From positions 1 to 56,165 of the forward strand of contig JAOMDA010000009.1 in NCBI GenBank assembly GCA_028345295.1: 56,165 nucleotides of DNA. Direction: 5' to 3'. The notes under the pieces are model-generated. The model searched no databases, was not told where the DNA came from, and saw only the letters and a program-made list of their open reading frames with translations. The stretch's first letter is position 1. Each line of letters begins with the position of its first letter. Position numbers and translations under genes: made by a program. The DNA is from Candidatus Nitrosopelagicus sp. (lineage in GTDB: Archaea; Thermoproteota; Nitrososphaeria; Nitrososphaerales; Nitrosopumilaceae). This document shows, in pieces, positions 1-56,165 of the stretch.

Positions 1-351
1 TCAGAATCTTACTATAATCAGATTTTAGGAACTCCGGATGATGATATTCTAATTGGTACCAACTTACCTGATTTGATATTTTCATTTTCTGGTGACGATA
101 TTATTTCTGGTGACAAAGGAAACGATTGTATTTTAGCTGGTGATGGTGATGATATAATATTTGGAGATGAAGGAAATGACAATATTTCTGGTGGCTCAGG
201 CAGTGACATAATAAAAGGTCAGTCTGGTGAGGATATTTTGAAAGGTGGATCTGGACTTGACATTGTTAATGGTGGAGATGATCTTGATGTTTACAAGAGC
301 ATTGATGAATTAAATAGTGATTTAGTCTTGAATTGTGAGACAACAGAGTAA
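1..351 (+). CDS. RTX-type (hemolysin-type) calcium-binding repeat protein, 3' end
   Basis: The frame is open from base 1, so the gene begins outside the window. The visible C-terminus of about 116 residues is almost wholly glycine/aspartate nonapeptides of the RTX kind: GDDIISGDKG, GDGDDIIFGD, GGSGSDIIKG, GGSGLDIVNGG. In known RTX proteins such repeats fold into a Ca2+-binding beta-roll, usually in secreted or surface proteins. The last 20 or so residues (DVYKSIDELNSDLVLNCE) are not repeats. It ends 36 nt before hemL, which has its own TATA-like box. The function of the missing N-terminal part is unknown. Confidence 0.85.
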   Translation, partial: SESYYNQILGTPDDDILIGTNLPDLIFSFSGDDIISGDKGNDCILAGDGDDIIFGDEGNDNISGGSGSDIIKGQSGEDILKGGSGLDIVNGGDDLDVYKSIDELNSDLVLNCETTE

Positions 352-387
352 GTTTAGAATATAATACCTGTAAACAAATTAGGCGTA

Positions 388-1665
388 TTGGCAAAATCTA
401 GGAAACTATTTTTAGATGCAAAGAAGGTAATTCCATCAGGCGTAAATAGTCCTGTAAGATACATTGAACCATATCCATTTTTTGTACGACGCTCAGAAGG
501 AAGTTCATTATGGGATGAGGATGGTAACAGGTATACAGATTTTTGTAACGGTTATGGTGCGTTACTATTAGGCCACACTAGAAAAGAAATCATCTCCGCT
601 GTCTCCTCACAATTAAAAAAAGGTACATTATACACCACACCAACTTCATTAGAAATTGAATTATCCAAACTTATTATCAAAAATTTCCCATCAATTAAAA
701 AAGTTCGAACAGTAAATACAGGAGCAGAAGCAACAATGACTGCAATTAGACTTGCTAGAGGTTTTACAAAGAAGAAAAAGATAATAAAATTTGAAGGGTG
801 TTATCATGGCGCATATGACACTGTTCTAGTTCAGGCTGGTTCAGGTTCTGCACACAACGGTATATCAATATCAGATGGAGGATTAGATGAAGTTTCAAAA
901 AATACACTAGTTGTTCCATATAATGATGCCAATGAATTAGAAAAAACTTTATCAAAAAATAAAGACGTTGCAGGTCTTATCATAGAACCGGTTCTTGCAA
1001 ATATGGGACTTGTGTTACCAGAAAAAAAATTTCTTTCTGATGTAAGAAAAATCACAAAGCAATACGACATTCCATTAATTTTTGATGAAGTGGTAAATGG
1101 ATTTAGAATTTCTGAAGGTGGAGCACAGAAATTATTTCACATAGATCCTGATATTACAACATTAGGCAAAGCATTAGGAAATGGTTTCACAATTGCAGCA
1201 GTTGGAGGTAAAAAAGAAATTATGAATAAATTATCACCAGATGGTAAAGTCTATCAGGCAAGTACATTTGCAGGAAATCCAATATCAGTTACTGCTGCAA
1301 TAAGTTCTATCAAAACAATCAATAAAATAAAAAATAGATTATATCCTAAACTTGAACGCTATTGCAAAATTATGGTTGATGAGATTGATGATTTGGCAAC
1401 TGATTATCATATACCACATACAATAAACTCAATATCATCAATGTTCCAAATTTTCTTTACAAATCAAAAAGTTATTGATTATAAAACTGCAAAAAAATCA
1501 AATACAAAAAAATTCCAGAAGCTTTTTTCAAATCTTCTAAAAAATGGTGTTTTTATTGCGCCATCACAATATGAGACTGTTTTTCTATCAGACGCACATA
1601 CAGATGCTGATATAACTAAAACATTAGGTGCTTATGGCTTATCACTAAAACAGGTGAAAAATTGA
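388..1665 (+). CDS. hemL: Glutamate-1-semialdehyde 2,1-aminomutase
   Basis: PLP enzyme that converts glutamate-1-semialdehyde to 5-aminolevulinate, the second C5-pathway step after HemA (encoded at 17327). Its 425 residues match the family length. The N-terminal NSPVRYIEPYPFF, the PLP-binding NTGAEATMTAIRLARG and the FDEVVNGFR block are present, and the Schiff-base lysine is about K261 in TTLGKALGNGF. The start is TTG; an AT box (TTTAGAATATAAT) sits about 27 nt upstream, consistent with a leaderless mRNA. It is first in a tight hemL-hemC-cobA-hemD run; its TGA overlaps the TTG start of hemC. Confidence 0.96.
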   Translation: MAKSRKLFLDAKKVIPSGVNSPVRYIEPYPFFVRRSEGSSLWDEDGNRYTDFCNGYGALLLGHTRKEIISAVSSQLKKGTLYTTPTSLEIELSKLIIKNFPSIKKVRTVNTGAEATMTAIRLARGFTKKKKIIKFEGCYHGAYDTVLVQAGSGSAHNGISISDGGLDEVSKNTLVVPYNDANELEKTLSKNKDVAGLIIEPVLANMGLVLPEKKFLSDVRKITKQYDIPLIFDEVVNGFRISEGGAQKLFHIDPDITTLGKALGNGFTIAAVGGKKEIMNKLSPDGKVYQASTFAGNPISVTAAISSIKTINKIKNRLYPKLERYCKIMVDEIDDLATDYHIPHTINSISSMFQIFFTNQKVIDYKTAKKSNTKKFQKLFSNLLKNGVFIAPSQYETVFLSDAHTDADITKTLGAYGLSLKQVKN

Positions 1666-2597
1666 ATTTTACAGTAGGGGCTCGTGGAAGTAAATTATCA
1701 ATAGCACAAACAGATTGGATTATCTCTGAATTGAAAAAGACCGATTCGTCTTTATCATTTGATATTAAACCAATTACCACAAAGGGTGATACTGATACAA
1801 GACCCCTATTTGCAATGGAACAAAAAGGCATATTTGAAAAAGAGATAGACAGAGCGGTGTTTGAAAAGGAAGTTGATTTTGCTGTTCATAGTCTAAAAGA
1901 TGTGCCATCACAACTAGATCCCAATCTGATAATATCCTGTATTCCAAAGCGTGAAGCAGTAAATGATGTACTCATAACTAGAGATGGATTTGATATTGAA
2001 GAAATTCCATCTGGTTCTGTGATAGGTAGTAGTAGTTTAAGGCGTGCAGTACAAGTAACTCGTAAACGACCAGATGTAATTGTAAAGCCTGTTAGAGGTA
2101 ATATTGAAACACGAATCAAGAAGGTCGAAGAAGGTAAATTTGACGGAATTGTTTTGGCACAAGCGGGAATTACAAGACTTGGAACTAACACCAAGATTTC
2201 AAAATTATCAACAAATGATTTTGTACCATCTCCAGGCCAAGGTGCATTAGCAATTGTATCTAGGGAAGATAATTCTAGTACTTTGAAAATGTTAAAAAAA
2301 ATTGAAGATTATAGTTCTAGAATGGAAATTGAAGCAGAGCGTGCATTATCAGAATCTGTTGATTCAGGATGCAGATTTCCTGTAGGTGCAGTTGCAACAT
2401 CTGATGCAAATTCATTAACATTAAAAGTCGCAGTATATTCCATGGATGGTAAAAAATCAATTATTCTAGAAAAAACCGGGAGTATTGAAGAACCACAGGC
2501 ATTAGGAAGATTACTTGGTGATGAATTGAGAGATAGAGGTGTTAAAGAGATTGCTTCTAATTGGAGAGAGGAGTTGGAAGAGTGGAATAAGCAATGA
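1662..2597 (+). CDS. hemC: Hydroxymethylbilane synthase (porphobilinogen deaminase)
   Basis: Polymerises four porphobilinogens into hydroxymethylbilane. The 311-residue protein opens with the family signature VGARGSKLSIAQTDW. It also has HSLKDVPSQ, the GSSSLRRAVQ arginine cluster, RGNIETRI and PSPGQGALAI. The dipyrromethane-cofactor cysteine is about C237 in DSGCRFPVGA. The TTG start overlaps the hemL stop, and the TGA overlaps the cobA start by 4 nt, so it is probably translationally coupled to both. Confidence 0.96.
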   Translation: MNFTVGARGSKLSIAQTDWIISELKKTDSSLSFDIKPITTKGDTDTRPLFAMEQKGIFEKEIDRAVFEKEVDFAVHSLKDVPSQLDPNLIISCIPKREAVNDVLITRDGFDIEEIPSGSVIGSSSLRRAVQVTRKRPDVIVKPVRGNIETRIKKVEEGKFDGIVLAQAGITRLGTNTKISKLSTNDFVPSPGQGALAIVSREDNSSTLKMLKKIEDYSSRMEIEAERALSESVDSGCRFPVGAVATSDANSLTLKVAVYSMDGKKSIILEKTGSIEEPQALGRLLGDELRDRGVKEIASNWREELEEWNKQ

Positions 2598-3340
2598 CAG
2601 GTAAAGTCTATCTAGTTGGAGCAGGACCAGGAGATCCTAATTTGATTACTCTAAGAGCAATTGATGTAATCAAAAAGGCTGATGTAGTTCTATATGATAG
2701 ATTAGTTAGTAAGAAAATTCTTAACATGATTCCTAAACGTGCTGAGTCTATCTATGTAGGAAGAGCAGTTGGGGATGATACAACACATCAAGATAATACT
2801 AACGAATTAATGGTAAAATTTGCAAAACTAAAAAAAACTGTTGTTAGATTAAAGGGTGGCGACCCAATAATTTTTGGTCGTGGTGGTGAAGAGGCAGAAC
2901 TTCTAAAATCATATAATATCAAATATGAAATAATTCCTGGAATTACTTCTGGAATAGGCTCTGCAACATATGCAGGAATACCATTAACGCATAGACAATT
3001 TGCATCATCTGTAGTGTTTGTAACAGGTCATGAGGATCCAGAAAAGAAAAGTGACACTGTTAAATGGAAAAAACTAGCAAAATCTGTAGATACAATTGTA
3101 ATTATGATGGGTCTTTCAAGAATTGGAATTATTACAAAAAAGTTAATCGAGGGGGGTATGGATAAATCAATGCCGGTTGCTGTGATTCAAAATGGCACTA
3201 CATCAAAACAAAGGATGATCAAGGGAACTATTTCTAATATTGCTAATAAAATTAAAAAAAATAACATTAAACCTCCAACTAATATTATAATAGGCCGTGT
3301 AGTTGATCTTTCAGAAATAATTGGGTGGAAAAATGATTGA
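2594..3340 (+). CDS. cobA: Uroporphyrinogen-III C-methyltransferase (SUMT)
   Basis: SAM-dependent enzyme that methylates uroporphyrinogen III at C2 and C7 to give precorrin-2, the branch point to siroheme, heme by the Ahb route, and cobalamin. Family motifs are VYLVGAGPGDPNLITLRA at the N-terminus, VVRLKGGDPIIFGRGGEE near residue 95, and VIQNGTTSKQRMIKGTI. The 248 residues correspond to a stand-alone SUMT. The oxidase/ferrochelatase half found in bacterial CysG is a separate gene here (precorrin-2 dehydrogenase at 16680). It overlaps hemC by 4 nt and hemD by 8 nt. Confidence 0.95.
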   Translation: MTGKVYLVGAGPGDPNLITLRAIDVIKKADVVLYDRLVSKKILNMIPKRAESIYVGRAVGDDTTHQDNTNELMVKFAKLKKTVVRLKGGDPIIFGRGGEEAELLKSYNIKYEIIPGITSGIGSATYAGIPLTHRQFASSVVFVTGHEDPEKKSDTVKWKKLAKSVDTIVIMMGLSRIGIITKKLIEGGMDKSMPVAVIQNGTTSKQRMIKGTISNIANKIKKNNIKPPTNIIIGRVVDLSEIIGWKND

Positions 3341-4133
3341 TGGAAAAACTATTGCAATAACTCGCTCAAAAGATGATGCAGAAGAGTTTGTAGAACTTGT
3401 TTCAAAACAAAACGCACATCCAATTACACTTCCTACTATTGAATTAGTTAGTAAAGGCGAGAAAATTGTTGATGAATTTTTGAAATCATTAGAAAATGAG
3501 AATCCAGATTATTCTGTATTTATGAGTTCAAAGGCTGTTACACTGTTAATTGATACTGCCAAAAAAATATCAAAATTTGAAAAACTTCAACTAGCTATTG
3601 CAAACACAATTGTGATTGCAGTTGGTCCAAAAACCAAAGATGCATTAGAGCAGGAAAACATTAAGGTTGCATATATGCCTCAAAGATATTCATCTGTTGG
3701 GGTTGGTGAAGTTTTTACTAAACTTAACGCAGTTGGAAAAAAAGCTATTATTCCTAGAAGCGGTGCATCAACACCATTTTTGAAGAATTTATTAGAAAAA
3801 ATTGGAATTAATGTTATTGAGCTTTATCTGTATGATGTCTGTGCTTTCCGAGATCCAACTGAATGGAATGATTTTAGAGAATTATTTTCTCAAAATAAAA
3901 TTGATGGTATAATTTTTACTAGTGCATCATCTGTAAGGGCATTCTTTGAAATTATGATTAATGATTATGATCAACAGCAATTAACCAAATTATTGGAAAA
4001 CACGAAAGTGATAGCAATTGGTCCTTTTACTGCTGACGAATTGAAAAAACTCAGCGTTACAAATATTATTGCTGATGTTCATACTGTGAAAGGTTCAATT
4101 GATGCAGTTATGGAAGCATTTTCATTAGCTTAA
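3333..4133 (+). CDS. hemD: Uroporphyrinogen-III synthase
   Basis: Cyclises hydroxymethylbilane with D-ring inversion to uroporphyrinogen III. About 266 residues with the usual bilobed layout: N-terminal KTIAITRSKDDAEEF, DYSVFMSSKAVTLL, VAVGPKTKDAL, IPRSGAS and a C-terminal GIIFTSASSVRAF followed by VIAIGPFTADEL. This family is divergent, so the operon position after hemC and cobA is part of the evidence. I prefer ATG 3333, which has a GGGTGG just upstream; an in-frame TTG lies at 3321. It is the last gene of the hem run. Confidence 0.93.
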   Translation: MIDGKTIAITRSKDDAEEFVELVSKQNAHPITLPTIELVSKGEKIVDEFLKSLENENPDYSVFMSSKAVTLLIDTAKKISKFEKLQLAIANTIVIAVGPKTKDALEQENIKVAYMPQRYSSVGVGEVFTKLNAVGKKAIIPRSGASTPFLKNLLEKIGINVIELYLYDVCAFRDPTEWNDFRELFSQNKIDGIIFTSASSVRAFFEIMINDYDQQQLTKLLENTKVIAIGPFTADELKKLSVTNIIADVHTVKGSIDAVMEAFSLA

Positions 4134-4163
4134 CCTATTTAGTATTACCTAATTTTATTGGGA

Positions 4164-4173
4164 TTTTTATAAT
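4164..4173 (+). promoter_or_regulatory. TATA-like box for sufB
   Basis: TTTTTATAAT is centred about 25.5 nt before the sufB ATG. That spacing puts the transcription start at or next to the start codon (leaderless mRNA) and separates suf from the hem run that ends 60 nt upstream. Inferred from sequence and spacing only. Confidence 0.55.
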
Positions 4174-4193
4174 AACAGTGTTGTAATTGTCAT

Positions 4194-5594
4194 ATGGCAA
4201 CTGAAAACTTTGACATGGATTATTCAAAGTATGATTTCAAAGATTCAACTGAAATGTATGTTCATTTGAGTAAGAAGGGTCTTTCAAAAGAAACTGTGAT
4301 TGGAATCAGTAAAATGAAAGACGAGCCACAATGGATGCTTGATTTTAGACTTCGTTCTTATGAAGTATTTATGAAAAAGCCAATGCCAACTTGGGGTGCT
4401 GATCTAAGTCATATTGATTTTCAAAATATTTACTACTATGCAAAGGCTTCAGAAAAAACAGAAAAAAATTGGGATGACGTTCCTGAAGATGTAAAAAACA
4501 CATTTGATAAGCTTGGTATTCCAGAGGCTGAGAAAAAATTCTTAGCAGGTGTAGGTGCTCAATACGAATCAGAAGTAGTTTATCACAACTTGAGAGATGA
4601 TTTAGCAAAACAAGGTGTTCTATTTTTGGATACTGATAGTGCACTAAAAGAACACCCTGAAATTTTCAAGAAATACTTTGGAAAAATGATTCCTCCAGAA
4701 GATAATAAATTTGCTGCACTTAACAGTGCAGTTTGGAGTGGTGGTTCATTTATCTATATTCCACCAGGAGTTAAAGTAGATATGCCATTACAAGCATACT
4801 TTAGAATTAATGCTGAAAATATTGGTCAGTTTGAAAGAACTCTAATCATTGCAGATGAAGGTTCTGAAGTTCATTACATTGAGGGTTGCACAGCACCAGT
4901 ATATTCTTCAGAATCATTACACTCTGCAGTCGTAGAATTAGTTGCCCATAAAGATGCAAAACTACGATATACTACAATACAAAATTGGAGTAATGATGTT
5001 TACAATCTAGTTACAAAACGTGCTTATGCATATGAGGGTGCAACAGTTGAGTGGATTGATGGTAACATTGGAAGTAAAATTACAATGAAATATCCTGGAA
5101 TTTACTTAATGGGACAAAAAGCATATGGTGAAACACTTTCCATTGCATTTGCAGGAAAAGGTCAGCATCAAGACACAGGTGCAAAAATGGTTCATCTCGC
5201 ACCTGATACAACATCAAAAATTACATCAAAGTCTGTTAGTCGTGCAGATGGTCGCTCAACATACAGGGGGTTACTTAATGTTGCAAAAGGTGCAACAAAT
5301 GTTAAATCAACTGTTAGATGTGATGCATTACTATTAGATGATACTTCAAAGACTGATACATATCCATATATGAAAATTAATCAAGAAGATGCAACAATCA
5401 CTCACGAAGCAACTGTTGGAAAAATAGGTGATGAACAAATATTCTATCTTATGACTCGTGGTTTTTCTGAAGAAGAAGCATTAACACTAATTGTTAATGG
5501 ATTCATGGAACCATTTACAAAAGAACTTCCAATGGAATATGCAGTGGAACTGAATAGACTCATCAAACTAGAAATGGATAATTCAGTCGGTTAG
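4194..5594 (+). CDS. sufB: Fe-S cluster assembly scaffold SufB
   Basis: Core scaffold subunit of the SUF iron-sulfur assembly machine. The 466 residues show the SufB/D beta-helix fold with SufB-specific stretches such as [19 protein letters not shown] and [18 protein letters not shown]. Other landmarks are [13 protein letters not shown], with the conserved cysteine, [17 protein letters not shown], and near the C-terminus [18 protein letters not shown]. It is the first gene of sufB-sufD-sufS-sufU. The expected SufC ATPase gene is not beside it or elsewhere in the window. Confidence 0.96.
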
Positions 5595-5613
5595 AATTTC
5601 TACTTGACAAATC

Positions 5614-7011
5614 ATGGAACAAATGGCATTATCATCACTTAAAAGTTCACTAATAGATGAAATCTCCTCATCAAAAAATGAGCCAGATTGGCTAAAAGAA
5701 TACAGAAAAAGGTCTCTTAGCATCTATGAAGAGTTACCAGTTGAAGTTTCTCCTTTATACAATAAATATACTGATGCAAAGAGAATGAATCCTCAAAAAA
5801 TTTCATTATCCATAAACTCTGATTCAAAAATACCTAATTTTCTTTCAAATCGTGTTGAAGAGTTGAAGACTGAGAATGGAATTATTCAAATTGGTTCTAA
5901 CATATTATCCGCTAATCTTTCTGAAGAGTTGAAGTCTAAAGGAGTAATTCTCTCCTCAATTGATGATGCATTAAAACAAAACCACGACCTAGTTGAAAAA
6001 GCAATAAAATCATCTAACTCAAATGAAGATAAATACACTGCTTTAAACAACGCTGCGTTTAATTCAGGTATTTTTGTTTACATACCAAAAAATCAAATCA
6101 TCGATGAACCAATTCATTTGTTTTCATGTCTTTCTGAAGATGGAATATCTACTATTACTAGAAATATTATAATTGTTGATGATAATGCAAAAGCAAACAT
6201 TGTCCAAGAATTATACTCACCTAAAAATGAGCAACAAGCTTACCTTGAATTAATGAATACAAGTATTGGTGCAAATAGCAATCTTGGTGTAACTACACTA
6301 CAAATGATGGATCAGTCATCAATTAACTTCTCCACAAGAAATTCACAATTATCACAAGATTCAAAGATTAATTGGTATCTTGGGCTATTTGGTGCAATGC
6401 TATCTAGATATAGAATTGATTATCATCTAAACGGAACTGGAGCAACTGCAAATGACTCTGAAGTTATTTTTGGAAATAAGGAACAATCATTTGATCTTAA
6501 CACAATTGTTAATCATAATAAAGAATCAACAGAAGCAAGAGTTGTTGAAAAATCAATTCTAAAGGACAGGTCAAAATCTCTATTCAAGGGAATGATTAGA
6601 ATAAATGAAAACGCTGCACATTCCAACTCATTCTTATCAGGTCGTTCAATACTATTAGACAAAGGTGCAAAATCTGATGCAATACCAGGGCTTGAAATTC
6701 TAACAAATGATGTTAAAGCAACTCATTCTGCCTCAGTTGCACAGATTGATGAAGAACAAATCTTCTATCTAGGTTCACGCTGTTTAAGTCGTGCTGAAGC
6801 TGAAAGGATAATTATTGAAGGTTTCTTGGAACCATTATCACGTTCAATGTCATATCAAGTCCGTGCATGGATTGCATACCTCATAGAATCAAAATGGGAA
6901 GGTAAAGAACTATCAATAAACAATGATGAACAATTAAAGGCACTAGTCGAAGTAGAAGAAACAAGATATAACGAACATGCAGAAATTGAACAGCATTACA
7001 AGTATAGGTGA
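5614..7011 (+). CDS. sufD: Fe-S cluster assembly protein SufD
   Basis: Paralogue of SufB that forms the SufBCD complex. The 465 residues share the SufB/D C-terminal core: SLFKGMIRINENAAHSNSFL, LLDKGAKSDAIPGLEI, THSASVAQIDEEQIFYLGSR and AERIIIEGFLEPL. The SufB-specific cysteine-bearing segment is absent, which supports SufD. It starts 19 nt after sufB, and its TGA overlaps the GTG start of sufS by 4 nt. Confidence 0.94.
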   Translation: MEQMALSSLKSSLIDEISSSKNEPDWLKEYRKRSLSIYEELPVEVSPLYNKYTDAKRMNPQKISLSINSDSKIPNFLSNRVEELKTENGIIQIGSNILSANLSEELKSKGVILSSIDDALKQNHDLVEKAIKSSNSNEDKYTALNNAAFNSGIFVYIPKNQIIDEPIHLFSCLSEDGISTITRNIIIVDDNAKANIVQELYSPKNEQQAYLELMNTSIGANSNLGVTTLQMMDQSSINFSTRNSQLSQDSKINWYLGLFGAMLSRYRIDYHLNGTGATANDSEVIFGNKEQSFDLNTIVNHNKESTEARVVEKSILKDRSKSLFKGMIRINENAAHSNSFLSGRSILLDKGAKSDAIPGLEILTNDVKATHSASVAQIDEEQIFYLGSRCLSRAEAERIIIEGFLEPLSRSMSYQVRAWIAYLIESKWEGKELSINNDEQLKALVEVEETRYNEHAEIEQHYKYR

Positions 7012-8261
7012 TTAAGATACAAGCAAATACCTACTCCTTAGAAGAAATAAGAAGCCATTTTCCAGTTCTTAATAGACGTGTACGTGATGATAAAAGACTG
7101 GTTTATCTTGACAATGCAGCAACTACTCAAAAACCTAATCAGGTAATTGATGCAATTACTGATTATTATCAGAATCATAATTCCAATATTCATAGAGCTG
7201 TTCATGCACTAGCTGAAGAATCAACTGAAGCATTTGAAGCTACAAGAGATAAAATAGCCAAGTTCCTAAATATTCAAAATCGTGAAGAGATTATTTTTGT
7301 TCGAGGTACAACAGAGGCTATCAATTTAGTTGCCTATTCATGGGGAAGGGATAATGTACAAAAAGGCGACATTGTAGTCACAACAGAATATGAACACCAT
7401 TCAAACATAGTTCCATGGCAGGTACTAACACAGGAAACAGGTGCAGAACTAAAATATATCAATATTGATGATAATGGCGAATTAATGCTTGAACAACTAG
7501 ACGAATACTTGGCAACAGGTAAGGTCAAACTAGTTGCTATTAGTCATGTTTCAAATGTTCTTGGAACAATAACTGATATTCATAATGTAATAAAGAAATG
7601 CAAAAATGTTGGAGTAAAAGTTCTAGTTGATGGTGCTCAAGCAGTACCACACATGAAAGTAGATATTGATAATCTTGACTGTGATTTTTATGCTTTTTCC
7701 GCTCATAAAATGCTTGGTCCAACTGGAGTTGGTATTCTATGGGCACGTAAAGATATACTAGAAAATATGAAACCATTTCAGGGTGGTGGTGATATGATAA
7801 GAGAAGTACACAAGTATGAAACTACTTGGAACGATCTTCCATACAAGTTTGAAGCAGGAACACCTAATGTAGCAGATGTTATTTGTTTTGCAGCGGCAAT
7901 TGATTATCTTGCAAAAATAGGAATGGATAATGTTAGAAATCATGAAATAGAATTAACAAAGTATGCATTAGAGAAAATGTCCAAAGTTAAGGGTTTAACA
8001 ATATATGGTCCAAAAGATCCTCAGAAGGCTAGTGGTGTAATATCTTTCAACTTTAATGATGTTCATCCACATGATGTTGCAACAATAATTGATAAGAATG
8101 GTGTTGCAATCAGATCTGGTCATCATTGTGCACAAGTTTTAATGGAAAAACTAAATGTTGCTGCAACAAACCGTGCTAGTTTTTACATTTACACTACAAA
8201 GGAAGAAGTTGATACTTTAATTGATTCTCTTGAGCAAGTTGCAAAGGTGTTCAAATTATGA
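7008..8261 (+). CDS. sufS: Cysteine desulfurase SufS
   Basis: Group II PLP cysteine desulfurase that supplies sulfur to the SUF scaffold. Over 417 residues it has YLDNAATTQKPNQVIDAI, EYEHHSNIVPW and VDGAQAVPH, the PLP lysine about K234 in FSAHKMLGPTGVG, and the persulfide cysteine about C374 in RSGHHCAQ. The RSGHHC context is the SufS type rather than the longer IscS loop. It uses GTG overlapping the sufD stop and itself overlaps sufU by 4 nt. Confidence 0.97.
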   Translation: MIKIQANTYSLEEIRSHFPVLNRRVRDDKRLVYLDNAATTQKPNQVIDAITDYYQNHNSNIHRAVHALAEESTEAFEATRDKIAKFLNIQNREEIIFVRGTTEAINLVAYSWGRDNVQKGDIVVTTEYEHHSNIVPWQVLTQETGAELKYINIDDNGELMLEQLDEYLATGKVKLVAISHVSNVLGTITDIHNVIKKCKNVGVKVLVDGAQAVPHMKVDIDNLDCDFYAFSAHKMLGPTGVGILWARKDILENMKPFQGGGDMIREVHKYETTWNDLPYKFEAGTPNVADVICFAAAIDYLAKIGMDNVRNHEIELTKYALEKMSKVKGLTIYGPKDPQKASGVISFNFNDVHPHDVATIIDKNGVAIRSGHHCAQVLMEKLNVAATNRASFYIYTTKEEVDTLIDSLEQVAKVFKL

Positions 8262-8707
8262 GTGGAGATCCAATTTACACTGAGATGATTATAGAATATT
8301 CTAGAAATCCATCAAATTATGGTAAGATAGAAGATGCGCACATTAAAAGACATGATAGTAATCCTTTATGCGGTGATAGTATAGATCTCTATCTTAACAT
8401 TGATGACAAGAAAATATCTGATGTAAAATTTGATGGAAAAGGCTGTGCTATATGTATGGCATGTTCATCTGTTCTAACTGAAATGATTAAAGGAAAAAGT
8501 CTTGAAGATGTAAAGAAATTTGAAAAAGATGAATTGCTTTCAGAACTTGGTCTTGAGCATCTAATTAAAACAAGTCCTGTAAGGATAAAATGTGCTCTAT
8601 TATCATTAAAGGCTCTTAAATTTGGGATTTACTCCTATTTTGCTGATAAAATGAATGATATAGAATCTGCAGGAAATTTGAAAGAAGAGGCTGCAAATCT
8701 ATATTGA
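8258..8707 (+). CDS. sufU: SufU/IscU-like Fe-S scaffold or sulfur-transfer protein
   Basis: The 149-residue NifU-N-like protein has the conserved cysteines: NPLCGDSIDLYL (about C38, with the Asp), GKGCAICMACSS and VRIKCALLSLKAL. Family members accept sulfur from SufS or hold nascent clusters. An extra cysteine pair (CAICMAC) sits where many homologues have GCxIxxAS; the residues around it otherwise fit. Cotranscription with sufS (4-nt overlap) supports a sulfur relay role. It also overlaps the next gene by 4 nt. Confidence 0.92.
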   Translation: MSGDPIYTEMIIEYSRNPSNYGKIEDAHIKRHDSNPLCGDSIDLYLNIDDKKISDVKFDGKGCAICMACSSVLTEMIKGKSLEDVKKFEKDELLSELGLEHLIKTSPVRIKCALLSLKALKFGIYSYFADKMNDIESAGNLKEEAANLY

Positions 8708-9042
8708 CTAGTCAAAATTTTATTTTAACACTGATTAGAAAAGTCATATTTGAAAATTTTAACGATATAGATGTCAGATTCAATAATGATGAGATACTTA
8801 ATCTATTAAAAAAGGAGGAGGTATTTGATAAAACCATCACAGTTGATGATCTAGAAACACAGTTTAAAAAAATTGAAGATGATGGATTAGTTCGCTGTAT
8901 TGCACAAAACTTCACAACAAAATGGTTCAAACTTTATGATATTATGGAAAAATTGAATTGTAATTCATGTAATAGTGATGTATTTTTAGGTAATGATGAA
9001 CCAAGAATTTGTTACAACAATGAATGTGGTTCTACGCTTTAG
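8704..9042 (+). CDS. Unknown protein with winged-helix-like N-terminus and C-terminal zinc ribbon
   Basis: Not a family I can name. The 112 residues contain a helical N-terminal two thirds (TVDDLETQFKKIEDDGLVRCI resembles a wHTH recognition region). A C-terminal knuckle CNSCNSDVF, then CYNNEC, could bind zinc or Fe-S. The TTG start overlaps the sufU stop by 4 nt, so it is translated as part of the suf operon, and an accessory or regulatory Fe-S role is conceivable but unproven. Its 3' end overlaps the convergent pgk by 11 nt. Confidence 0.7.
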   Translation: MTSQNFILTLIRKVIFENFNDIDVRFNNDEILNLLKKEEVFDKTITVDDLETQFKKIEDDGLVRCIAQNFTTKWFKLYDIMEKLNCNSCNSDVFLGNDEPRICYNNECGSTL

Positions 9043-10243
9043 AATTATTGCCATTTGCTGCATCCTCAAGACATTTGATCATTGGAAGTTTTTGACCTGT
9101 TAAGTATCTGACTAGTGCACCTCCTGCAGTACTAGTATGATTAACTTTTTCAGTTAAATCATATTTTTTTAGTGCAAAAGTAAGATGTCCACCACTTACA
9201 ATTGACGTTGCCATTGAATTTGCCACTGATTCCAACAATGATTTTGTACCAAACTGGAAATTCTCATTCTCAAAATAACCTGCTGGACCACTAATGAATA
9301 CTGTCCCACAACCTGTAATCATTTTTGAATAATAGTCTAAAGTTTTTTGACCAATGTCAAATATCTGATCATCTTTGTTTAGATCACGGACATCAATCTC
9401 TAATCTTTTTCCATCTTTATTTATTGCAATATCAACAGGAGTTGAAAAAACATCTGGATATTCACCAATTAGTGTATGTGCCTCTGAAACTAATGCATCT
9501 TCATTTTTCATATTTAGTGGAAACTTAATTCTACCTTGGGCACGAAGAAATACATTTCCTATAAGACCTGTTAGTAAAACATGATCCGCTCTTTCCTTTT
9601 TAATCATCATTTTAAGTGCATTTAGCCTATCATCTACTTTAGAACCACCTAAAATTATTACAAATGGTGATTTAGCAACAGTTAGAATATTTTCTAATTG
9701 TTTTACTTCCTTTTCTACTAATTTACCTGCACATGTTGGTAGAACCTGTGCAAATCCTACTAATGATGGATGTGTTCTATGCGCACTAGGAAATGAATCA
9801 AGTACAAATAAATCAAACAAGTTTTTTAATCGTTGAACCATCATTGTTTTTGCACTTTCTTCCAATGAAAATTCGTAATTTTCTTCTGCACATAATCTTA
9901 GATTATCCAGTAAAATTATTTCATCATCACTCATACTCTTAATTTCATTTTGTGCATGAGTTCCAATTACATCAGAAACATACTTTACTTTTTTACCACA
10001 GAATTTTTCTAATTCCTTTGCATGATTCTCCATTCCAACAAAATCATCTCTACCAACTCTACCTTGATGTGATATGATTACAATTTTTGCACCATTAAGG
10101 GCTTTGATTGTAACAGCAACTTCTTCAATTCTTTTGTTACCTGTAATCTGTTTAGTATCAGGATCTATTGGAACATTCATATCAACTCTTAGCAGAACTG
10201 TTTTCCCTTTTACATCAAAATCATCTAATGTTCTGATCTTCAC
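9032..10243 (-). CDS. pgk: Phosphoglycerate kinase
   Basis: Interconverts 1,3-bisphosphoglycerate and 3-phosphoglycerate; in these autotrophs it works mainly in gluconeogenesis. The 403 residues include VLLRVDMNVPIDP, SHQGRVGRDD, LLDNLRLCAEEN, the substrate-binding DSFPSAHRTHPSLVGF, GGSKVDDRLNAL and a C-terminal VSGGHLTFAL. The start is GTG; a TTTTAACT box on the minus strand lies about 24 nt upstream. It stands alone, convergent with the suf operon. Confidence 0.97.
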   Translation of the reverse strand: MKIRTLDDFDVKGKTVLLRVDMNVPIDPDTKQITGNKRIEEVAVTIKALNGAKIVIISHQGRVGRDDFVGMENHAKELEKFCGKKVKYVSDVIGTHAQNEIKSMSDDEIILLDNLRLCAEENYEFSLEESAKTMMVQRLKNLFDLFVLDSFPSAHRTHPSLVGFAQVLPTCAGKLVEKEVKQLENILTVAKSPFVIILGGSKVDDRLNALKMMIKKERADHVLLTGLIGNVFLRAQGRIKFPLNMKNEDALVSEAHTLIGEYPDVFSTPVDIAINKDGKRLEIDVRDLNKDDQIFDIGQKTLDYYSKMITGCGTVFISGPAGYFENENFQFGTKSLLESVANSMATSIVSGGHLTFALKKYDLTEKVNHTSTAGGALVRYLTGQKLPMIKCLEDAANGNNSKA

Positions 10244-10374
10244 AGTTTTTGTCTTATAATCTAGTTAAAATTCGTTTATCCGATCAAATTTTAATTTGTA
10301 ATATTGGTTTTTGATTTGGTTGTTCATATATTATAAGTGAGATTATAATTAATTTAGATACTAAATTGCAAAAT

Positions 10375-11037
10375 ATGTTATTTGGCATTCGTTCTAGACC
10401 ATTTTTTCTATTACTTACTGCGTTTCTAATATGCACAATAATTGCATTATCAGAACTTACTTTTGAGTCTGAGAAAAATTTCATGAAATTAGTTCAAGAT
10501 TCTTCTGGAAATACTTCAGTAGACCTAGGTATTTGGCTCATCACAGAATCAGGTAATGTGTTTGTAATGCTTCCATTTAGCATAGTTTTACTAATAATTC
10601 GAAAAACTAGAAGAATAGGAATGACACTTTTAATTCTGATAGTTATTTCTACAATTCTTACTGGGTACATTAAATGTGGTGTAGATAGAGACAGGCCATT
10701 TTTAGATTGGGAAGGTACTGAGTTTCCTATTAGTATAGAACCTGATAGTTTCTCATTGTTCTGTGAAGGCAAGAGTTGGACTGCAGGATTTCCTTCTGCC
10801 CATGCGGCTAGGGCAGCAATATTCGCATTTGTAATTTCATATGTCCTTTCTGAGAGATTTCCTAGATGGATTAATTTAATCTGGTTATATCCATTATTGA
10901 TTTCATTTAGCAGAGTTTACATCCTTCAACATTATCCACTTGATGTTATAGGCGGTACGATTCTGGGAATATTTCTTGCAGGAATAGTTTCTAACAAGCT
11001 CAAACTTGATCAAATATTTAGATCAGTCAAAACCTAA
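10375..11037 (+). CDS. PAP2-family membrane phosphatase
   Basis: Integral membrane phosphatase, probably acting on lipid or isoprenoid phosphates (undecaprenyl-pyrophosphatase-like). The three catalytic motifs are present in order: KCGVDRDRP (KX6RP), FPSAHAAR (PSGH variant with Ala) and SRVYILQHYPLDVIGG (SRX5HX3D). Several hydrophobic helices surround them. ATG 10375 is preferred over TTG 10366 because ATTATAATTAATTT is centred about 27 nt before it. The 3' end overlaps the next convergent gene by 15 nt. Confidence 0.85.
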   Translation: MLFGIRSRPFFLLLTAFLICTIIALSELTFESEKNFMKLVQDSSGNTSVDLGIWLITESGNVFVMLPFSIVLLIIRKTRRIGMTLLILIVISTILTGYIKCGVDRDRPFLDWEGTEFPISIEPDSFSLFCEGKSWTAGFPSAHAARAAIFAFVISYVLSERFPRWINLIWLYPLLISFSRVYILQHYPLDVIGGTILGIFLAGIVSNKLKLDQIFRSVKT

Positions 11038-11355
11038 GTTTTCTAAAACATTTAGACTTGCAAAAACTATTGCATAGTTTTCTTTATCTTCATGGTAAGT
11101 CCAATATCTAATATTTTTATCCTGATCTGTTTTTCGTAATTCAAAAGTTACACTAGTTGTTACAGTATAACCAATCCGTTTAGCGATCTTTCTGTCATTT
11201 TTTGGCATTAGAACTTTGAAGCCCTTATCATCTGCAAAGAAACCGATTTTCACCATTTCTTGAGCAGCTTCAGATGCATCTTTTTCATCCTTCAAATGAA
11301 ATATCTTTGCAATTGGAATCTGTGATGGGTGAAAATCCATAATATGCTTCGGCAT
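11023..11355 (-). CDS. Conserved hypothetical protein, 110 aa
   Basis: Not recognised. A soluble, charged protein with no membrane segment or cysteines. It contains DASEAAQEMVKIGFFADDKGFKVL, a basic KNDRKIAKRIGYT and a C-terminal YWTYHEDKENYAIVFASLNVLENLGF. Monocistronic and tail-to-tail with the PAP2 gene (15 nt overlap). The coding bias and the start ATG after an AT-rich spacer make it a credible gene; no function is inferred. Confidence 0.65.
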   Translation of the reverse strand: MPKHIMDFHPSQIPIAKIFHLKDEKDASEAAQEMVKIGFFADDKGFKVLMPKNDRKIAKRIGYTVTTSVTFELRKTDQDKNIRYWTYHEDKENYAIVFASLNVLENLGFD

Positions 11356-11430
11356 ATCTAACTAATATTTTGTAATACTCGTAAACTGCGTTAAAATTCT
11401 TTACATTAAGTCAAAACATGATATTTGCAT

Positions 11431-11440
11431 AAATTTAAGC
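11431..11440 (+). promoter_or_regulatory. TATA-like box for the coiled-coil gene at 11463
   Basis: AAATTTAAGC is centred 27 nt before ATG 11463, the spacing expected for a leaderless transcript. Inferred from position only. Confidence 0.5.
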
Positions 11441-11462
11441 ATGAAAAAAAATTAAAATTTTT

Positions 11463-12197
11463 ATGGGAGCATTATTATCAACTGCAAAAAAACTATCAAA
11501 GCAGAAATTAGAGCTTGGTAAAATTCGACGTTCAAGTGAAAAGGAGTTTAAGAAGGCAAAAGCAGCATCCAGGAAATATTCATCATCATTAACATCATTA
11601 GAAAAAAGGGTCAATTCCTCAAGGGAACATGCAGAAGATTTAGGGCAAATTCTTAATCAAAAAATTGCTCAGATAGAGAGTGTTCAAAGATTAAAGAATG
11701 CAGCTATTGAAAGATTAGGATTAGAGTCGCAAAATAAGGAACAATTAGAAGGTGAATCAGAATTTGCTAATACTGAAGAAGAAAAAGATTCTATTGTATC
11801 AAGATTAAGTATGATTAATACTGTTATTGATGATATAAAAAATGAAATAAAACAACGAACGTCAATGGAAAAAAAGCTACAGATAACAATTGACGAATAT
11901 AATAAATCAAAATCAAGAGTTTCTAGTAAAATCAAGAAAAATCTAGGATCAAAACCAACATTACTTAAACTGGTCAAGATTAGTAAGAGTAAGGTCGAAA
12001 CAACAGCAAAAAAATTTAGTTCTAGTAAGGCTCGTGAGGACTCTACTAAAAATAGACTAATCAAGATTTCATCTGAATTATCTGAAATTATGAAAAAGAA
12101 GGTAAAAGCTAAACCAAAAACAAGAAAAGCAAAAGCTAAACCAAAAACAAGAAAAGCAAAAGCTAAACCAAAAACAAGAAAAAAAACTAGAAAATAA
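11463..12197 (+). CDS. Coiled-coil protein with basic Lys/Pro/Arg repeat tail
   Basis: Two-part protein of 244 residues. Residues 1-210 are heptad-like and charged, with no Cys or Trp, and are predicted to form long coiled coils (SLEKRVNSSREHAEDLGQIL; EEEKDSIVSRLSMIN). Residues 211-244 are a tandem basic tail with units AKPKTRKAK repeated three times. The tail resembles the lysine/proline-rich tail of histone H1 or bacterial HU-like proteins, so nucleic-acid binding is a reasonable inference, not shown. A second protein with a Lys/Arg/Thr repeat segment is at 35137. Confidence 0.75.
   Translation: MGALLSTAKKLSKQKLELGKIRRSSEKEFKKAKAASRKYSSSLTSLEKRVNSSREHAEDLGQILNQKIAQIESVQRLKNAAIERLGLESQNKEQLEGESEFANTEEEKDSIVSRLSMINTVIDDIKNEIKQRTSMEKKLQITIDEYNKSKSRVSSKIKKNLGSKPTLLKLVKISKSKVETTAKKFSSSKAREDSTKNRLIKISSELSEIMKKKVKAKPKTRKAKAKPKTRKAKAKPKTRKKTRK
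12108..12188 (+). repeat. 27-nt tandem repeat encoding the basic tail
   Basis: Units start at 12108, 12135 and 12162. The first two complete copies are identical in DNA and the third matches for about 19 nt, then diverges into further Lys/Arg codons. Identity at synonymous positions means the repeat expanded recently or is kept uniform by slippage. Confidence 0.9.
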
Positions 12198-12218
12198 TTA
12201 AAATATTAAAATTTTAAT

Positions 12219-12509
12219 CTAGATCTTTTCAAGTTTACCGAATTTGCCTTTTCCGAGCTGGACTTCTCCTTTAAACTCGTTTGTATAGCCATTTTCAATT
12301 TTTATTTTGTCGCCATTTTGAATATTGTTTGCATCTTCTGCCCACAATGTAATTTTAATTTCCATTCCATTGTCTACAAGAAATGCATTTGCAACATCTA
12401 CAGTTGAGCCAGCTTTTGTGTTGACAGTTCGTACTTCCTCTTTTCGTTCTACAGTACCTTCAACATTAATCCCCGATCTCATGTTTTTGGCTTCATCAAT
12501 TGTTGTCAT
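12219..12509 (-). CDS. Small OB-fold single-stranded nucleic-acid-binding protein (RPA/SSB-like)
   Basis: A 96-residue single OB-fold domain: NVEGTVERKEEVRTVNTKAGSTVDVANAFLVD, then IKITLWAEDANNIQNGDKIKIENGYTNEF. The TLWxxxAxxIxxGDxIxIxNG stretch is typical of archaeal RPA/SSB OB folds. It is shorter than classical SSBs and lacks an acidic tail, so its exact role (replication, repair or RNA binding) is open. A TATA-like box (12531-12540 on the minus strand) is centred about 26 nt before the ATG. Confidence 0.82.
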   Translation of the reverse strand: MTTIDEAKNMRSGINVEGTVERKEEVRTVNTKAGSTVDVANAFLVDNGMEIKITLWAEDANNIQNGDKIKIENGYTNEFKGEVQLGKGKFGKLEKI

Positions 12510-12629
12510 GAATTAAAAATTCTTAAAATGATTATAAACTTTGTTTTTGAATTATTATTATCTAATCAATCATAAATTCATTATTTCTATTGAATAAGTT
12601 ATATGTTAAAATCAGCAATGATCTTCGTT

Positions 12630-12729
12630 GGAGGGGTATCGAAGCCAGGTCAACCGAGAAGGACTCAAGATCTTTGAATAAGATATCCTTTCTCTTAGGA
12701 GTTCGTGGGTTCAAATCCCACCCCCTCCA
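12630..12729 (+). tRNA. tRNA-Leu (anticodon CAA), with intron
   Basis: The acceptor stem GGAGGGG/CCCCTCC pairs perfectly and the T arm is GTGGG-TTCAAAT-CCCAC. The anticodon stem AAGGA/TCCTT surrounds loop CTCAAG...A with anticodon CAA at 12666-12668. A long variable arm (12691-12704) identifies a class II tRNA. About 15 nt (12670-12684) lie between positions 37 and 38, the canonical archaeal intron site. CCA is not encoded. A box AGTTATATGTT is centred about 27 nt upstream. Confidence 0.93.
12670..12684 (+). other. tRNA-Leu intron (about 15 nt)
   Basis: The insert ATCTTTGAATAAGAT interrupts the anticodon loop after G37. Its ends are inverted repeats (ATCTT/AAGAT). The bulge-helix-bulge fold is imperfect: three of four central pairs form by my count. 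Boundaries could shift by a base or two. Confidence 0.7.
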
Positions 12730-12753
12730 TTAATTTATATTAATTTTAGAAAA

Positions 12754-12918
12754 TTATGCTGTTACATTTTTGATTGATGTCACTTTGTGATTTGTCAAAT
12801 CTTCATGAATTTTAGCATGTGGTAAATCATCAAAGAATAAATTACATCTGAAACATTTCCATGATTCTTTTGTCACAAAAATAAATTTACTTTTTTTGAT
12901 ATAAAGATTTTGTACCAA
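12754..12918 (-). CDS. Small C2H2-like zinc-finger protein, 54 aa
   Basis: A short open frame starting at TTG with a clear metal-binding pattern: SWKCFRCNLFFDDLPHAK followed by IHEDLTNHKV. That is Cys-X2-Cys with two downstream His positions spaced like a treble-clef or C2H2 finger. The basic N-terminus (YIKKSKFIFVTKE) could contact nucleic acid. It is convergent with tRNA-Leu. No ATG is in frame before the upstream stop, and the nearest AT box is about 42 nt away, so a short leader is possible. No function is assigned. Confidence 0.6.
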   Translation of the reverse strand: MVQNLYIKKSKFIFVTKESWKCFRCNLFFDDLPHAKIHEDLTNHKVTSIKNVTA

Positions 12919-13016
12919 TAATTCATTTTTTGAGTCTCTTAGGGGATTTTTTTCCTAGTAATAAAATCCATTTCATGATAGATAATATTTAGATGCCAAC
13001 AATTTCAACATAATCT

Positions 13017-13637
13017 ATGTCTAATTTGTTTGAATCTATTGCTGAATATTCCTATGCAGGAATTTTTATTCTTCTAATAGGTGTGAATGCAGCACCATTG
13101 TTGATGCCACCTACATGGATCATTTTATCATCATTTTTTGTATTAGATCAGTCATTTGACCCACTTGTTTTAGCATTAGTTGGTGCTACAGGTGCGACAA
13201 TAGGTCGTTTTCTACTAAAGATAGTTAGTGGCTATTTTAGGAAAGTTGTTGGCAGTCAACAAAAAACCAATTTAAATTCAATTGGGGATTTTTTAAATCG
13301 AAAAAGATTTGGGTACATTATTTCATCATTTCTGTTTGCTGCAACCCCATTGCCAAGTAACATGCTTTTTATTGCATATGGTTTAATGCAAGCAAAAAGT
13401 TTTGGATTATATATAGGATTTTGGTTTGGTCGAGTAATTTCATATTATGTAATGATTACAATTAGTAAAATTGTATTAACACCATTTATTGAATTATTTG
13501 AAGATCGTTATATTGGAATATTAGTGGCTGATGCATTAGGAATTGCTGTAGTCATATTTTTTACATGCATTGATTGGAATTTATTATTGGTTTCAAGAAA
13601 ATTTAAGTTAATTAAACCAAAGTTGTGGAGATTTTGA
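13017..13637 (+). CDS. Polytopic membrane protein, DedA/VTT-like
   Basis: A 206-residue hydrophobic protein with about four to five membrane segments. It carries features reminiscent of DedA/VTT (SNARE-associated) proteins: GATGATIGRFLLKIVSG after the second helix, and a proline-bearing re-entrant-like stretch FLFAATPLPSNMLFIAYGL. Members of that family act as lipid scramblases or transport proteins. The match is by eye and weaker than for other calls. Its stop overlaps the GTG start of the HD-hydrolase gene by 13 nt. Confidence 0.6.
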   Translation: MSNLFESIAEYSYAGIFILLIGVNAAPLLMPPTWIILSSFFVLDQSFDPLVLALVGATGATIGRFLLKIVSGYFRKVVGSQQKTNLNSIGDFLNRKRFGYIISSFLFAATPLPSNMLFIAYGLMQAKSFGLYIGFWFGRVISYYVMITISKIVLTPFIELFEDRYIGILVADALGIAVVIFFTCIDWNLLLVSRKFKLIKPKLWRF

Positions 13638-14257
13638 ACGAAATAAAATATCTCAAAAATCATGTTAAGAAAATATATCTAAAAAATGATCCTGCGCATG
13701 ATTTCGAACATATTATGAGAGTATATAAAAACGCAGAAAAAATCTGTAAAACTGAAAAAGCAAATAAAAAATTAGTATTGATTTCAGTTTTGTTGCATGA
13801 TATAGTTAAGGTCCAATATTCAAGTAAGAATTTAAAATCTTCAGCTGATGCAAGTGCTGAAAAATCAGAAATAATTCTAAAGCAATTAGATATGCCAGAA
13901 GAAAAAATTAATGTTATATCCGAAGCTATTCGAAATCATAGTTTTACTAAAAAGAGGATCTCTAATTCTATTGAAGGAAGAATTTTACAAGATGCTGATA
14001 GATTAGATGCAATAGGTTCAATTGGTATCGCTAGAGCATTTTGTGTTAGTGGGGTCAAAAATAGACCATTTTATAATCCGGATAACCCATTTGCCAAAAA
14101 AAGGAGATTTGATGATAAAAGATGGGCATTAGATCATTTTTTTAAAAAATTACTTATGTTAGAAAAACAAATGAATACAAAATCTGCAAAAATCGAGGCT
14201 AAAAGGAGAACAAAGATTTTGAGAAAATTTTTAGATGATTTAAAACTAGAGATTTAA
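13625..14257 (+). CDS. HD-domain phosphohydrolase
   Basis: A 210-residue metal-dependent HD protein. HDFEHIMRVYKNAEKI gives the first metal histidine, LISVLLHDIVK the HD pair, NHSFTK a further His, and LQDADRLDAIGSIGIARAF the last Asp. This layout matches stand-alone HD hydrolases of the YedJ/YpgQ type, some of which act on nucleotides or pyrophosphates; the substrate is not evident. The start is GTG 13625, or TTG 13634, both overlapping the upstream membrane gene, so they are probably cotranscribed. Its stop codon interlocks with that of the convergent gene (TTAA). Confidence 0.85.
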   Translation: MEILNEIKYLKNHVKKIYLKNDPAHDFEHIMRVYKNAEKICKTEKANKKLVLISVLLHDIVKVQYSSKNLKSSADASAEKSEIILKQLDMPEEKINVISEAIRNHSFTKKRISNSIEGRILQDADRLDAIGSIGIARAFCVSGVKNRPFYNPDNPFAKKRRFDDKRWALDHFFKKLLMLEKQMNTKSAKIEAKRRTKILRKFLDDLKLEI

Positions 14258-14565
14258 CCATAGTCTCGGTATCTGGCATATCGTTTTTCAACTTCTTTAT
14301 TTGCACCAGTTTTAATTTTTTCAATTTCAATAGTAATTCTTTTTTCTATGTATTCATGTATGTCTGAAAAAACTTTATCATCAGAGAATGATTCCATTAA
14401 TGGTTCAGTTTTAATTAGGTATTCAATTGTTTTTTGTCTAAACTCTTCTTTTGTAGGATTTCTAATTTTTTTTAAACGAAAGTAAGTCATAGCCCAGCTT
14501 GCACCTACAACATGTGGTAGAAGATCTATGGCACGTTCAATTTCAAATCGTTCATCGTTTCTCAT
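14254..14565 (-). CDS. Conserved hypothetical protein, 103 aa, downstream of hemB
   Basis: Not recognised. Helical and charged: ERAIDLLPHVVGASWAMTYF, then a Lys/Arg/Glu-rich C-terminal half. It starts one base after the hemB stop and is read in the same direction, so it is very probably cotranscribed with hemB. No metal-binding or catalytic motif is visible. The stop interlocks with the HD-hydrolase stop. Confidence 0.68.
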   Translation of the reverse strand: MRNDERFEIERAIDLLPHVVGASWAMTYFRLKKIRNPTKEEFRQKTIEYLIKTEPLMESFSDDKVFSDIHEYIEKRITIEIEKIKTGANKEVEKRYARYRDYG

Positions 14566-14566
14566 T

Positions 14567-15547
14567 TTATTTTACTAATGATGTAGCAGCAGATTTTGCA
14601 AAATATGTTACAATCATATCTGCTCCTGCCCTTTTAATTGAATATAGAATTTCGTTAGTCATATTTTCCTCATCTATCCAACCTTGCATTGCAGCACCTT
14701 TTACTAATGCATATTCTCCTGATACGCTATATGCTGACACTGGAACATTAAATCTTCTTTTAGTTTCAGAGATAAGATCCAAGTATGTTAATGCTGGTTT
14801 AATCATTACAATATCAACACCTTCATTGATATCCGTCTCTACTTCTCTCATAGCTTCTCTTGGATTTGTATACGGAACCTGATACGTTTTTCTATCACCA
14901 AATTGTGGGGCACATTCTGCAGCATCCCTAAATGGTGAATAAAAATTTGATCTATGCTTTGCAGAATGAGACATAATTGCAACATTTGAAAAACTCTCGT
15001 TATCTAATCCTTGCCTAATTGATTTAACTTGACCATCCATCATTGCTGAAGGTGACACTACATCAACGCCAGCTTTTGCTTGACTTATTGCAATTTTTGA
15101 AAGTGTTTCTAAACTAGAATCATTATCTATATTTCCATTTTTTATCAAGCCACAGTGACCAGATGATGTATATTGACAAAGGCACACATCTGCCATGATC
15201 ACTATTTTATCACCAAAATTTTTTCGGATTTCTGAAATTGCCTTCTGTATAATTCCATGTTCTACGTATGCAGACGTTCCATGTTCATCCTTATTCTCAG
15301 GTATTCCAAAAAGCATGATACCAGGAATTCCAAGTTCAACTATCGCATCAACCTCATTAACAACCTCAGATAAAGGCAATCTCTCAATTGCAGGCATAGA
15401 GTTTACTTGTTTTTTTGCCTGTATACCCTCTTCCACAAAGACTGGACAAATCAAATCTTTAGGCGATAATGAAACCTCTTGTACTAGTTCTCTTAATTTT
15501 TCAGTTCTTCGAAGACGTCTTAATCTTGATATTGGGAAAACAGGCAT
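14567..15547 (-). CDS. hemB: Porphobilinogen synthase (5-aminolevulinate dehydratase)
   Basis: Condenses two 5-aminolevulinates into porphobilinogen. The 326 residues carry the zinc-site motif DVCLCQYTSSGHCG with all three cysteines, the P-site VSPSAMMDGQ, and the Schiff-base lysine in MIKPALTYLDL. The N-terminal RPRRLR-like SRLRRLRRTEKLRELV and PVFVEEG are typical. A box TTAAATATAATTCC is centred about 24 nt before the ATG. It heads a two-gene unit, away from the hemL-hemC-cobA-hemD cluster. Confidence 0.97.
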   Translation of the reverse strand: MPVFPISRLRRLRRTEKLRELVQEVSLSPKDLICPVFVEEGIQAKKQVNSMPAIERLPLSEVVNEVDAIVELGIPGIMLFGIPENKDEHGTSAYVEHGIIQKAISEIRKNFGDKIVIMADVCLCQYTSSGHCGLIKNGNIDNDSSLETLSKIAISQAKAGVDVVSPSAMMDGQVKSIRQGLDNESFSNVAIMSHSAKHRSNFYSPFRDAAECAPQFGDRKTYQVPYTNPREAMREVETDINEGVDIVMIKPALTYLDLISETKRRFNVPVSAYSVSGEYALVKGAAMQGWIDEENMTNEILYSIKRAGADMIVTYFAKSAATSLVK

Positions 15548-15578
15548 AGCATTACTAAACTCTGATTAAATATAATTC

Positions 15579-16592
15579 CTAGGCTGTGATGGTTTCTTCG
15601 ATATTAAATTCATGTTCAACAAAATACTCAACTCTTGTTTTCTTAAACTCTCTTGAACTAAACAGAATTTTATATTCATCAACGTTGATTTGCTTCTGAA
15701 TTTGTCCAGCCACTTCTCCTGCTTCGTCGAAAGACTTGCAATGAATCATTGAAAATACATTGTATGGCCAATCTGGATATACTGGTCTTTCATAACAATG
15801 GCTTACTTGTGGAAAAGCACCAAGCTTATTTCCAACCTCACTAATTCTTTCTTCCGGAACTTTCCAGACAATCATGCCGTTGGCAGTAAAACCAGCTTCT
15901 CGATGACGTAAAATTGCTGCATAACGTCTCATGACTCCGATCTCTTCGTAATGATGAAGATTTTCAAAAATTTGCTCTTCGGTCATTGCTAAATTTTTTG
16001 CTGCTTTTTCGAAAGGTCTGTCAACTATTTCCATATCTTTTTGTAATTCTCTAATGAATTCTTTGTCTTTTTCTGTTGCAACAAACTTTACATTTGTAAT
16101 TTCTTTCTTTTCTTCGGATGGCTTTACTTCATGCTTTTTGTCATCAACCATATCCAGCTTCACTCCAATCTTGAATAACTGTAGTGTAGGAAGCATTCTT
16201 GTTTTTTTTATTCCATTTAGTTTTGAAAATTTTTCAAGTTCCTTTTCTAGGTTCGATCCAGGAGGAACAGCCAAAGTAAACCAAAGATTGAATTGGTGCT
16301 CTCTTTCATAGTTGTGGCTTACACCTGGATGCTTATTGATTTGGTATGCAATATGTTCAAGCTTGTCAGGTTCAATTTCCATAGCAATCAGCGAACTAGT
16401 GTATCCCAGCTTCCTTGTATCAAAGATTGCACTGAGTTGTCGTAATACACCCTTTCTCTTTAACTGAATTAGTCTTGATTTCACTTCATTGGAGGAGATT
16501 TGAAATTTCTTTGCAATTACATCAAATGGTTTAGAGACTAATGGAAATGTCCACTGTATCTCGTTTAGAATTTCAGTATCAAGTTTATCCAT
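15579..16592 (-). CDS. ahbAB: Siroheme decarboxylase, fused AhbA-AhbB type
   Basis: Two tandem Lrp/AsnC-like units in one chain of 337 residues. Unit 1 (about 1-150) has an HTH-like start, then HNYEREHQFNLWFTLAVP. Unit 2 (about 175-337) has RRYAAILRHREAGFTANGM, then HCYERPVYPDWPYNVFSMIH. The H-x-Y-E-R plus NLWF/YNVF signatures are those of AhbA/AhbB/NirDL siroheme decarboxylases, not DNA-binding regulators. These enzymes convert siroheme to 12,18-didecarboxysiroheme. In most organisms AhbA and AhbB are separate chains. ATG 16592 is preferred over TTG 16601. It is divergent from precorrin-2 dehydrogenase. Confidence 0.87.
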   Translation of the reverse strand: MDKLDTEILNEIQWTFPLVSKPFDVIAKKFQISSNEVKSRLIQLKRKGVLRQLSAIFDTRKLGYTSSLIAMEIEPDKLEHIAYQINKHPGVSHNYEREHQFNLWFTLAVPPGSNLEKELEKFSKLNGIKKTRMLPTLQLFKIGVKLDMVDDKKHEVKPSEEKKEITNVKFVATEKDKEFIRELQKDMEIVDRPFEKAAKNLAMTEEQIFENLHHYEEIGVMRRYAAILRHREAGFTANGMIVWKVPEERISEVGNKLGAFPQVSHCYERPVYPDWPYNVFSMIHCKSFDEAGEVAGQIQKQINVDEYKILFSSREFKKTRVEYFVEHEFNIEETITA

Positions 16593-16679
16593 TTCAGTCA
16601 ATATATCAAATCTTTAATCTCAATTAAAAAATGTAACTGGTTCTCTTGAATCTATAAATATCATATATGATGCCGCAGA

Positions 16680-17336
16680 GTGTTGATTGTTGATCTTCAT
16701 CTAAAAGGAAAACTTGCCATTGTTATTGGCTCTGGAAATGAGGGTATGAAGAAAGTTAGCTCACTTTTGACACAAGACTGTGAAATTCTTGTATTAAGTG
16801 CTAATTCAAATTCACAATTTGAGAAATATGTCAAGCAAGGAAAAATTAAATTTAAAAAGATTAAACTAAAGGACGCAAGTTTTCTTTCAAATTATAAACC
16901 ATATCTTGTAATGGCTACTACCACTGACAGAGTATTGAATAGAAAAATTGTTGAGAAGGCTAAGAAAATGAAGTCATATGCATATGCCTCAGATGATCCA
17001 GAAGTTAGTGATTTTGCACATCCATCTGTCATTAATGTAGCAGATACTGTTCAAATTGCTATATCTACTGGTGGAAGCAGTCCTGCAATGGCTCGTAAAA
17101 TTAAACTTAAAGCAGAATCGTACTTTAAAAAGAATATTTCAGATGAAGAAATTTTTCAAATAAGACTACAAAAATTTGCCAGATCTGAGGCAAAACTGTT
17201 TATAAAAACACAGATAGAGAGAAAAAAATTTTTGTATAGTATATTGAACGATAAACGTGTAAAAGAGTTATTAAAAGATGGAAAATACAAACAAGCACAG
17301 ACTAGAGTTAAAAAAATATTAAATGAATGGCTATGA
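16680..17336 (+). CDS. Precorrin-2 dehydrogenase / sirohydrochlorin ferrochelatase (Met8p/CysG-N type)
   Basis: NAD-dependent oxidation of precorrin-2 to sirohydrochlorin, and often iron insertion to siroheme. Over 218 residues: Rossmann start LKGKLAIVIGSGNEGMKKVSSL, then YAYASDDPEVSDFAHPSV and VQIAISTGGSSPAMARKIK, the family hallmark. The GTG start is the first in-frame start after a TGA at 16668; TCTATAAATATC lies about 25 nt upstream. Its stop overlaps the hemA start by 10 nt, and it supplies siroheme to the adjacent, divergent AhbAB. Confidence 0.92.
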   Translation: MLIVDLHLKGKLAIVIGSGNEGMKKVSSLLTQDCEILVLSANSNSQFEKYVKQGKIKFKKIKLKDASFLSNYKPYLVMATTTDRVLNRKIVEKAKKMKSYAYASDDPEVSDFAHPSVINVADTVQIAISTGGSSPAMARKIKLKAESYFKKNISDEEIFQIRLQKFARSEAKLFIKTQIERKKFLYSILNDKRVKELLKDGKYKQAQTRVKKILNEWL

Positions 17337-18598
17337 AACAAGAAATATTTAATGCAAGAGTGACGTTTAGAAAATCCCCAATTCATGTTTTAGAGCGTTT
17401 TACATTAGGTGACATTGAAAATGCGTATTCATCTTTTCAAAAACATACTGACCTACAGGAATGTGTGATATTACAAACATGCAATAGAGTAGAGATTTTT
17501 GGAAGTGGTACTAAACACGATATTGACAAAATAAAAAAAGTGTGGGCATCATTATCAGGCTTGGAAGAACATGCTTTTCAAGATAATTTAGAATGGAGTA
17601 AGGATTCAGATGTCTATGATCACCTTTTAAAATTAACATCTGGTTTAGATTCGATGGTTGTAGGTGAAGAACAGATTTTAGGTCAAATAAAGAATTCAAT
17701 TGCCTCTGCCAGAAGTAATAAATCATCAGGTGAACATCTTAACACATTATTTGATAAAGCAATTCGTGTAGGTACACGTGTAAGGAATTCAACTGGAATT
17801 AGTAAAGGTAGCATCTCAATTGGTTCTATGGCAGTGAAACTTGCAGAAGAAAATGTTGATGATATGAAGTTAAAACATATTTTATTAATTGGGACAGGTG
17901 ACGCAGCAGCATTAGTTGCAAAATCTCTTACAAAGCGTGGATATCAGTTTTCAATAACAAGTAGAACAATTGAACGTTCAACATCTTTTTCAAAGACAAT
18001 TGGTGGTACACCTATAGATTTTAATCAAATACTTTCTGGATTTGAGAAATATGATGTTGTATTTGTAGCCACAACTGCACCATATTTCTTAGTTACACAC
18101 GAGAGAATACAAAAAGCACTAAACGAAAAAAATAGTGGGATGATGATTTTAGATTTATCAAACCCACGAACAGTTGATGAGAAAGTAGCTGAATTAAGTG
18201 GAATAAAATTAATGAATATTGATCAAATTGCTGAAATGGTTGATAAGAACATGCGAAGTCGAATGGGTCAAAAAACTTCTGCAGAACAAATAATTAAAGA
18301 GGAATTAACAGTATTAGAGGCATCAATGAAAAGATTAGAAGCAGAACCTATTGTAAAAGATGTTTTCAAAAATATGGATGAAATAAGAATTAAGGAATTA
18401 GAAAAAGCTATGAATATGTTAGGTGATCTAGATCCTGATAAAAAGAAAATTATTGACGATCTAACAAAGTCTGTTGTAGAAAATATTGTTTCAGTTCCAA
18501 TGAATAATTTACGTAAAGAAACTGAGCAAGGAAATTCTGAATTAATAGATACTGTTGGTAAATTATTTAATTATAAGAAAAAAATTGATTCCACATAA
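17327..18598 (+). CDS. hemA: Glutamyl-tRNA reductase
   Basis: First committed C5-pathway enzyme, reducing Glu-tRNA to glutamate-1-semialdehyde, the substrate of HemL. In 423 residues: catalytic Cys about C52 in LQTCNRVEIF, SGLDSMVVGEEQILGQIKN, GSISIGSMAVKLAE, Rossmann HILLIGTGDAAALVAKSL, and ILDLSNPRTVDEKV. The C-terminal dimerisation helix (about 320-410) is intact. It overlaps the precorrin-2 dehydrogenase gene. The stop is 3 nt from the end of the convergent acetyltransferase gene. Confidence 0.96.
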   Translation: MAMKQEIFNARVTFRKSPIHVLERFTLGDIENAYSSFQKHTDLQECVILQTCNRVEIFGSGTKHDIDKIKKVWASLSGLEEHAFQDNLEWSKDSDVYDHLLKLTSGLDSMVVGEEQILGQIKNSIASARSNKSSGEHLNTLFDKAIRVGTRVRNSTGISKGSISIGSMAVKLAEENVDDMKLKHILLIGTGDAAALVAKSLTKRGYQFSITSRTIERSTSFSKTIGGTPIDFNQILSGFEKYDVVFVATTAPYFLVTHERIQKALNEKNSGMMILDLSNPRTVDEKVAELSGIKLMNIDQIAEMVDKNMRSRMGQKTSAEQIIKEELTVLEASMKRLEAEPIVKDVFKNMDEIRIKELEKAMNMLGDLDPDKKKIIDDLTKSVVENIVSVPMNNLRKETEQGNSELIDTVGKLFNYKKKIDST

Positions 18599-18601
18599 TC
18601 A

Positions 18602-19036
18602 TCAGTGATCAAATCGCATACAATTTGATTCGTGTTTAAATCCAATCTTTTCATAAAATTCTTTCACATCATCCTTGCAGTCCAAAATTGTCTTATAACA
18701 TCCACGATTTTTTGCTATTTCTAATAATGACTCAACAAGTTTCCCCCCAATCTGTTTTCTTTCAAATCCTTCTCTAACTACAACATCTTCAATATGACCA
18801 ACAATTCCACCTTTATGAATAAATTTTTGTTCGATAAGTAATGTCGTAGATCCCACAATCTTGCCGTCAAGCTCTGCAATGTGAATAATATGATTTGGAT
18901 CATCTAATATTTTCTTTAAAATAGTTTTAGCATTATCTTTTCCTAAATCACTAGCAATTTTGAGATTATCGAGGCATTCAAGAAATCCTTTTTCCAAATC
19001 TGATTCCTGAATTTCACGAATAAGTATATTATCCAA
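18602..19036 (-). CDS. GNAT acetyltransferase resembling glucosamine-6-phosphate N-acetyltransferase (Gna1)
   Basis: A 144-residue GNAT enzyme. The acetyl-CoA loop is in GHIEDVVVREGFERKQIGGKL, followed by GCYKTILDCKDDVKEFYEKI. The combination GHIEDVVV...GCYKxILDC...FYEKxGF is strikingly like eukaryotic Gna1, which acetylates glucosamine-6-phosphate. It begins (TTG) 6 nt after a sugar-1-phosphate nucleotidyltransferase, consistent with nucleotide-sugar synthesis. Substrate assignment is inference from motif resemblance and context. Confidence 0.8.
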   Translation of the reverse strand: MDNILIREIQESDLEKGFLECLDNLKIASDLGKDNAKTILKKILDDPNHIIHIAELDGKIVGSTTLLIEQKFIHKGGIVGHIEDVVVREGFERKQIGGKLVESLLEIAKNRGCYKTILDCKDDVKEFYEKIGFKHESNCMRFDH

Positions 19037-19042
19037 ATTACT

Positions 19043-19744
19043 TCATTTCCTTCTATTTTTTTTACGATACATTCTATTTGTTTCTTCATAGATTACTTTG
19101 TTACCAATATCAATGAATGTTCTTTTTGAAACAAAACTGTTTACACGTTTCTTTTTTGAAATTATTTTTTTAATTACAGTATCCATATCATATTGTTTAT
19201 TTTTTGGTATAAGGCTGAAAATTTCAGGTTCGAAAACATAACAGCCCATGTTTATTTTTGAATTAAATGTTGGTTTTTCATTCCATGCTGTAATAATACC
19301 ATTTTTTTTAGTATCAATCACACCATATTTTAATTCAAATTTGTAATTGTACAAACTCATTGTAACTAAAGATTTTTTTTTAACATGCCCAAGAATCATA
19401 TTTTTTAAATTAAAATCAAAAATTGAGTCGCCATAAACACAAACAAATGTCTCATCAACAAATTTTTCAGCAGTTTTTAACTGCCCAGCAGTGGCAAGAG
19501 GTTTTTTTGATATAGCATATTCAATACTAACACCAAATTTACTTCCATCTTTAAAATATGATTTAATTTTTTCATGTTTATAACTAACACATAAAACAAT
19601 ATCTTTGACACCATTTTTTTTAATCCATTTGATGACATATTCCAGGATTGGTTTTTTACCTAAAGGCAGCATTGGTTTTGGAAGTGTTTTTGTATATGGT
19701 AATAGTCTAGTACCTAAACCACCTGCTAGAATTACTGCCTTCAT
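19043..19744 (-). CDS. Sugar-1-phosphate nucleotidyltransferase
   Basis: NTP_transferase family, 233 residues. The nucleotide loop is MKAVILAGGLGTRLLPYTK, then LPKPMLPLGKKPILEY. The catalytic region FVCVYGDSIFDFN provides the metal-binding Asp, with EKP, MGCYVFEPEI and FIDIGN further on. It has only the catalytic domain, with no left-handed beta-helix, so it is shorter than GlmU. Its partner gene is a Gna1-like acetyltransferase; UTP or GTP specificity cannot be read from the sequence. Confidence 0.9.
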   Translation of the reverse strand: MKAVILAGGLGTRLLPYTKTLPKPMLPLGKKPILEYVIKWIKKNGVKDIVLCVSYKHEKIKSYFKDGSKFGVSIEYAISKKPLATAGQLKTAEKFVDETFVCVYGDSIFDFNLKNMILGHVKKKSLVTMSLYNYKFELKYGVIDTKKNGIITAWNEKPTFNSKINMGCYVFEPEIFSLIPKNKQYDMDTVIKKIISKKKRVNSFVSKRTFIDIGNKVIYEETNRMYRKKNRRK

Positions 19745-19790
19745 GAATTTCTTTTCAAATATGAGATTATTTATGTTGCATTACACAATT

Positions 19791-21077
19791 TTAGTAACTT
19801 AGCCTCAATTTTGAAACTTTTTTTATCACATCATTTGGGCTTTCACCAAAAATGAGTATCATCGGCTCTTTACCAAAATCACCTTTATGATAAACTAGAT
19901 CAGGGCATTTATTTTTTAAAATACTTGATACACCCCAAATAATAGATGAGTTTTCTTGTTTCTTCATATTTTTTGGTTCCTTACTTCTATCATAACTGAG
20001 AACAGTAAATCCTAATTTTTTTGCTAGTGAAATAATCTTTGTGTCGTATTTAATATTAATACATGATAAAACCTCTGAAAATTTTTTATTCACCTGTATT
20101 ACTGCAGAGGCAACATGTTGTGATCCACCATAAACAATTTCACCTGCAGTTACAATTTCTTTTCCTGCTTTAACTAAACGACCTGAAACACCCAAAATAT
20201 CATTTATTGTTTTTGGATTTATTTTTGCAAAAACGAAATTTGTTTGGCATTCAGGAATTATTCTATGTATATTTTTTGTTTGTTTAAATTCATCTATAGA
20301 ATCTTGTAGATGCTTAACATCTTTTGAAATTTCTTCATGTGTTATATTAATTCCCTTACCAATGCTGATTGAATTTTTAATTAGCTTGTACACAAATTTT
20401 TTAGCAATTTTGGCAGCTTCATTAACCACTAATCCTTTTGCAAGCGATTCAGTAATTGATGCTGAGTAGTTGCATCCACTACCATGATTAATGATAGGAA
20501 TTTTTTTCCCTGAAATTTTATATTCTTGAGTTGATTCTAGTACAAAGTCAGTTATTTTATTATTTGATTCAGTAAAGCCAGTAATAATTACATTTTTTGC
20601 GCCCATGGTTTGTATTTTTTTTGCAGCCTTTCTTGCATCTGTAATACCCGTTAATACATTTGATTCATACCTATTTGGGGTTATAACATCAGCCAACGGA
20701 ATAATCATTTTTCTGTAATCACGTAATGCACTTCTTTTAAGTAGTAACTTACCTGTTGTTGATTTTATAATTGGGTCTACAACTATAGGAAATTTTGAAT
20801 CTTTTAATTTTGAATGTAGTACTTTGATTATTTGAGAATTGAAAACCATTCCAATTTTTACTGCATCTATATGAAAATCTGACAAAACTGAGTCTATTTG
20901 TAATTCTAAACTTCTCCTAGAAACAGGCTCAATTGAGCTGATTTTTTTTGTATTTTGACTAGTTATTGCAGTTATTACAGTAAATGGGTAGATACCATTG
21001 GTTGAAAATGTCTTGACATCACTTTGTATTCCTGCACCAGTTGATGGATCAGAACCACCAATGGAAAGTATATTCAT
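19791..21077 (-). CDS. thiDN: Hydroxymethylpyrimidine(-phosphate) kinase fused to thiamine-phosphate synthase ThiN
   Basis: Bifunctional thiamine enzyme. Residues about 1-250 are the ribokinase-fold ThiD (MNILSIGGSDPSTGAGIQSD; ITPNRYESNVLTG; NHGSGCNYSASITESLA, the anion-hole/catalytic region). Residues about 260-428 are the ThiN domain (IIPECQTNFVFAKI, SGRLVKAGKEIVTAGEIVYG, GGSQHVASAVIQVN), the archaeal replacement for ThiE. There is no HTH, so it is not the ThiR regulator form. I chose ATG 21077: it begins the conserved ThiD N-terminus and lies 26.5 nt from the shared TATA box. An extra ATG at 21092 was made by a 15-bp duplication. Confidence 0.94.
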   Translation of the reverse strand: MNILSIGGSDPSTGAGIQSDVKTFSTNGIYPFTVITAITSQNTKKISSIEPVSRRSLELQIDSVLSDFHIDAVKIGMVFNSQIIKVLHSKLKDSKFPIVVDPIIKSTTGKLLLKRSALRDYRKMIIPLADVITPNRYESNVLTGITDARKAAKKIQTMGAKNVIITGFTESNNKITDFVLESTQEYKISGKKIPIINHGSGCNYSASITESLAKGLVVNEAAKIAKKFVYKLIKNSISIGKGINITHEEISKDVKHLQDSIDEFKQTKNIHRIIPECQTNFVFAKINPKTINDILGVSGRLVKAGKEIVTAGEIVYGGSQHVASAVIQVNKKFSEVLSCINIKYDTKIISLAKKLGFTVLSYDRSKEPKNMKKQENSSIIWGVSSILKNKCPDLVYHKGDFGKEPMILIFGESPNDVIKKVSKLRLSY

Positions 21078-21100
21078 AATGATCGTATTCATAATGATTG
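21071..21100. repeat. 15-bp tandem duplication over the thiDN start
   Basis: Units 21071-21085 and 21086-21100 are identical except for one base (C at 21084, T at 21099). Each unit holds one CAT, i.e. one thiDN-strand ATG, giving two in-frame start codons five codons apart. Confidence 0.93.
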
Positions 21101-21110
21101 TTTAAATTTA
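21101..21110. promoter_or_regulatory. Shared bidirectional TATA box, thiDN/thiC
   Basis: TTTAAATTTA lies between the divergent genes. The self-complementary TTTAAA core (21101-21106) is centred at 21103.5, exactly 26.5 nt from the thiDN ATG (21077, minus) and 26.5 nt from the thiC ATG (21130, plus). Both transcripts would be leaderless. A BRE-like GGTAAA precedes the box on the minus strand. Inference from geometry. Confidence 0.65.
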
Positions 21111-21129
21111 CCATTTGCGTATGTTTGGT

Positions 21130-22455
21130 ATGGCTACTCAAATGACCTATGCACGAAGAGGTGTCGCAACAGAACAGATGAAGCAGGTTGCAAAAGATGA
21201 AGATGTTACACTAGAATGGCTTCTACCAAAAATTGCAACTGGATCAATAATTATCCCAAGTAATAATGTACGATCACAGAAAATTCATAATGTTGGAATT
21301 GGAAAAGGAATGAAAACAAAAGTTAATGTCAATATTGGTAGCTCTACCCTAAATGTAAATGTCGAAGAAGAAGTAGAGAAAGCCAAAGTTGCTTTAAAAT
21401 ATCATGCTGATACAATCATGGATCTTAGTGATGGTGGTGATGTCGGGCAAATTAGAAGAACACTGTTGGATGCAGCCCCCATAACATTTGGAACGGTTCC
21501 AATTTATGAAGCATATAATTTCGGTGTTGAAAAGCATAAAAATCCACTTGATATTACAGAGGATGATTATCTTAATGCATTTGAAAATAATATCAAAGAT
21601 GGTGTAGATTACACAACAATACATTCTGGAATAACTAAAGAAATTGCAAAACGAATTCTCAAAGTAGAACGATATGGTGGTATAGTAAGTAAAGGTGGTA
21701 CTATTACTGCTGCATGGATGTTAAAATATGATAAGGAGAATCCATACATTACTCATTATGATTACATGATGGAATTAGCACAAAAATATGATGTAACATT
21801 CAGTCTAGGTGATGCATTACGTCCAGGTTCAATTTTAGATTCACATGATGAATTACAAGTACAAGAGATGATCAATATTGCTAGACTAGCAAAACGTGCA
21901 AATGAAAAAGATGTACAAGTAATGATCGAAGGTCCAGGTCATGTACCTCTAAATGAGGTTGCTGCAAATGTTCGTCTTGCAAAATCCCTCATAGGTGATG
22001 TTCCATATTATGTATTAGGACCATTAGTTACTGATATAGCATCTGGTCATGATCATATTGCAAGTGCAATAGGTGCTGCAGTATCTGCTAGTGAAGGTGT
22101 AGATTTATTGTGTTATTTGACACCATCTGAGCATTTAGCATTACCAAATGCAGATGATGTTAAAGCAGGCTTAATTGCATATAGAATTGCTGCTCATGCT
22201 GGAGATTTAGTAAAACTTCGTGAAAAGGCGATAAAATGGGATATGAAAATGACTGAAGCTAGAAGAACTTTAGATTGGGAGAAACAATTAGCACTTTCAA
22301 TTGATCCAGAACTAGCTGCAAAAATTCATAGTAGAACTGGACAGCATCCAGGAAATAGTGTTCCCTGTACAATGTGTGGTGGAGCATGTGTTTATCTTAT
22401 GCTTCCACAACAGAGAAAATACGAAAAAGAAAACCAATCATTAAATCAGAGTTAA
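21130..22455 (+). CDS. thiC: Phosphomethylpyrimidine synthase
   Basis: Radical SAM enzyme that rearranges aminoimidazole ribotide to HMP-phosphate, the substrate of ThiD in the divergent gene. About 441 residues: MATQMTYARRG, GSIIIPSNN, MDLSDGGDVGQIRR, TIHSGI, VMIEGPGHVPLNE and YVLGPLVTDIASGHDH, with the C-terminal cluster motif CTMCGGACVYLM (CX2CX4C). ATG 21130 matches the usual archaeal N-terminus and the TATA spacing; TTG 21115 and ATG 21121 are in frame upstream. The 3' end overlaps the Nudix gene by 15 nt. Confidence 0.96.
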   Translation: MATQMTYARRGVATEQMKQVAKDEDVTLEWLLPKIATGSIIIPSNNVRSQKIHNVGIGKGMKTKVNVNIGSSTLNVNVEEEVEKAKVALKYHADTIMDLSDGGDVGQIRRTLLDAAPITFGTVPIYEAYNFGVEKHKNPLDITEDDYLNAFENNIKDGVDYTTIHSGITKEIAKRILKVERYGGIVSKGGTITAAWMLKYDKENPYITHYDYMMELAQKYDVTFSLGDALRPGSILDSHDELQVQEMINIARLAKRANEKDVQVMIEGPGHVPLNEVAANVRLAKSLIGDVPYYVLGPLVTDIASGHDHIASAIGAAVSASEGVDLLCYLTPSEHLALPNADDVKAGLIAYRIAAHAGDLVKLREKAIKWDMKMTEARRTLDWEKQLALSIDPELAAKIHSRTGQHPGNSVPCTMCGGACVYLMLPQQRKYEKENQSLNQS

Positions 22456-22845
22456 TAAAACTTTTTCAAGGCTAGGTACTGTTTCAAATTTTTTTATTTC
22501 TTCAATTTGAATCCATTTAAAATCTGAGTTTTCCCAATTTAGTTGTAATTCGATATTAGATACTCCAAATAAAAATGGAAAAATATGCCACATATGATTT
22601 TTGTATTGTGGAGAAATTATATCCATTTCTTTACCTTCCTTTAACAGGTTTATCTCATGTTCTGCTAACCCAACCTCTTCAAAAATCTCAATTATTGCTC
22701 TTTTGAGTGGCTGCTCATTATTTTCTATAATTCCACTAACACCACCCCAGAGATTTTTCATAGATTTTACATTTTGACTTCTTTTTAGAATTAGAATTTT
22801 TTTATCGTGTTTTAGGAATGATGTAACAATATCAGTATAATGCAT
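22441..22845 (-). CDS. Nudix hydrolase, last gene of the aromatic operon
   Basis: A 134-residue Nudix fold, 3 nt after tyrA and in the same direction. The Nudix box spans GIIENNEQPLKRAI then IEIFEEVGL: the first Gly and Glu, the EE pair and the final Gly are present, but the usual Arg of REUxEE is Ile. The metal-binding glutamates remain, so activity is likely. The substrate cannot be read. Cotranscription with aromatic genes may be incidental or may point to a housecleaning or cofactor role. Confidence 0.85.
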   Translation of the reverse strand: MHYTDIVTSFLKHDKKILILKRSQNVKSMKNLWGGVSGIIENNEQPLKRAIIEIFEEVGLAEHEINLLKEGKEMDIISPQYKNHMWHIFPFLFGVSNIELQLNWENSDFKWIQIEEIKKFETVPSLEKVLLTLI

Positions 22846-22848
22846 AGT

Positions 22849-23700
22849 TTATTTTTCAATAATATTTACCATTCTTGTTAGTTTTTTATATGATTTATCC
22901 AAATCAACGTTCTGTGATATTTTTTCTTTACTGGAATTTATGTATGCAATAATCTCTTCACTTTTTCCTTCTTGTGCGTCTGTTAATAATCTACCAACAT
23001 CTTTCCAAAATTCTTCTGCAACTCTACGAATCTCAGGATTAGAAATTATTGTTTCAATTAATTCTGGTGATTCAGTTAAAATACTTTCAGCAATTATTTT
23101 TTGTGCCTTAAATGTGGTTCCAGCCATTTTTTCAGTTAATTTAATTTTGTCATCTTTTGCAAGAATATTTGCAAATGCAATATTCAGCAAGTGTGTTAAT
23201 CCCAAAATCAATGCAATTTTTTTGTCATGTTCAGTTGAATCAATTGTGACAAAATTGGCACCAATAAATAATGATTTTGCCATTATGAGTTCTTTTTTTC
23301 CATCTTTAATAGGAATTGAAATCACATTTTGATTTTTTATTGTTTTTGTCCCAGGTCCAAACATAGGATGTATACATATTGGAGAGATTTTACTAGGCAT
23401 TTTAGCTAAGGCTGCAGCAGTTTTTGATTTTTGTGATGCAATATCAATTAAGCACGCACCACGTTTCATTTCTTTTGAGATTAATCTAATTATTTCAGGT
23501 GTTTTTTTTGTGGGTGTTGATAATAATACAAAATCTGCTTTTAGAATAGAACCAATTAATGAGTCAGAATTTATTATTGATTTTAAAACAGGCTTTTCTG
23601 AGTCATGACCAGTAACTTCAAATCCATTATTAAGAAAATAACTCGAAAACCATTTACCCATTTTCCCACCTGCACCAATAACTGTAATTGCTTTTGTCAT
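22849..23700 (-). CDS. tyrA: Prephenate (arogenate) dehydrogenase
   Basis: NAD(P)-dependent oxidative decarboxylation on the tyrosine branch. The 283 residues include the Rossmann start AITVIGAGGKMGKWFSSYF, DFVLLSTPTKKTPEI, CLIDIASQKSKT and the catalytic-region ICIHPMFGPGTKTI. The helical C-terminal domain ends in a coiled segment. No ACT domain is present. It overlaps the mutase-aminotransferase gene by 4 nt. Whether prephenate or arogenate is used is undecided; a linked aminotransferase makes either order possible. Confidence 0.92.
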   Translation of the reverse strand: MTKAITVIGAGGKMGKWFSSYFLNNGFEVTGHDSEKPVLKSIINSDSLIGSILKADFVLLSTPTKKTPEIIRLISKEMKRGACLIDIASQKSKTAAALAKMPSKISPICIHPMFGPGTKTIKNQNVISIPIKDGKKELIMAKSLFIGANFVTIDSTEHDKKIALILGLTHLLNIAFANILAKDDKIKLTEKMAGTTFKAQKIIAESILTESPELIETIISNPEIRRVAEEFWKDVGRLLTDAQEGKSEEIIAYINSSKEKISQNVDLDKSYKKLTRMVNIIEK

Positions 23701-25061
23701 TTGTTAATCTCTGATGATAGTATATTCAATCCCTCAATTATACTCTCTTTTTTAACACATGCCGATATTCTAAAAAATTCTCCATAGTCACCAAATGCTT
23801 CGCCAGGTGCAATAGCTAATCCATATTCAAGTAATTTATGTGCTAATTCTGTAGTGCTTGTTTTATCATTTCTGATTTTTGCAAACACGTACATTGCACC
23901 ATCTGGAATAACAAATTCCAGATCCATCTTTTGACAGTTTTCAATTAAAACTTTCATCTGTTCACTGATTTGGTTTGTGTTTTCACTTACATCATCATTA
24001 ATTGAATTCATGGCGATAAATTGAATGGGTTCAGAAACATTGGTTAAACAGAGTGCCTGTAATTTTGCTAGTTTTTTCACAATTTCTGAAGAAGATGCAA
24101 CGTATCCAATTCTATATCCTGTCATTGCATGTGATTTTGAGAATGATTGAGTCACAATCGCATTTTCATAATTATAGGATAGTATACTTTTCCATGAATT
24201 ATTCGAATAATTACTATAGATTTCATCACTTAAAATAAATAAATTATGTTCTTTTGCAATATTGATTATCTGGTCTTGTAGTTTTTCTGGTAAAATTTTT
24301 CCAGTTGGATTGTTTGGATAATTCAAAATTATCATTCTTGTGTTTATATTAATTGCAGAATTAATTTGCTCAATTGTTGGTTCCCATTTGGTTTGTAATG
24401 TTGTATTAATTGTGCGAACTTTTACTCCTGCATTTATAGCACACTGCCTGTATGCTGGCCATGCTGGTTCGATAATAACAATTTCATCGCCAGGATTAAG
24501 AAGTGATGAAATTGCAAGGTAAACACCAAATCTTGCACCTGGTACAACTAGAATATTGTCTGATCTTATGTTTCCTTGGAAATTTTTACTACAAAATTCT
24601 GCAATTGATTGTCTAAATTCTGGTAATCCCATTACAGGGCCATATTTTCCAAATCCTTTATCATATACTTCTGATAGAGACTTCTTAACTGATTCTGGTG
24701 GATCAAAATCTGGCTCACCAACTTCAAGATGAATAATTTTTTTACCTTTTTTTTCCATTTCTTTTGCTTTCAAAAAAATTGTTAGATGTGTTTGGGAATT
24801 CTTACTCTGAACATTCACAGATTCATTAAGCAAGAAGTTTAGGAATCTAGTTGCAATGCTTTCATCCAAATCTAATGTTTTACATTCTGAAATTATTTTT
24901 TCTCTTAATTTAGTTTCTCTACCTTCATCAGTTATTGTAATACCTAATTCACTTTTTATATTTCCAATTTTCTGTGCAATTTCAGTTCGTGATTTTAACA
25001 GTTTTATCATTTCTAATGTAATTTGCTCCATTTTTTTTCGGAGTTCATCAATTTCAGACAT
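23697..25061 (-). CDS. Chorismate mutase fused to class I/II aminotransferase
   Basis: A 454-residue fusion. Residues 1-85 are an AroQ-type chorismate mutase helix bundle (IDELRKKMEQITLEMIKLL; RTEIAQKIGNIK). Residues about 95-454 are an aspartate-aminotransferase fold: HLEVGEPDFDPPESV, YGPVMGLPEFRQSI, ILNYPNNPTGKIL, PLP lysine in VTQSFSKSHAMTGYRIGY, and FFRISACV with the substrate arginine. It probably links chorismate to prephenate and to transamination of prephenate or hydroxyphenylpyruvate. The start at 25061 is chosen because it begins the mutase and sits 2 nt after the aroC stop; the frame extends 22 codons upstream into aroC. Confidence 0.93.
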   Translation of the reverse strand: MSEIDELRKKMEQITLEMIKLLKSRTEIAQKIGNIKSELGITITDEGRETKLREKIISECKTLDLDESIATRFLNFLLNESVNVQSKNSQTHLTIFLKAKEMEKKGKKIIHLEVGEPDFDPPESVKKSLSEVYDKGFGKYGPVMGLPEFRQSIAEFCSKNFQGNIRSDNILVVPGARFGVYLAISSLLNPGDEIVIIEPAWPAYRQCAINAGVKVRTINTTLQTKWEPTIEQINSAININTRMIILNYPNNPTGKILPEKLQDQIINIAKEHNLFILSDEIYSNYSNNSWKSILSYNYENAIVTQSFSKSHAMTGYRIGYVASSSEIVKKLAKLQALCLTNVSEPIQFIAMNSINDDVSENTNQISEQMKVLIENCQKMDLEFVIPDGAMYVFAKIRNDKTSTTELAHKLLEYGLAIAPGEAFGDYGEFFRISACVKKESIIEGLNILSSEINK

Positions 25062-25063
25062 TT

Positions 25064-26164
25064 TTACAAAACAGTTTTTATTTTTCCGGATAATAGTGCG
25101 TGGTCTGCTAATGTTAGTGAAACCCACGAGTCAACTACAGGTGGTGCTCTAGGAACAACACATGGATCATGCCTTCCGCCAACTTGAATTTTTGTTTGAG
25201 ATTTCTTCTTAATATCAACACTGCTCTGAATTTTGGCAATTGATGATGCAGGTTTGAATGCAACTCTAAAAATTATGGGCATTCCATTAGAAATTCCACC
25301 TAAAATTCCTCCTGAGTTATTTGATGTTGTAACAACCTTACCATTTTTGTATGTATATGCATCATTATTCTCCGAACCAAATTTCTCAGATCCTGTGAAT
25401 CCTGATCCAAATTCGATTCCTTTTACGGCAGGAATTGAAAACATTGCTTTACTAATTTCTGATTCTAATGATCCAAAAATTGGTTCCCCTAATCCAGTTG
25501 GAACATTAGTTGTTATGGATTCAATAATTCCGCCTAGTGAATCACCTTTTTTTCTTGCTTGAAGAATATCCTTTTTCATTTTTTTTGCAGTATTTTCTTC
25601 AGGACATCTTACATCATTAGAGTAAGTGGATTTGATGGTTTTTTCTATTGGATTAAATTGTTTTTTCATCTTAGTTTTTCCAATTTGGCATGTGTATGAA
25701 TGAGTTTCAATATTTAATGTAGTTTTTAATAATTTCTTTGCTATTGCGCCACCCATAACATGTGTTGCAGTGAGTCTACCAGAGAATCTACCACCACCTC
25801 TGTGGTCATTAAATTTTTTATATTTTACATACGCTGGATAATCTGAGTGACCAGGCCTCATTTCGGTTCTTAATTTTTCGTATGATTTAGAATTCTGGTC
25901 TTTATTCCAAACTATCATTGTAATTGGCGCACCAGTTGTAAATCCTCTAAAAGTTCCTGAAAGAATTTCTACTTTGTCATCTTCTTTTCTTTGTGTTGAA
26001 ACTAACGATTGACCAGGCTTTCGTAAATCCAACATTTTTTGAATATCTTTTTCTTCTAACTCTAAACCGGCAGGACATCCATCTAGTACTGCACCTATAC
26101 ATGTACCATGACTTTCACCAAAACTGGTCAAAACTAAGCGTCTGCCAATGGAATTACTACTCAC
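25064..26164 (-). CDS. aroC: Chorismate synthase
   Basis: FMN-dependent elimination of phosphate from EPSP. The 366 residues contain all three family signatures: GRRLVLTSFGESHG at the N-terminus, DHRGGGRFSGRLTATHVMGG about residue 118, and GGRHDPCVVPRAPPVVDSW near the C-terminus. RPGHSDYPAY and GDSLGGIIE are intact. The start is GTG. It lies 33 nt after aroA and 2 nt before the next start. Confidence 0.97.
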   Translation of the reverse strand: MSSNSIGRRLVLTSFGESHGTCIGAVLDGCPAGLELEEKDIQKMLDLRKPGQSLVSTQRKEDDKVEILSGTFRGFTTGAPITMIVWNKDQNSKSYEKLRTEMRPGHSDYPAYVKYKKFNDHRGGGRFSGRLTATHVMGGAIAKKLLKTTLNIETHSYTCQIGKTKMKKQFNPIEKTIKSTYSNDVRCPEENTAKKMKKDILQARKKGDSLGGIIESITTNVPTGLGEPIFGSLESEISKAMFSIPAVKGIEFGSGFTGSEKFGSENNDAYTYKNGKVVTTSNNSGGILGGISNGMPIIFRVAFKPASSIAKIQSSVDIKKKSQTKIQVGGRHDPCVVPRAPPVVDSWVSLTLADHALLSGKIKTVL

Positions 26165-26197
26165 AATAAAAGATCACTTAAGATGTTAATAATTGTT

Positions 26198-27466
26198 CTA
26201 TACAGGAATTATTTGGGCACCTGAATTTTTCATGTCTTTGATGAAGTCTGGATATGAAACTTTCACAGAATCTGGGTCAGTTACACTACAGTCACCAATA
26301 TACATTCCAATAATGGAAAATGCCATAAATAATCTATGATCATTTTCAGCATTTAATTCTGCAGGATTAAGATTTTTTGCTGGTGTTAGTATCATTCCAT
26401 CATCATTTTCTTTAACATTTATTCCAATTTTTTCTAGTTCTCTACAAATCACAGCAATTCTATCAGTTTCTTTGTATCTTGCATGTTTTACATTAAAAAT
26501 TTCTATAGGTTTTGATGATTTTAAGATAAGAATTGCCAATGCAGGTAAGAGATCTGGTGTATCGCTTAAATCAAATCGACCACCATTTAATAATTTTGGA
26601 GATTTTGTTGCGATTTTATCCCCATCCAATGTTACAGAAACACCCATGTCTTCTAGAATATCTATTATTGCTTCATCGCCCTGTGGCATATTACCTAAAC
26701 TAATATCAAAATTAACACCATCGCCCAAAAGAACATTTGCTGCTAACAATAGTGCTAAGTTTGAAAAATCTGAAGGGATAGTAAATGTAGTTGGCTTGTA
26801 AATTTGATGCGCAATTACATATTTCTTATATGGAATTTCGCAATTGACATTAACACCAAATTCATTCATTATTGCAATTGTTAATTCTATGTAAGGTTTG
26901 GAAACCAATTCACCTTGTATGTTTACTGTTAATCCATTTTCTAATCTAGGTGCAATAATTAACAACGCTGAAATGAATTGGCTTGAAATGTCACCTTGAA
27001 TATTAACTTCATCTCCCTTAATCTTTCCTTTTATCGTTATTGGTGGTTTACCATCATCTGATTCTGTTGTGATTCCCAAAGTTTCAAGTGAACTTAAAAT
27101 TGGCCGCATAGGTCGTTTTCTTAGACTATCATCACCAGTTAGCATTGTGTTACCTCCAGATAGTGCAGCAATAGCTATTGCAATTCTAATCGTGGTTCCC
27201 GAATTTTCAGCATTAATCATTGAACCTGAAACTGTTGAACCAATTGTGTTTTTGATTGTGATTATATCATCTTCTTCATGAACTTCTATACCAAATGACT
27301 TGCATGCAGAAATTGTTGCTTCTGTATCATTTGATCTAAGAATATTTTTTACAATACTTTTTCCATCAGATAGTGCTGCTAGAAAAATTGCTCTATGTGT
27401 ATAACTTTTGTTAGATGGACATGTTATTTGTCCATGAATCTTTGATTTTTTTATATTACACTTCAT
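26198..27466 (-). CDS. aroA: 3-phosphoshikimate 1-carboxyvinyltransferase (EPSP synthase)
   Basis: Transfers enolpyruvyl from PEP to shikimate-3-phosphate. The 422 residues include CPSNKSYTHRAIFLAALSDG, NAENSGTTIRIAIAIAAL (the LxNSGT motif), RKRPMRPILSSLE, ISSQFISALLIIAP and RYKETDRIAVICRELEKIG. ENDHRLFMAFSIIG carries the DHR motif. The sequence is complete. It overlaps aroK by 11 nt. Confidence 0.97.
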   Translation of the reverse strand: MKCNIKKSKIHGQITCPSNKSYTHRAIFLAALSDGKSIVKNILRSNDTEATISACKSFGIEVHEEDDIITIKNTIGSTVSGSMINAENSGTTIRIAIAIAALSGGNTMLTGDDSLRKRPMRPILSSLETLGITTESDDGKPPITIKGKIKGDEVNIQGDISSQFISALLIIAPRLENGLTVNIQGELVSKPYIELTIAIMNEFGVNVNCEIPYKKYVIAHQIYKPTTFTIPSDFSNLALLLAANVLLGDGVNFDISLGNMPQGDEAIIDILEDMGVSVTLDGDKIATKSPKLLNGGRFDLSDTPDLLPALAILILKSSKPIEIFNVKHARYKETDRIAVICRELEKIGINVKENDDGMILTPAKNLNPAELNAENDHRLFMAFSIIGMYIGDCSVTDPDSVKVSYPDFIKDMKNSGAQIIPV

Positions 27467-28310
27467 GAACTTCTGCCTTTTTGTTATTAATATGTGAAAT
27501 AATCGTTATTCCATCTAGTGATGAAAACTGTTTTTTTACATTAGTGATATTTTGTTTTTTAGTAATTGCCATAATTGAAGGACCATTACCTGAAATTGTG
27601 GCACATAATGCACCTGAATTTATTAAATTTGTAATTATATGAGGATCTGAATTTAAAATAGCTGATGTAGCAATTCCATTAAGAATTGTAGCATTCCAAT
27701 AATCTGAATCAGCTGCTAGATTCCATGCTTTCTCAAATGCTGAGGTTAGAGCTTTCAATTTCTTTAGATTACCTCTCTTTCTAGATCTTGGAATAAAGAT
27801 TACAACTTGTAAGTTAGTAGGTGCTTGATGCTGTAAGACAATTCTTCTTTTTAGATTGTTTGTAACATTGAAACCTCCAAAATAACATGCACATGCATCA
27901 TCGTATGCACCTGTAATGCTAACTTTTGTTTCAATTGATGCGTTGACACCCACCTTTATAATTTCCAAGTCACTCATATTTGGTTTAAAGATTTTTGAAC
28001 ATACTAAAGCAACTGCTGAAGAAATCGCACTGGAGCTTTTTAGACCATAGCCAGTTGGAATGTCTGAACTAAAATCAAGTTTTAATTTGTTTCTTTTTAA
28101 TTCTTGTTTTGGTACTATTTTTTCAATTACTTTGTTTATGAGCCTTGAACTAATTGTTTTATTATCAGATGAGATATAGATACCAGTGCCGTCAGATGTT
28201 TCTAATCTAGTTTTTACGTATGTATCGATGCCAATTGTTGCACCTTTACCTGTAGCAATTGCATTAACCATTGATACTGCACCATGAACAGTTGCCTCAA
28301 CCACCGTCAT
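27456..28310 (-). CDS. aroK: Shikimate kinase, archaeal GHMP type
   Basis: Phosphorylates shikimate; the archaeal enzyme is unrelated to bacterial AroK. Over 284 residues the GHMP ATP-binding motif is SDIPTGYGLKSSSAISSAV, with the N-terminal HGAVSMVNAIATGKGATIGI and GAYDDACACYFGGF. The C-terminal SGNGPSIMAI is GHMP motif 3. Tight linkage to aroE (4-nt overlap) and aroA excludes other GHMP kinases such as homoserine or mevalonate kinase. Confidence 0.94.
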   Translation of the reverse strand: MTVVEATVHGAVSMVNAIATGKGATIGIDTYVKTRLETSDGTGIYISSDNKTISSRLINKVIEKIVPKQELKRNKLKLDFSSDIPTGYGLKSSSAISSAVALVCSKIFKPNMSDLEIIKVGVNASIETKVSITGAYDDACACYFGGFNVTNNLKRRIVLQHQAPTNLQVVIFIPRSRKRGNLKKLKALTSAFEKAWNLAADSDYWNATILNGIATSAILNSDPHIITNLINSGALCATISGNGPSIMAITKKQNITNVKKQFSSLDGITIISHINNKKAEVHEV

Positions 28311-29131
28311 GAAAATCCTCCTAACAATGCCTTTTTCATTTCATCATATGGTGCTTTTTGTTCCAACCAAATTTCAAAAGAACGTACTGCTTGGCCCAAT
28401 AGCATTTCATAACCGTAAATTATCTCAGCATTTTTTTTCTTTGACTCTTTAATTAATTCAGTATTAACTGGTTTGTATACAATATCATACACAACTGTTT
28501 CCTGATTAATTATTTTTATTGGAATAGGATTACTTTCATTTTTTAATCCTAGTGATGAGGAATTTATGATAAGGTCGTAATCTGCATGAAATTCATTCAT
28601 TTCTTCAATTGTTTTTACTTCAGAATTTAGACCAATGCTCCCTGAAAATTCTTTTAGTTGCAGACCATGCTCTGTTGTTCGATTGACTATAGTGACATGC
28701 CTTGATTTCTCTTTCGCCAAGCCTGCAATTATTGCTCTTGCAGCACCACCAGCACCAAACAGCAGTATGTTTGAATCTTGAATTGCTATGTTTCTATTTT
28801 TAATTGGTTCTAGAAATCCATCCATATCTGTATTGTAGCCTTTAAGATTTCCATCATCATTAATCACTGTATTACATGCACCAATGGTTTTACAATTTTC
28901 ATCTAACTCATCCAAATATTCCATTACATTGATCTTATGTGGAATTGTAACATTAAATCCTGAAATTTTAATTTTTTTTAATGAATCAATTTCTACATCT
29001 AATTGCCCCTTAGGTATTCGATAAGCAATATACGTACATTCTAGTCCTAGTTGTCTGTATGCAGCATTGTGTATAGTAGGTGAAAGAGAATGGTCAATTG
29101 GATCTCCAATCACTGCAAATGTTTTGAGCAT
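28307..29131 (-). CDS. aroE: Shikimate dehydrogenase
   Basis: NADPH-dependent reduction of 3-dehydroshikimate. The 274 residues contain the substrate site GDPIDHSLSPTIHNAAY, the catalytic lysine in FNVTIPHKINVMEYLDE, GACNTVI, GYNTDMDGFLEPI and the cofactor loop LLFGAGGAARAIIAGLA. GYEMLLGQAVRSFEIW near the C-terminus is typical. It sits 40 nt after aroD, the widest gap inside the operon. Confidence 0.96.
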   Translation of the reverse strand: MLKTFAVIGDPIDHSLSPTIHNAAYRQLGLECTYIAYRIPKGQLDVEIDSLKKIKISGFNVTIPHKINVMEYLDELDENCKTIGACNTVINDDGNLKGYNTDMDGFLEPIKNRNIAIQDSNILLFGAGGAARAIIAGLAKEKSRHVTIVNRTTEHGLQLKEFSGSIGLNSEVKTIEEMNEFHADYDLIINSSSLGLKNESNPIPIKIINQETVVYDIVYKPVNTELIKESKKKNAEIIYGYEMLLGQAVRSFEIWLEQKAPYDEMKKALLGGFS

Positions 29132-29171
29132 GTAATTTAACTAGAAACTATTGATATTAAATTTTGGTAGT

Positions 29172-29831
29172 CTATTGAAATGATTTAATATCATTCAAAC
29201 TGAATTGTCCAGGCGCAATTGCCTTTCCTAATGAGACATATGTAAATGGGCTCCCTAGATGTAAACAAAGTATTCTAGAGAATCTTGCTTCTTCCCCCAT
29301 TGCAAATGCAATTAATTTAATTTTTGATGATTTGTTGTATAGTGAAAGAATGTTACTTGTATCGTTAATAGATTTTGCAACAGTTACAAGCTTTACATGA
29401 TTAGAAAATTTTCTCATTTCTTTTAGGGTTAAATTCAATTTCTTAACATCTGGGGTTTTTTTAAAATCGTGCCATGAGATTAGAATATCTGTCTTTGATT
29501 TTTTTAGATATTGGTGTAGTTTTTGATCCTTTTTTACTGTATTGAATTCAACATCTAGTAAAAACGGATTGTATTCAGTAATCAATTTTAGAATTGAAAC
29601 TCTCTCCTTTTCTGTACCAGAGAATTTTCCACCTTCATTTTTTGGTCGTAATGTACAAACACATCTAGATAATTTTCCTTTGATGCTTTCTAACACAGTT
29701 GGAACTTCTCCTGGTTTAACGAAATCTAATCTAATTTCAGCATATTCAGACTTAGATAGTGCATTTTTTAGAATTTGTTTAATCTTTTTTGGGTTTTTTT
29801 CCGCAATTGAAACACATGTTTTGTATTTCAT
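29172..29831 (-). CDS. aroD: 3-dehydroquinate dehydratase, type I
   Basis: Class I (Schiff-base) dehydratase of 219 residues. Visible are YAEIRLDFVKPGE, CTLRPKNEGGKFSGTEKER with the substrate arginine, LISWHDFKKTP with the catalytic histidine, HVKLVTVAKSINDT with the Schiff-base lysine, and FAMGEEARFSR followed by FTYVSLGKAIAPGQ. It starts 3 nt after aroB'. Confidence 0.95.
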   Translation of the reverse strand: MKYKTCVSIAEKNPKKIKQILKNALSKSEYAEIRLDFVKPGEVPTVLESIKGKLSRCVCTLRPKNEGGKFSGTEKERVSILKLITEYNPFLLDVEFNTVKKDQKLHQYLKKSKTDILISWHDFKKTPDVKKLNLTLKEMRKFSNHVKLVTVAKSINDTSNILSLYNKSSKIKLIAFAMGEEARFSRILCLHLGSPFTYVSLGKAIAPGQFSLNDIKSFQ

Positions 29832-29834
29832 TTT

Positions 29835-30896
29835 CTATTTTTCTAAAATATATTCGTCTGATACTTCCATTCCAAAATGTCTACCTGTAGCAGATTTTGA
29901 AAATACTAAAACTGAATCACCTTTCTTTAGATGTGTAACTGAAACTAGATGACCATTTGATTTCACAAAACGAATAGTTTCTGCATCTTGTGCAATTATT
30001 CCTCCTAATTCATCACCTACCCTTGCCTTAATTAACAGCATTGGCCTTCTTTCAATTTTACATCTACCTATGGCCGCTCTTCTTGCCTTACCTTTAGAAT
30101 CAAGTACTAACACATCACTACCAGTTTCTAATTCAGAAAGATATTTTGTTGTACCATCAGGTGAGAGTGTATAACAATGTACTGCACCTGCATTAACTCT
30201 AAAAGGTCTTGGTGATGTGAAAGATGAACCAACTGATTCGTTATGTACCAAGAACATAAAATTCGCTCTACTACCAACAAGCATTCCTTCTCCTTTATGT
30301 AACATTGAGGCTGTATCCACACACACACGTTCACCATCTCCTACTTCTTTAATGTCCATAACTTTAGCAGCTTTTAGTTCAAATTGTTTTGAACCCATAT
30401 TTACAAGAGTTTCTTTTACATCGTTAATTGAATTTGTCTGAAATATTACTCCATCAACTCCAATATCTAAAATTGAAAACATCTTACGAACTTCAATTGA
30501 ATTACGTGCAACTGTAAAGATCTTAGTATGTATTTTATGCAGTTTCGCAATTATGTTCTCTAGTGGAATAATCTTCCAATCTTTTACTTCAATAATTACA
30601 AAATCAAGTCCTTTTTTTGCAGACTCGTAAATATTTTCTATATCCTTATTTGATAAAACTTTGAATTTCTTGCCTATTTTTTTACCTTTTATCTTAGATG
30701 TTGATTTCTTATCCAAAACTACATATTTTGAATTTATTGATGTGGAAATTGTTTGAATTTTTGATTTCTTATTTGTTATATTTTTTGGATCTGCATAAAT
30801 CAAAGAAATTCCTTCATTCTCAAGCTGATTTACAAATTTTGTAAATTGATTTTTTCCAACTTTTGGTTGTACTATTAGTAATTTATTCTGTGCCAA
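29835..30896 (-). CDS. aroB': 3-dehydroquinate synthase II (archaeal AroB')
   Basis: Oxidative deamination and cyclisation of ADH to 3-dehydroquinate, replacing bacterial AroB. The 353 residues contain the family landmarks DIGVDGVIFQTNSIN, GDGERVCVDTASMLHKGEGM, VGSRANFMFLVHNES, RPFRVNAGAVHCYTLSPDG and YLSELETGSDVLVL. Its TTG start overlaps the ADH synthase stop by 14 nt. Confidence 0.95.
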   Translation of the reverse strand: MAQNKLLIVQPKVGKNQFTKFVNQLENEGISLIYADPKNITNKKSKIQTISTSINSKYVVLDKKSTSKIKGKKIGKKFKVLSNKDIENIYESAKKGLDFVIIEVKDWKIIPLENIIAKLHKIHTKIFTVARNSIEVRKMFSILDIGVDGVIFQTNSINDVKETLVNMGSKQFELKAAKVMDIKEVGDGERVCVDTASMLHKGEGMLVGSRANFMFLVHNESVGSSFTSPRPFRVNAGAVHCYTLSPDGTTKYLSELETGSDVLVLDSKGKARRAAIGRCKIERRPMLLIKARVGDELGGIIAQDAETIRFVKSNGHLVSVTHLKKGDSVLVFSKSATGRHFGMEVSDEYILEK

Positions 30897-31671
30897 GTCT
30901 TTCAGCCGCTTCTTTTGATGTTTGATTTTTGAAAATTATTCCTGCTAATGCCTCAACAATTTTTTCTGGTTTTTTATGAGCAAAAATATTTCTACCATAT
31001 GTAACACCTTTTGCACCAGCATTCATAGCATCTTCAGTCATCTTTAGTAAATCCATATCTGTTTCTGATTTTGGTCCTCCAGCGATTACAACAGGAACTG
31101 GAATGCTTTCAACTACCTTTGTAAATGAATCAATGTCGCCAGTATACAATGTCTTTACAATATCAGCTCCACATTCAGCACCAATTCTTGCAGCATGTGC
31201 AACTATTTCAGGATCATGTGGATCCTTGATATTTTCCCCTCTTGGATACATCATTGCAAGTAATGGAACATTCCATTCGTGACATTGCTCTGAAATTATT
31301 CCCAAGTCTTGCAACATTTCTGGTTCTTCTTTTCCACCAATATTGATGTGTAATGAAACCCCATCCGCTCCAAGTCTTAATGCCTCCTTTACTGAACCTG
31401 TAAGCATTTTTCTGTTAGGTGCAGTTGACAATGAAGTGCTTGCTGAGTAGTGAACTAAAATTCCAACTTTCGGTGGTCTTGGTAATGTTTTGATAATTCC
31501 TTTGTTAATAATTACACTAGTAATTCCATGAGTTTCACATTTGTAAATCATTGAATGTGGTTTTTCTAGCCCCTCAATAGGACCATTTGAAATACCATGA
31601 TCCATTGGAATGCAGAGCATTTTTCCTTTTCTCATAATTCTATTTACTCTAATCTCCTTACCTGTTGCCAT
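30883..31671 (-). CDS. aroA': 2-amino-3,7-dideoxy-D-threo-hept-6-ulosonate (ADH) synthase
   Basis: Class I aldolase-fold enzyme that begins the archaeal shikimate route from aspartate semialdehyde and a deoxyketohexose phosphate, instead of DAHP synthase. The 262 residues contain [41 protein letters not shown] with the likely Schiff-base lysine, PVVIAGGPK and [15 protein letters not shown]. First gene of the ten-gene aromatic operon; a minus-strand box TTTTAAGT lies about 28 nt before the ATG. Confidence 0.94.
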
Positions 31672-31776
31672 TGATGATTTTCATGACATACCATACTTAA
31701 AATTATTTAAAATGGGTTTTTTTTATGAATAGAATCTTTCTAAGGATTAAATATTCACGCATTACACGTAGGTGTA

Positions 31777-32895
31777 TTGAGTCAATTAACTGAACAGATT
31801 CATTCTAGTGAAATTGGTGACATTCTGGAGAACTCACTAAACGGGCATATACCAGACCAAGATGATTGTCTTAGGCTGATACGCTCGGATGATACTTTCC
31901 TTATGGGTATGACTGCAGGTCATTTAACTAGAAAAAAATTTGGAAGCAAAGCATCATTTGTAAATAATATAATTCTGAATTATACTAATGTCTGTATTAC
32001 GGATTGTAAGTTTTGTGCATTTTATCGTCCACCAGAACATGATGAATCGTATACATTAACTCTAGATGAAATTGAAGCACGAGTTAAAACTGGTTGGGAA
32101 ATGTTCAAAATAAGGCAAGTTCTCATCCAAGGAGGACATAATCCCGATCTTGGTATTGAATATTATGAGGATTCATTTAGAATGATTCGTAAAAAATTCC
32201 CTCAAGTAGGTGTTCATGGACTATCTACATCTGAGATTGATATGATTGCAAAAGTAGAAAAATCAAGTACACTTGAAGTTTTATCCCGATTAAAAGATGC
32301 AGGATTGCAATCTGTTCCTGGTGCTGGTGCAGAAATTCTAACTGATTCTGTAAAGGAGATAATTAGTCCTAAAAAAATTAAAACTAATGAGTGGCTAAGA
32401 ATAATGGATGAATCATTTTCTTTAGGCTTACCGGCATCTGCTACAATGATGTATGGTCATGTGGAATCTGATAATGATATTGCAGAACATTTTTCTAAAA
32501 TTATAGAACTACAAAAGAAAACAAATGGATTTATGGCATTTATTCCATGGAGTTTTGAACCTAATAATACACTAATGCAACATGATGGTACTGTTACTTA
32601 TGGTGCAGGTGGTATACAACTTTTAAAAATGATTGCAATCTCAAGAATTGTTTTTGATGGACTGATAGATCACATTCAGTCATCATGGTTAACTAATGGT
32701 GTTGGTATGGCACAGCTTGCATTACAATATGGTGCAGATGATTTTGGTGGAACATTAATAGGCGAAGAAGTAGTTTCTTGTACTGGCTCTCGTTCAACTG
32801 AACTTACTGACAAACGAATTATTGATTCAATTAAACAGATTGGCTATTCAGTAGAAGAAAGAGATAATTTCTATAACCAAGTATGCATTCATTAA
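31777..32895 (+). CDS. mqnC: Radical SAM enzyme, MqnC-like (cyclic dehypoxanthinyl futalosine synthase)
   Basis: A 372-residue radical SAM protein of the CofH/MqnC/MqnE group. The cluster motif is CITDCKFCAF (CX3CX2C), followed by VLIQGGHNPDLGIEYYED. SVPGAGAEILTDSVKEIISP, ATMMYGHVES and GFMAFIPWSFEPNNT match MqnC better than CofH, and a separate CofH is encoded at 47177. MqnC closes the futalosine ring in menaquinone synthesis; marine thaumarchaea are reported to contain menaquinone-6. The TTG start has GATTAAATATTC about 26 nt upstream. Its stop interlocks with that of the UbiD gene. Confidence 0.82.
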   Translation: MSQLTEQIHSSEIGDILENSLNGHIPDQDDCLRLIRSDDTFLMGMTAGHLTRKKFGSKASFVNNIILNYTNVCITDCKFCAFYRPPEHDESYTLTLDEIEARVKTGWEMFKIRQVLIQGGHNPDLGIEYYEDSFRMIRKKFPQVGVHGLSTSEIDMIAKVEKSSTLEVLSRLKDAGLQSVPGAGAEILTDSVKEIISPKKIKTNEWLRIMDESFSLGLPASATMMYGHVESDNDIAEHFSKIIELQKKTNGFMAFIPWSFEPNNTLMQHDGTVTYGAGGIQLLKMIAISRIVFDGLIDHIQSSWLTNGVGMAQLALQYGADDFGGTLIGEEVVSCTGSRSTELTDKRIIDSIKQIGYSVEERDNFYNQVCIH

Positions 32896-34349
32896 ATTTC
32901 ATAACTTGACCATTTTGAGTCTACAAGTTTTTTAGTTTCTTCATCAACTTTGACCTGTTCTTGGATTTCTCTACTAAATCCCTCTTCTAGAGTTTTCTGT
33001 GTTGCATCTATTCCTAATTTTGAGCCTAAATTTACAAGTGGAGATGCTGGATCCAGTGTGTCTGTAGGTGTTTTATCTATAATTGTAATATCTCTTGCCG
33101 CGTCGACTCTAGTTGTAACAGCCCAAATTACATCGTTCATGTCATGAACGTTGACATCATGATCTACTACAACAAACATCTTTGTTAGAGCCAGTTGACC
33201 CATTCCCCATAGTCCCATCATTACTTTTTTTGCCTGTCCAGGATATCTTTTTTTGATTGAGATTATTGCCATACCTTGGAACCATCCAGCTGCTGGCATA
33301 TCAAAGTCAACAACTTCAGGATGGAACATTCTGATCATTGGTAAGAATGCACTTTCAATGACTTTACCAATGTATGCATCTTCTAAGATAGGCTTTCCAA
33401 CAATTGTTGTTAGATAAATTGGATTCTTTCTTTGCATAATACCTGTAAGTGTGAAAGTAGGAAATGGTTCCTTAGGTGTATAATATCCTGTATGATCACC
33501 AAACGGTCCTTCATCTCTAATATCAGATGAATCTACATAACCTTCTAAAACAATTTCTGCGTTTGCAGGAACTTCAAGATCAATTGTTTTACATTTAACT
33601 GTCTTAATGCCTTTTTTTCTTGTAATTCCTGCAAAAAGATACTTGTCTAATCCTTCAGGAACTGGTGCAACTGCAGAAAAAACTGTTGCGGGGTCACTAC
33701 CAATAATTATTGCAGATTCCATTCTACTTTTTTTCTTATTTGAGATATCATGATGTTCTGCACCACGCTTATGTTTTTGCCAGTGCATTAATGCATGAGT
33801 ACTATCTACAATTTGAATTCTATAAACTCCAAGATTCCTAACTCCTGTTTCTGGATGTTTTGTCGCAGTCAAACCAAAAGTGATGAATTTACCTGCATCC
33901 TTTGGCCACGATTTTAAAATTGGGATTTTATCAAATGATGGATTTTCATTAATTACTTCAGTAACAGGACCACTTTTTTCTAGTTTCGGAAAGGATTCAC
34001 TCATTTTAGAAAGTTCTGGAAGTTTTCTAATTTTATTAAAAATCCCTGATGGTATTTCCATCTTTGTCATGTCTGCAATTCGTTGACCAATTTCTGTAAA
34101 GTCATTTGTTTCTAATGCAATCTGTAAACGTCTGATTGAACCAAATGCATTGCCAAGGATTGGGACATCATAATCTTTTATGTTTTCAAATAATAATGCT
34201 GGACCATTTTCATACATTGTACGTCTAAGAATTTCTGCAATTTCTAAATCAGTATCAACTTGGGTTCTTACTTTTTTTAACTCACCTGCTTTTTCCAATA
34301 ATTCAATTAGTTCATGTATGTCTTCTATAGCCACGACAACATTCGACAT
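32892..34349 (-). CDS. UbiD-family prenylated-FMN decarboxylase
   Basis: A 485-residue UbiD-type decarboxylase. Landmarks are LGVYRIQIVDSTHALMHWQK followed by HKRGAEHH, and DEGPFGDHTGYYTP with the catalytic acidic residue. LEDAYIGKVIESAFLP and DHDVNVHDMNDVIWAV also fit. Members decarboxylate aromatic or alpha,beta-unsaturated acids. Two roles are credible: the late menaquinone decarboxylase, suggested by the neighbouring MqnC-like gene, or trans-anhydromevalonate-5-phosphate decarboxylase of the archaeal mevalonate pathway. A UbiX prenyltransferase would be needed and is not in the window. Confidence 0.88.
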   Translation of the reverse strand: MSNVVVAIEDIHELIELLEKAGELKKVRTQVDTDLEIAEILRRTMYENGPALLFENIKDYDVPILGNAFGSIRRLQIALETNDFTEIGQRIADMTKMEIPSGIFNKIRKLPELSKMSESFPKLEKSGPVTEVINENPSFDKIPILKSWPKDAGKFITFGLTATKHPETGVRNLGVYRIQIVDSTHALMHWQKHKRGAEHHDISNKKKSRMESAIIIGSDPATVFSAVAPVPEGLDKYLFAGITRKKGIKTVKCKTIDLEVPANAEIVLEGYVDSSDIRDEGPFGDHTGYYTPKEPFPTFTLTGIMQRKNPIYLTTIVGKPILEDAYIGKVIESAFLPMIRMFHPEVVDFDMPAAGWFQGMAIISIKKRYPGQAKKVMMGLWGMGQLALTKMFVVVDHDVNVHDMNDVIWAVTTRVDAARDITIIDKTPTDTLDPASPLVNLGSKLGIDATQKTLEEGFSREIQEQVKVDEETKKLVDSKWSSYEI

Positions 34350-34430
34350 GATGAATGTATAAGGTTAACGGGATTGTAAACTATTTTTCATATGCTAAGA
34401 GTTTAATGTTGCTAGAAAAATATGTTTACA

Positions 34431-34664
34431 ATGACAAATGATGAAAATTGTCTTGTTTGTAAGGGTGACGGAACAATAGAATTACTAGATTCTCAATGTC
34501 CTTTCTGCAATGGCACAGGCGAGTTCACTAAATCTGCAGAGAGTTATTTACAATCTCATATATGCCAATGTATTTTTCTTGATAGAAAAATGTGTCCAAT
34601 CTGTGAGAAAAAATGTCATCATGATACTCCGAATAGACCTAAAGTTTTGATAAATCCAATGTGA
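34431..34664 (+). CDS. Small DnaJ-type zinc-finger protein, 77 aa
   Basis: Two CxxCxGxG-like elements, CLVCKGDGT and CPFCNGTGE, copy the zinc centre of DnaJ. They are followed by CQC, CPIC and KKCHH, enough ligands for two zinc sites. There is no J domain. The family is unnamed; it may be a thiol or protein-binding zinc module. ATG 34431 is preferred over ATG 34422 because GTTTAATG lies about 27 nt before it. It ends directly against the next gene with no spacer. Confidence 0.75.
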   Translation: MTNDENCLVCKGDGTIELLDSQCPFCNGTGEFTKSAESYLQSHICQCIFLDRKMCPICEKKCHHDTPNRPKVLINPM

Positions 34665-35042
34665 TTATGGCATTGGAGGAAGTTCACTTTTCTTTCCATG
34701 ACCACCTGAACCAAACTTACAGTAGAAACATAGATCTGATTGCATATGTGTTAAATGTTCAATTTGTATTGCACCTAGTTTGAGTGCAATTTTTGTTAAA
34801 ATTTTATATTTTAATGGCATTGCAGGAATTACTTCATCCATGTAAACTTTGTAATGTTCAGGGCAAAATTTCAGAGTCACTTTAGCTGAATCAGAACCAG
34901 ATTCATTAACTGTTTTTGCAAATTTTATTTGTTCTCTAATGTATTCATGTTTTGGGCAAGGGCAATTTTTTCCACCTGGATGCTTATAGGCTGGGGTATT
35001 TTTCCAATCAAAGCCAGGGTATTCCTTTTCAAAATCGTCCAT
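34665..35042 (-). CDS. Conserved Cys/His-containing hypothetical protein, 125 aa
   Basis: Unrecognised. The N-terminus NCPCPKHEYIREQ, middle LKFCPEHYKVYMDEV and C-terminus DLCFYCKFGSGGHGKK place five Cys and several His in metal-binding arrangements. The central stretch LKYKILTKIALKLGAIQIEHL is helical. Soluble. It ends exactly where the convergent zinc-finger gene ends. No function is claimed. Confidence 0.68.
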   Translation of the reverse strand: MDDFEKEYPGFDWKNTPAYKHPGGKNCPCPKHEYIREQIKFAKTVNESGSDSAKVTLKFCPEHYKVYMDEVIPAMPLKYKILTKIALKLGAIQIEHLTHMQSDLCFYCKFGSGGHGKKSELPPMP

Positions 35043-35136
35043 AAGTCCTCATAACAAATATTCTTTATAAAACAGATCATAATCTGAGCAGAGGCTAAGC
35101 ACAATCTAAATAAAGGTCAAATTTATAGTCGTTGCA

Positions 35137-36069
35137 ATGGCAACTGCAAAGAAGCGTACAACTAGAAAAGCAACTAGAAAAGCAACTAGAAAGCCAACTA
35201 GAAAAGCAACTAGAAAGCCAACTAGAAAAGTAACTAGAAAGCCATCTAGAAAATCAAGTTCTTCAGCATCAAAAGCAAAAGAATTAGAGAAAAAAATTGC
35301 AGATTTAGAAGCAAGGTTAGCTAAACTTTCATCAGGTTCTACTGATAACGCAGCAAAAGCAGCAGCTGAAAAAGCAGCAGCTGAAAAAGCAGCAGCAGCA
35401 CAAGCAGCAGCACAAGCAGCAGCACAAGCAGCAGCAACACAAGCAGCAGCAAAGGCAGCAGCTGAAAAAGCAGCAGCTGAAAAAGCAGCAGCTGAAAAAG
35501 CAGCAGCTGAACCTGCAAAGAAAGAAACAGCTCCACCACCTGCAGCAGCACCACCACTTCACGAAAGATTCCGTGAAATTCCAACAGGAAACTGGAATGA
35601 TCAGAAACCAAAAGTTCCAGGATTTACAGCTCCAGGTAATAGGTATTTTGGAAGTAGAGGATTAGCAGCACAAGTTCAAGTTACTCCAGGAAACTGGAAT
35701 GATCAGAAACCAAAAGTTCCAGGATTTACAGCTGCTTCTAACAAGTATTTTGCTACAAAACAGAGACTTGCATATCATCCCGAAGCAACAAAATTTGGTA
35801 CATGGATTGTTGATGCACCTGCAAGTACTCAAACAGCACCACCTCCACCTCCACCACCAGCTCCTGAACCACAAGTTCAGCAAACATCATCAAGTGGAGA
35901 AAAATCTAAGGAGCAATCTCTAGAAGAATATGAGAAAGAATATCTTGTACGATTAGAAACACAAAAGGCAGAGGCAGCAGCCGCAGCAGCTGAAGCAGCA
36001 AAAGCAGAAGTAGCATCAGCAGCACAAGCTGGCAAAGGTTCAATGCCAAAAGGCTGGAAACCATCCTAG
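35137..36069 (+). CDS. Modular low-complexity protein: basic repeat, coiled coil, Ala-rich rod, duplicated motif
   Basis: A 310-residue mosaic. Residues 9-40 are eight TRKA/TRKP-type tetrapeptides. Residues about 45-66 form a short coiled coil (KELEKKIADLEARLAKLSS). Residues about 70-125 are Ala/Glu/Lys/Gln-rich (AAAEK, AAAQ units). Two copies of GNWNDQKPKVPGFTA lie at about 151 and 185. A proline run and an Ala-rich C-terminus follow, ending KGSMPKGWKPS. No signal peptide is present. The basic N-terminus suggests nucleic-acid binding and the rest looks like a linker or scaffold; both are inferences. CTAAATAAAG is centred 27 nt before the ATG. Confidence 0.8.
   Translation: MATAKKRTTRKATRKATRKPTRKATRKPTRKVTRKPSRKSSSSASKAKELEKKIADLEARLAKLSSGSTDNAAKAAAEKAAAEKAAAAQAAAQAAAQAAATQAAAKAAAEKAAAEKAAAEKAAAEPAKKETAPPPAAAPPLHERFREIPTGNWNDQKPKVPGFTAPGNRYFGSRGLAAQVQVTPGNWNDQKPKVPGFTAASNKYFATKQRLAYHPEATKFGTWIVDAPASTQTAPPPPPPPAPEPQVQQTSSSGEKSKEQSLEEYEKEYLVRLETQKAEAAAAAAEAAKAEVASAAQAGKGSMPKGWKPS
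35161..35256 (+). repeat. 12-nt tandem repeat encoding TRKA/TRKP units
   Basis: Eight consecutive 12-nt units based on ACTAGAAAAGCA, with variants giving Pro, Val or Ser. Drift between copies is larger than in the 27-nt repeat at 12108. Confidence 0.88.
35587..35631 (+). repeat. 45-nt perfect direct repeat, copy 1
   Basis: Encodes GNWNDQKPKVPGFTA. It is base-for-base identical to 35689-35733, spaced 102 nt start to start. Confidence 0.93.
35689..35733 (+). repeat. 45-nt perfect direct repeat, copy 2
   Basis: Identical to 35587-35631. Both copies are followed by an (N)(K/R)YF motif in protein (GNRYF, SNKYF), so the duplicated module is about 20-25 residues at the protein level. Confidence 0.93.
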
Positions 36070-36086
36070 CCACATTACTTTTCTTT

Positions 36087-36557
36087 TTATATATTTTTGA
36101 AAATTTCTAGAACTTCCTTAGAGTGTCCTGCAGGTTTAACTTTTGGGAATACTTTGAAAATTTTACCTTTTTCATTTACTAGGAACGTACTTCTATTAAT
36201 TCCCATAAATTCCCTACCCATGAATTTTTTCTTTCCCCATACACCAAATTTCTTACACACTTCTGTTTCAATATCAGATAATAAGATGTAAGGAATGTTC
36301 ATTTTATCACAGAATTTTCTATGAGATGTAATATCATCTTTACTTATTCCAACTACTTCAATTCCAGCCTTTTTGAATTTTGCATAATCCTTTGAAAATT
36401 CGTCAGCTTCTGTAGTACATCCAGGAGTAAAATCTCTGGGATAAAAGTAAATAACATATTTCTTGCCTTTCAATTCAGATGATTTTACTAGTTTTCCATT
36501 AGCATCTTTTAGTTGAAATTTTGGGACTGACTCTCCTTCACTTATCATATTATACAT
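36087..36557 (-). CDS. bcp: Thiol peroxidase of the Bcp/PrxQ peroxiredoxin family
   Basis: Reduces H2O2 and organic peroxides. The 156 residues carry the peroxidatic motif FYPRDFTPGCTTEADEF, with the peroxidatic cysteine in PGCTTE. The PrxQ-type resolving cysteine five residues later is absent (C-T-T-E-A-D), so it behaves as a 1-Cys or partner-dependent enzyme. VVGISKDDITSHRKFCDK, ILLSDIETEVCKKFGVWG and INRSTFLVNEKGKI are typical. The start is ATG 36557, or ATG 36548 three codons in. Confidence 0.93.
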   Translation of the reverse strand: MYNMISEGESVPKFQLKDANGKLVKSSELKGKKYVIYFYPRDFTPGCTTEADEFSKDYAKFKKAGIEVVGISKDDITSHRKFCDKMNIPYILLSDIETEVCKKFGVWGKKKFMGREFMGINRSTFLVNEKGKIFKVFPKVKPAGHSKEVLEIFKNI

Positions 36558-36639
36558 AAGATTTTAGCCTGCATTAAATATTATTCAAATTCGTTTTGAC
36601 TAGTATGTTTTATATGGATACAAAATTTGCATTTGAAAT

Positions 36640-37353
36640 ATGGTAAATCCAAGAGCATGGCTTGCTGAAGCAATTGCAACATTTGGTTTAGTATTCTTCG
36701 GTCCATTATCTGTAATACTTTCAGTAGTTGTTTTTGGAGACGGATTATCCATTGAGTCAATAATAATGATTTCATTAGGTCATGGTGCAATCATTGCATT
36801 AATGGTATATGCATTTGGACATGTTTCAGGTGCTCATATCAATCCAGCTGTAACAATTCCGATGATTATTACAAAAAAAATTGGAGTAGCAGATGGTGCT
36901 GGATATATAGTATCACAGGTAATAGGCGGAATAATTGCAACATTATCACTAATGGCATTATTCCCTGAAATTGGAAAAGCCGTTCTTTGGGGAGGTCATG
37001 GAGGACCAAGTGAATTATTGAATTTCAGTATGGAATCTGCATTTATAGTTGAAATTATTCTAACATTCTTCTTAGTTGTAGTAATTTTTATGACTGCAGT
37101 TCACAAAAATGCACCAAAAAGTGTCTACGGCGCAGCAATAGGAGGAATGGTTTTCTTACTTCATTTAGTTGGTGTTCCATTAACTGGTGCATCAATGAAT
37201 CCAGCCAGATCTCTTGCACCAGCAGTTGCAACAGGTGATGCTGGTTTGTTGGAAGTCCAGTGGTTGTATTGGGCAGCACCAATCATTGGTGGCATAATTG
37301 CTGGTGTAATAATGAATTATGTATATGTAAACAAGGCAGAAAAAGAAGCATAA
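36640..37353 (+). CDS. Aquaporin / MIP-family channel
   Basis: A 237-residue channel with six membrane helices and both half-helix NPA motifs: SGAHINPAVTIPM in the first half and GASMNPARSLAPA in the second. The Arg after the second NPA (selectivity filter) is present. Water or small neutral solute transport is expected; permeability to ammonia is an attractive but unproven idea in an ammonia oxidiser. TTTTATATGG is centred about 27 nt before the ATG. Confidence 0.93.
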   Translation: MVNPRAWLAEAIATFGLVFFGPLSVILSVVVFGDGLSIESIIMISLGHGAIIALMVYAFGHVSGAHINPAVTIPMIITKKIGVADGAGYIVSQVIGGIIATLSLMALFPEIGKAVLWGGHGGPSELLNFSMESAFIVEIILTFFLVVVIFMTAVHKNAPKSVYGAAIGGMVFLLHLVGVPLTGASMNPARSLAPAVATGDAGLLEVQWLYWAAPIIGGIIAGVIMNYVYVNKAEKEA

Positions 37354-37396
37354 TTATTTTCCAAACATTTTTAACAATTTTTTCAAGTAAACTATT

Positions 37397-37471
37397 GGGC
37401 TCGTGGCTCAGCATGGATAGAGCGATTGGTTGCGGACCAATAGGTCAAGGGTTCGAATCCCTTCGGGCCCG
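37397..37471 (+). tRNA. tRNA-Arg (anticodon GCG)
   Basis: Acceptor GGGCTCG/CGGGCCC (one G-U pair), anticodon stem ATTGG/CCAAT with loop TTGCGGA, T arm AAGGG-TTCGAAT-CCCTT, discriminator G. No intron and no encoded CCA. A box CATTTTTAAC lies about 26 nt upstream. Confidence 0.95.
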
Positions 37472-37504
37472 TTGATAATTATTTATTAATTCTGAGAATG
37501 ATGA

Positions 37505-37687
37505 ATGTACATGAAAGTTACATATGATAAGGATACATGTACCCATTCAGCAAACTGTGTTAATAGTTTACCATCTGTCTTTCAAGTAAAAGATGGTAAT
37601 TTTGTCATAGTTCAAGATGGTGCTCCAGAAGAGAAAATTCGTGAAACTGTTAATTCTTGTCCATCAAAGGCATTAAAGATAAAATAG
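37505..37687 (+). CDS. Small ferredoxin-like protein with three cysteines
   Basis: 60 residues of the divergent mono-cluster ferredoxin type (Fer4_19-like): KVTYDKDTCTHSANCVNSLPS, VFQVKDGNFVIV, then VNSCPSKALKI. Spacing is C-X5-C and a late C-P, so only three Cys are available. Such proteins hold a [3Fe-4S] or an unusually ligated [4Fe-4S] cluster in one-electron transfer. ATG 37511 is an equally possible start. It lies just after tRNA-Arg. Confidence 0.85.
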   Translation: MYMKVTYDKDTCTHSANCVNSLPSVFQVKDGNFVIVQDGAPEEKIRETVNSCPSKALKIK

Positions 37688-37694
37688 TGGATAA

Positions 37695-37838
37695 TTACTT
37701 TTTTTCTTTTGATTTTTTAGATTTTGTTTTATCCCACATATGCATATTACCTCTAAGTAAAAATGAACCAACTATAATTGTCACTACACCAACAACAACA
37801 AACATGATCCCTCTACCAATAGCGCCAAATTTTGACAA
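37695..37838 (-). CDS. Tiny single-span membrane protein, 47 aa
   Basis: Open frame from TTG 37838. A short N-terminus SKFGAIGRG leads into one hydrophobic helix (IMFVVVGVVTIIVGSFLL), then a basic C-terminal tail ending KSKKSKEKK. This is a normal topology for a small membrane subunit or regulator. The only upstream in-frame stop lies close to the TTG. It diverges from another tiny membrane gene across an AT box near 37860. Function unknown. Confidence 0.55.
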   Translation of the reverse strand: MSKFGAIGRGIMFVVVGVVTIIVGSFLLRGNMHMWDKTKSKKSKEKK

Positions 37839-37884
37839 TACTTGTATTTATGAGGTTTTTATTAAGAACGTTTATGAGATAATC

Positions 37885-37983
37885 ATGTATAGTCGAAAAG
37901 ATGTTGCTATATGGATTGCCATACTTGGTGGAGGAATTGGATTTTTTCTCTTTTATGGAGTTGCAGCAGAACTAATGAGATAA
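37885..37983 (+). CDS. Tiny single-span membrane protein, 32 aa
   Basis: Starts at ATG 37885 with MYSRKDVAIWIAILGGGIG and continues with a hydrophobic helix to FYGVAAELMR. GTTTTTATTAAG is centred about 25 nt before the ATG, which supports a leaderless small gene; the longer in-frame extension upstream to 37657 reads through the ferredoxin 3' end and is unlikely. Function unknown. Confidence 0.55.
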   Translation: MYSRKDVAIWIAILGGGIGFFLFYGVAAELMR

Positions 37984-38015
37984 TCTTTTAACTTAACTTT
38001 CATGCAAAAATTATC

Positions 38016-38456
38016 ATGAAAGTAATTTCTAATGAAATTAGAAATTTTGTAAATTTTCAAAAATTGGGATATGTAGCAACAGTTTCGTCTGACAATACGC
38101 CTAACTTATCTCCAAAGGGGACAATTATAGCAATTGATGAATCACATTTAGTTTTTGCAGATATTCGCTCACCACAAACAATAGAAAATCTAAAACAAAA
38201 CTCATCAATTGAAATTAATGTAGTTGATTCAATTCGTCGAAAGGGATTTCGATTTAAGGGTACAGGAAAAATAATTTCTGAGGGAGAACAGTTTAAAGGA
38301 ATTTTAGAGCAGTATAAAAAAAATGGTATTAAAAGTAAAATAAATTCAATTGTAATTGTTTTGGTGGAAACACTCTATGAAGTTACATCTCCTTCATATG
38401 ATCTTGGAGTTACAGAGGATGAACTTGTTTCAAAATGGAAAAAATACTATCAATGA
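38016..38456 (+). CDS. Pyridoxamine 5'-phosphate oxidase-like flavin-binding protein
   Basis: A 146-residue split-barrel FMN fold: KLGYVATVSSDNTPNLSPKG, FADIRSPQTIENLKQN, SIEINVVDSIRRKGFRFKGTG. Proteins of this type bind FMN or F420 and reduce or store flavin; few are true PdxH enzymes. F420 genes cofG/cofH are present in this window, so an F420-dependent role is possible. It ends 2 nt before the convergent coiled-coil gene. Confidence 0.82.
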   Translation: MKVISNEIRNFVNFQKLGYVATVSSDNTPNLSPKGTIIAIDESHLVFADIRSPQTIENLKQNSSIEINVVDSIRRKGFRFKGTGKIISEGEQFKGILEQYKKNGIKSKINSIVIVLVETLYEVTSPSYDLGVTEDELVSKWKKYYQ

Positions 38457-38458
38457 TT

Positions 38459-39112
38459 CTATTTTAATGATTTTAATTTCTTCTTAGTTTCATTATGGGC
38501 TTGTTTTTCTTTTTCTATGATTTGTCTCATCATGTCTAATTCTTTTAACGTCTTTTCCAGTTTTTTATTTGTCGTTGCAACTACTTGACTAGCTGATTCT
38601 ACAATTTGTTTTGTGCTACTATCATCTTTTTTAATTTTTGATTTTGAGCTAGTTAACTGTTTTTTTATTATTTCTAATTCTTTTTTTCTTTGTTCGAATT
38701 CTTCATTGATTTTTTGTAATTCTAATTTTTGTGGATTAAAAGATTCTATTTCTTTTTTAATTCTAATTAATTCATTTTTGGACTGATTTAACTCCACAAT
38801 AATTTTTTGATGTTCATCTTGTTTTGGTGCTAAGTCAAATTCTGCATATGCTAATTGAATTTGTTTTTTGATTTCTAAAAGTTTTTTCTTTGAGGTTATT
38901 ACATCGCTAATTACAGTTTGATATTCTTTTTTTGTAAGTTCCAGTTTTTCTGCAATAGAAGTAAGGTGTGTTGTTTTTTCACTTACTTGTGTCTGTAAAT
39001 CCTCAAATTTGGTTTCTTTCTGTTCATTAGTTATTTCTTTTGTAGTTTTTGTTCTTATTTCTTCATAGTCTTCTGATTTTGGCTGTTTTTTTATTCTATT
39101 TAGAAATCTCAT
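38459..39112 (-). CDS. Long coiled-coil protein, 217 aa
   Basis: Almost entirely Lys/Glu/Gln/Leu heptads after a short basic start (MRFLNRIKKQPKSEDYEEI): TSIAEKLELTKKEYQTVIS, KKLLEIKKQIQLAYAEFDL, NEEFEQRKKELEIIKKQL. No membrane segment, cysteine or catalytic motif is visible. The start is set at ATG 39112, just after the stop of the upstream membrane gene; the frame could extend upstream, but that overlaps the neighbour. Last of the elp3-lysS-membrane-coil series. Confidence 0.7.
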   Translation of the reverse strand: MRFLNRIKKQPKSEDYEEIRTKTTKEITNEQKETKFEDLQTQVSEKTTHLTSIAEKLELTKKEYQTVISDVITSKKKLLEIKKQIQLAYAEFDLAPKQDEHQKIIVELNQSKNELIRIKKEIESFNPQKLELQKINEEFEQRKKELEIIKKQLTSSKSKIKKDDSSTKQIVESASQVVATTNKKLEKTLKELDMMRQIIEKEKQAHNETKKKLKSLK

Positions 39113-39116
39113 TGTA

Positions 39117-39317
39117 TCACTTTCTTCTAACCTTTCTAACAAATCTGAGATAAAAACCAATTCCTCCAATAATTATTCCAAAAATTAGTGAAATGACTCC
39201 AAGATCTGGTGTATCTCCATAAATTGTAGGTGCTATGAATAACAGTAATGCACCAAGTATTATTAGTGCAAACGCACCACTTGACTGCTTTGGTCTATTA
39301 TGTTCGTTATGTGCCAT
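39117..39317 (-). CDS. Small two-span membrane protein, 66 aa
   Basis: Polar N-terminus HNEHNRPKQSSG, two hydrophobic helices (AFALIILGALLLFIAP and VISLIFGIIIGGIGFYL) with a short acidic loop (GDTPD), and a basic end RKVRRK. It lies 8 nt after lysS and 4 nt before the coiled-coil gene, in the same direction. Function unknown; it may anchor the coiled-coil product at the membrane. Confidence 0.72.
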   Translation of the reverse strand: MAHNEHNRPKQSSGAFALIILGALLLFIAPTIYGDTPDLGVISLIFGIIIGGIGFYLRFVRKVRRK

Positions 39318-39325
39318 ATTTTACA

Positions 39326-40915
39326 TTATAGATATGCCTGTAATGTTTTAGCAACATTTGTCTTACCTATATCCAAAATGAATGGTCCAATCTTTGGTCC
39401 TTGCGTTGCTGATAGAATAATTTGATATAAAATTCTGAAAAAGTCTTTTGGTGGAATCTCATTACTCTTTGCAATTTGATAGATTGAATTTTGAAGATCC
39501 TCAATTTCCTCATCACTTTTTAATATCCTGACAAGTTCACTAAGTGCCTTTCTTGCTACATCATCTAACTCAATTTCAAATTTTTCAGATATATCAAATT
39601 CATTTGCAAAATTTCCTGCCAATTTTATTAAATTATTAATTTTTGGGTCTGTCTCTTTAATCGCATGATATTCAATGAGTTTTTTATTAACTCTATTTTC
39701 TTGATCATCTTTAAAAATTTTACAAAGCTCTACAAGTAATCTATAATTTACATTTGGCTGAATTATATCTGGAGGATTTAACAAGTTTACATACTCGTAC
39801 AATCCTTTTGATTTGATCAATTTTGCTTCATTTTCAATTTTTATTTTTCCAAAATAGATTTTTTCTAATTCAGAATACTCCCCCATTAACGATGGAATAT
39901 CTTCAAAGCCTAACTCCCTTGCACCTGTGATTCTTTTGTACAATAAAAGCAGTATTGATTGTGGTGTTCCAAATTGAAGCCATTTTTGAGATGTTACAAC
40001 ATTTCCTAGTGATTTTGAAATTTTCTTACCACCCTTATCAAGAAACATTTCATATTTTATATGGTGAGGGTGTGGAAAGTTGAGAATCTCATCTGAAACC
40101 CAATCATTCACCTTTACTGAATCCATGATATCTTTTCCATAAGCCTCAAATCTAATATCAAATGCATTCCACCTTGCTGCAAATTCAACTTTCCAGGCTA
40201 ACTTACCTAATCCCTTTGTAATGTCAGATTCACCTTCATGCCCACATCCTGCAATTTTGTGTGTCCCAATCTCAGAATCTTTACATCTGTACCTAACTCT
40301 CTTCTCATTTTCAACATACTCATATGATTCAGTTGTGTATAATTTGTCACAATTTTCACATATTGGGAAATATGGTAGAACTGTTTGAAACTTTTGTTGA
40401 CCAGTTAACTCTTCAACCTTGTCTCCAATCTTTTTTTGATTGAGAAGTATTTTGTGAATTTGGTCAACTAACAGACCATTTTTGTAGGTTTCATGCGCAG
40501 TTCTATGGTCATACTTGATTTCAAGTTCATCTAAACCCTGTAGTAGTAAACTACTCATATGTTGACCGTATGACTCATGACATCCACTAGGGTCTGGATC
40601 TGGAATTGCAGATACTCTTCTTCCTATTTGATCATCATTAACATTCAATCCCTCCGGAATTTTTCGCAGTCCATCAAGATCGTCGGAATAAGCAATTAAT
40701 TCTGATTTATATCCTAGATTTTCTAATGCAAGTTTAACACCATATGCTCTAACTGCATCACCCAAACTTCCAATATGTGGAATTCCTGATGCACCTAATC
40801 CACTTTCAACTCTTAGAAGATCAGTGTTTCTACCAAGTTGTTTCTCTCGTTCAATAAGTTCTGATGCTAACTTGTCAATCCACGTTCCTTTTCCAATAGT
40901 TTGATGTTCAGTCAT
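39326..40915 (-). CDS. lysS: Lysyl-tRNA synthetase, class I
   Basis: Class I LysRS, the archaeal form unrelated to the class II enzyme of most bacteria. The 529 residues contain the HIGH-like SGIPHIGSLGDAVRAYG and KMSKS-like KGGKKISKSLGN. A zinc-binding stretch CENCDKLYTTESYEYV lies between them, and AARWNAFDIRFEAYGKD and KYEMFLDKGG also fit. It begins 5 nt after elp3 ends, in the same direction. Confidence 0.96.
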   Translation of the reverse strand: MTEHQTIGKGTWIDKLASELIEREKQLGRNTDLLRVESGLGASGIPHIGSLGDAVRAYGVKLALENLGYKSELIAYSDDLDGLRKIPEGLNVNDDQIGRRVSAIPDPDPSGCHESYGQHMSSLLLQGLDELEIKYDHRTAHETYKNGLLVDQIHKILLNQKKIGDKVEELTGQQKFQTVLPYFPICENCDKLYTTESYEYVENEKRVRYRCKDSEIGTHKIAGCGHEGESDITKGLGKLAWKVEFAARWNAFDIRFEAYGKDIMDSVKVNDWVSDEILNFPHPHHIKYEMFLDKGGKKISKSLGNVVTSQKWLQFGTPQSILLLLYKRITGARELGFEDIPSLMGEYSELEKIYFGKIKIENEAKLIKSKGLYEYVNLLNPPDIIQPNVNYRLLVELCKIFKDDQENRVNKKLIEYHAIKETDPKINNLIKLAGNFANEFDISEKFEIELDDVARKALSELVRILKSDEEIEDLQNSIYQIAKSNEIPPKDFFRILYQIILSATQGPKIGPFILDIGKTNVAKTLQAYL

Positions 40916-40920
40916 TTTTA

Positions 40921-42504
40921 TCAGATTAACTCTTTTGATACATATGGTCCATAAATCTTGTAACCTAATTTTTGATAATATTCCCTTGTTCCAACTGCAC
41001 TAATTACTAAAAGTTTCTTTGATGAAAATTCATCTTTGGCAATTCGCTCAGATTCAGCCATTAATTTTTTACCCAGTCCTACATGTTGAAAACTTTCTTT
41101 TTCGTGTTTTCCAATTTCTATTGATTTTCCAAAAACATGTAATTCTCTCACAATTGCAACATCATTAGTAATTTCTTTTCTATGAGCATTTGTACTAGGT
41201 TTTCTTAATCTCAAGAATCCATAAATTAAATCCTCAGAGTCTTTGTAAGACAAAAATACCTCTTTTCCATTTGAGGAATCATAGTCAATTCTTTCTAATT
41301 CAAGTTTTTCTTCAACAGTATTTTTCTTTGCAAGTCCTGCTTCTCTACATCTAATACATTTACATGAGAAACCTTGGCTTTTGAGATTTTTATGAACAAT
41401 TTGTCTTAGATTTCCCATTTTTGGTCCACCAATTATTTCCATAGGTGTAATTTCTCTTTGAACTCGCATTATTCGAACCCATTTTGGAACAATTTTTTTT
41501 ACTTCTGTTAAAACATTCAACATATCCTCATCAGAATACGGTTTGTATTTTCCATTCTGAAAATCATCATACATAGGTGTGTTTTTCAAAATTAATGATG
41601 GGTATATTTTTAGCATGTCAGGTTTAAATTTTGGATCTTCAAATAACGTTTTAAAATCATTAATGTCTTCTTTTGGACTCATTGTTGGTAATCCAGGCAT
41701 CATATGTGCAACAATTTTGTATCCAGAGTCTTTTGCAATTTGAAATGAATCAATTACATCATTGAGATTATGTCCTCTGTTAACAATCTCAAAAACTCTT
41801 TCTTGAAGACTTTGAACACCGATTTCTATCCTAGTTGCTCCATAATCTAGCATCATATCAACATGTTCTTGTTTACAGTAATCAGGTTTGGTTTCAATAG
41901 TAAATCCAACGTTTCTATGTTTTGTAGTCTCATTAGATTTTTTTGCACTATCCAGATCAATTGAGTCAAAACCATTCAATGCATCATAACATGATTTTAT
42001 GAAATTTTTTTGATAGTCTATTGGCATGAAGAGGAATGTACCACCAACTAAAACAAGTTCTATTTTGGTTGGATCATGACCAAAAGAGATTAAGTGTTGG
42101 ATTTTTTTTGAGATTTGGATTTTTGGATTATATTGGTTTTCAATTGCACTTATCGTTATTGGTTCTTTTCCAGTATAGCTGTTAGGTGTATTAAATTCAA
42201 TTCCACCAGGGCAATAACTACATCTTCCATGTGGGCATGCATATGGTTTTGGCATAACAGCTATAACTGTAACACCTGATGCTGATTTAACAGGTTTTGT
42301 AAGCAAGATATTTTGAAGTTTTTTAAACTCTAATGGATTTGCCATAGATAGAATTTCATTATTTCTGGGAAATCTTTCTAATGAGTACTTTGTACAAACA
42401 TTTTTGATTTCATTTTTTATTACACTAGTTGTAGGATTATCTATGGTAAGTAAATTTTCCATAATCTCCTGGCAGGCACGGGAGAAATCATCTGTTTTTT
42501 GCAT
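40921..42504 (-). CDS. elp3: Elp3 tRNA uridine-34 acetyltransferase/radical SAM
   Basis: Archaeal Elp3, which starts carboxymethyl modification of wobble U34 in tRNA. The 527 residues have the radical SAM cluster region YACPHGRCSYCPGG, GGTFLFMPIDYQKNF, GFTIETKPDYCK, IEIGVQSLQERVFEIVNRGH and HMMPGLPTMSPKED. A C-terminal GNAT domain follows (LRELHVFGKSIEIG; HVGLGKKLMAESERIA). ATG 42504 is preferred over 42510 by TATA spacing. Elp3 commonly modifies tRNA-Lys(UUU), so the adjacent lysS is a sensible partner. Confidence 0.94.
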   Translation of the reverse strand: MQKTDDFSRACQEIMENLLTIDNPTTSVIKNEIKNVCTKYSLERFPRNNEILSMANPLEFKKLQNILLTKPVKSASGVTVIAVMPKPYACPHGRCSYCPGGIEFNTPNSYTGKEPITISAIENQYNPKIQISKKIQHLISFGHDPTKIELVLVGGTFLFMPIDYQKNFIKSCYDALNGFDSIDLDSAKKSNETTKHRNVGFTIETKPDYCKQEHVDMMLDYGATRIEIGVQSLQERVFEIVNRGHNLNDVIDSFQIAKDSGYKIVAHMMPGLPTMSPKEDINDFKTLFEDPKFKPDMLKIYPSLILKNTPMYDDFQNGKYKPYSDEDMLNVLTEVKKIVPKWVRIMRVQREITPMEIIGGPKMGNLRQIVHKNLKSQGFSCKCIRCREAGLAKKNTVEEKLELERIDYDSSNGKEVFLSYKDSEDLIYGFLRLRKPSTNAHRKEITNDVAIVRELHVFGKSIEIGKHEKESFQHVGLGKKLMAESERIAKDEFSSKKLLVISAVGTREYYQKLGYKIYGPYVSKELI

Positions 42505-42614
42505 TATCATAACTAATTTAGTACAACATAAAATGCTTTGATTTTTCTTTGTTATGCATTCTAGTAAAAATATAGCAATTTGATATAATATGCAACTGAA
42601 GCAACCTACTGGTT

Positions 42615-43832
42615 CTAGTACAATGCTCTCGTTGCCTTTCTATAATCCATCCTCAACCAAATTGGTGTGATTATAGTTGTGACTGCTACCATGATAACAA
42701 TTGTTGTGTATACATCTCCTGTTAGTACTCCTGATGATAATCCAACTCCTGCAACAATCAATCCTACCTCTCCTCTTGAAATCATTCCTATTCCTACTCT
42801 CATTCCTGCAGCTTTATCTTTCAAAAATAAGATTGATGGTAATCCACATCCAAATAATTTGGTTGCAATTGCAATTGCGACTACAACAGCACTTAACATC
42901 AATATATCTAAGTTTATAGTTGTGAAATTTACTTGTGCACCAATTATCGCAAAAAATAAGGGTGCAAAAATCAATCCAATCCTATGAGTGAACGCCTCTA
43001 CTTTCTTCAATACTGCTGTAGCTGAAAGAGCCATTCCTACCGCAAATGCTCCGACAATTGGTGATAATCCCAATGTTCCTGCAATTGCTGCTGCTCCAAA
43101 GAACGATGCCGTTGCTATTCCTTCTATACTTCCAGATGATTGCCATAATCTTGTCGTCATAACTTTTGGAATTACGAAAATGGCTGCAATTAATATTGCT
43201 GCAAAGAATCCTAATACCTTAAGAATTGTAAATGTAACATCTACTAAATCTACAGTATCTAATGCTTCAGCACCTCCAAATGATGTAACGACAGATAATA
43301 CTGCAATTGCCAAAATATCGTCTACAACTGCTGCTGCAATAATTAAACGAGCCTCAGGCGATTTAATCTTATTGAACTCTTTTAGCACTTGAATTGAAAT
43401 TGCTATACTTGTTGCAGTAAGTGCAGTGGCAATCATCATTGCCTGTAATGCATCAAATCCAAAGTGTTGGAATACTATAAATCCTGCAATGAATGGAACT
43501 ACTACTCCTAAAGCTCCTACTGTAAATGATGCCTTTCCGCCACGCAAAAATTCTTTCGGTGTCATCTCTAATCCTGCCATAAATAAAATTACAATTGCAC
43601 CAATTTCTCCAAGTGTTCTAATTTCTGGTCCGATTTGTAAAATTGATTCTCCTGTACCTGGATGAAGCAAAAATGCACCTAGTGCAAATGGTCCAATAAT
43701 CATTCCTGCTATTAATTGCCCTAACACGACTGGCAGCTTTATTCTACTGAATAATTCGCCCACTATTATTGCGGCAGCTAACAATATTCCTACTCCTATG
43801 ATAACTTCAATGAAGCCTGCTTCTGCTGCCAT
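42615..43832 (-). CDS. Cation:proton antiporter, CPA2 family (Na+/H+ or K+/H+)
   Basis: A 405-residue membrane antiporter with about 12-13 helices: GELFSRIKLPVVLGQLIAGM, MAGLEMTPKEFL, ATALTATSIAISIQVL and the ion-binding AAAVVDDILAIAVLSVV with the DD pair. GFAVGMALSA-like AFAVGMALSATAVL and MISRGEVGLIVAGVG also match. There is no C-terminal TrkA-N domain, unlike KefB. The ATG follows CTTATATGAC at about 28 nt. Confidence 0.93.
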   Translation of the reverse strand: MAAEAGFIEVIIGVGILLAAAIIVGELFSRIKLPVVLGQLIAGMIIGPFALGAFLLHPGTGESILQIGPEIRTLGEIGAIVILFMAGLEMTPKEFLRGGKASFTVGALGVVVPFIAGFIVFQHFGFDALQAMMIATALTATSIAISIQVLKEFNKIKSPEARLIIAAAVVDDILAIAVLSVVTSFGGAEALDTVDLVDVTFTILKVLGFFAAILIAAIFVIPKVMTTRLWQSSGSIEGIATASFFGAAAIAGTLGLSPIVGAFAVGMALSATAVLKKVEAFTHRIGLIFAPLFFAIIGAQVNFTTINLDILMLSAVVVAIAIATKLFGCGLPSILFLKDKAAGMRVGIGMISRGEVGLIVAGVGLSSGVLTGDVYTTIVIMVAVTTIITPIWLRMDYRKATRALY

Positions 43833-43906
43833 TATCAGATATTTTTAGAGTTACGTCATATAAGCCAAATCTAGTGAAATTTCTTAAGACAAGATGTTAT
43901 TGATTT

Positions 43907-44929
43907 CTACGCAATTTTTAATTTATTAATAAAAACGCCTTTCTTTTTACTAGTTCTGCCAATTTCATAAGATTTCATCTTATGTTTGGTGATAATCTTT
44001 TGAATTCCTCTGACTTGATTTTCTGGTGAAATGATACAAAATCCTACTCCCATGTTGAATGTTTTGTACATTTCTTCACTTTTAACGCCTGTATCTTCTA
44101 TTAATTGTATTAGAGGTGGAGTCTTTGGCATGCTATCCAAATGATATCCTATATTTTTCAATCTTAATAATTTTGTAAATGAACCGCCAGTGATATGTGC
44201 CAGACCATTAATTTTACATTTCTTTAGTGCCTCTAAAACTGGCTTAACATAAATTTCGGTTGGGTGTAAAAGTGCACTTCCTAAATTTCCAATTCCTTTG
44301 ATGTTATCTTTTACTGAATATTTTGACAAAAGCACTTTTCGTGCTAGTGAATATCCGTTTGAATGTAACCCTGAACTTTTAATTCCAATAATTACATCGT
44401 TTGGTTTTATTTTATTTCCCAACACCATCTCTTTTTTAGAAAGTATCCCTACAACCATTCCTGCAAGATCAAACCCAAAACCTTTACCTGAAATCAAGTC
44501 AGGCATAATTGCAGTTTCACCACCTACAATTGGCATTGCAGATTTTTTTGCCCCTTTAACTAATCCAGAAACTATTTGCTTGAAAATTTTCTGGTTGTTT
44601 TTGTTTGCAGCTATGTAATCAACAAATGAAATTGGTGTAGCACCAATACAGATTACATCATTGACATTCATAGCTACACAGTCTATTCCTATCGTATCAT
44701 ATTTTTTCATCATATTTGCAATAATGACTTTTGTTCCAACACCATCAGTATGGGTGGCTAATAATTTCCCTCCAGGAATTTCTACAATTCCTGCATAATG
44801 TCCAAAGCCATGAGTTGTTTTTGTCTTTTTTTGTAAATTATGCGTAGAAGCAATTAATCGCCCAATCACATTTTGACTTTTCTTAATTTCTGATATATCC
44901 ACACCTGCTTTTTTGTATGTAATTCCCAA
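43907..44929 (-). CDS. purM: Phosphoribosylformylglycinamidine cyclo-ligase (AIR synthetase)
   Basis: Fifth step of purine synthesis, forming aminoimidazole ribotide, which is also the ThiC substrate. The 340 residues contain THTDGVGTKVIIANMM, GIDCVAMNVNDVICIGATP, VGGETAIMPDLISGKGFDLAG-like sequence, IGIKSSGLHSNGYSLARKVL, HITGGSFTKLLR and FNMGVGFCIISP. The TTG start has a strong Shine-Dalgarno AAGGAG about 5-10 nt upstream that overlaps the PAC2 gene's stop, as expected for an internal operon gene. Confidence 0.96.
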   Translation of the reverse strand: MGITYKKAGVDISEIKKSQNVIGRLIASTHNLQKKTKTTHGFGHYAGIVEIPGGKLLATHTDGVGTKVIIANMMKKYDTIGIDCVAMNVNDVICIGATPISFVDYIAANKNNQKIFKQIVSGLVKGAKKSAMPIVGGETAIMPDLISGKGFGFDLAGMVVGILSKKEMVLGNKIKPNDVIIGIKSSGLHSNGYSLARKVLLSKYSVKDNIKGIGNLGSALLHPTEIYVKPVLEALKKCKINGLAHITGGSFTKLLRLKNIGYHLDSMPKTPPLIQLIEDTGVKSEEMYKTFNMGVGFCIISPENQVRGIQKIITKHKMKSYEIGRTSKKKGVFINKLKIA

Positions 44930-44933
44930 TTTG

Positions 44934-44940
44934 TCTCCTT
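44934..44940 (-). promoter_or_regulatory. Shine-Dalgarno site for purM
   Basis: AAGGAGA on the minus strand, overlapping the last base of the PAC2 gene and a few nt before the purM TTG. It is notable because most operon-leading genes here appear leaderless; this one marks internal, reinitiated translation. Confidence 0.7.
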
Positions 44941-45668
44941 TACATGTACATATGTGAATCCACTTTTTTATGTTCAGTATATTTGTCTGAAAGTTCCTGA
45001 AAATCCAAACCTATTTGCTTTTTCCCTTTTTTCAATTTCTCTGTATCAATTCCTATTCCATATGCTTTGTTTACTGCCTCCACTAAAGTTACTGCTGCCA
45101 TTGGGTCTGGTTGATTTTCATTTGCTTTTACTAAAAGTGTAACACCACGAATTTTCCTAATTAAACATTCATTTAATATTCCTCCGGCAATACCTGTAAT
45201 GAATCCCTGTGGAACCATTTTGATTCCATTATCTTCCATAACTCTACATAAATCTACTTCTGCAGCACAAAATGCTTTGCTATCATGTTTTTTACTTGCT
45301 ACCCCGTCTAAAATTATTATTTCATTTGAACCTTTTTTCTCAGCCCAATCTAAAATACTAGAAGCAATAGTATAGAGTCCATCTGCATTGATAGTTATTT
45401 CACAAATTACTGCACATACAGTTCCATTTTTGTTCGCATAAAATCGAAATGGATGTCTTAGCATTCCCTGCATGAACACAGTTGATGGTGGTAGATACTT
45501 TGATCGCATAAATCCAATTTCTTTCATTTTTAATTCATCAATTATATGACTAACTGACAGTGTTCCTGATAATCCGGCTCCTACAAAACCTGCAAAAATT
45601 ATTGGGCTCTTAAATCTTATTTTTTTTGTCTCATATATTTGAGATTCTGGGAAACCGTTATGTTGCAC
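44940..45668 (-). CDS. PAC2-family protein (archaeal proteasome-assembly-chaperone-like)
   Basis: A 242-residue PAC2 fold: SPIIFAGFVGAGLSGTLSVS, FMQGMLRHPFRFY, NEIIILDGVASKKHD, MVPQGFITGIAGGILNECL, TLLVKANENQPDPMAAVTLVEAVNKAYG. Archaeal PAC2 proteins such as PbaB assist 20S proteasome assembly; others are uncharacterised. The start is GTG. It lies 23 nt after the wHTH gene and 10 nt before purM, same strand, so the three may form one unit. Confidence 0.85.
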   Translation of the reverse strand: MQHNGFPESQIYETKKIRFKSPIIFAGFVGAGLSGTLSVSHIIDELKMKEIGFMRSKYLPPSTVFMQGMLRHPFRFYANKNGTVCAVICEITINADGLYTIASSILDWAEKKGSNEIIILDGVASKKHDSKAFCAAEVDLCRVMEDNGIKMVPQGFITGIAGGILNECLIRKIRGVTLLVKANENQPDPMAAVTLVEAVNKAYGIGIDTEKLKKGKKQIGLDFQELSDKYTEHKKVDSHMYM

Positions 45669-45691
45669 TATTAGAATATTTTTTTCTTCGC

Positions 45692-46039
45692 TTAATTACT
45701 CTTTTTTTGTATGAATAATTCCAACATTGTCTGCCCTTTTTCTGTAATAGAATAAATCATATTTGGACCAGATGCATGTTTTTCTATAAAATTATAGTTC
45801 ATACATAAATGCAGATAATTAAGAAATGATTTTTTCATTCTTATATTTGATTTTGAATACAATTCCGAGAATGACATTTCTCTAGTTTTTACTTGGTATA
45901 GTAGTTTCAATAGTGAAAGTGTACTGAAATCTTTGGTTCTTGCCTTTACTGTGTTTAAGATCTGTTCATTTCTCTCTATAATGAAATCATCGAATTGTTC
46001 TGCTACTTCTATTGGAACATATGTCAATCTTGCTCTCAT
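45692..46039 (-). CDS. Winged-helix transcriptional regulator, 115 aa
   Basis: Winged-helix architecture: FSTLSLLKLLYQVKTREMSF (helix 1-2), SELYSKSNIRMKKSFLNYLH (recognition helix region), NFIEKHASGPNMIYSITEKG (wing and final strand). The YSITEKGQTMLE ending is typical of archaeal PadR/ArsR-like or DUF-type regulators. A perfect palindrome abuts its ATG, so it probably regulates itself. PAC2 and purM follow downstream, and a divergent CaCA antiporter begins 167 nt away. Confidence 0.82.
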   Translation of the reverse strand: MRARLTYVPIEVAEQFDDFIIERNEQILNTVKARTKDFSTLSLLKLLYQVKTREMSFSELYSKSNIRMKKSFLNYLHLCMNYNFIEKHASGPNMIYSITEKGQTMLELFIQKKSN

Positions 46040-46054
46040 ACGGTAGTGTACCGT
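46040..46054. promoter_or_regulatory. Perfect 6-3-6 palindrome, candidate operator of the wHTH gene
   Basis: ACGGTA-GTG-TACCGT lies directly against the wHTH ATG (46039) and downstream of its TATA-like box. In this leaderless context it covers the transcription start, the usual place for an archaeal repressor to block RNA polymerase. The symmetry is seen; operator function is inferred. Confidence 0.65.
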
Positions 46055-46060
46055 ACTTTA

Positions 46061-46069
46061 CCTTATTAG
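46061..46069 (-). promoter_or_regulatory. TATA-like box of the wHTH gene
   Basis: CTAATAAGG on the minus strand, centred about 26 nt before the ATG. Confidence 0.5.
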
Positions 46070-46206
46070 TCTTGGCTCTAGATTTATTGAGCTATGTGAT
46101 CAGTTTTAGTCAACAGATTTTCAAAAGTGTGATCTACTTTGATTGGTATAATTGTAAATTTTGAACAAGGTATCTGGTTTAAACAAGACAAAACTGAATA
46201 TTCGTT

Positions 46207-47169
46207 GTGGAAGCGTTTGATGTTATATCAGTAATACTCGGCTTGTCCGCATTATGTATTGGTGGCTACTTCATAGTCACAGGCGGAGTTTCTCTAGCAA
46301 AAAAACTCCGAATTAGTAGCATGATTATAGGTCTGACAGTTGTTGCCTACGGTACATCTACTCCAGAGTTGGCTGCAGCTATACTAGCAGCATTTAATTC
46401 ACATACAGAGCTGATTTTTGGAAACATAATCGGAAGTAACATTAGCAATGTGGGTATGGTTATTGGTGTTTCTGCAATATTTGCTCCTCTTCTAATGAGC
46501 AAAGTTACTATCAACAAATGGATACCCATTATGATAGGTGTGTCATTATTAGTTATAGGGATGTCATATGATGGTGAAATTTCCCAGATTGATGGCCTTA
46601 TACTAATAGCTGCGTTAATTACATTTACAATTTATACCATAAAGACCGTAAATAAGCAAAGAACTACAGAAAATAAAAGTACTGATAATGAAAGTGTTGA
46701 AGGAGAATTATTTTTATCAAGATATAGAATTCAGACATATCCTAAGGCATTGGGTTTAGTAGGATTTGGTATTGTTTTACTTTTTCTTGGTGGACATTTT
46801 ACAGTTGATGGAGCTGTAGCAATTGCTGAGAGTGTGGGTCTTTCACAATTAGTTATAGGAGTTGTAATAGTTGGAATTGGAACATCGCTTCCTGAATTGA
46901 TTACATCAGTTATTGCTATTACAAAAAAACAAACTGACATTGGGGTAGGTAATATTGTTGGCAGTAACATTTACAATATTTTACTCATATTTGGTGTTGC
47001 TTCGGCGATGGTTGGCATACCAATATCTGAGGATGCATTCTCAAACTATTACATAATGATTGCATTTAGTTTAGTTTTATTTATTGGGTTTAGAGGCTAT
47101 ATTCCACGGCCTATTGGGATTGGGTTGGCAATAGCATTTGTGATATATCTAGGTAGTTTATTGGTCTAA
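46207..47169 (+). CDS. Na+/Ca2+ (or K+) exchanger, CaCA/YrbG family
   Basis: A 320-residue antiporter with ten predicted helices in two inverted halves. The alpha repeats are VVAYGTSTPELAAAILAAFN...GNIIGSNISNVG and VVGIGTSLPELITSVIAI...GNIVGSNIYNIL, with the conserved acidic residue in each GTSxPEL. The middle loop (KQRTTENKSTDNESVEGE) is cytosolic and variable. The start is GTG. It ends 7 nt from the convergent cofH. Confidence 0.93.
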   Translation: MEAFDVISVILGLSALCIGGYFIVTGGVSLAKKLRISSMIIGLTVVAYGTSTPELAAAILAAFNSHTELIFGNIIGSNISNVGMVIGVSAIFAPLLMSKVTINKWIPIMIGVSLLVIGMSYDGEISQIDGLILIAALITFTIYTIKTVNKQRTTENKSTDNESVEGELFLSRYRIQTYPKALGLVGFGIVLLFLGGHFTVDGAVAIAESVGLSQLVIGVVIVGIGTSLPELITSVIAITKKQTDIGVGNIVGSNIYNILLIFGVASAMVGIPISEDAFSNYYIMIAFSLVLFIGFRGYIPRPIGIGLAIAFVIYLGSLLV

Positions 47170-47176
47170 ACATAAA

Positions 47177-48439
47177 TCATCTTGGATTTTTATATCTGAA
47201 TTTATTTATTTTTATTAATTCAAAATATGATCCAAATTTTTTAGTATCTGATATTTCATCTAATGATTCAACAATCGCTGGTTCTTTATCAAATGTTTTC
47301 AAGATGTCATAAGTTGTACTTCTTTCAGCAGGGATACGACCTATATCACGAACCAAATGTCTAATTTCCTTTGGTTTTAACAACTGACCGTATTCTGAAC
47401 CAGCTGCAGTTGATATGCTTTCATTAATCAGTGTTCCACCAAAATCATTTGCACCCCATTTTAGCAATAATTGTGAGAACTTTTGTCCCTCTTTTACCCA
47501 CGACATCTGAATATTATCGATATAATTATTCAACATAATTCGTGATATGGCATGAGTTAACAAAACATCTTTTCCGTTAGCTCCTTTTTTGATTCCTTCA
47601 TGTAATTGATGCTTATACATCGGTGCATCAGAAAATATGAAATTTAGTGGTACGAATTCTGTAAAACCGCCAGTTTCTTTCTGAATCTCACGAATAGTTG
47701 CTATGTGGTTTGCTTTTTGTTCATTTGTTTCTAAATGACCAAACATCATAGTGGATGTTGATTTTATACCCATTTTGTGTGCAGTTTTGATAATGTTAAT
47801 CCAATCATCTACACTTATCCGTCCAGGAGAAATTTTATCTCTTAAACCCTGATCCAAAATCTCTGCTGCAGTACCAGGAATGGTATCGACGCCAGCATTT
47901 TTTAATTTAATGAGATATTCTTTTGGTGTAATATTTGATCTGGTAGCACCATATAGGATTTCTTCAGGTGAGAATCCATGAATATGAATATCTGGGGCTA
48001 CTTGCTTAATCCCTTTACAGATGTCCTCGTATAATCCACCTTCCATATCTGGTGGTAATCCTGCTTGAACACATACTTCTGTCGCACCAAATCTGTATGC
48101 CTCTTTTGTTCTTCTTTGTATTTCATCAATTGGAAGAAAGTATACCTCCTCTTCTCTAAAGTCTCTACTAAATGCACAAAATCCACATTGCTTAATGCAT
48201 ACATTTGTAAAATTGATATTTCGATTTACAACATACGTAACAGTATCTCCAACTCTTCTTTTTCTTAAAATGTCAGCTACCATACCAACTAAGTGGAAAT
48301 CAATTCCATCAGATTCAAAAAGTTCTATTGCCTCATTTTCAGAAATTTCTTTTTCCGAAATTGCTTTATCTAAAATATCTGAAATTATAGGGTCTGCATA
48401 TTTTAATAAACTATCAACTTTTGTAATCTGATCAGTCAT
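47177..48439 (-). CDS. cofH: FO synthase subunit 2 (5-amino-6-(D-ribitylamino)uracil tyrosine synthase)
   Basis: Radical SAM enzyme that makes the CofG substrate in F420 synthesis. About 420 residues: cluster CIKQCGFCAF, GFSPEEILYGATRSN, GVDTIPGTAAEILDQGLRD, STSTMMFGHLET, GFTEFVPLNF and ANDFGGTLINESISTAAG. ATG 48439 overlaps the cofG stop (ATGA) and is preferred over TTG 48445. GTAAEIL and the late STAAGSEYG distinguish it from the MqnC-like protein at 31777. Confidence 0.94.
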   Translation of the reverse strand: MTDQITKVDSLLKYADPIISDILDKAISEKEISENEAIELFESDGIDFHLVGMVADILRKRRVGDTVTYVVNRNINFTNVCIKQCGFCAFSRDFREEEVYFLPIDEIQRRTKEAYRFGATEVCVQAGLPPDMEGGLYEDICKGIKQVAPDIHIHGFSPEEILYGATRSNITPKEYLIKLKNAGVDTIPGTAAEILDQGLRDKISPGRISVDDWINIIKTAHKMGIKSTSTMMFGHLETNEQKANHIATIREIQKETGGFTEFVPLNFIFSDAPMYKHQLHEGIKKGANGKDVLLTHAISRIMLNNYIDNIQMSWVKEGQKFSQLLLKWGANDFGGTLINESISTAAGSEYGQLLKPKEIRHLVRDIGRIPAERSTTYDILKTFDKEPAIVESLDEISDTKKFGSYFELIKINKFRYKNPR

Positions 48440-49668
48440 TTCCAATAATCTTCCCTAACATAATTTTCTTCATCTGCGATTAAAGCTATTCTATCTCTTA
48501 ATTCTTTACTTATCCCTGAGACAAATTCTGGATAAACAGGGAATCTTGCTTTTAGTTTGAACTTATACTCTAGACATTTTTTTTCTACATTTTTAATTTG
48601 AGGCCATGAAAATTCTGGATTAACATAATCATCAGTTATTGGTGAAATTCCACCCCAGTCATTTATTCCAACTGAAAGGAATTCATGATAATTTTTTTGG
48701 GAAAGATTTGGTGGTATCTGAATATTCATATCTGGCATAATTATTCTACACAGAGCAACAATTGATTTGAAATAAGATGTATCTGGTGTTTTGTGTTCCT
48801 GCATAGATGTATCTTTTTTTGGATGAAAGTTTTGTAAAATAATTTCCTGAATATTTCCAAATTTTTTATGAATGTCTTTAATGGCATAAATTGAATCAAT
48901 TACTTCGTAAATAGTCTCTCCTATACCAACTAAAATTCCTGTGGTCATTGGTATTTTTAACTCACCAGCATTTTTTAATACGTTAATTCTTGTTGCAGGT
49001 TCTTTACTTGGTGCATCATGATGCGGCATTCCAGTTTCCCTTAACCTCTTACTTGAATTTTCCAACATTAAACCTAGACTTACATTTGTTTCTCTAAGAA
49101 TTTTCATTTCTTCTTTTGTGAGATTTCCTGCGTTTGTATGTGGAAAAATTCCTTCATTTAATACTACTTCAGAACAATCTGCTAGATACTCTCCTGTAGA
49201 TGAAAATCCATTTAGTTTTAACCAATCTTTTGCCTCTTGATATTTTTGTTCAGGACTTTCTCCTGTTACAAAAAGTGCTTCTGTACATTTGTATTTCTTT
49301 GCAAGTTTTGCCAAGTCTTTTACATTTTTTTTATTCATCAAAGATAATTTTGCATTGTTTGGTTCTGCTTTGTAAGTACAATAATCACATGTATCTCTAC
49401 AAAGATTTACAATGTTGAAAAAAGCCTTTTTAGAAAAACTTACAATGTCTCCTTTGTGTTTATTTCTCAATTGTGTTGCAGTTTCAAATAATCTATTTGA
49501 CGTATACCGAAAATTGGTTGCTAACTGGTATGCATCTTCTTGAGTTAGTTCATATCCATCTTTAATTCTATTATATGATTCAAAATCATATTCAAGTTTA
49601 CTCAATAGAAAAAATCTCGGTAACGAGTATTTAATTTTGTAGATATGTCTAATTACTTGGTCTTTCAC
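48436..49668 (-). CDS. cofG: FO synthase subunit 1 (7,8-didemethyl-8-hydroxy-5-deazariboflavin synthase)
   Basis: Radical SAM partner of CofH. In 410 residues: CRDTCDYCTY cluster, LFVTGESPEQKYQEAK, GEYLADCSEVVLNEGIFPHT, NVSLGLMLENSS, TTGILVGIGETIYE, ILQNFHPKKDT and GINDWGGISPITDDYVNPEF. The N-terminal 60 or so residues before the cluster domain are longer than in many CofG proteins. The GTG start overlaps htrA by 20 nt and the TGA overlaps cofH, giving a three-gene unit. Confidence 0.94.
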   Translation of the reverse strand: MKDQVIRHIYKIKYSLPRFFLLSKLEYDFESYNRIKDGYELTQEDAYQLATNFRYTSNRLFETATQLRNKHKGDIVSFSKKAFFNIVNLCRDTCDYCTYKAEPNNAKLSLMNKKNVKDLAKLAKKYKCTEALFVTGESPEQKYQEAKDWLKLNGFSSTGEYLADCSEVVLNEGIFPHTNAGNLTKEEMKILRETNVSLGLMLENSSKRLRETGMPHHDAPSKEPATRINVLKNAGELKIPMTTGILVGIGETIYEVIDSIYAIKDIHKKFGNIQEIILQNFHPKKDTSMQEHKTPDTSYFKSIVALCRIIMPDMNIQIPPNLSQKNYHEFLSVGINDWGGISPITDDYVNPEFSWPQIKNVEKKCLEYKFKLKARFPVYPEFVSGISKELRDRIALIADEENYVREDYWK

Positions 49669-50791
49669 CTAGGAAAAGTGTCTTATCCATTACTTCTCCA
49701 TCCCTAAGTATTGTGAGCACCATTTCATCACCTACTATTTTTTCCATTTGTAGGTGTACAAGAATATCAGCGATCTTTCGAACTACTTTTCCATCAATTT
49801 TGGTAATTATGTCTCCATCCATTGGAACTTCTCTCCCATCGATCTCTTTTGTTATATCTACACCAAGTAATCCGGCTTTCTCTGCAGGACTACCTTCTAA
49901 AACAGAAACTATCAAGAATCCTTTTGTACTATCTAATCCTCTGATCTCTGCCAACTCATAATCAATGTCAACACCTGAAATTCCTATCCATGGATGTCTA
50001 ATTTCACCATCTCGAATGAGAATAGGTGTTATTTTCTTGACAGTATCTGATGGTATTGCAAATCCAACACCGGTAAACTCTCCAGTTTCAGATTGAATCG
50101 CAGTATTAATCCCTATAACATCTCCATTCATGTTAAGTAAAGGTCCACCTGAATTACCTGGGTTTATTGCAGCATCTGTTTGAATTACATTTGGAATAGA
50201 ATATCCTGATTCTTGTGGAAGTAATCTACCAATTTGGCTTACAATACCAGAAGTCATAGAACCTGAAAGACCAAATGGATTTCCTATTGCCACCACTTGT
50301 TGACCAACTTTTAATTCAGATGAACTTGCCAATTCCAAGTGATGTAAGTAACTATTTCTAGCATCCACTTTTAAAACTGCTAAGTCTAAATCTGCATCAC
50401 TTCCAACAATTTTTGCTGCATATGATTCACCATCAAGAAATGTTACAGTGATCTTAATTGCATCATCAATTACATGGTGGTTAGTAATTACATGACCATT
50501 TTCATCATATACAAAACCTGAGCCAACACCACCAGGTGTTTCCTCCTCTAGATTTTCATTTGGAATTTTTTTAGTATTTACTTGAATCACTGCAGGTTCA
50601 GCTTTTTGGAACAATTGAATTAGTGACATCTTAGATTCTGTTACATCACCAAATTTTTCTAAATGATTTCCATTTGTAACAGCTAAACCTAATTCAGAAT
50701 CTTGTATAATTGGATTTAATGAAATGAAGACGGCAAAAATTATTGCAATTCCTGCTATTGTACCACCAATAATAACACCGCTATTTGCCAT
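49649..50791 (-). CDS. htrA: Membrane-anchored trypsin-like serine protease with PDZ domain (HtrA/DegP/DegS-like)
   Basis: 380 residues. An N-terminal signal anchor (GVIIGGTIAGIAIIFAVFI) places the protease outside the cytoplasm. The catalytic triad is readable: His in ITNHHVIDDAIK, Asp in GSDADLDLAVLKV, Ser in AAINPGNSGGPLL. A C-terminal PDZ domain starts near 260 (GFLIVSVLEGSPAEKAGL; GDIITKIDGKVV). ATG 50791 lies 27 nt from GAATATACGC, so it is preferred over TTG 50803. It leads an overlapping unit with cofG and cofH. Confidence 0.93.
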   Translation of the reverse strand: MANSGVIIGGTIAGIAIIFAVFISLNPIIQDSELGLAVTNGNHLEKFGDVTESKMSLIQLFQKAEPAVIQVNTKKIPNENLEEETPGGVGSGFVYDENGHVITNHHVIDDAIKITVTFLDGESYAAKIVGSDADLDLAVLKVDARNSYLHHLELASSSELKVGQQVVAIGNPFGLSGSMTSGIVSQIGRLLPQESGYSIPNVIQTDAAINPGNSGGPLLNMNGDVIGINTAIQSETGEFTGVGFAIPSDTVKKITPILIRDGEIRHPWIGISGVDIDYELAEIRGLDSTKGFLIVSVLEGSPAEKAGLLGVDITKEIDGREVPMDGDIITKIDGKVVRKIADILVHLQMEKIVGDEMVLTILRDGEVMDKTLFLGERPSN

Positions 50792-50848
50792 TAACCAGAT
50801 CAAATTACCAATGCGTATATTCCTTGCTATTTCTTATGGATTATGAAT

Positions 50849-52066
50849 TCAGAGTTTGATATAATTTTGTGAGAATTCTTTAACACTGTATTTTCGTCCT
50901 CTCCATGAAACTGCAGATGATTTGTTTGCTTGTAGAATTCCTGATAGAAACCCACAACTTACGATTAAACCACCAATTGGTGCAAGCAATGCAAACACAG
51001 ATTTCAAATTTAAACCCATTTTTGCTTCTAAAAATGCGGCAGTGAAAATAGCACCTGTTGCAAAAATTGCAGATATCAGTAGTGGAAGAAATGATGTAAA
51101 AATATTGGTCGAGATAAAAACTAGGGAATATATCAAAAATGGAACTGGAATGAAAAGTATGAACAAAACTGCAAAAAATACTCCTACTGCATATGATTTA
51201 TTCTGATGATATAATGGAACCATTAGTCTTTCTAGCCCATGCCACATTTCTTGTGGACTTCGTGAGTAAACTGCATCAAGTAAATGTTCACCTCTAACCA
51301 TTTTTAGTGCAAATCCTGACTCTTTCGTAATTTTACCCAGTGCGCCATCTTCAATAATTTCATGTTTTACTTTTTCATGAGTTCCAATTTTTTCATAAAT
51401 TTCTTTTTTTATAATAAAAAAACTCCCAAAAAAATATCCAATTCCTTTTTTTGGATTATTAACATTTAGTGCAGAATAACGTGAATGTAAGAATGTTGAT
51501 AGCATTGGAAGTGTAATTTTTGTAATATTATCTAGGCAAAGTAATCTAGGAATTACTGTTAGTACATCTAGTTTTTCTGATAGTAAATGTGTAACAGCTA
51601 ATGAAATTACTTTTTCTGAATATCGTGTGTCAGCATCTGTAAATAATAACAAATCCCCAGTGGCACGTTTAAAACCTTCAATACATGCCCAATTCTTTCC
51701 CATCCATCCATCAGGTTTTGGACTTGCCTTTACGGGAATAACCTTTTCACTTTTTTTTGCATATTTTTCAATAATCTTCCAAGTATCGTCGTCTGATGAA
51801 TCATCAACTGTTATTATTTCATAATTAGTATAGTCTTGCTGTACAAATGATTCTAGACAAGTTCCAATGAACTTCTCTTCATTTCTTGCTGGTAGAATTA
51901 TGGAGACTTTGGGGGTTTCTTTAGAAACACTTCCAAATTTGTCAAGGTATGGGGTTCTTGTAAAAGATTTGTACATTGAAAAAATAAGAGAAATCCAAGT
52001 TAGAAATATACCAATTAATATCACTGTGAAGATATAATTAAAAACATCAAGTGCTATGTCTACCAT
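50849..52066 (-). CDS. Membrane glycosyltransferase, family GT2
   Basis: 405 residues: one N-terminal helix, a GT-A domain (SIILPARNEEKFIGTCLESF; EIITVDDSSDDDTW; LLFTDADTRYSEK with the DxD; QEMWHGLERLMVP resembling QxxRW) and three to four C-terminal helices. The layout resembles processive or lipid-linked glycosyltransferases and CrtQ-like carotenoid glucosyltransferases. The acceptor is unknown. It starts directly after the SRPBCC gene, no spacer. Confidence 0.88.
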   Translation of the reverse strand: MVDIALDVFNYIFTVILIGIFLTWISLIFSMYKSFTRTPYLDKFGSVSKETPKVSIILPARNEEKFIGTCLESFVQQDYTNYEIITVDDSSDDDTWKIIEKYAKKSEKVIPVKASPKPDGWMGKNWACIEGFKRATGDLLLFTDADTRYSEKVISLAVTHLLSEKLDVLTVIPRLLCLDNITKITLPMLSTFLHSRYSALNVNNPKKGIGYFFGSFFIIKKEIYEKIGTHEKVKHEIIEDGALGKITKESGFALKMVRGEHLLDAVYSRSPQEMWHGLERLMVPLYHQNKSYAVGVFFAVLFILFIPVPFLIYSLVFISTNIFTSFLPLLISAIFATGAIFTAAFLEAKMGLNLKSVFALLAPIGGLIVSCGFLSGILQANKSSAVSWRGRKYSVKEFSQNYIKL

Positions 52067-52483
52067 TTATTTTTCCACTTCTTGTTTAATTGCTTGCAAG
52101 GCCTGTTCTGTTCCACTCTGAATATGTTTAGTTATCATTCCGGTAAACATTCCCATCATACCTGAAAGTTTAATTTTCCAAACTGCCTCTAAACTACATC
52201 CATCTACTGTCTCCTTTAGATTTAGAATTTTTTCGCCTTTGATGATTCCCTTGGTAAATTTTGCTTCAATTTTTTGTTTAGGGAAAATTGTAACTTCTTG
52301 CATACATTTCTGATCCCTGAATGCAATTGTAATTTCACGATTAATTTTGTTTTCACTACTAGAAATATTTCTAATCTCCTTAGTTCCTTTCCAGAATTTA
52401 GGCTCATTATCTAAATCTGAAATAACATCCCAAACTTTGTCTATTGTTCCACTTACATCAACAGATGCATGAATTTCAGCCAT
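52067..52483 (-). CDS. SRPBCC (START-like, CoxG/polyketide-cyclase type) protein
   Basis: 138 residues with a helix-grip fold: ASVDVSGTIDKVWDVISDLDNEPKFWKGTKEIR, LNLKETVDGCSLEAVWKIKL, then a long C-terminal helix TKHIQSGTEQALQAIKQEVE. Such proteins bind hydrophobic ligands in an internal cavity. Read together with the adjacent membrane glycosyltransferase (no spacer), a lipid-handling partnership is a fair inference. A box TAATATTTTC lies about 24 nt before the ATG. Confidence 0.8.
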   Translation of the reverse strand: MAEIHASVDVSGTIDKVWDVISDLDNEPKFWKGTKEIRNISSSENKINREITIAFRDQKCMQEVTIFPKQKIEAKFTKGIIKGEKILNLKETVDGCSLEAVWKIKLSGMMGMFTGMITKHIQSGTEQALQAIKQEVEK

Positions 52484-52552
52484 AAACGATATCCAGTATT
52501 CGAAAATATTAGGGTTCGTAAGAAATTAATTTGGATTTTTAATACGTTACAC

Positions 52553-52879
52553 ATGACAGAAATTTCATACGATGATTTTTCCAAAATCGATCTTCGTGTT
52601 GCAAAAATTAAATCAGCTGAAAACATACCTGGCAAATCTCGAATTTTAAAAGGTACGATATCTTTGGGTGATGAATTACGAGATGTGATTATTGGTGGTG
52701 CAGAATATTATGATCCTGAACAGCTAGTAGGAATGACTGTAATTGTAGTTGCTAATCTTGAGACAAAAAAGTTAGCTGGAATTGAATCAAATGCCATGCT
52801 TTTGGCAGCTGATGTTGATGATAAACCATATTGGTTATCTGTTGATGAATCTGTTGTTTCAGGGACAAAAATTAAATGA
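52553..52879 (+). CDS. Stand-alone tRNA-binding OB-fold protein (MetRS C-terminal/CsaA-like)
   Basis: 108 residues consisting only of an EMAPII-type tRNA-binding domain: YDDFSKIDLRVAKIKSAENIPG, RDVIIGGAEYYDPEQLVG, VIVVANLETKKLAGIESNAM and LLAADVDDKPY. In archaea such a protein can act in trans with MetRS when that enzyme lacks the domain. ATG 52553 begins the conserved domain and has AAATTAATTTGG about 27 nt upstream; an in-frame extension back to 52469 reads through the divergent promoter. Confidence 0.9.
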   Translation: MTEISYDDFSKIDLRVAKIKSAENIPGKSRILKGTISLGDELRDVIIGGAEYYDPEQLVGMTVIVVANLETKKLAGIESNAMLLAADVDDKPYWLSVDESVVSGTKIK

Positions 52880-52881
52880 TC

Positions 52882-53442
52882 TTAATCATACTTCATTAGT
52901 TCTTTCTCTTCTAATGATGCATGTAGATTATTTACTGATCTATAGACATCTTCCTCCTTTTTTGCTCCAGTGCAAACTAATTTACCAGATGAGAATAGTA
53001 AAATGACTGTTTTTGGATCAAGCATCCTGTGAATAAGACCAGGAAATTGTTCAGGTTCGTACATACTTCTTGGTAAAGTTCGTGCAGCTTGTTCCAAATG
53101 AATTTTTCCACCTAGATTAATCGATGCAACAATATTCTGAATTGTTACAACTGCATCTTTTTTTACTTTAATACCACCTTTACGCAATTTTATGACAACT
53201 GTCTTTACCGCATTTCTTGACATTTGTTCCGATTTTGCACCAGTGCAGACCATCTTACCTGATGTAAAAATTAAGGTTGCAGTTTTTGGACTTTTAATTC
53301 TAAATACTAATCCTGGAAATTGATCTGGGTGATATTCTACATCTGGAAAATTTTTTGTAATTGCATTTAAATCCATTTTTTGATCAACTGTCGCAGATGC
53401 TACTACATTTTCAATACTCACAATTGGCTTTGTTTGTGGCAA
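52882..53442 (-). CDS. tbp: TATA-box binding protein
   Basis: General transcription factor of 186 residues made of two imperfect direct repeats. Repeat 1: IVSIENVVASATVDQKMDL, YHPDQFPGLVFRI, TLIFTSGKMVCTGAKSE. Repeat 2: VVTIQNIVASINLGGKIHL, YEPEQFPGLIHRM, ILLFSSGKLVCTGAKKE. The start is TTG; its own promoter box (TTATTAAAGT) is about 24 nt upstream. No acidic C-terminal tail like that of some euryarchaeal TBPs. Confidence 0.98.
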   Translation of the reverse strand: MPQTKPIVSIENVVASATVDQKMDLNAITKNFPDVEYHPDQFPGLVFRIKSPKTATLIFTSGKMVCTGAKSEQMSRNAVKTVVIKLRKGGIKVKKDAVVTIQNIVASINLGGKIHLEQAARTLPRSMYEPEQFPGLIHRMLDPKTVILLFSSGKLVCTGAKKEEDVYRSVNNLHASLEEKELMKYD

Positions 53443-53460
53443 TACAGTATCCTGAAAACC

Positions 53461-53470
53461 ACTTTAATAA
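53461..53470 (-). promoter_or_regulatory. TATA-like box of tbp
   Basis: TTATTAAAGT on the minus strand, centred about 24 nt before TTG 53442. A further TATA-like TTTTTATAAAAAG near 53492 faces the other gene. Confidence 0.5.
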
Positions 53471-53574
53471 AAACACTCGTTAATAGTTTTTATAAAAAGT
53501 GACTATATCAAAAATCTAGTATGAACGACGAATGATTTATTTTACAAAATTATTGTAAATTATTATTGGATTTA

Positions 53575-54687
53575 ATGAGTTTTAACTTAGATGAATTTTT
53601 TGGTATGAATGATGATTCGAACCCGTTAATGATGCTTATATGGATTTTACCAATAATTCTATTTGTTTTTTATGGACAAAGAATTCAGTTAATGGTTTCA
53701 TCTAATGAAATCAAGAAAAGTATAGACAAATTAGAAAAATTTCGAAATGATACCAAAAAAGAGTTTATAGATTATTTGAAAAAAACGCTTAACCCAAAAA
53801 TTGATCCTACAAAAAAACTAGAAGATTTTTTTGAGTACTTTACCATAATGCCTGTTGACTTGGATCCAAATGGAATCATTCCAAAAATTAATCATCTAAT
53901 TCGTTCAAGGGATGATTTTACTAGGATGCATGTAAAATCATTATTTAGAGACATCTCTGACTTTGAAATAACTAAAGTTCATAATCTCCTAGAAATTGTT
54001 ACAACACTGCAAATGTTCCATAAAGCTACAAGACATCTATATTTGACAGCAAAAAAACAAAAGAACTTTCCATTAATTCTACCACTTCAAATGATGATAC
54101 CTTTTGTAATGGAAGAAGCTGAGGCACTAAAAGATGCAATGACTGCATTAAAAAATGGTCAGCCAATTGGTGATGGTATTGGGCCAATGGTTGTAGGTGG
54201 AATGATGATTAATAGAGAGAAACAAAAAGTCTCATTTCAGACGGTTCTATCAAAATCTGAATATGAAGACCGTAAATTATTACTAGTTAAGGCGGAGGGA
54301 CCAAATGCAACTGTCGGAAGACTTGGGGAAGCAATAGAAAAAATTTTTTCAACAGATAGACCTGACTTGATTATAATGGTTGATGCATCATTAAAGTTAG
54401 AAGGTGAGGATTCAGCATCTATAGCAAAAGGGTTTGGTGCTGCGATGGGTGGAATTGGAACTGATAGATTCCAAATCGAAGATGTTGCAACTAAGAATAG
54501 CATTCCTATATTGGCAATTGTTATAAAGCAATCAATACATGAAGCACTCACGATTATGACAAAAGAAATTGCTGATCAGGCATCATCGGTTAGATTAGAA
54601 ATTCAAGAAATGATTAGAGATAACACACAACCAAAACAAACTGTTATGATAATTGGTGTTGGTAATACATTAGGTGTATCACAATGA
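53575..54687 (+). CDS. DUF1512-family archaeal protein
   Basis: 370 residues, the length typical of this archaeal family. It has one N-terminal membrane helix (LMMLIWILPIILFVFYGQ), then a soluble part with IKKSIDKLEKFRNDTKKEF and KATRHLYLTAKKQKNFPLI. A Rossmann-like C-terminal region follows (KLLLVKAEGPNATVGRLGEAI; RPDLIIMVDASLKLEGED; MGGIGTDRFQIED). Function is unknown for the family. ATG 53575 is used; TTG 53566 is in frame. Its ATGA end overlaps the next start. Confidence 0.85.
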   Translation: MSFNLDEFFGMNDDSNPLMMLIWILPIILFVFYGQRIQLMVSSNEIKKSIDKLEKFRNDTKKEFIDYLKKTLNPKIDPTKKLEDFFEYFTIMPVDLDPNGIIPKINHLIRSRDDFTRMHVKSLFRDISDFEITKVHNLLEIVTTLQMFHKATRHLYLTAKKQKNFPLILPLQMMIPFVMEEAEALKDAMTALKNGQPIGDGIGPMVVGGMMINREKQKVSFQTVLSKSEYEDRKLLLVKAEGPNATVGRLGEAIEKIFSTDRPDLIIMVDASLKLEGEDSASIAKGFGAAMGGIGTDRFQIEDVATKNSIPILAIVIKQSIHEALTIMTKEIADQASSVRLEIQEMIRDNTQPKQTVMIIGVGNTLGVSQ

Positions 54688-54866
54688 AAGATGCTGACAA
54701 AAAATTCACTGTCAGTTATACTAACTTGGAATGTATATCATGCAAGAAATCATTAACAAGAAAATTTGAGACTGGTGATATTGTATTTGAGGAGAATGGA
54801 ACGTGTGATGAATGTGAAGGTAATTTATTGGTTGTAAAAATATTTGGCGAAATTATTGGCCAATAG
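54684..54866 (+). CDS. Small zinc-ribbon protein, 60 aa
   Basis: Two cysteine knuckles, LECISCKKSLTRKFE and GTCDECEGNLLVV, form a zinc ribbon (C-X2-C, about 22 residues, C-X2-C). Start overlaps the DUF1512 stop by 4 nt, so it is probably cotranslated. It may assist that protein or bind nucleic acid; nothing more can be said. The 3' end overlaps map by 14 nt. Confidence 0.78.
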   Translation: MKDADKKFTVSYTNLECISCKKSLTRKFETGDIVFEENGTCDECEGNLLVVKIFGEIIGQ

Positions 54867-55749
54867 TGGTGATTGTAACCCCATTTTCATTTGGAATAAA
54901 TGTATGCTCTGCTTGTGTAACTCTTTTTCCATTACCTTCTACTAGAACAGGATATGCATGAACTGCCTTCTTTTTTATTAGCACATCAATAAGTTTTCTT
55001 GCCTCATTTTCTTCCCACTCTGTAAGCAACCATCTTAATGCAAATGGAAGTAAATTGAAGTTTTGCCAAATATAATCCAGCATTCTATCAGCTTCTTTGT
55101 CTTTTGTTTTTTTCCTTGATGCCAACGCAAAGATATTTTTTATTTTTCCCTCATGAACAAAACCCAAACCATCTCCAGTTGTAACAAATGGCTCACATGC
55201 AAAAGCCTGATTCTCTGTAAAAGAGAATGAACCTATAGACCAAATATTTGGTACTGATTTTCCAGCATGGATTGTATATTGTTCTAAAGAATGTCCACTC
55301 AAGTTTGCAATTGGAAGATATCCAGATTGTTTTATTGTTTTTTCAATTGTTCTTCCAACATCACTTGATTTTACACCAACCTTAATCATTGACATTGCAT
55401 TGTTTAATGCAGATTCTGCAACTTGAGCAAGGTGATCATATTCTGGATTATAACATACTGTTACTGCAGTATCTGCAATGTATCCATTAATCTGTGCACC
55501 TAAATCAATTTTGATTAAATCATCATCTGAAATTGTAAGTTGATCATTTGGTTCGGCAGTATAGTGTGCAGCAACCTCGTTTAAACTAGTATTTACTGGA
55601 AACGCACATTTTGCACCACGTTTTTTTATTTCACTTTCAACTTGTTCACATATTTCATAAACAGTTTTTCCAACCCAGTTTTTCTTTCTAGTATTTTCGC
55701 GAACTTCACCAGCAATTTTACCAGCTTTTATGTAATCTTCTATTTCCAT
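54853..55749 (-). CDS. map: Methionine aminopeptidase, type II
   Basis: Removes initiator methionine from new proteins. The 298 residues have the pita-bread fold with all five metal ligands in context: KIDLGAQINGYIADTAVTV (two Asp), SGHSLEQYTIHAG (His), FACEPFVTTGDG (Glu) and TQAEHTFIP (Glu). The type II insertion (about 160-230: NIFALASRKKTKDKEADRM) is present. A box ATTTTAAATG lies about 26 nt before the ATG. Confidence 0.96.
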   Translation of the reverse strand: MEIEDYIKAGKIAGEVRENTRKKNWVGKTVYEICEQVESEIKKRGAKCAFPVNTSLNEVAAHYTAEPNDQLTISDDDLIKIDLGAQINGYIADTAVTVCYNPEYDHLAQVAESALNNAMSMIKVGVKSSDVGRTIEKTIKQSGYLPIANLSGHSLEQYTIHAGKSVPNIWSIGSFSFTENQAFACEPFVTTGDGLGFVHEGKIKNIFALASRKKTKDKEADRMLDYIWQNFNLLPFALRWLLTEWEENEARKLIDVLIKKKAVHAYPVLVEGNGKRVTQAEHTFIPNENGVTITTIGQ

Positions 55750-55821
55750 ACATGAATAATTTTTCTAACTCATTTAAAATCTATTTGTGTAGCTTAAATT
55801 GGGGCAATTTTGTATCTCACT

Positions 55822-55895
55822 GGGATTGTGGTCTAGCTTGGTATGATTCTGCGTTTGGGTCGCAGAGGTCGAGTGTTCGAATCACTCCAATCCCA
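55822..55895 (+). tRNA. tRNA-Pro (anticodon TGG)
   Basis: Acceptor GGGATTG/CAATCCC, anticodon stem CTGCG/CGCAG with loop TTTGGGT, T arm GAGTG-TTCGAAT-CACTC, discriminator A. No intron or CCA. GCTTAAATT is centred about 26 nt upstream. Confidence 0.95.
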
Positions 55896-55931
55896 TCTTA
55901 AATTTTAATACATGCAGTTTCAAGTGTAATT

Positions 55932-56001
55932 GCCAGACAATGAAGACGAGTTAGAGTAATGACTTTAGAATGAAGGAAACTTATTGGCTCTGAGTCTTGG
56001 C
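55932..56001 (+). ncRNA. Candidate C/D box small RNA (rRNA/tRNA 2'-O-methylation guide)
   Basis: Read 5' to 3': terminal stem GCCAGAC, box C-like ATGAAGA (55940-55946), 12-nt guide, D'-like ATGA (55959-55962), 7-nt spacer, box C'-like ATGAAGG (55970-55976), 13-nt guide, box D CTGA (55990-55993), and GTCTTGGC closing a stem of 7 pairs with one bulge. Spacing fits archaeal C/D sRNAs. A TATA-like TTAAATTTTAATAC is centred about 27 nt before the 5' stem. Boxes C, C' and D' deviate from consensus, so this is a candidate, not a proven gene. Confidence 0.55.
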
Positions 56002-56037
56002 ATAACTTTTTATCAAATTGAATCATCGAGAAAAATA

Positions 56038-56165
56038 TTGGGTTTTGAAAGACGCGGTATACTTCTAATTGTTGGGATTTTATTTCTACTAATAGGTTTG
56101 ATTGGAGCTGGATTACCTCCAATCTATGCAATAATTATCTCAACTGCAATTTATGTTGGAATTAA
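56038..56165 (+). CDS. Membrane protein, 5' end only
   Basis: From TTG 56038 the frame reads GFERRGILLIVGILFLLIG then LIGAGLPPIYAIIISTAIYV and runs off the window: a basic start and two hydrophobic segments separated by GLPP. CTTTTTAT upstream is centred about 27 nt away, consistent with a leaderless TTG start. Identity unknown. Confidence 0.5.
   Translation, partial: MGFERRGILLIVGILFLLIGLIGAGLPPIYAIIISTAIYVGI

Follow-up and report, generated by a model that had tools for sequence, protein, structure and literature searches.

A conserved gene family of ammonia-oxidising archaea with paired modules and a C-terminal motif that recurs on unrelated proteins

The window (i.e., the whole stretch of 56,165 nucleotides of Candidatus Nitrosopelagicus sp. 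analysed here) carries at 35137–36069, on the plus strand like all the features of this gene listed below, an open reading frame for a soluble protein of 310 amino acids devoid of transmembrane segment, which we call the module protein. The anatomy described in an earlier note (a TRK tail, a coiled coil, an alanine-rich rod and two modules) is confirmed by the sequence. The basic TRKA/TRKP tail (35137–35262; residues 1–42, net charge +19) is specific to the lineage and encoded by a 12/24-nt tandem repeat (35159–35257, TRF score 163). It is followed by a short coiled coil, KELEKKIADLEARLAKL (35263–35340), conserved in the family and showing a 4-3-4-3 spacing of its leucines and isoleucines, then by a rod of the AAAEK type (35341–35508) encoded by a 15-nt repeat (35355–35511, TRF score 181), in place of which relatives have a Pro/Ala/Lys linker that carries GTLPKG repeats. 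Next come two GNWNDQKPKVPGFTA modules, the first from residue 151 and the second from residue 185: module 1, GNWNDQKPKVPGFTAPGNRYF (35587–35649), and module 2, GNWNDQKPKVPGFTAASNKYFATKQRLAYHP (35689–35781), the latter being the best-conserved stretch across the family. Finally, a Pro/Ser-rich linker (35815–35898) leads to a C-terminal helix (35899–36030) with an EYEKEYLVRLE element, resembling an element of coiled-coil proteins that bear LPKG, and to a putative docking motif, KGSMPKGWKPS (36034–36066).

The earlier note had reported a 45-nt perfect repeat beneath the modules; identical copies are indeed present (35585–35631 and 35687–35733), but the exact direct repeat measures 47 nt, two more than claimed, with a spacing of 102 nt and a wider similarity of 75 nt at 87%. 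In an AlphaFold model, residues 43–121 (including the coiled coil) and 255–298 are helical, while the modules are left without structure (pLDDT ~42), as expected for linear motifs, although the underlying alignment, of 15 close sequences, is shallow. The modules are thus probably an unstructured, motif-like docking element, in line with what had been proposed, and they are conserved in orthologues. The C-terminal KGSMPKGWKPS, the helix 255–298 and the restriction of the identical module pair to one species group (see below) had been overlooked.

The module gene sits in a fixed neighbourhood, found in 14 of the 14 genomes with wide context, a few of which have insertions: genes for an MqnC-like radical SAM protein, UbiD, a small Cys-rich protein (13/14) and a 125-aa Cys protein, one or two module genes, PrxQ and an aquaporin, with genes of the shikimate pathway farther out. 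In the window, the small Cys-rich protein has 80 amino acids and is weakly DnaJ-zinc-like (34422–34664, plus strand), while the divergently oriented 125-aa Cys/His-rich protein (34665–35042, minus strand), conserved beside the module gene(s), is nearly invariant in the genus; it matches no Pfam family and modelling gave no confident fold. On the other side lie the PrxQ/Bcp-type peroxiredoxin (36087–36557, minus strand) and the aquaporin-like protein (36640–37353, plus strand), the latter named from its sequence alone on account of its NPA motifs.

With the module region as a single-sequence query, homologues were recovered from 20 of the 22 genera and 123 of the 200 genomes of the family to which the window belongs (f1, which we read as Nitrosopumilaceae-type), including 21 of the 31 genomes of its genus. 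The nearest named relatives are contigs of Candidatus Nitrosopelagicus (90% identity), in keeping with an origin from a marine ammonia oxidiser of that genus. A profile built from ten members of the gene family had its matches confined to f1, with none in other families in 201 genomes searched at the level of the order and 300 at that of the class, and viral contigs encoded no relative. In keeping with the earlier note, no known family accounts for the protein: Pfam, NCBIfam, PHROG and PDB gave nothing above cut-off, the PDB profile search returning nothing beyond fortuitous matches to a fimbrial subunit. The module protein therefore belongs to a conserved, undescribed gene family of ammonia-oxidising archaea and is no peculiarity of a single genome.

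Across the family, the core order is coiled coil (consensus K-K-D-L-E-A-K-I-A-E-L-E-A-K-L-x-K-L), Pro-rich (Pro/Ala/Lys) linker, two modules, Pro-rich linker and PKG[FW] end. The modules share the aromatic consensus WNxQKxKVxGY...N[KR]YF and are placed ~34 residues apart, and in the long copies (see below) a helix with [DE]YExxYLxR[LMI] follows the Pro linker, before the C-terminal [KR]G[ST][LM]PKG[FW]. The conserved parts are the modules and the C-terminal motif, while linker length and repeat number vary freely. Since the modules are conserved in orthologues, the observation by which the earlier note proposed to refute itself, i.e., a module absent from all of them, is not borne out. Its view of the TRK mosaic as the defining arrangement has to be given up, because the tail is an addition confined to Ca. 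Nitrosopelagicus, where it is mostly found in one of two paralogues; it is missing from the short paralogues and from the other genera examined. Reduced forms occur in genera g6 and g9, in which STGYTGNKYFATRxRLSYHP is all that remains of the module and GTLPAG takes the place of the motif; in g9 (L108:8784-9899, L243), the whole module-plus-linker unit is duplicated inside the module protein.

Most complete genomes have two tandem copies of the gene, a short one (~210–270 aa) and a long one (~300 aa), whereas the genome of the window has a single one. Within genomes, the cores of the paralogues are identical over 255 of 255 nt in five of eight cases (252 and 248 in two others, 207 in the last), compared with ~124–218 of 255 between genera, and the ends of the tandem copies differ between paralogues. 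Gene conversion, possibly together with selection for the same binding surface, would be the simplest reading of these identical cores and of the identical module pair in the window gene. At the level of the modules themselves, the window gene shares its two identical 45-nt copies with its closest relative (L043), while in most other Nitrosopelagicus the modules (GNWNTQKVAITGF and SNWNDQKTKITGY) differ at 12–17 of 45 sites; the sequences thus indicate that the identical pair is special to the species group of the window. Chance does not account for the repeat, since L043 has the same pair and the two modules of relatives lie 34 residues from each other. In most Nitrosopelagicus (L101:7013-7243 and L101:7365-7523; L047, L050, L054), two module genes flank a flavodoxin gene and genes for small proteins of ~52–82 aa, consisting almost entirely of GPHxHDEKP, TLPKGF and ANTGH motifs; the species of the window has neither these small proteins nor the second module copy.

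The C-terminal motif, [KRH]G[TS][LM]PKG[FW], ends nearly every module protein and can be repeated up to eight times. When searched as G[ST][LM]PKG[FW] followed by a stop, it yielded 20 matches in 12 of 22 genomes, all at the place of the module gene, against 0 for a reversed-pattern control. Without the stop, ~74 matches (8 in the control) were obtained in 18 genomes of the family, whereas four genomes from other families gave 3 (2 in the control). Elsewhere in the order, apparent PKG matches outside the family are at control level and fall in short ORFs unrelated to the carriers described here. Besides the module protein, four kinds of carriers were found. One is a membrane protein with a signal peptide, a single transmembrane segment, a basic stretch after it and a cytosolic tail in which a conserved block, QTGIDPxxLxGxxTSxxSGGYxTNRGEAxL, precedes a terminal RGSMPKGW. 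Another is a coiled-coil protein whose N-terminal part holds a twofold repeat (GDxGRLxHIxxxLxxxxxLxxSDxxYLxxKL) and which has a Lys-rich tail. The third is a DUF3892-like protein with long coiled coils (an 844-aa frame in G001), which in one genome of 2,045,086 bp (G031) has 15 repeats of SPRG[TS][LM]PKG[FH]. The last are the small proteins of most Nitrosopelagicus, whose GPHxHDEKP and DAKANTGH-COOH are common to module proteins and the DUF3892-like carrier.

In the window's own genome, 92% complete, only two carriers are found by pattern, the module protein and the membrane protein, which end in KGSMPKGWKPS* and KGSMPKGWKPE*, respectively. For unrelated proteins, such a ten-residue C-terminal match has a rough chance expectation of 6e-5. 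The two C-termini are identical at 31 of 42 nt, and the C-terminal cassettes could owe part of their likeness to DNA exchanged among genes, and not to selection for a shared partner. The earlier note had also suggested a small set of repeat-tailed proteins, including one encoded at 11463. Related proteins do exist, but they are tied together by the PKG[FW] motif and sited elsewhere. The protein at 11463–12197 (244 aa, coiled coil, no family match, with a Lys-rich tail encoded by 2.9 copies of a 27-nt perfect repeat) has neither a Pfam match nor a PKG motif and shares only the Lys-rich repeat tail with the module protein, so that this pairing is rejected.

The membrane protein is also present in families f2, f3 and f8 of the order, which we take to be ammonia oxidisers too, but ends there 2–6 residues past the transmembrane helix; in these families without the module gene, the tail is lacking. 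Genus g9, whose modules are reduced, has a short, different tail. The long tail hence coincides with the full module family. Nevertheless, the coupling of module protein and membrane protein is not universal, since in several genera (g2, g4, g12 and g17) a Cys-rich block replaces the PKGW end of the tail. This block, CGCAASAEMGSECDCEMQGSCLCDASCGCAA, was seen in L213, L214, L216, L217, L220, L221 and L222.

From these data, we infer that the module protein may be a disordered cytosolic scaffold or adaptor, oligomerised through its coiled coil and taking part in a docking network of short linear motifs at the inner face of the membrane, a reading that we regard as evenly poised between right and wrong. 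The short N-terminal coiled coil would join several chains, whose flexible Pro/Ala-rich linkers would display the two aromatic modules along with one or more [KR]G[ST][LM]PKG[FW] peptides. These peptides might be read by a common receptor or by the modules themselves, through mutual binding. As the same peptide stands on the tail of the membrane protein and on the coiled-coil proteins, either would gather membrane protein, coiled-coil proteins and scaffold into one assembly under the membrane.

Known systems offer parallels for such a design. CsoS2 is a disordered scaffold of the carboxysome whose repeated short motifs, one of them V/I-T-G-like, gather other proteins. The module protein resembles it as a predicted disordered chain with repeated short motifs; however, no sequence relation was found in Pfam or NCBIfam, the neighbourhood has no shell-protein or Rubisco genes, and a coiled coil and PKG[FW] ends set the module family apart. 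Similarly, the MIT-interacting (MIM) tail motifs of archaeal ESCRT-III/Cdv proteins are short, Pro-containing docking peptides read by one receptor domain, to which the Pro-containing tail peptide of the module family may be likened, although [KR]G[ST][LM]PKG[FW] matches no MIM consensus known to us. Altogether, the module protein would function in the manner of known multivalent scaffolds with short motifs, yet it falls into none of the families tested.

Other functions were considered. The basic TRK/KPA repeat tail is reminiscent of the Lys-rich tails of Burkholderia H1-like and Pseudomonas AlgP-type proteins, and the module protein might be a chromatin protein that condenses DNA, its Lys/Arg/Thr tail acting as that of histone H1 and the remainder serving as spacer and oligomerisation part. 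The net charge of the tail would suit this role, as would the Lys-rich tails that also end the coiled-coil carriers with the twofold repeat, and a weak histone H1-like match exists (NF038053, E 0.0013). Yet the latter reaches 19 bits for a curated cut-off of 80 and spans low-complexity sequence only, while the tail, present in Ca. Nitrosopelagicus alone among the genera examined, is no part of the family core; binding to DNA would moreover leave the conserved modules and the end peptide shared with the membrane-protein tail unexplained, so that we consider this role unlikely. Still less probable, in our opinion, is a role in storage or metabolic granules (polyphosphate, polyhydroxyalkanoate or an enzyme condensate), which the protein would coat or organise, the multivalent motifs serving as stickers. 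The sticker-and-spacer architecture (PKG motifs number up to 8 in a module protein and 15 in one other carrier) and the basic tail of one lineage are consistent with it and, since granule proteins have Ala-rich helices, those of the module protein might be compared with them by analogy. On the other hand, no granule-protein family of Pfam or NCBIfam is matched, the conserved neighbours include no granule-synthesis gene, and the motif on the tail of a membrane protein points to the membrane.

That the repeats have no specific function, the gene being dispensable and shaped by gene conversion and the expansion of low-complexity sequence, is already disfavoured and strikes us as very improbable: linkers are indeed free in length and repeat number, and some genomes, many of them incomplete, have no detectable copy, but the modules and the C-terminal motif are the best-conserved parts, the locus is fixed and the tandem pairs are kept near-identical. 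Finally, we give hardly any credence to the modules being a degenerate nucleic-acid-binding domain akin to the hybrid-binding one at the N-terminus of RNase H1. The ungapped likeness to PF01693 (W..[DE].K..V.G[FY]....K.F.T, over ~25 residues of the module) is seen in four of ten family members, with a best E of 0.009, and one of ten module-2 peptides gives an E of 0.055. Nonetheless, every score is under the gathering cut-off of 21 bits (15.3 for the core of the window protein and 14.2 for that of a relative), and the full-length protein gives no match. The likeness covers but half of the domain (about positions 15–39 of 44), whose fold is beta-beta-alpha-beta-alpha, the modules are predicted to be disordered in the shallow-alignment AlphaFold model, and the profile misses solved hybrid-binding domains in spite of their presence in the library.

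Returning to the docking network, a broader and rather doubtful possibility is that Nitrosopumilaceae-type archaea, ammonia oxidisers abundant in the ocean, have a membrane-linked internal skeleton or condensate of their own, built through the shared docking peptide and arising in this family as the membrane protein acquired a cytosolic tail. The membrane protein, on that tail, the filament-like coiled-coil proteins and the tandem pair of module scaffolds would all carry the peptide. To our knowledge, docking networks based on motifs among non-homologous proteins have rarely been described in archaea. The literature searched does not discuss the motif peptides for archaea (the matches shown for LPKGF were coronavirus papers) and has no paper tying Nitrosopumilus to such a scaffold, while the main texts of the proteomic and genomic studies consulted hold neither locus-level nor direct expression evidence for the module gene. 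Sequence alone nevertheless points to such a network in marine ammonia oxidisers of a dominant group, through a consensus peptide, its carriers and a tailless outgroup and, if true, this would provide a concrete handle on how these small cells organise their membrane and interior, as well as a marker of the archaeal family that current domain libraries lack. Even if the network were wrong, a gene family has been defined that is conserved, lacks annotation and keeps its locus.

Two further proteins were noted around the coiled-coil carriers: a stand-alone DUF3892 protein of 103 aa (L162:6408-6719), directly downstream of a DUF3892-like coiled-coil carrier, and a coiled-coil protein with RGTLPKDF and HGTMPKGF (L209:1-1167), which has a DUF5679 zinc ribbon (E 4.7e-16) at its C-terminal end.
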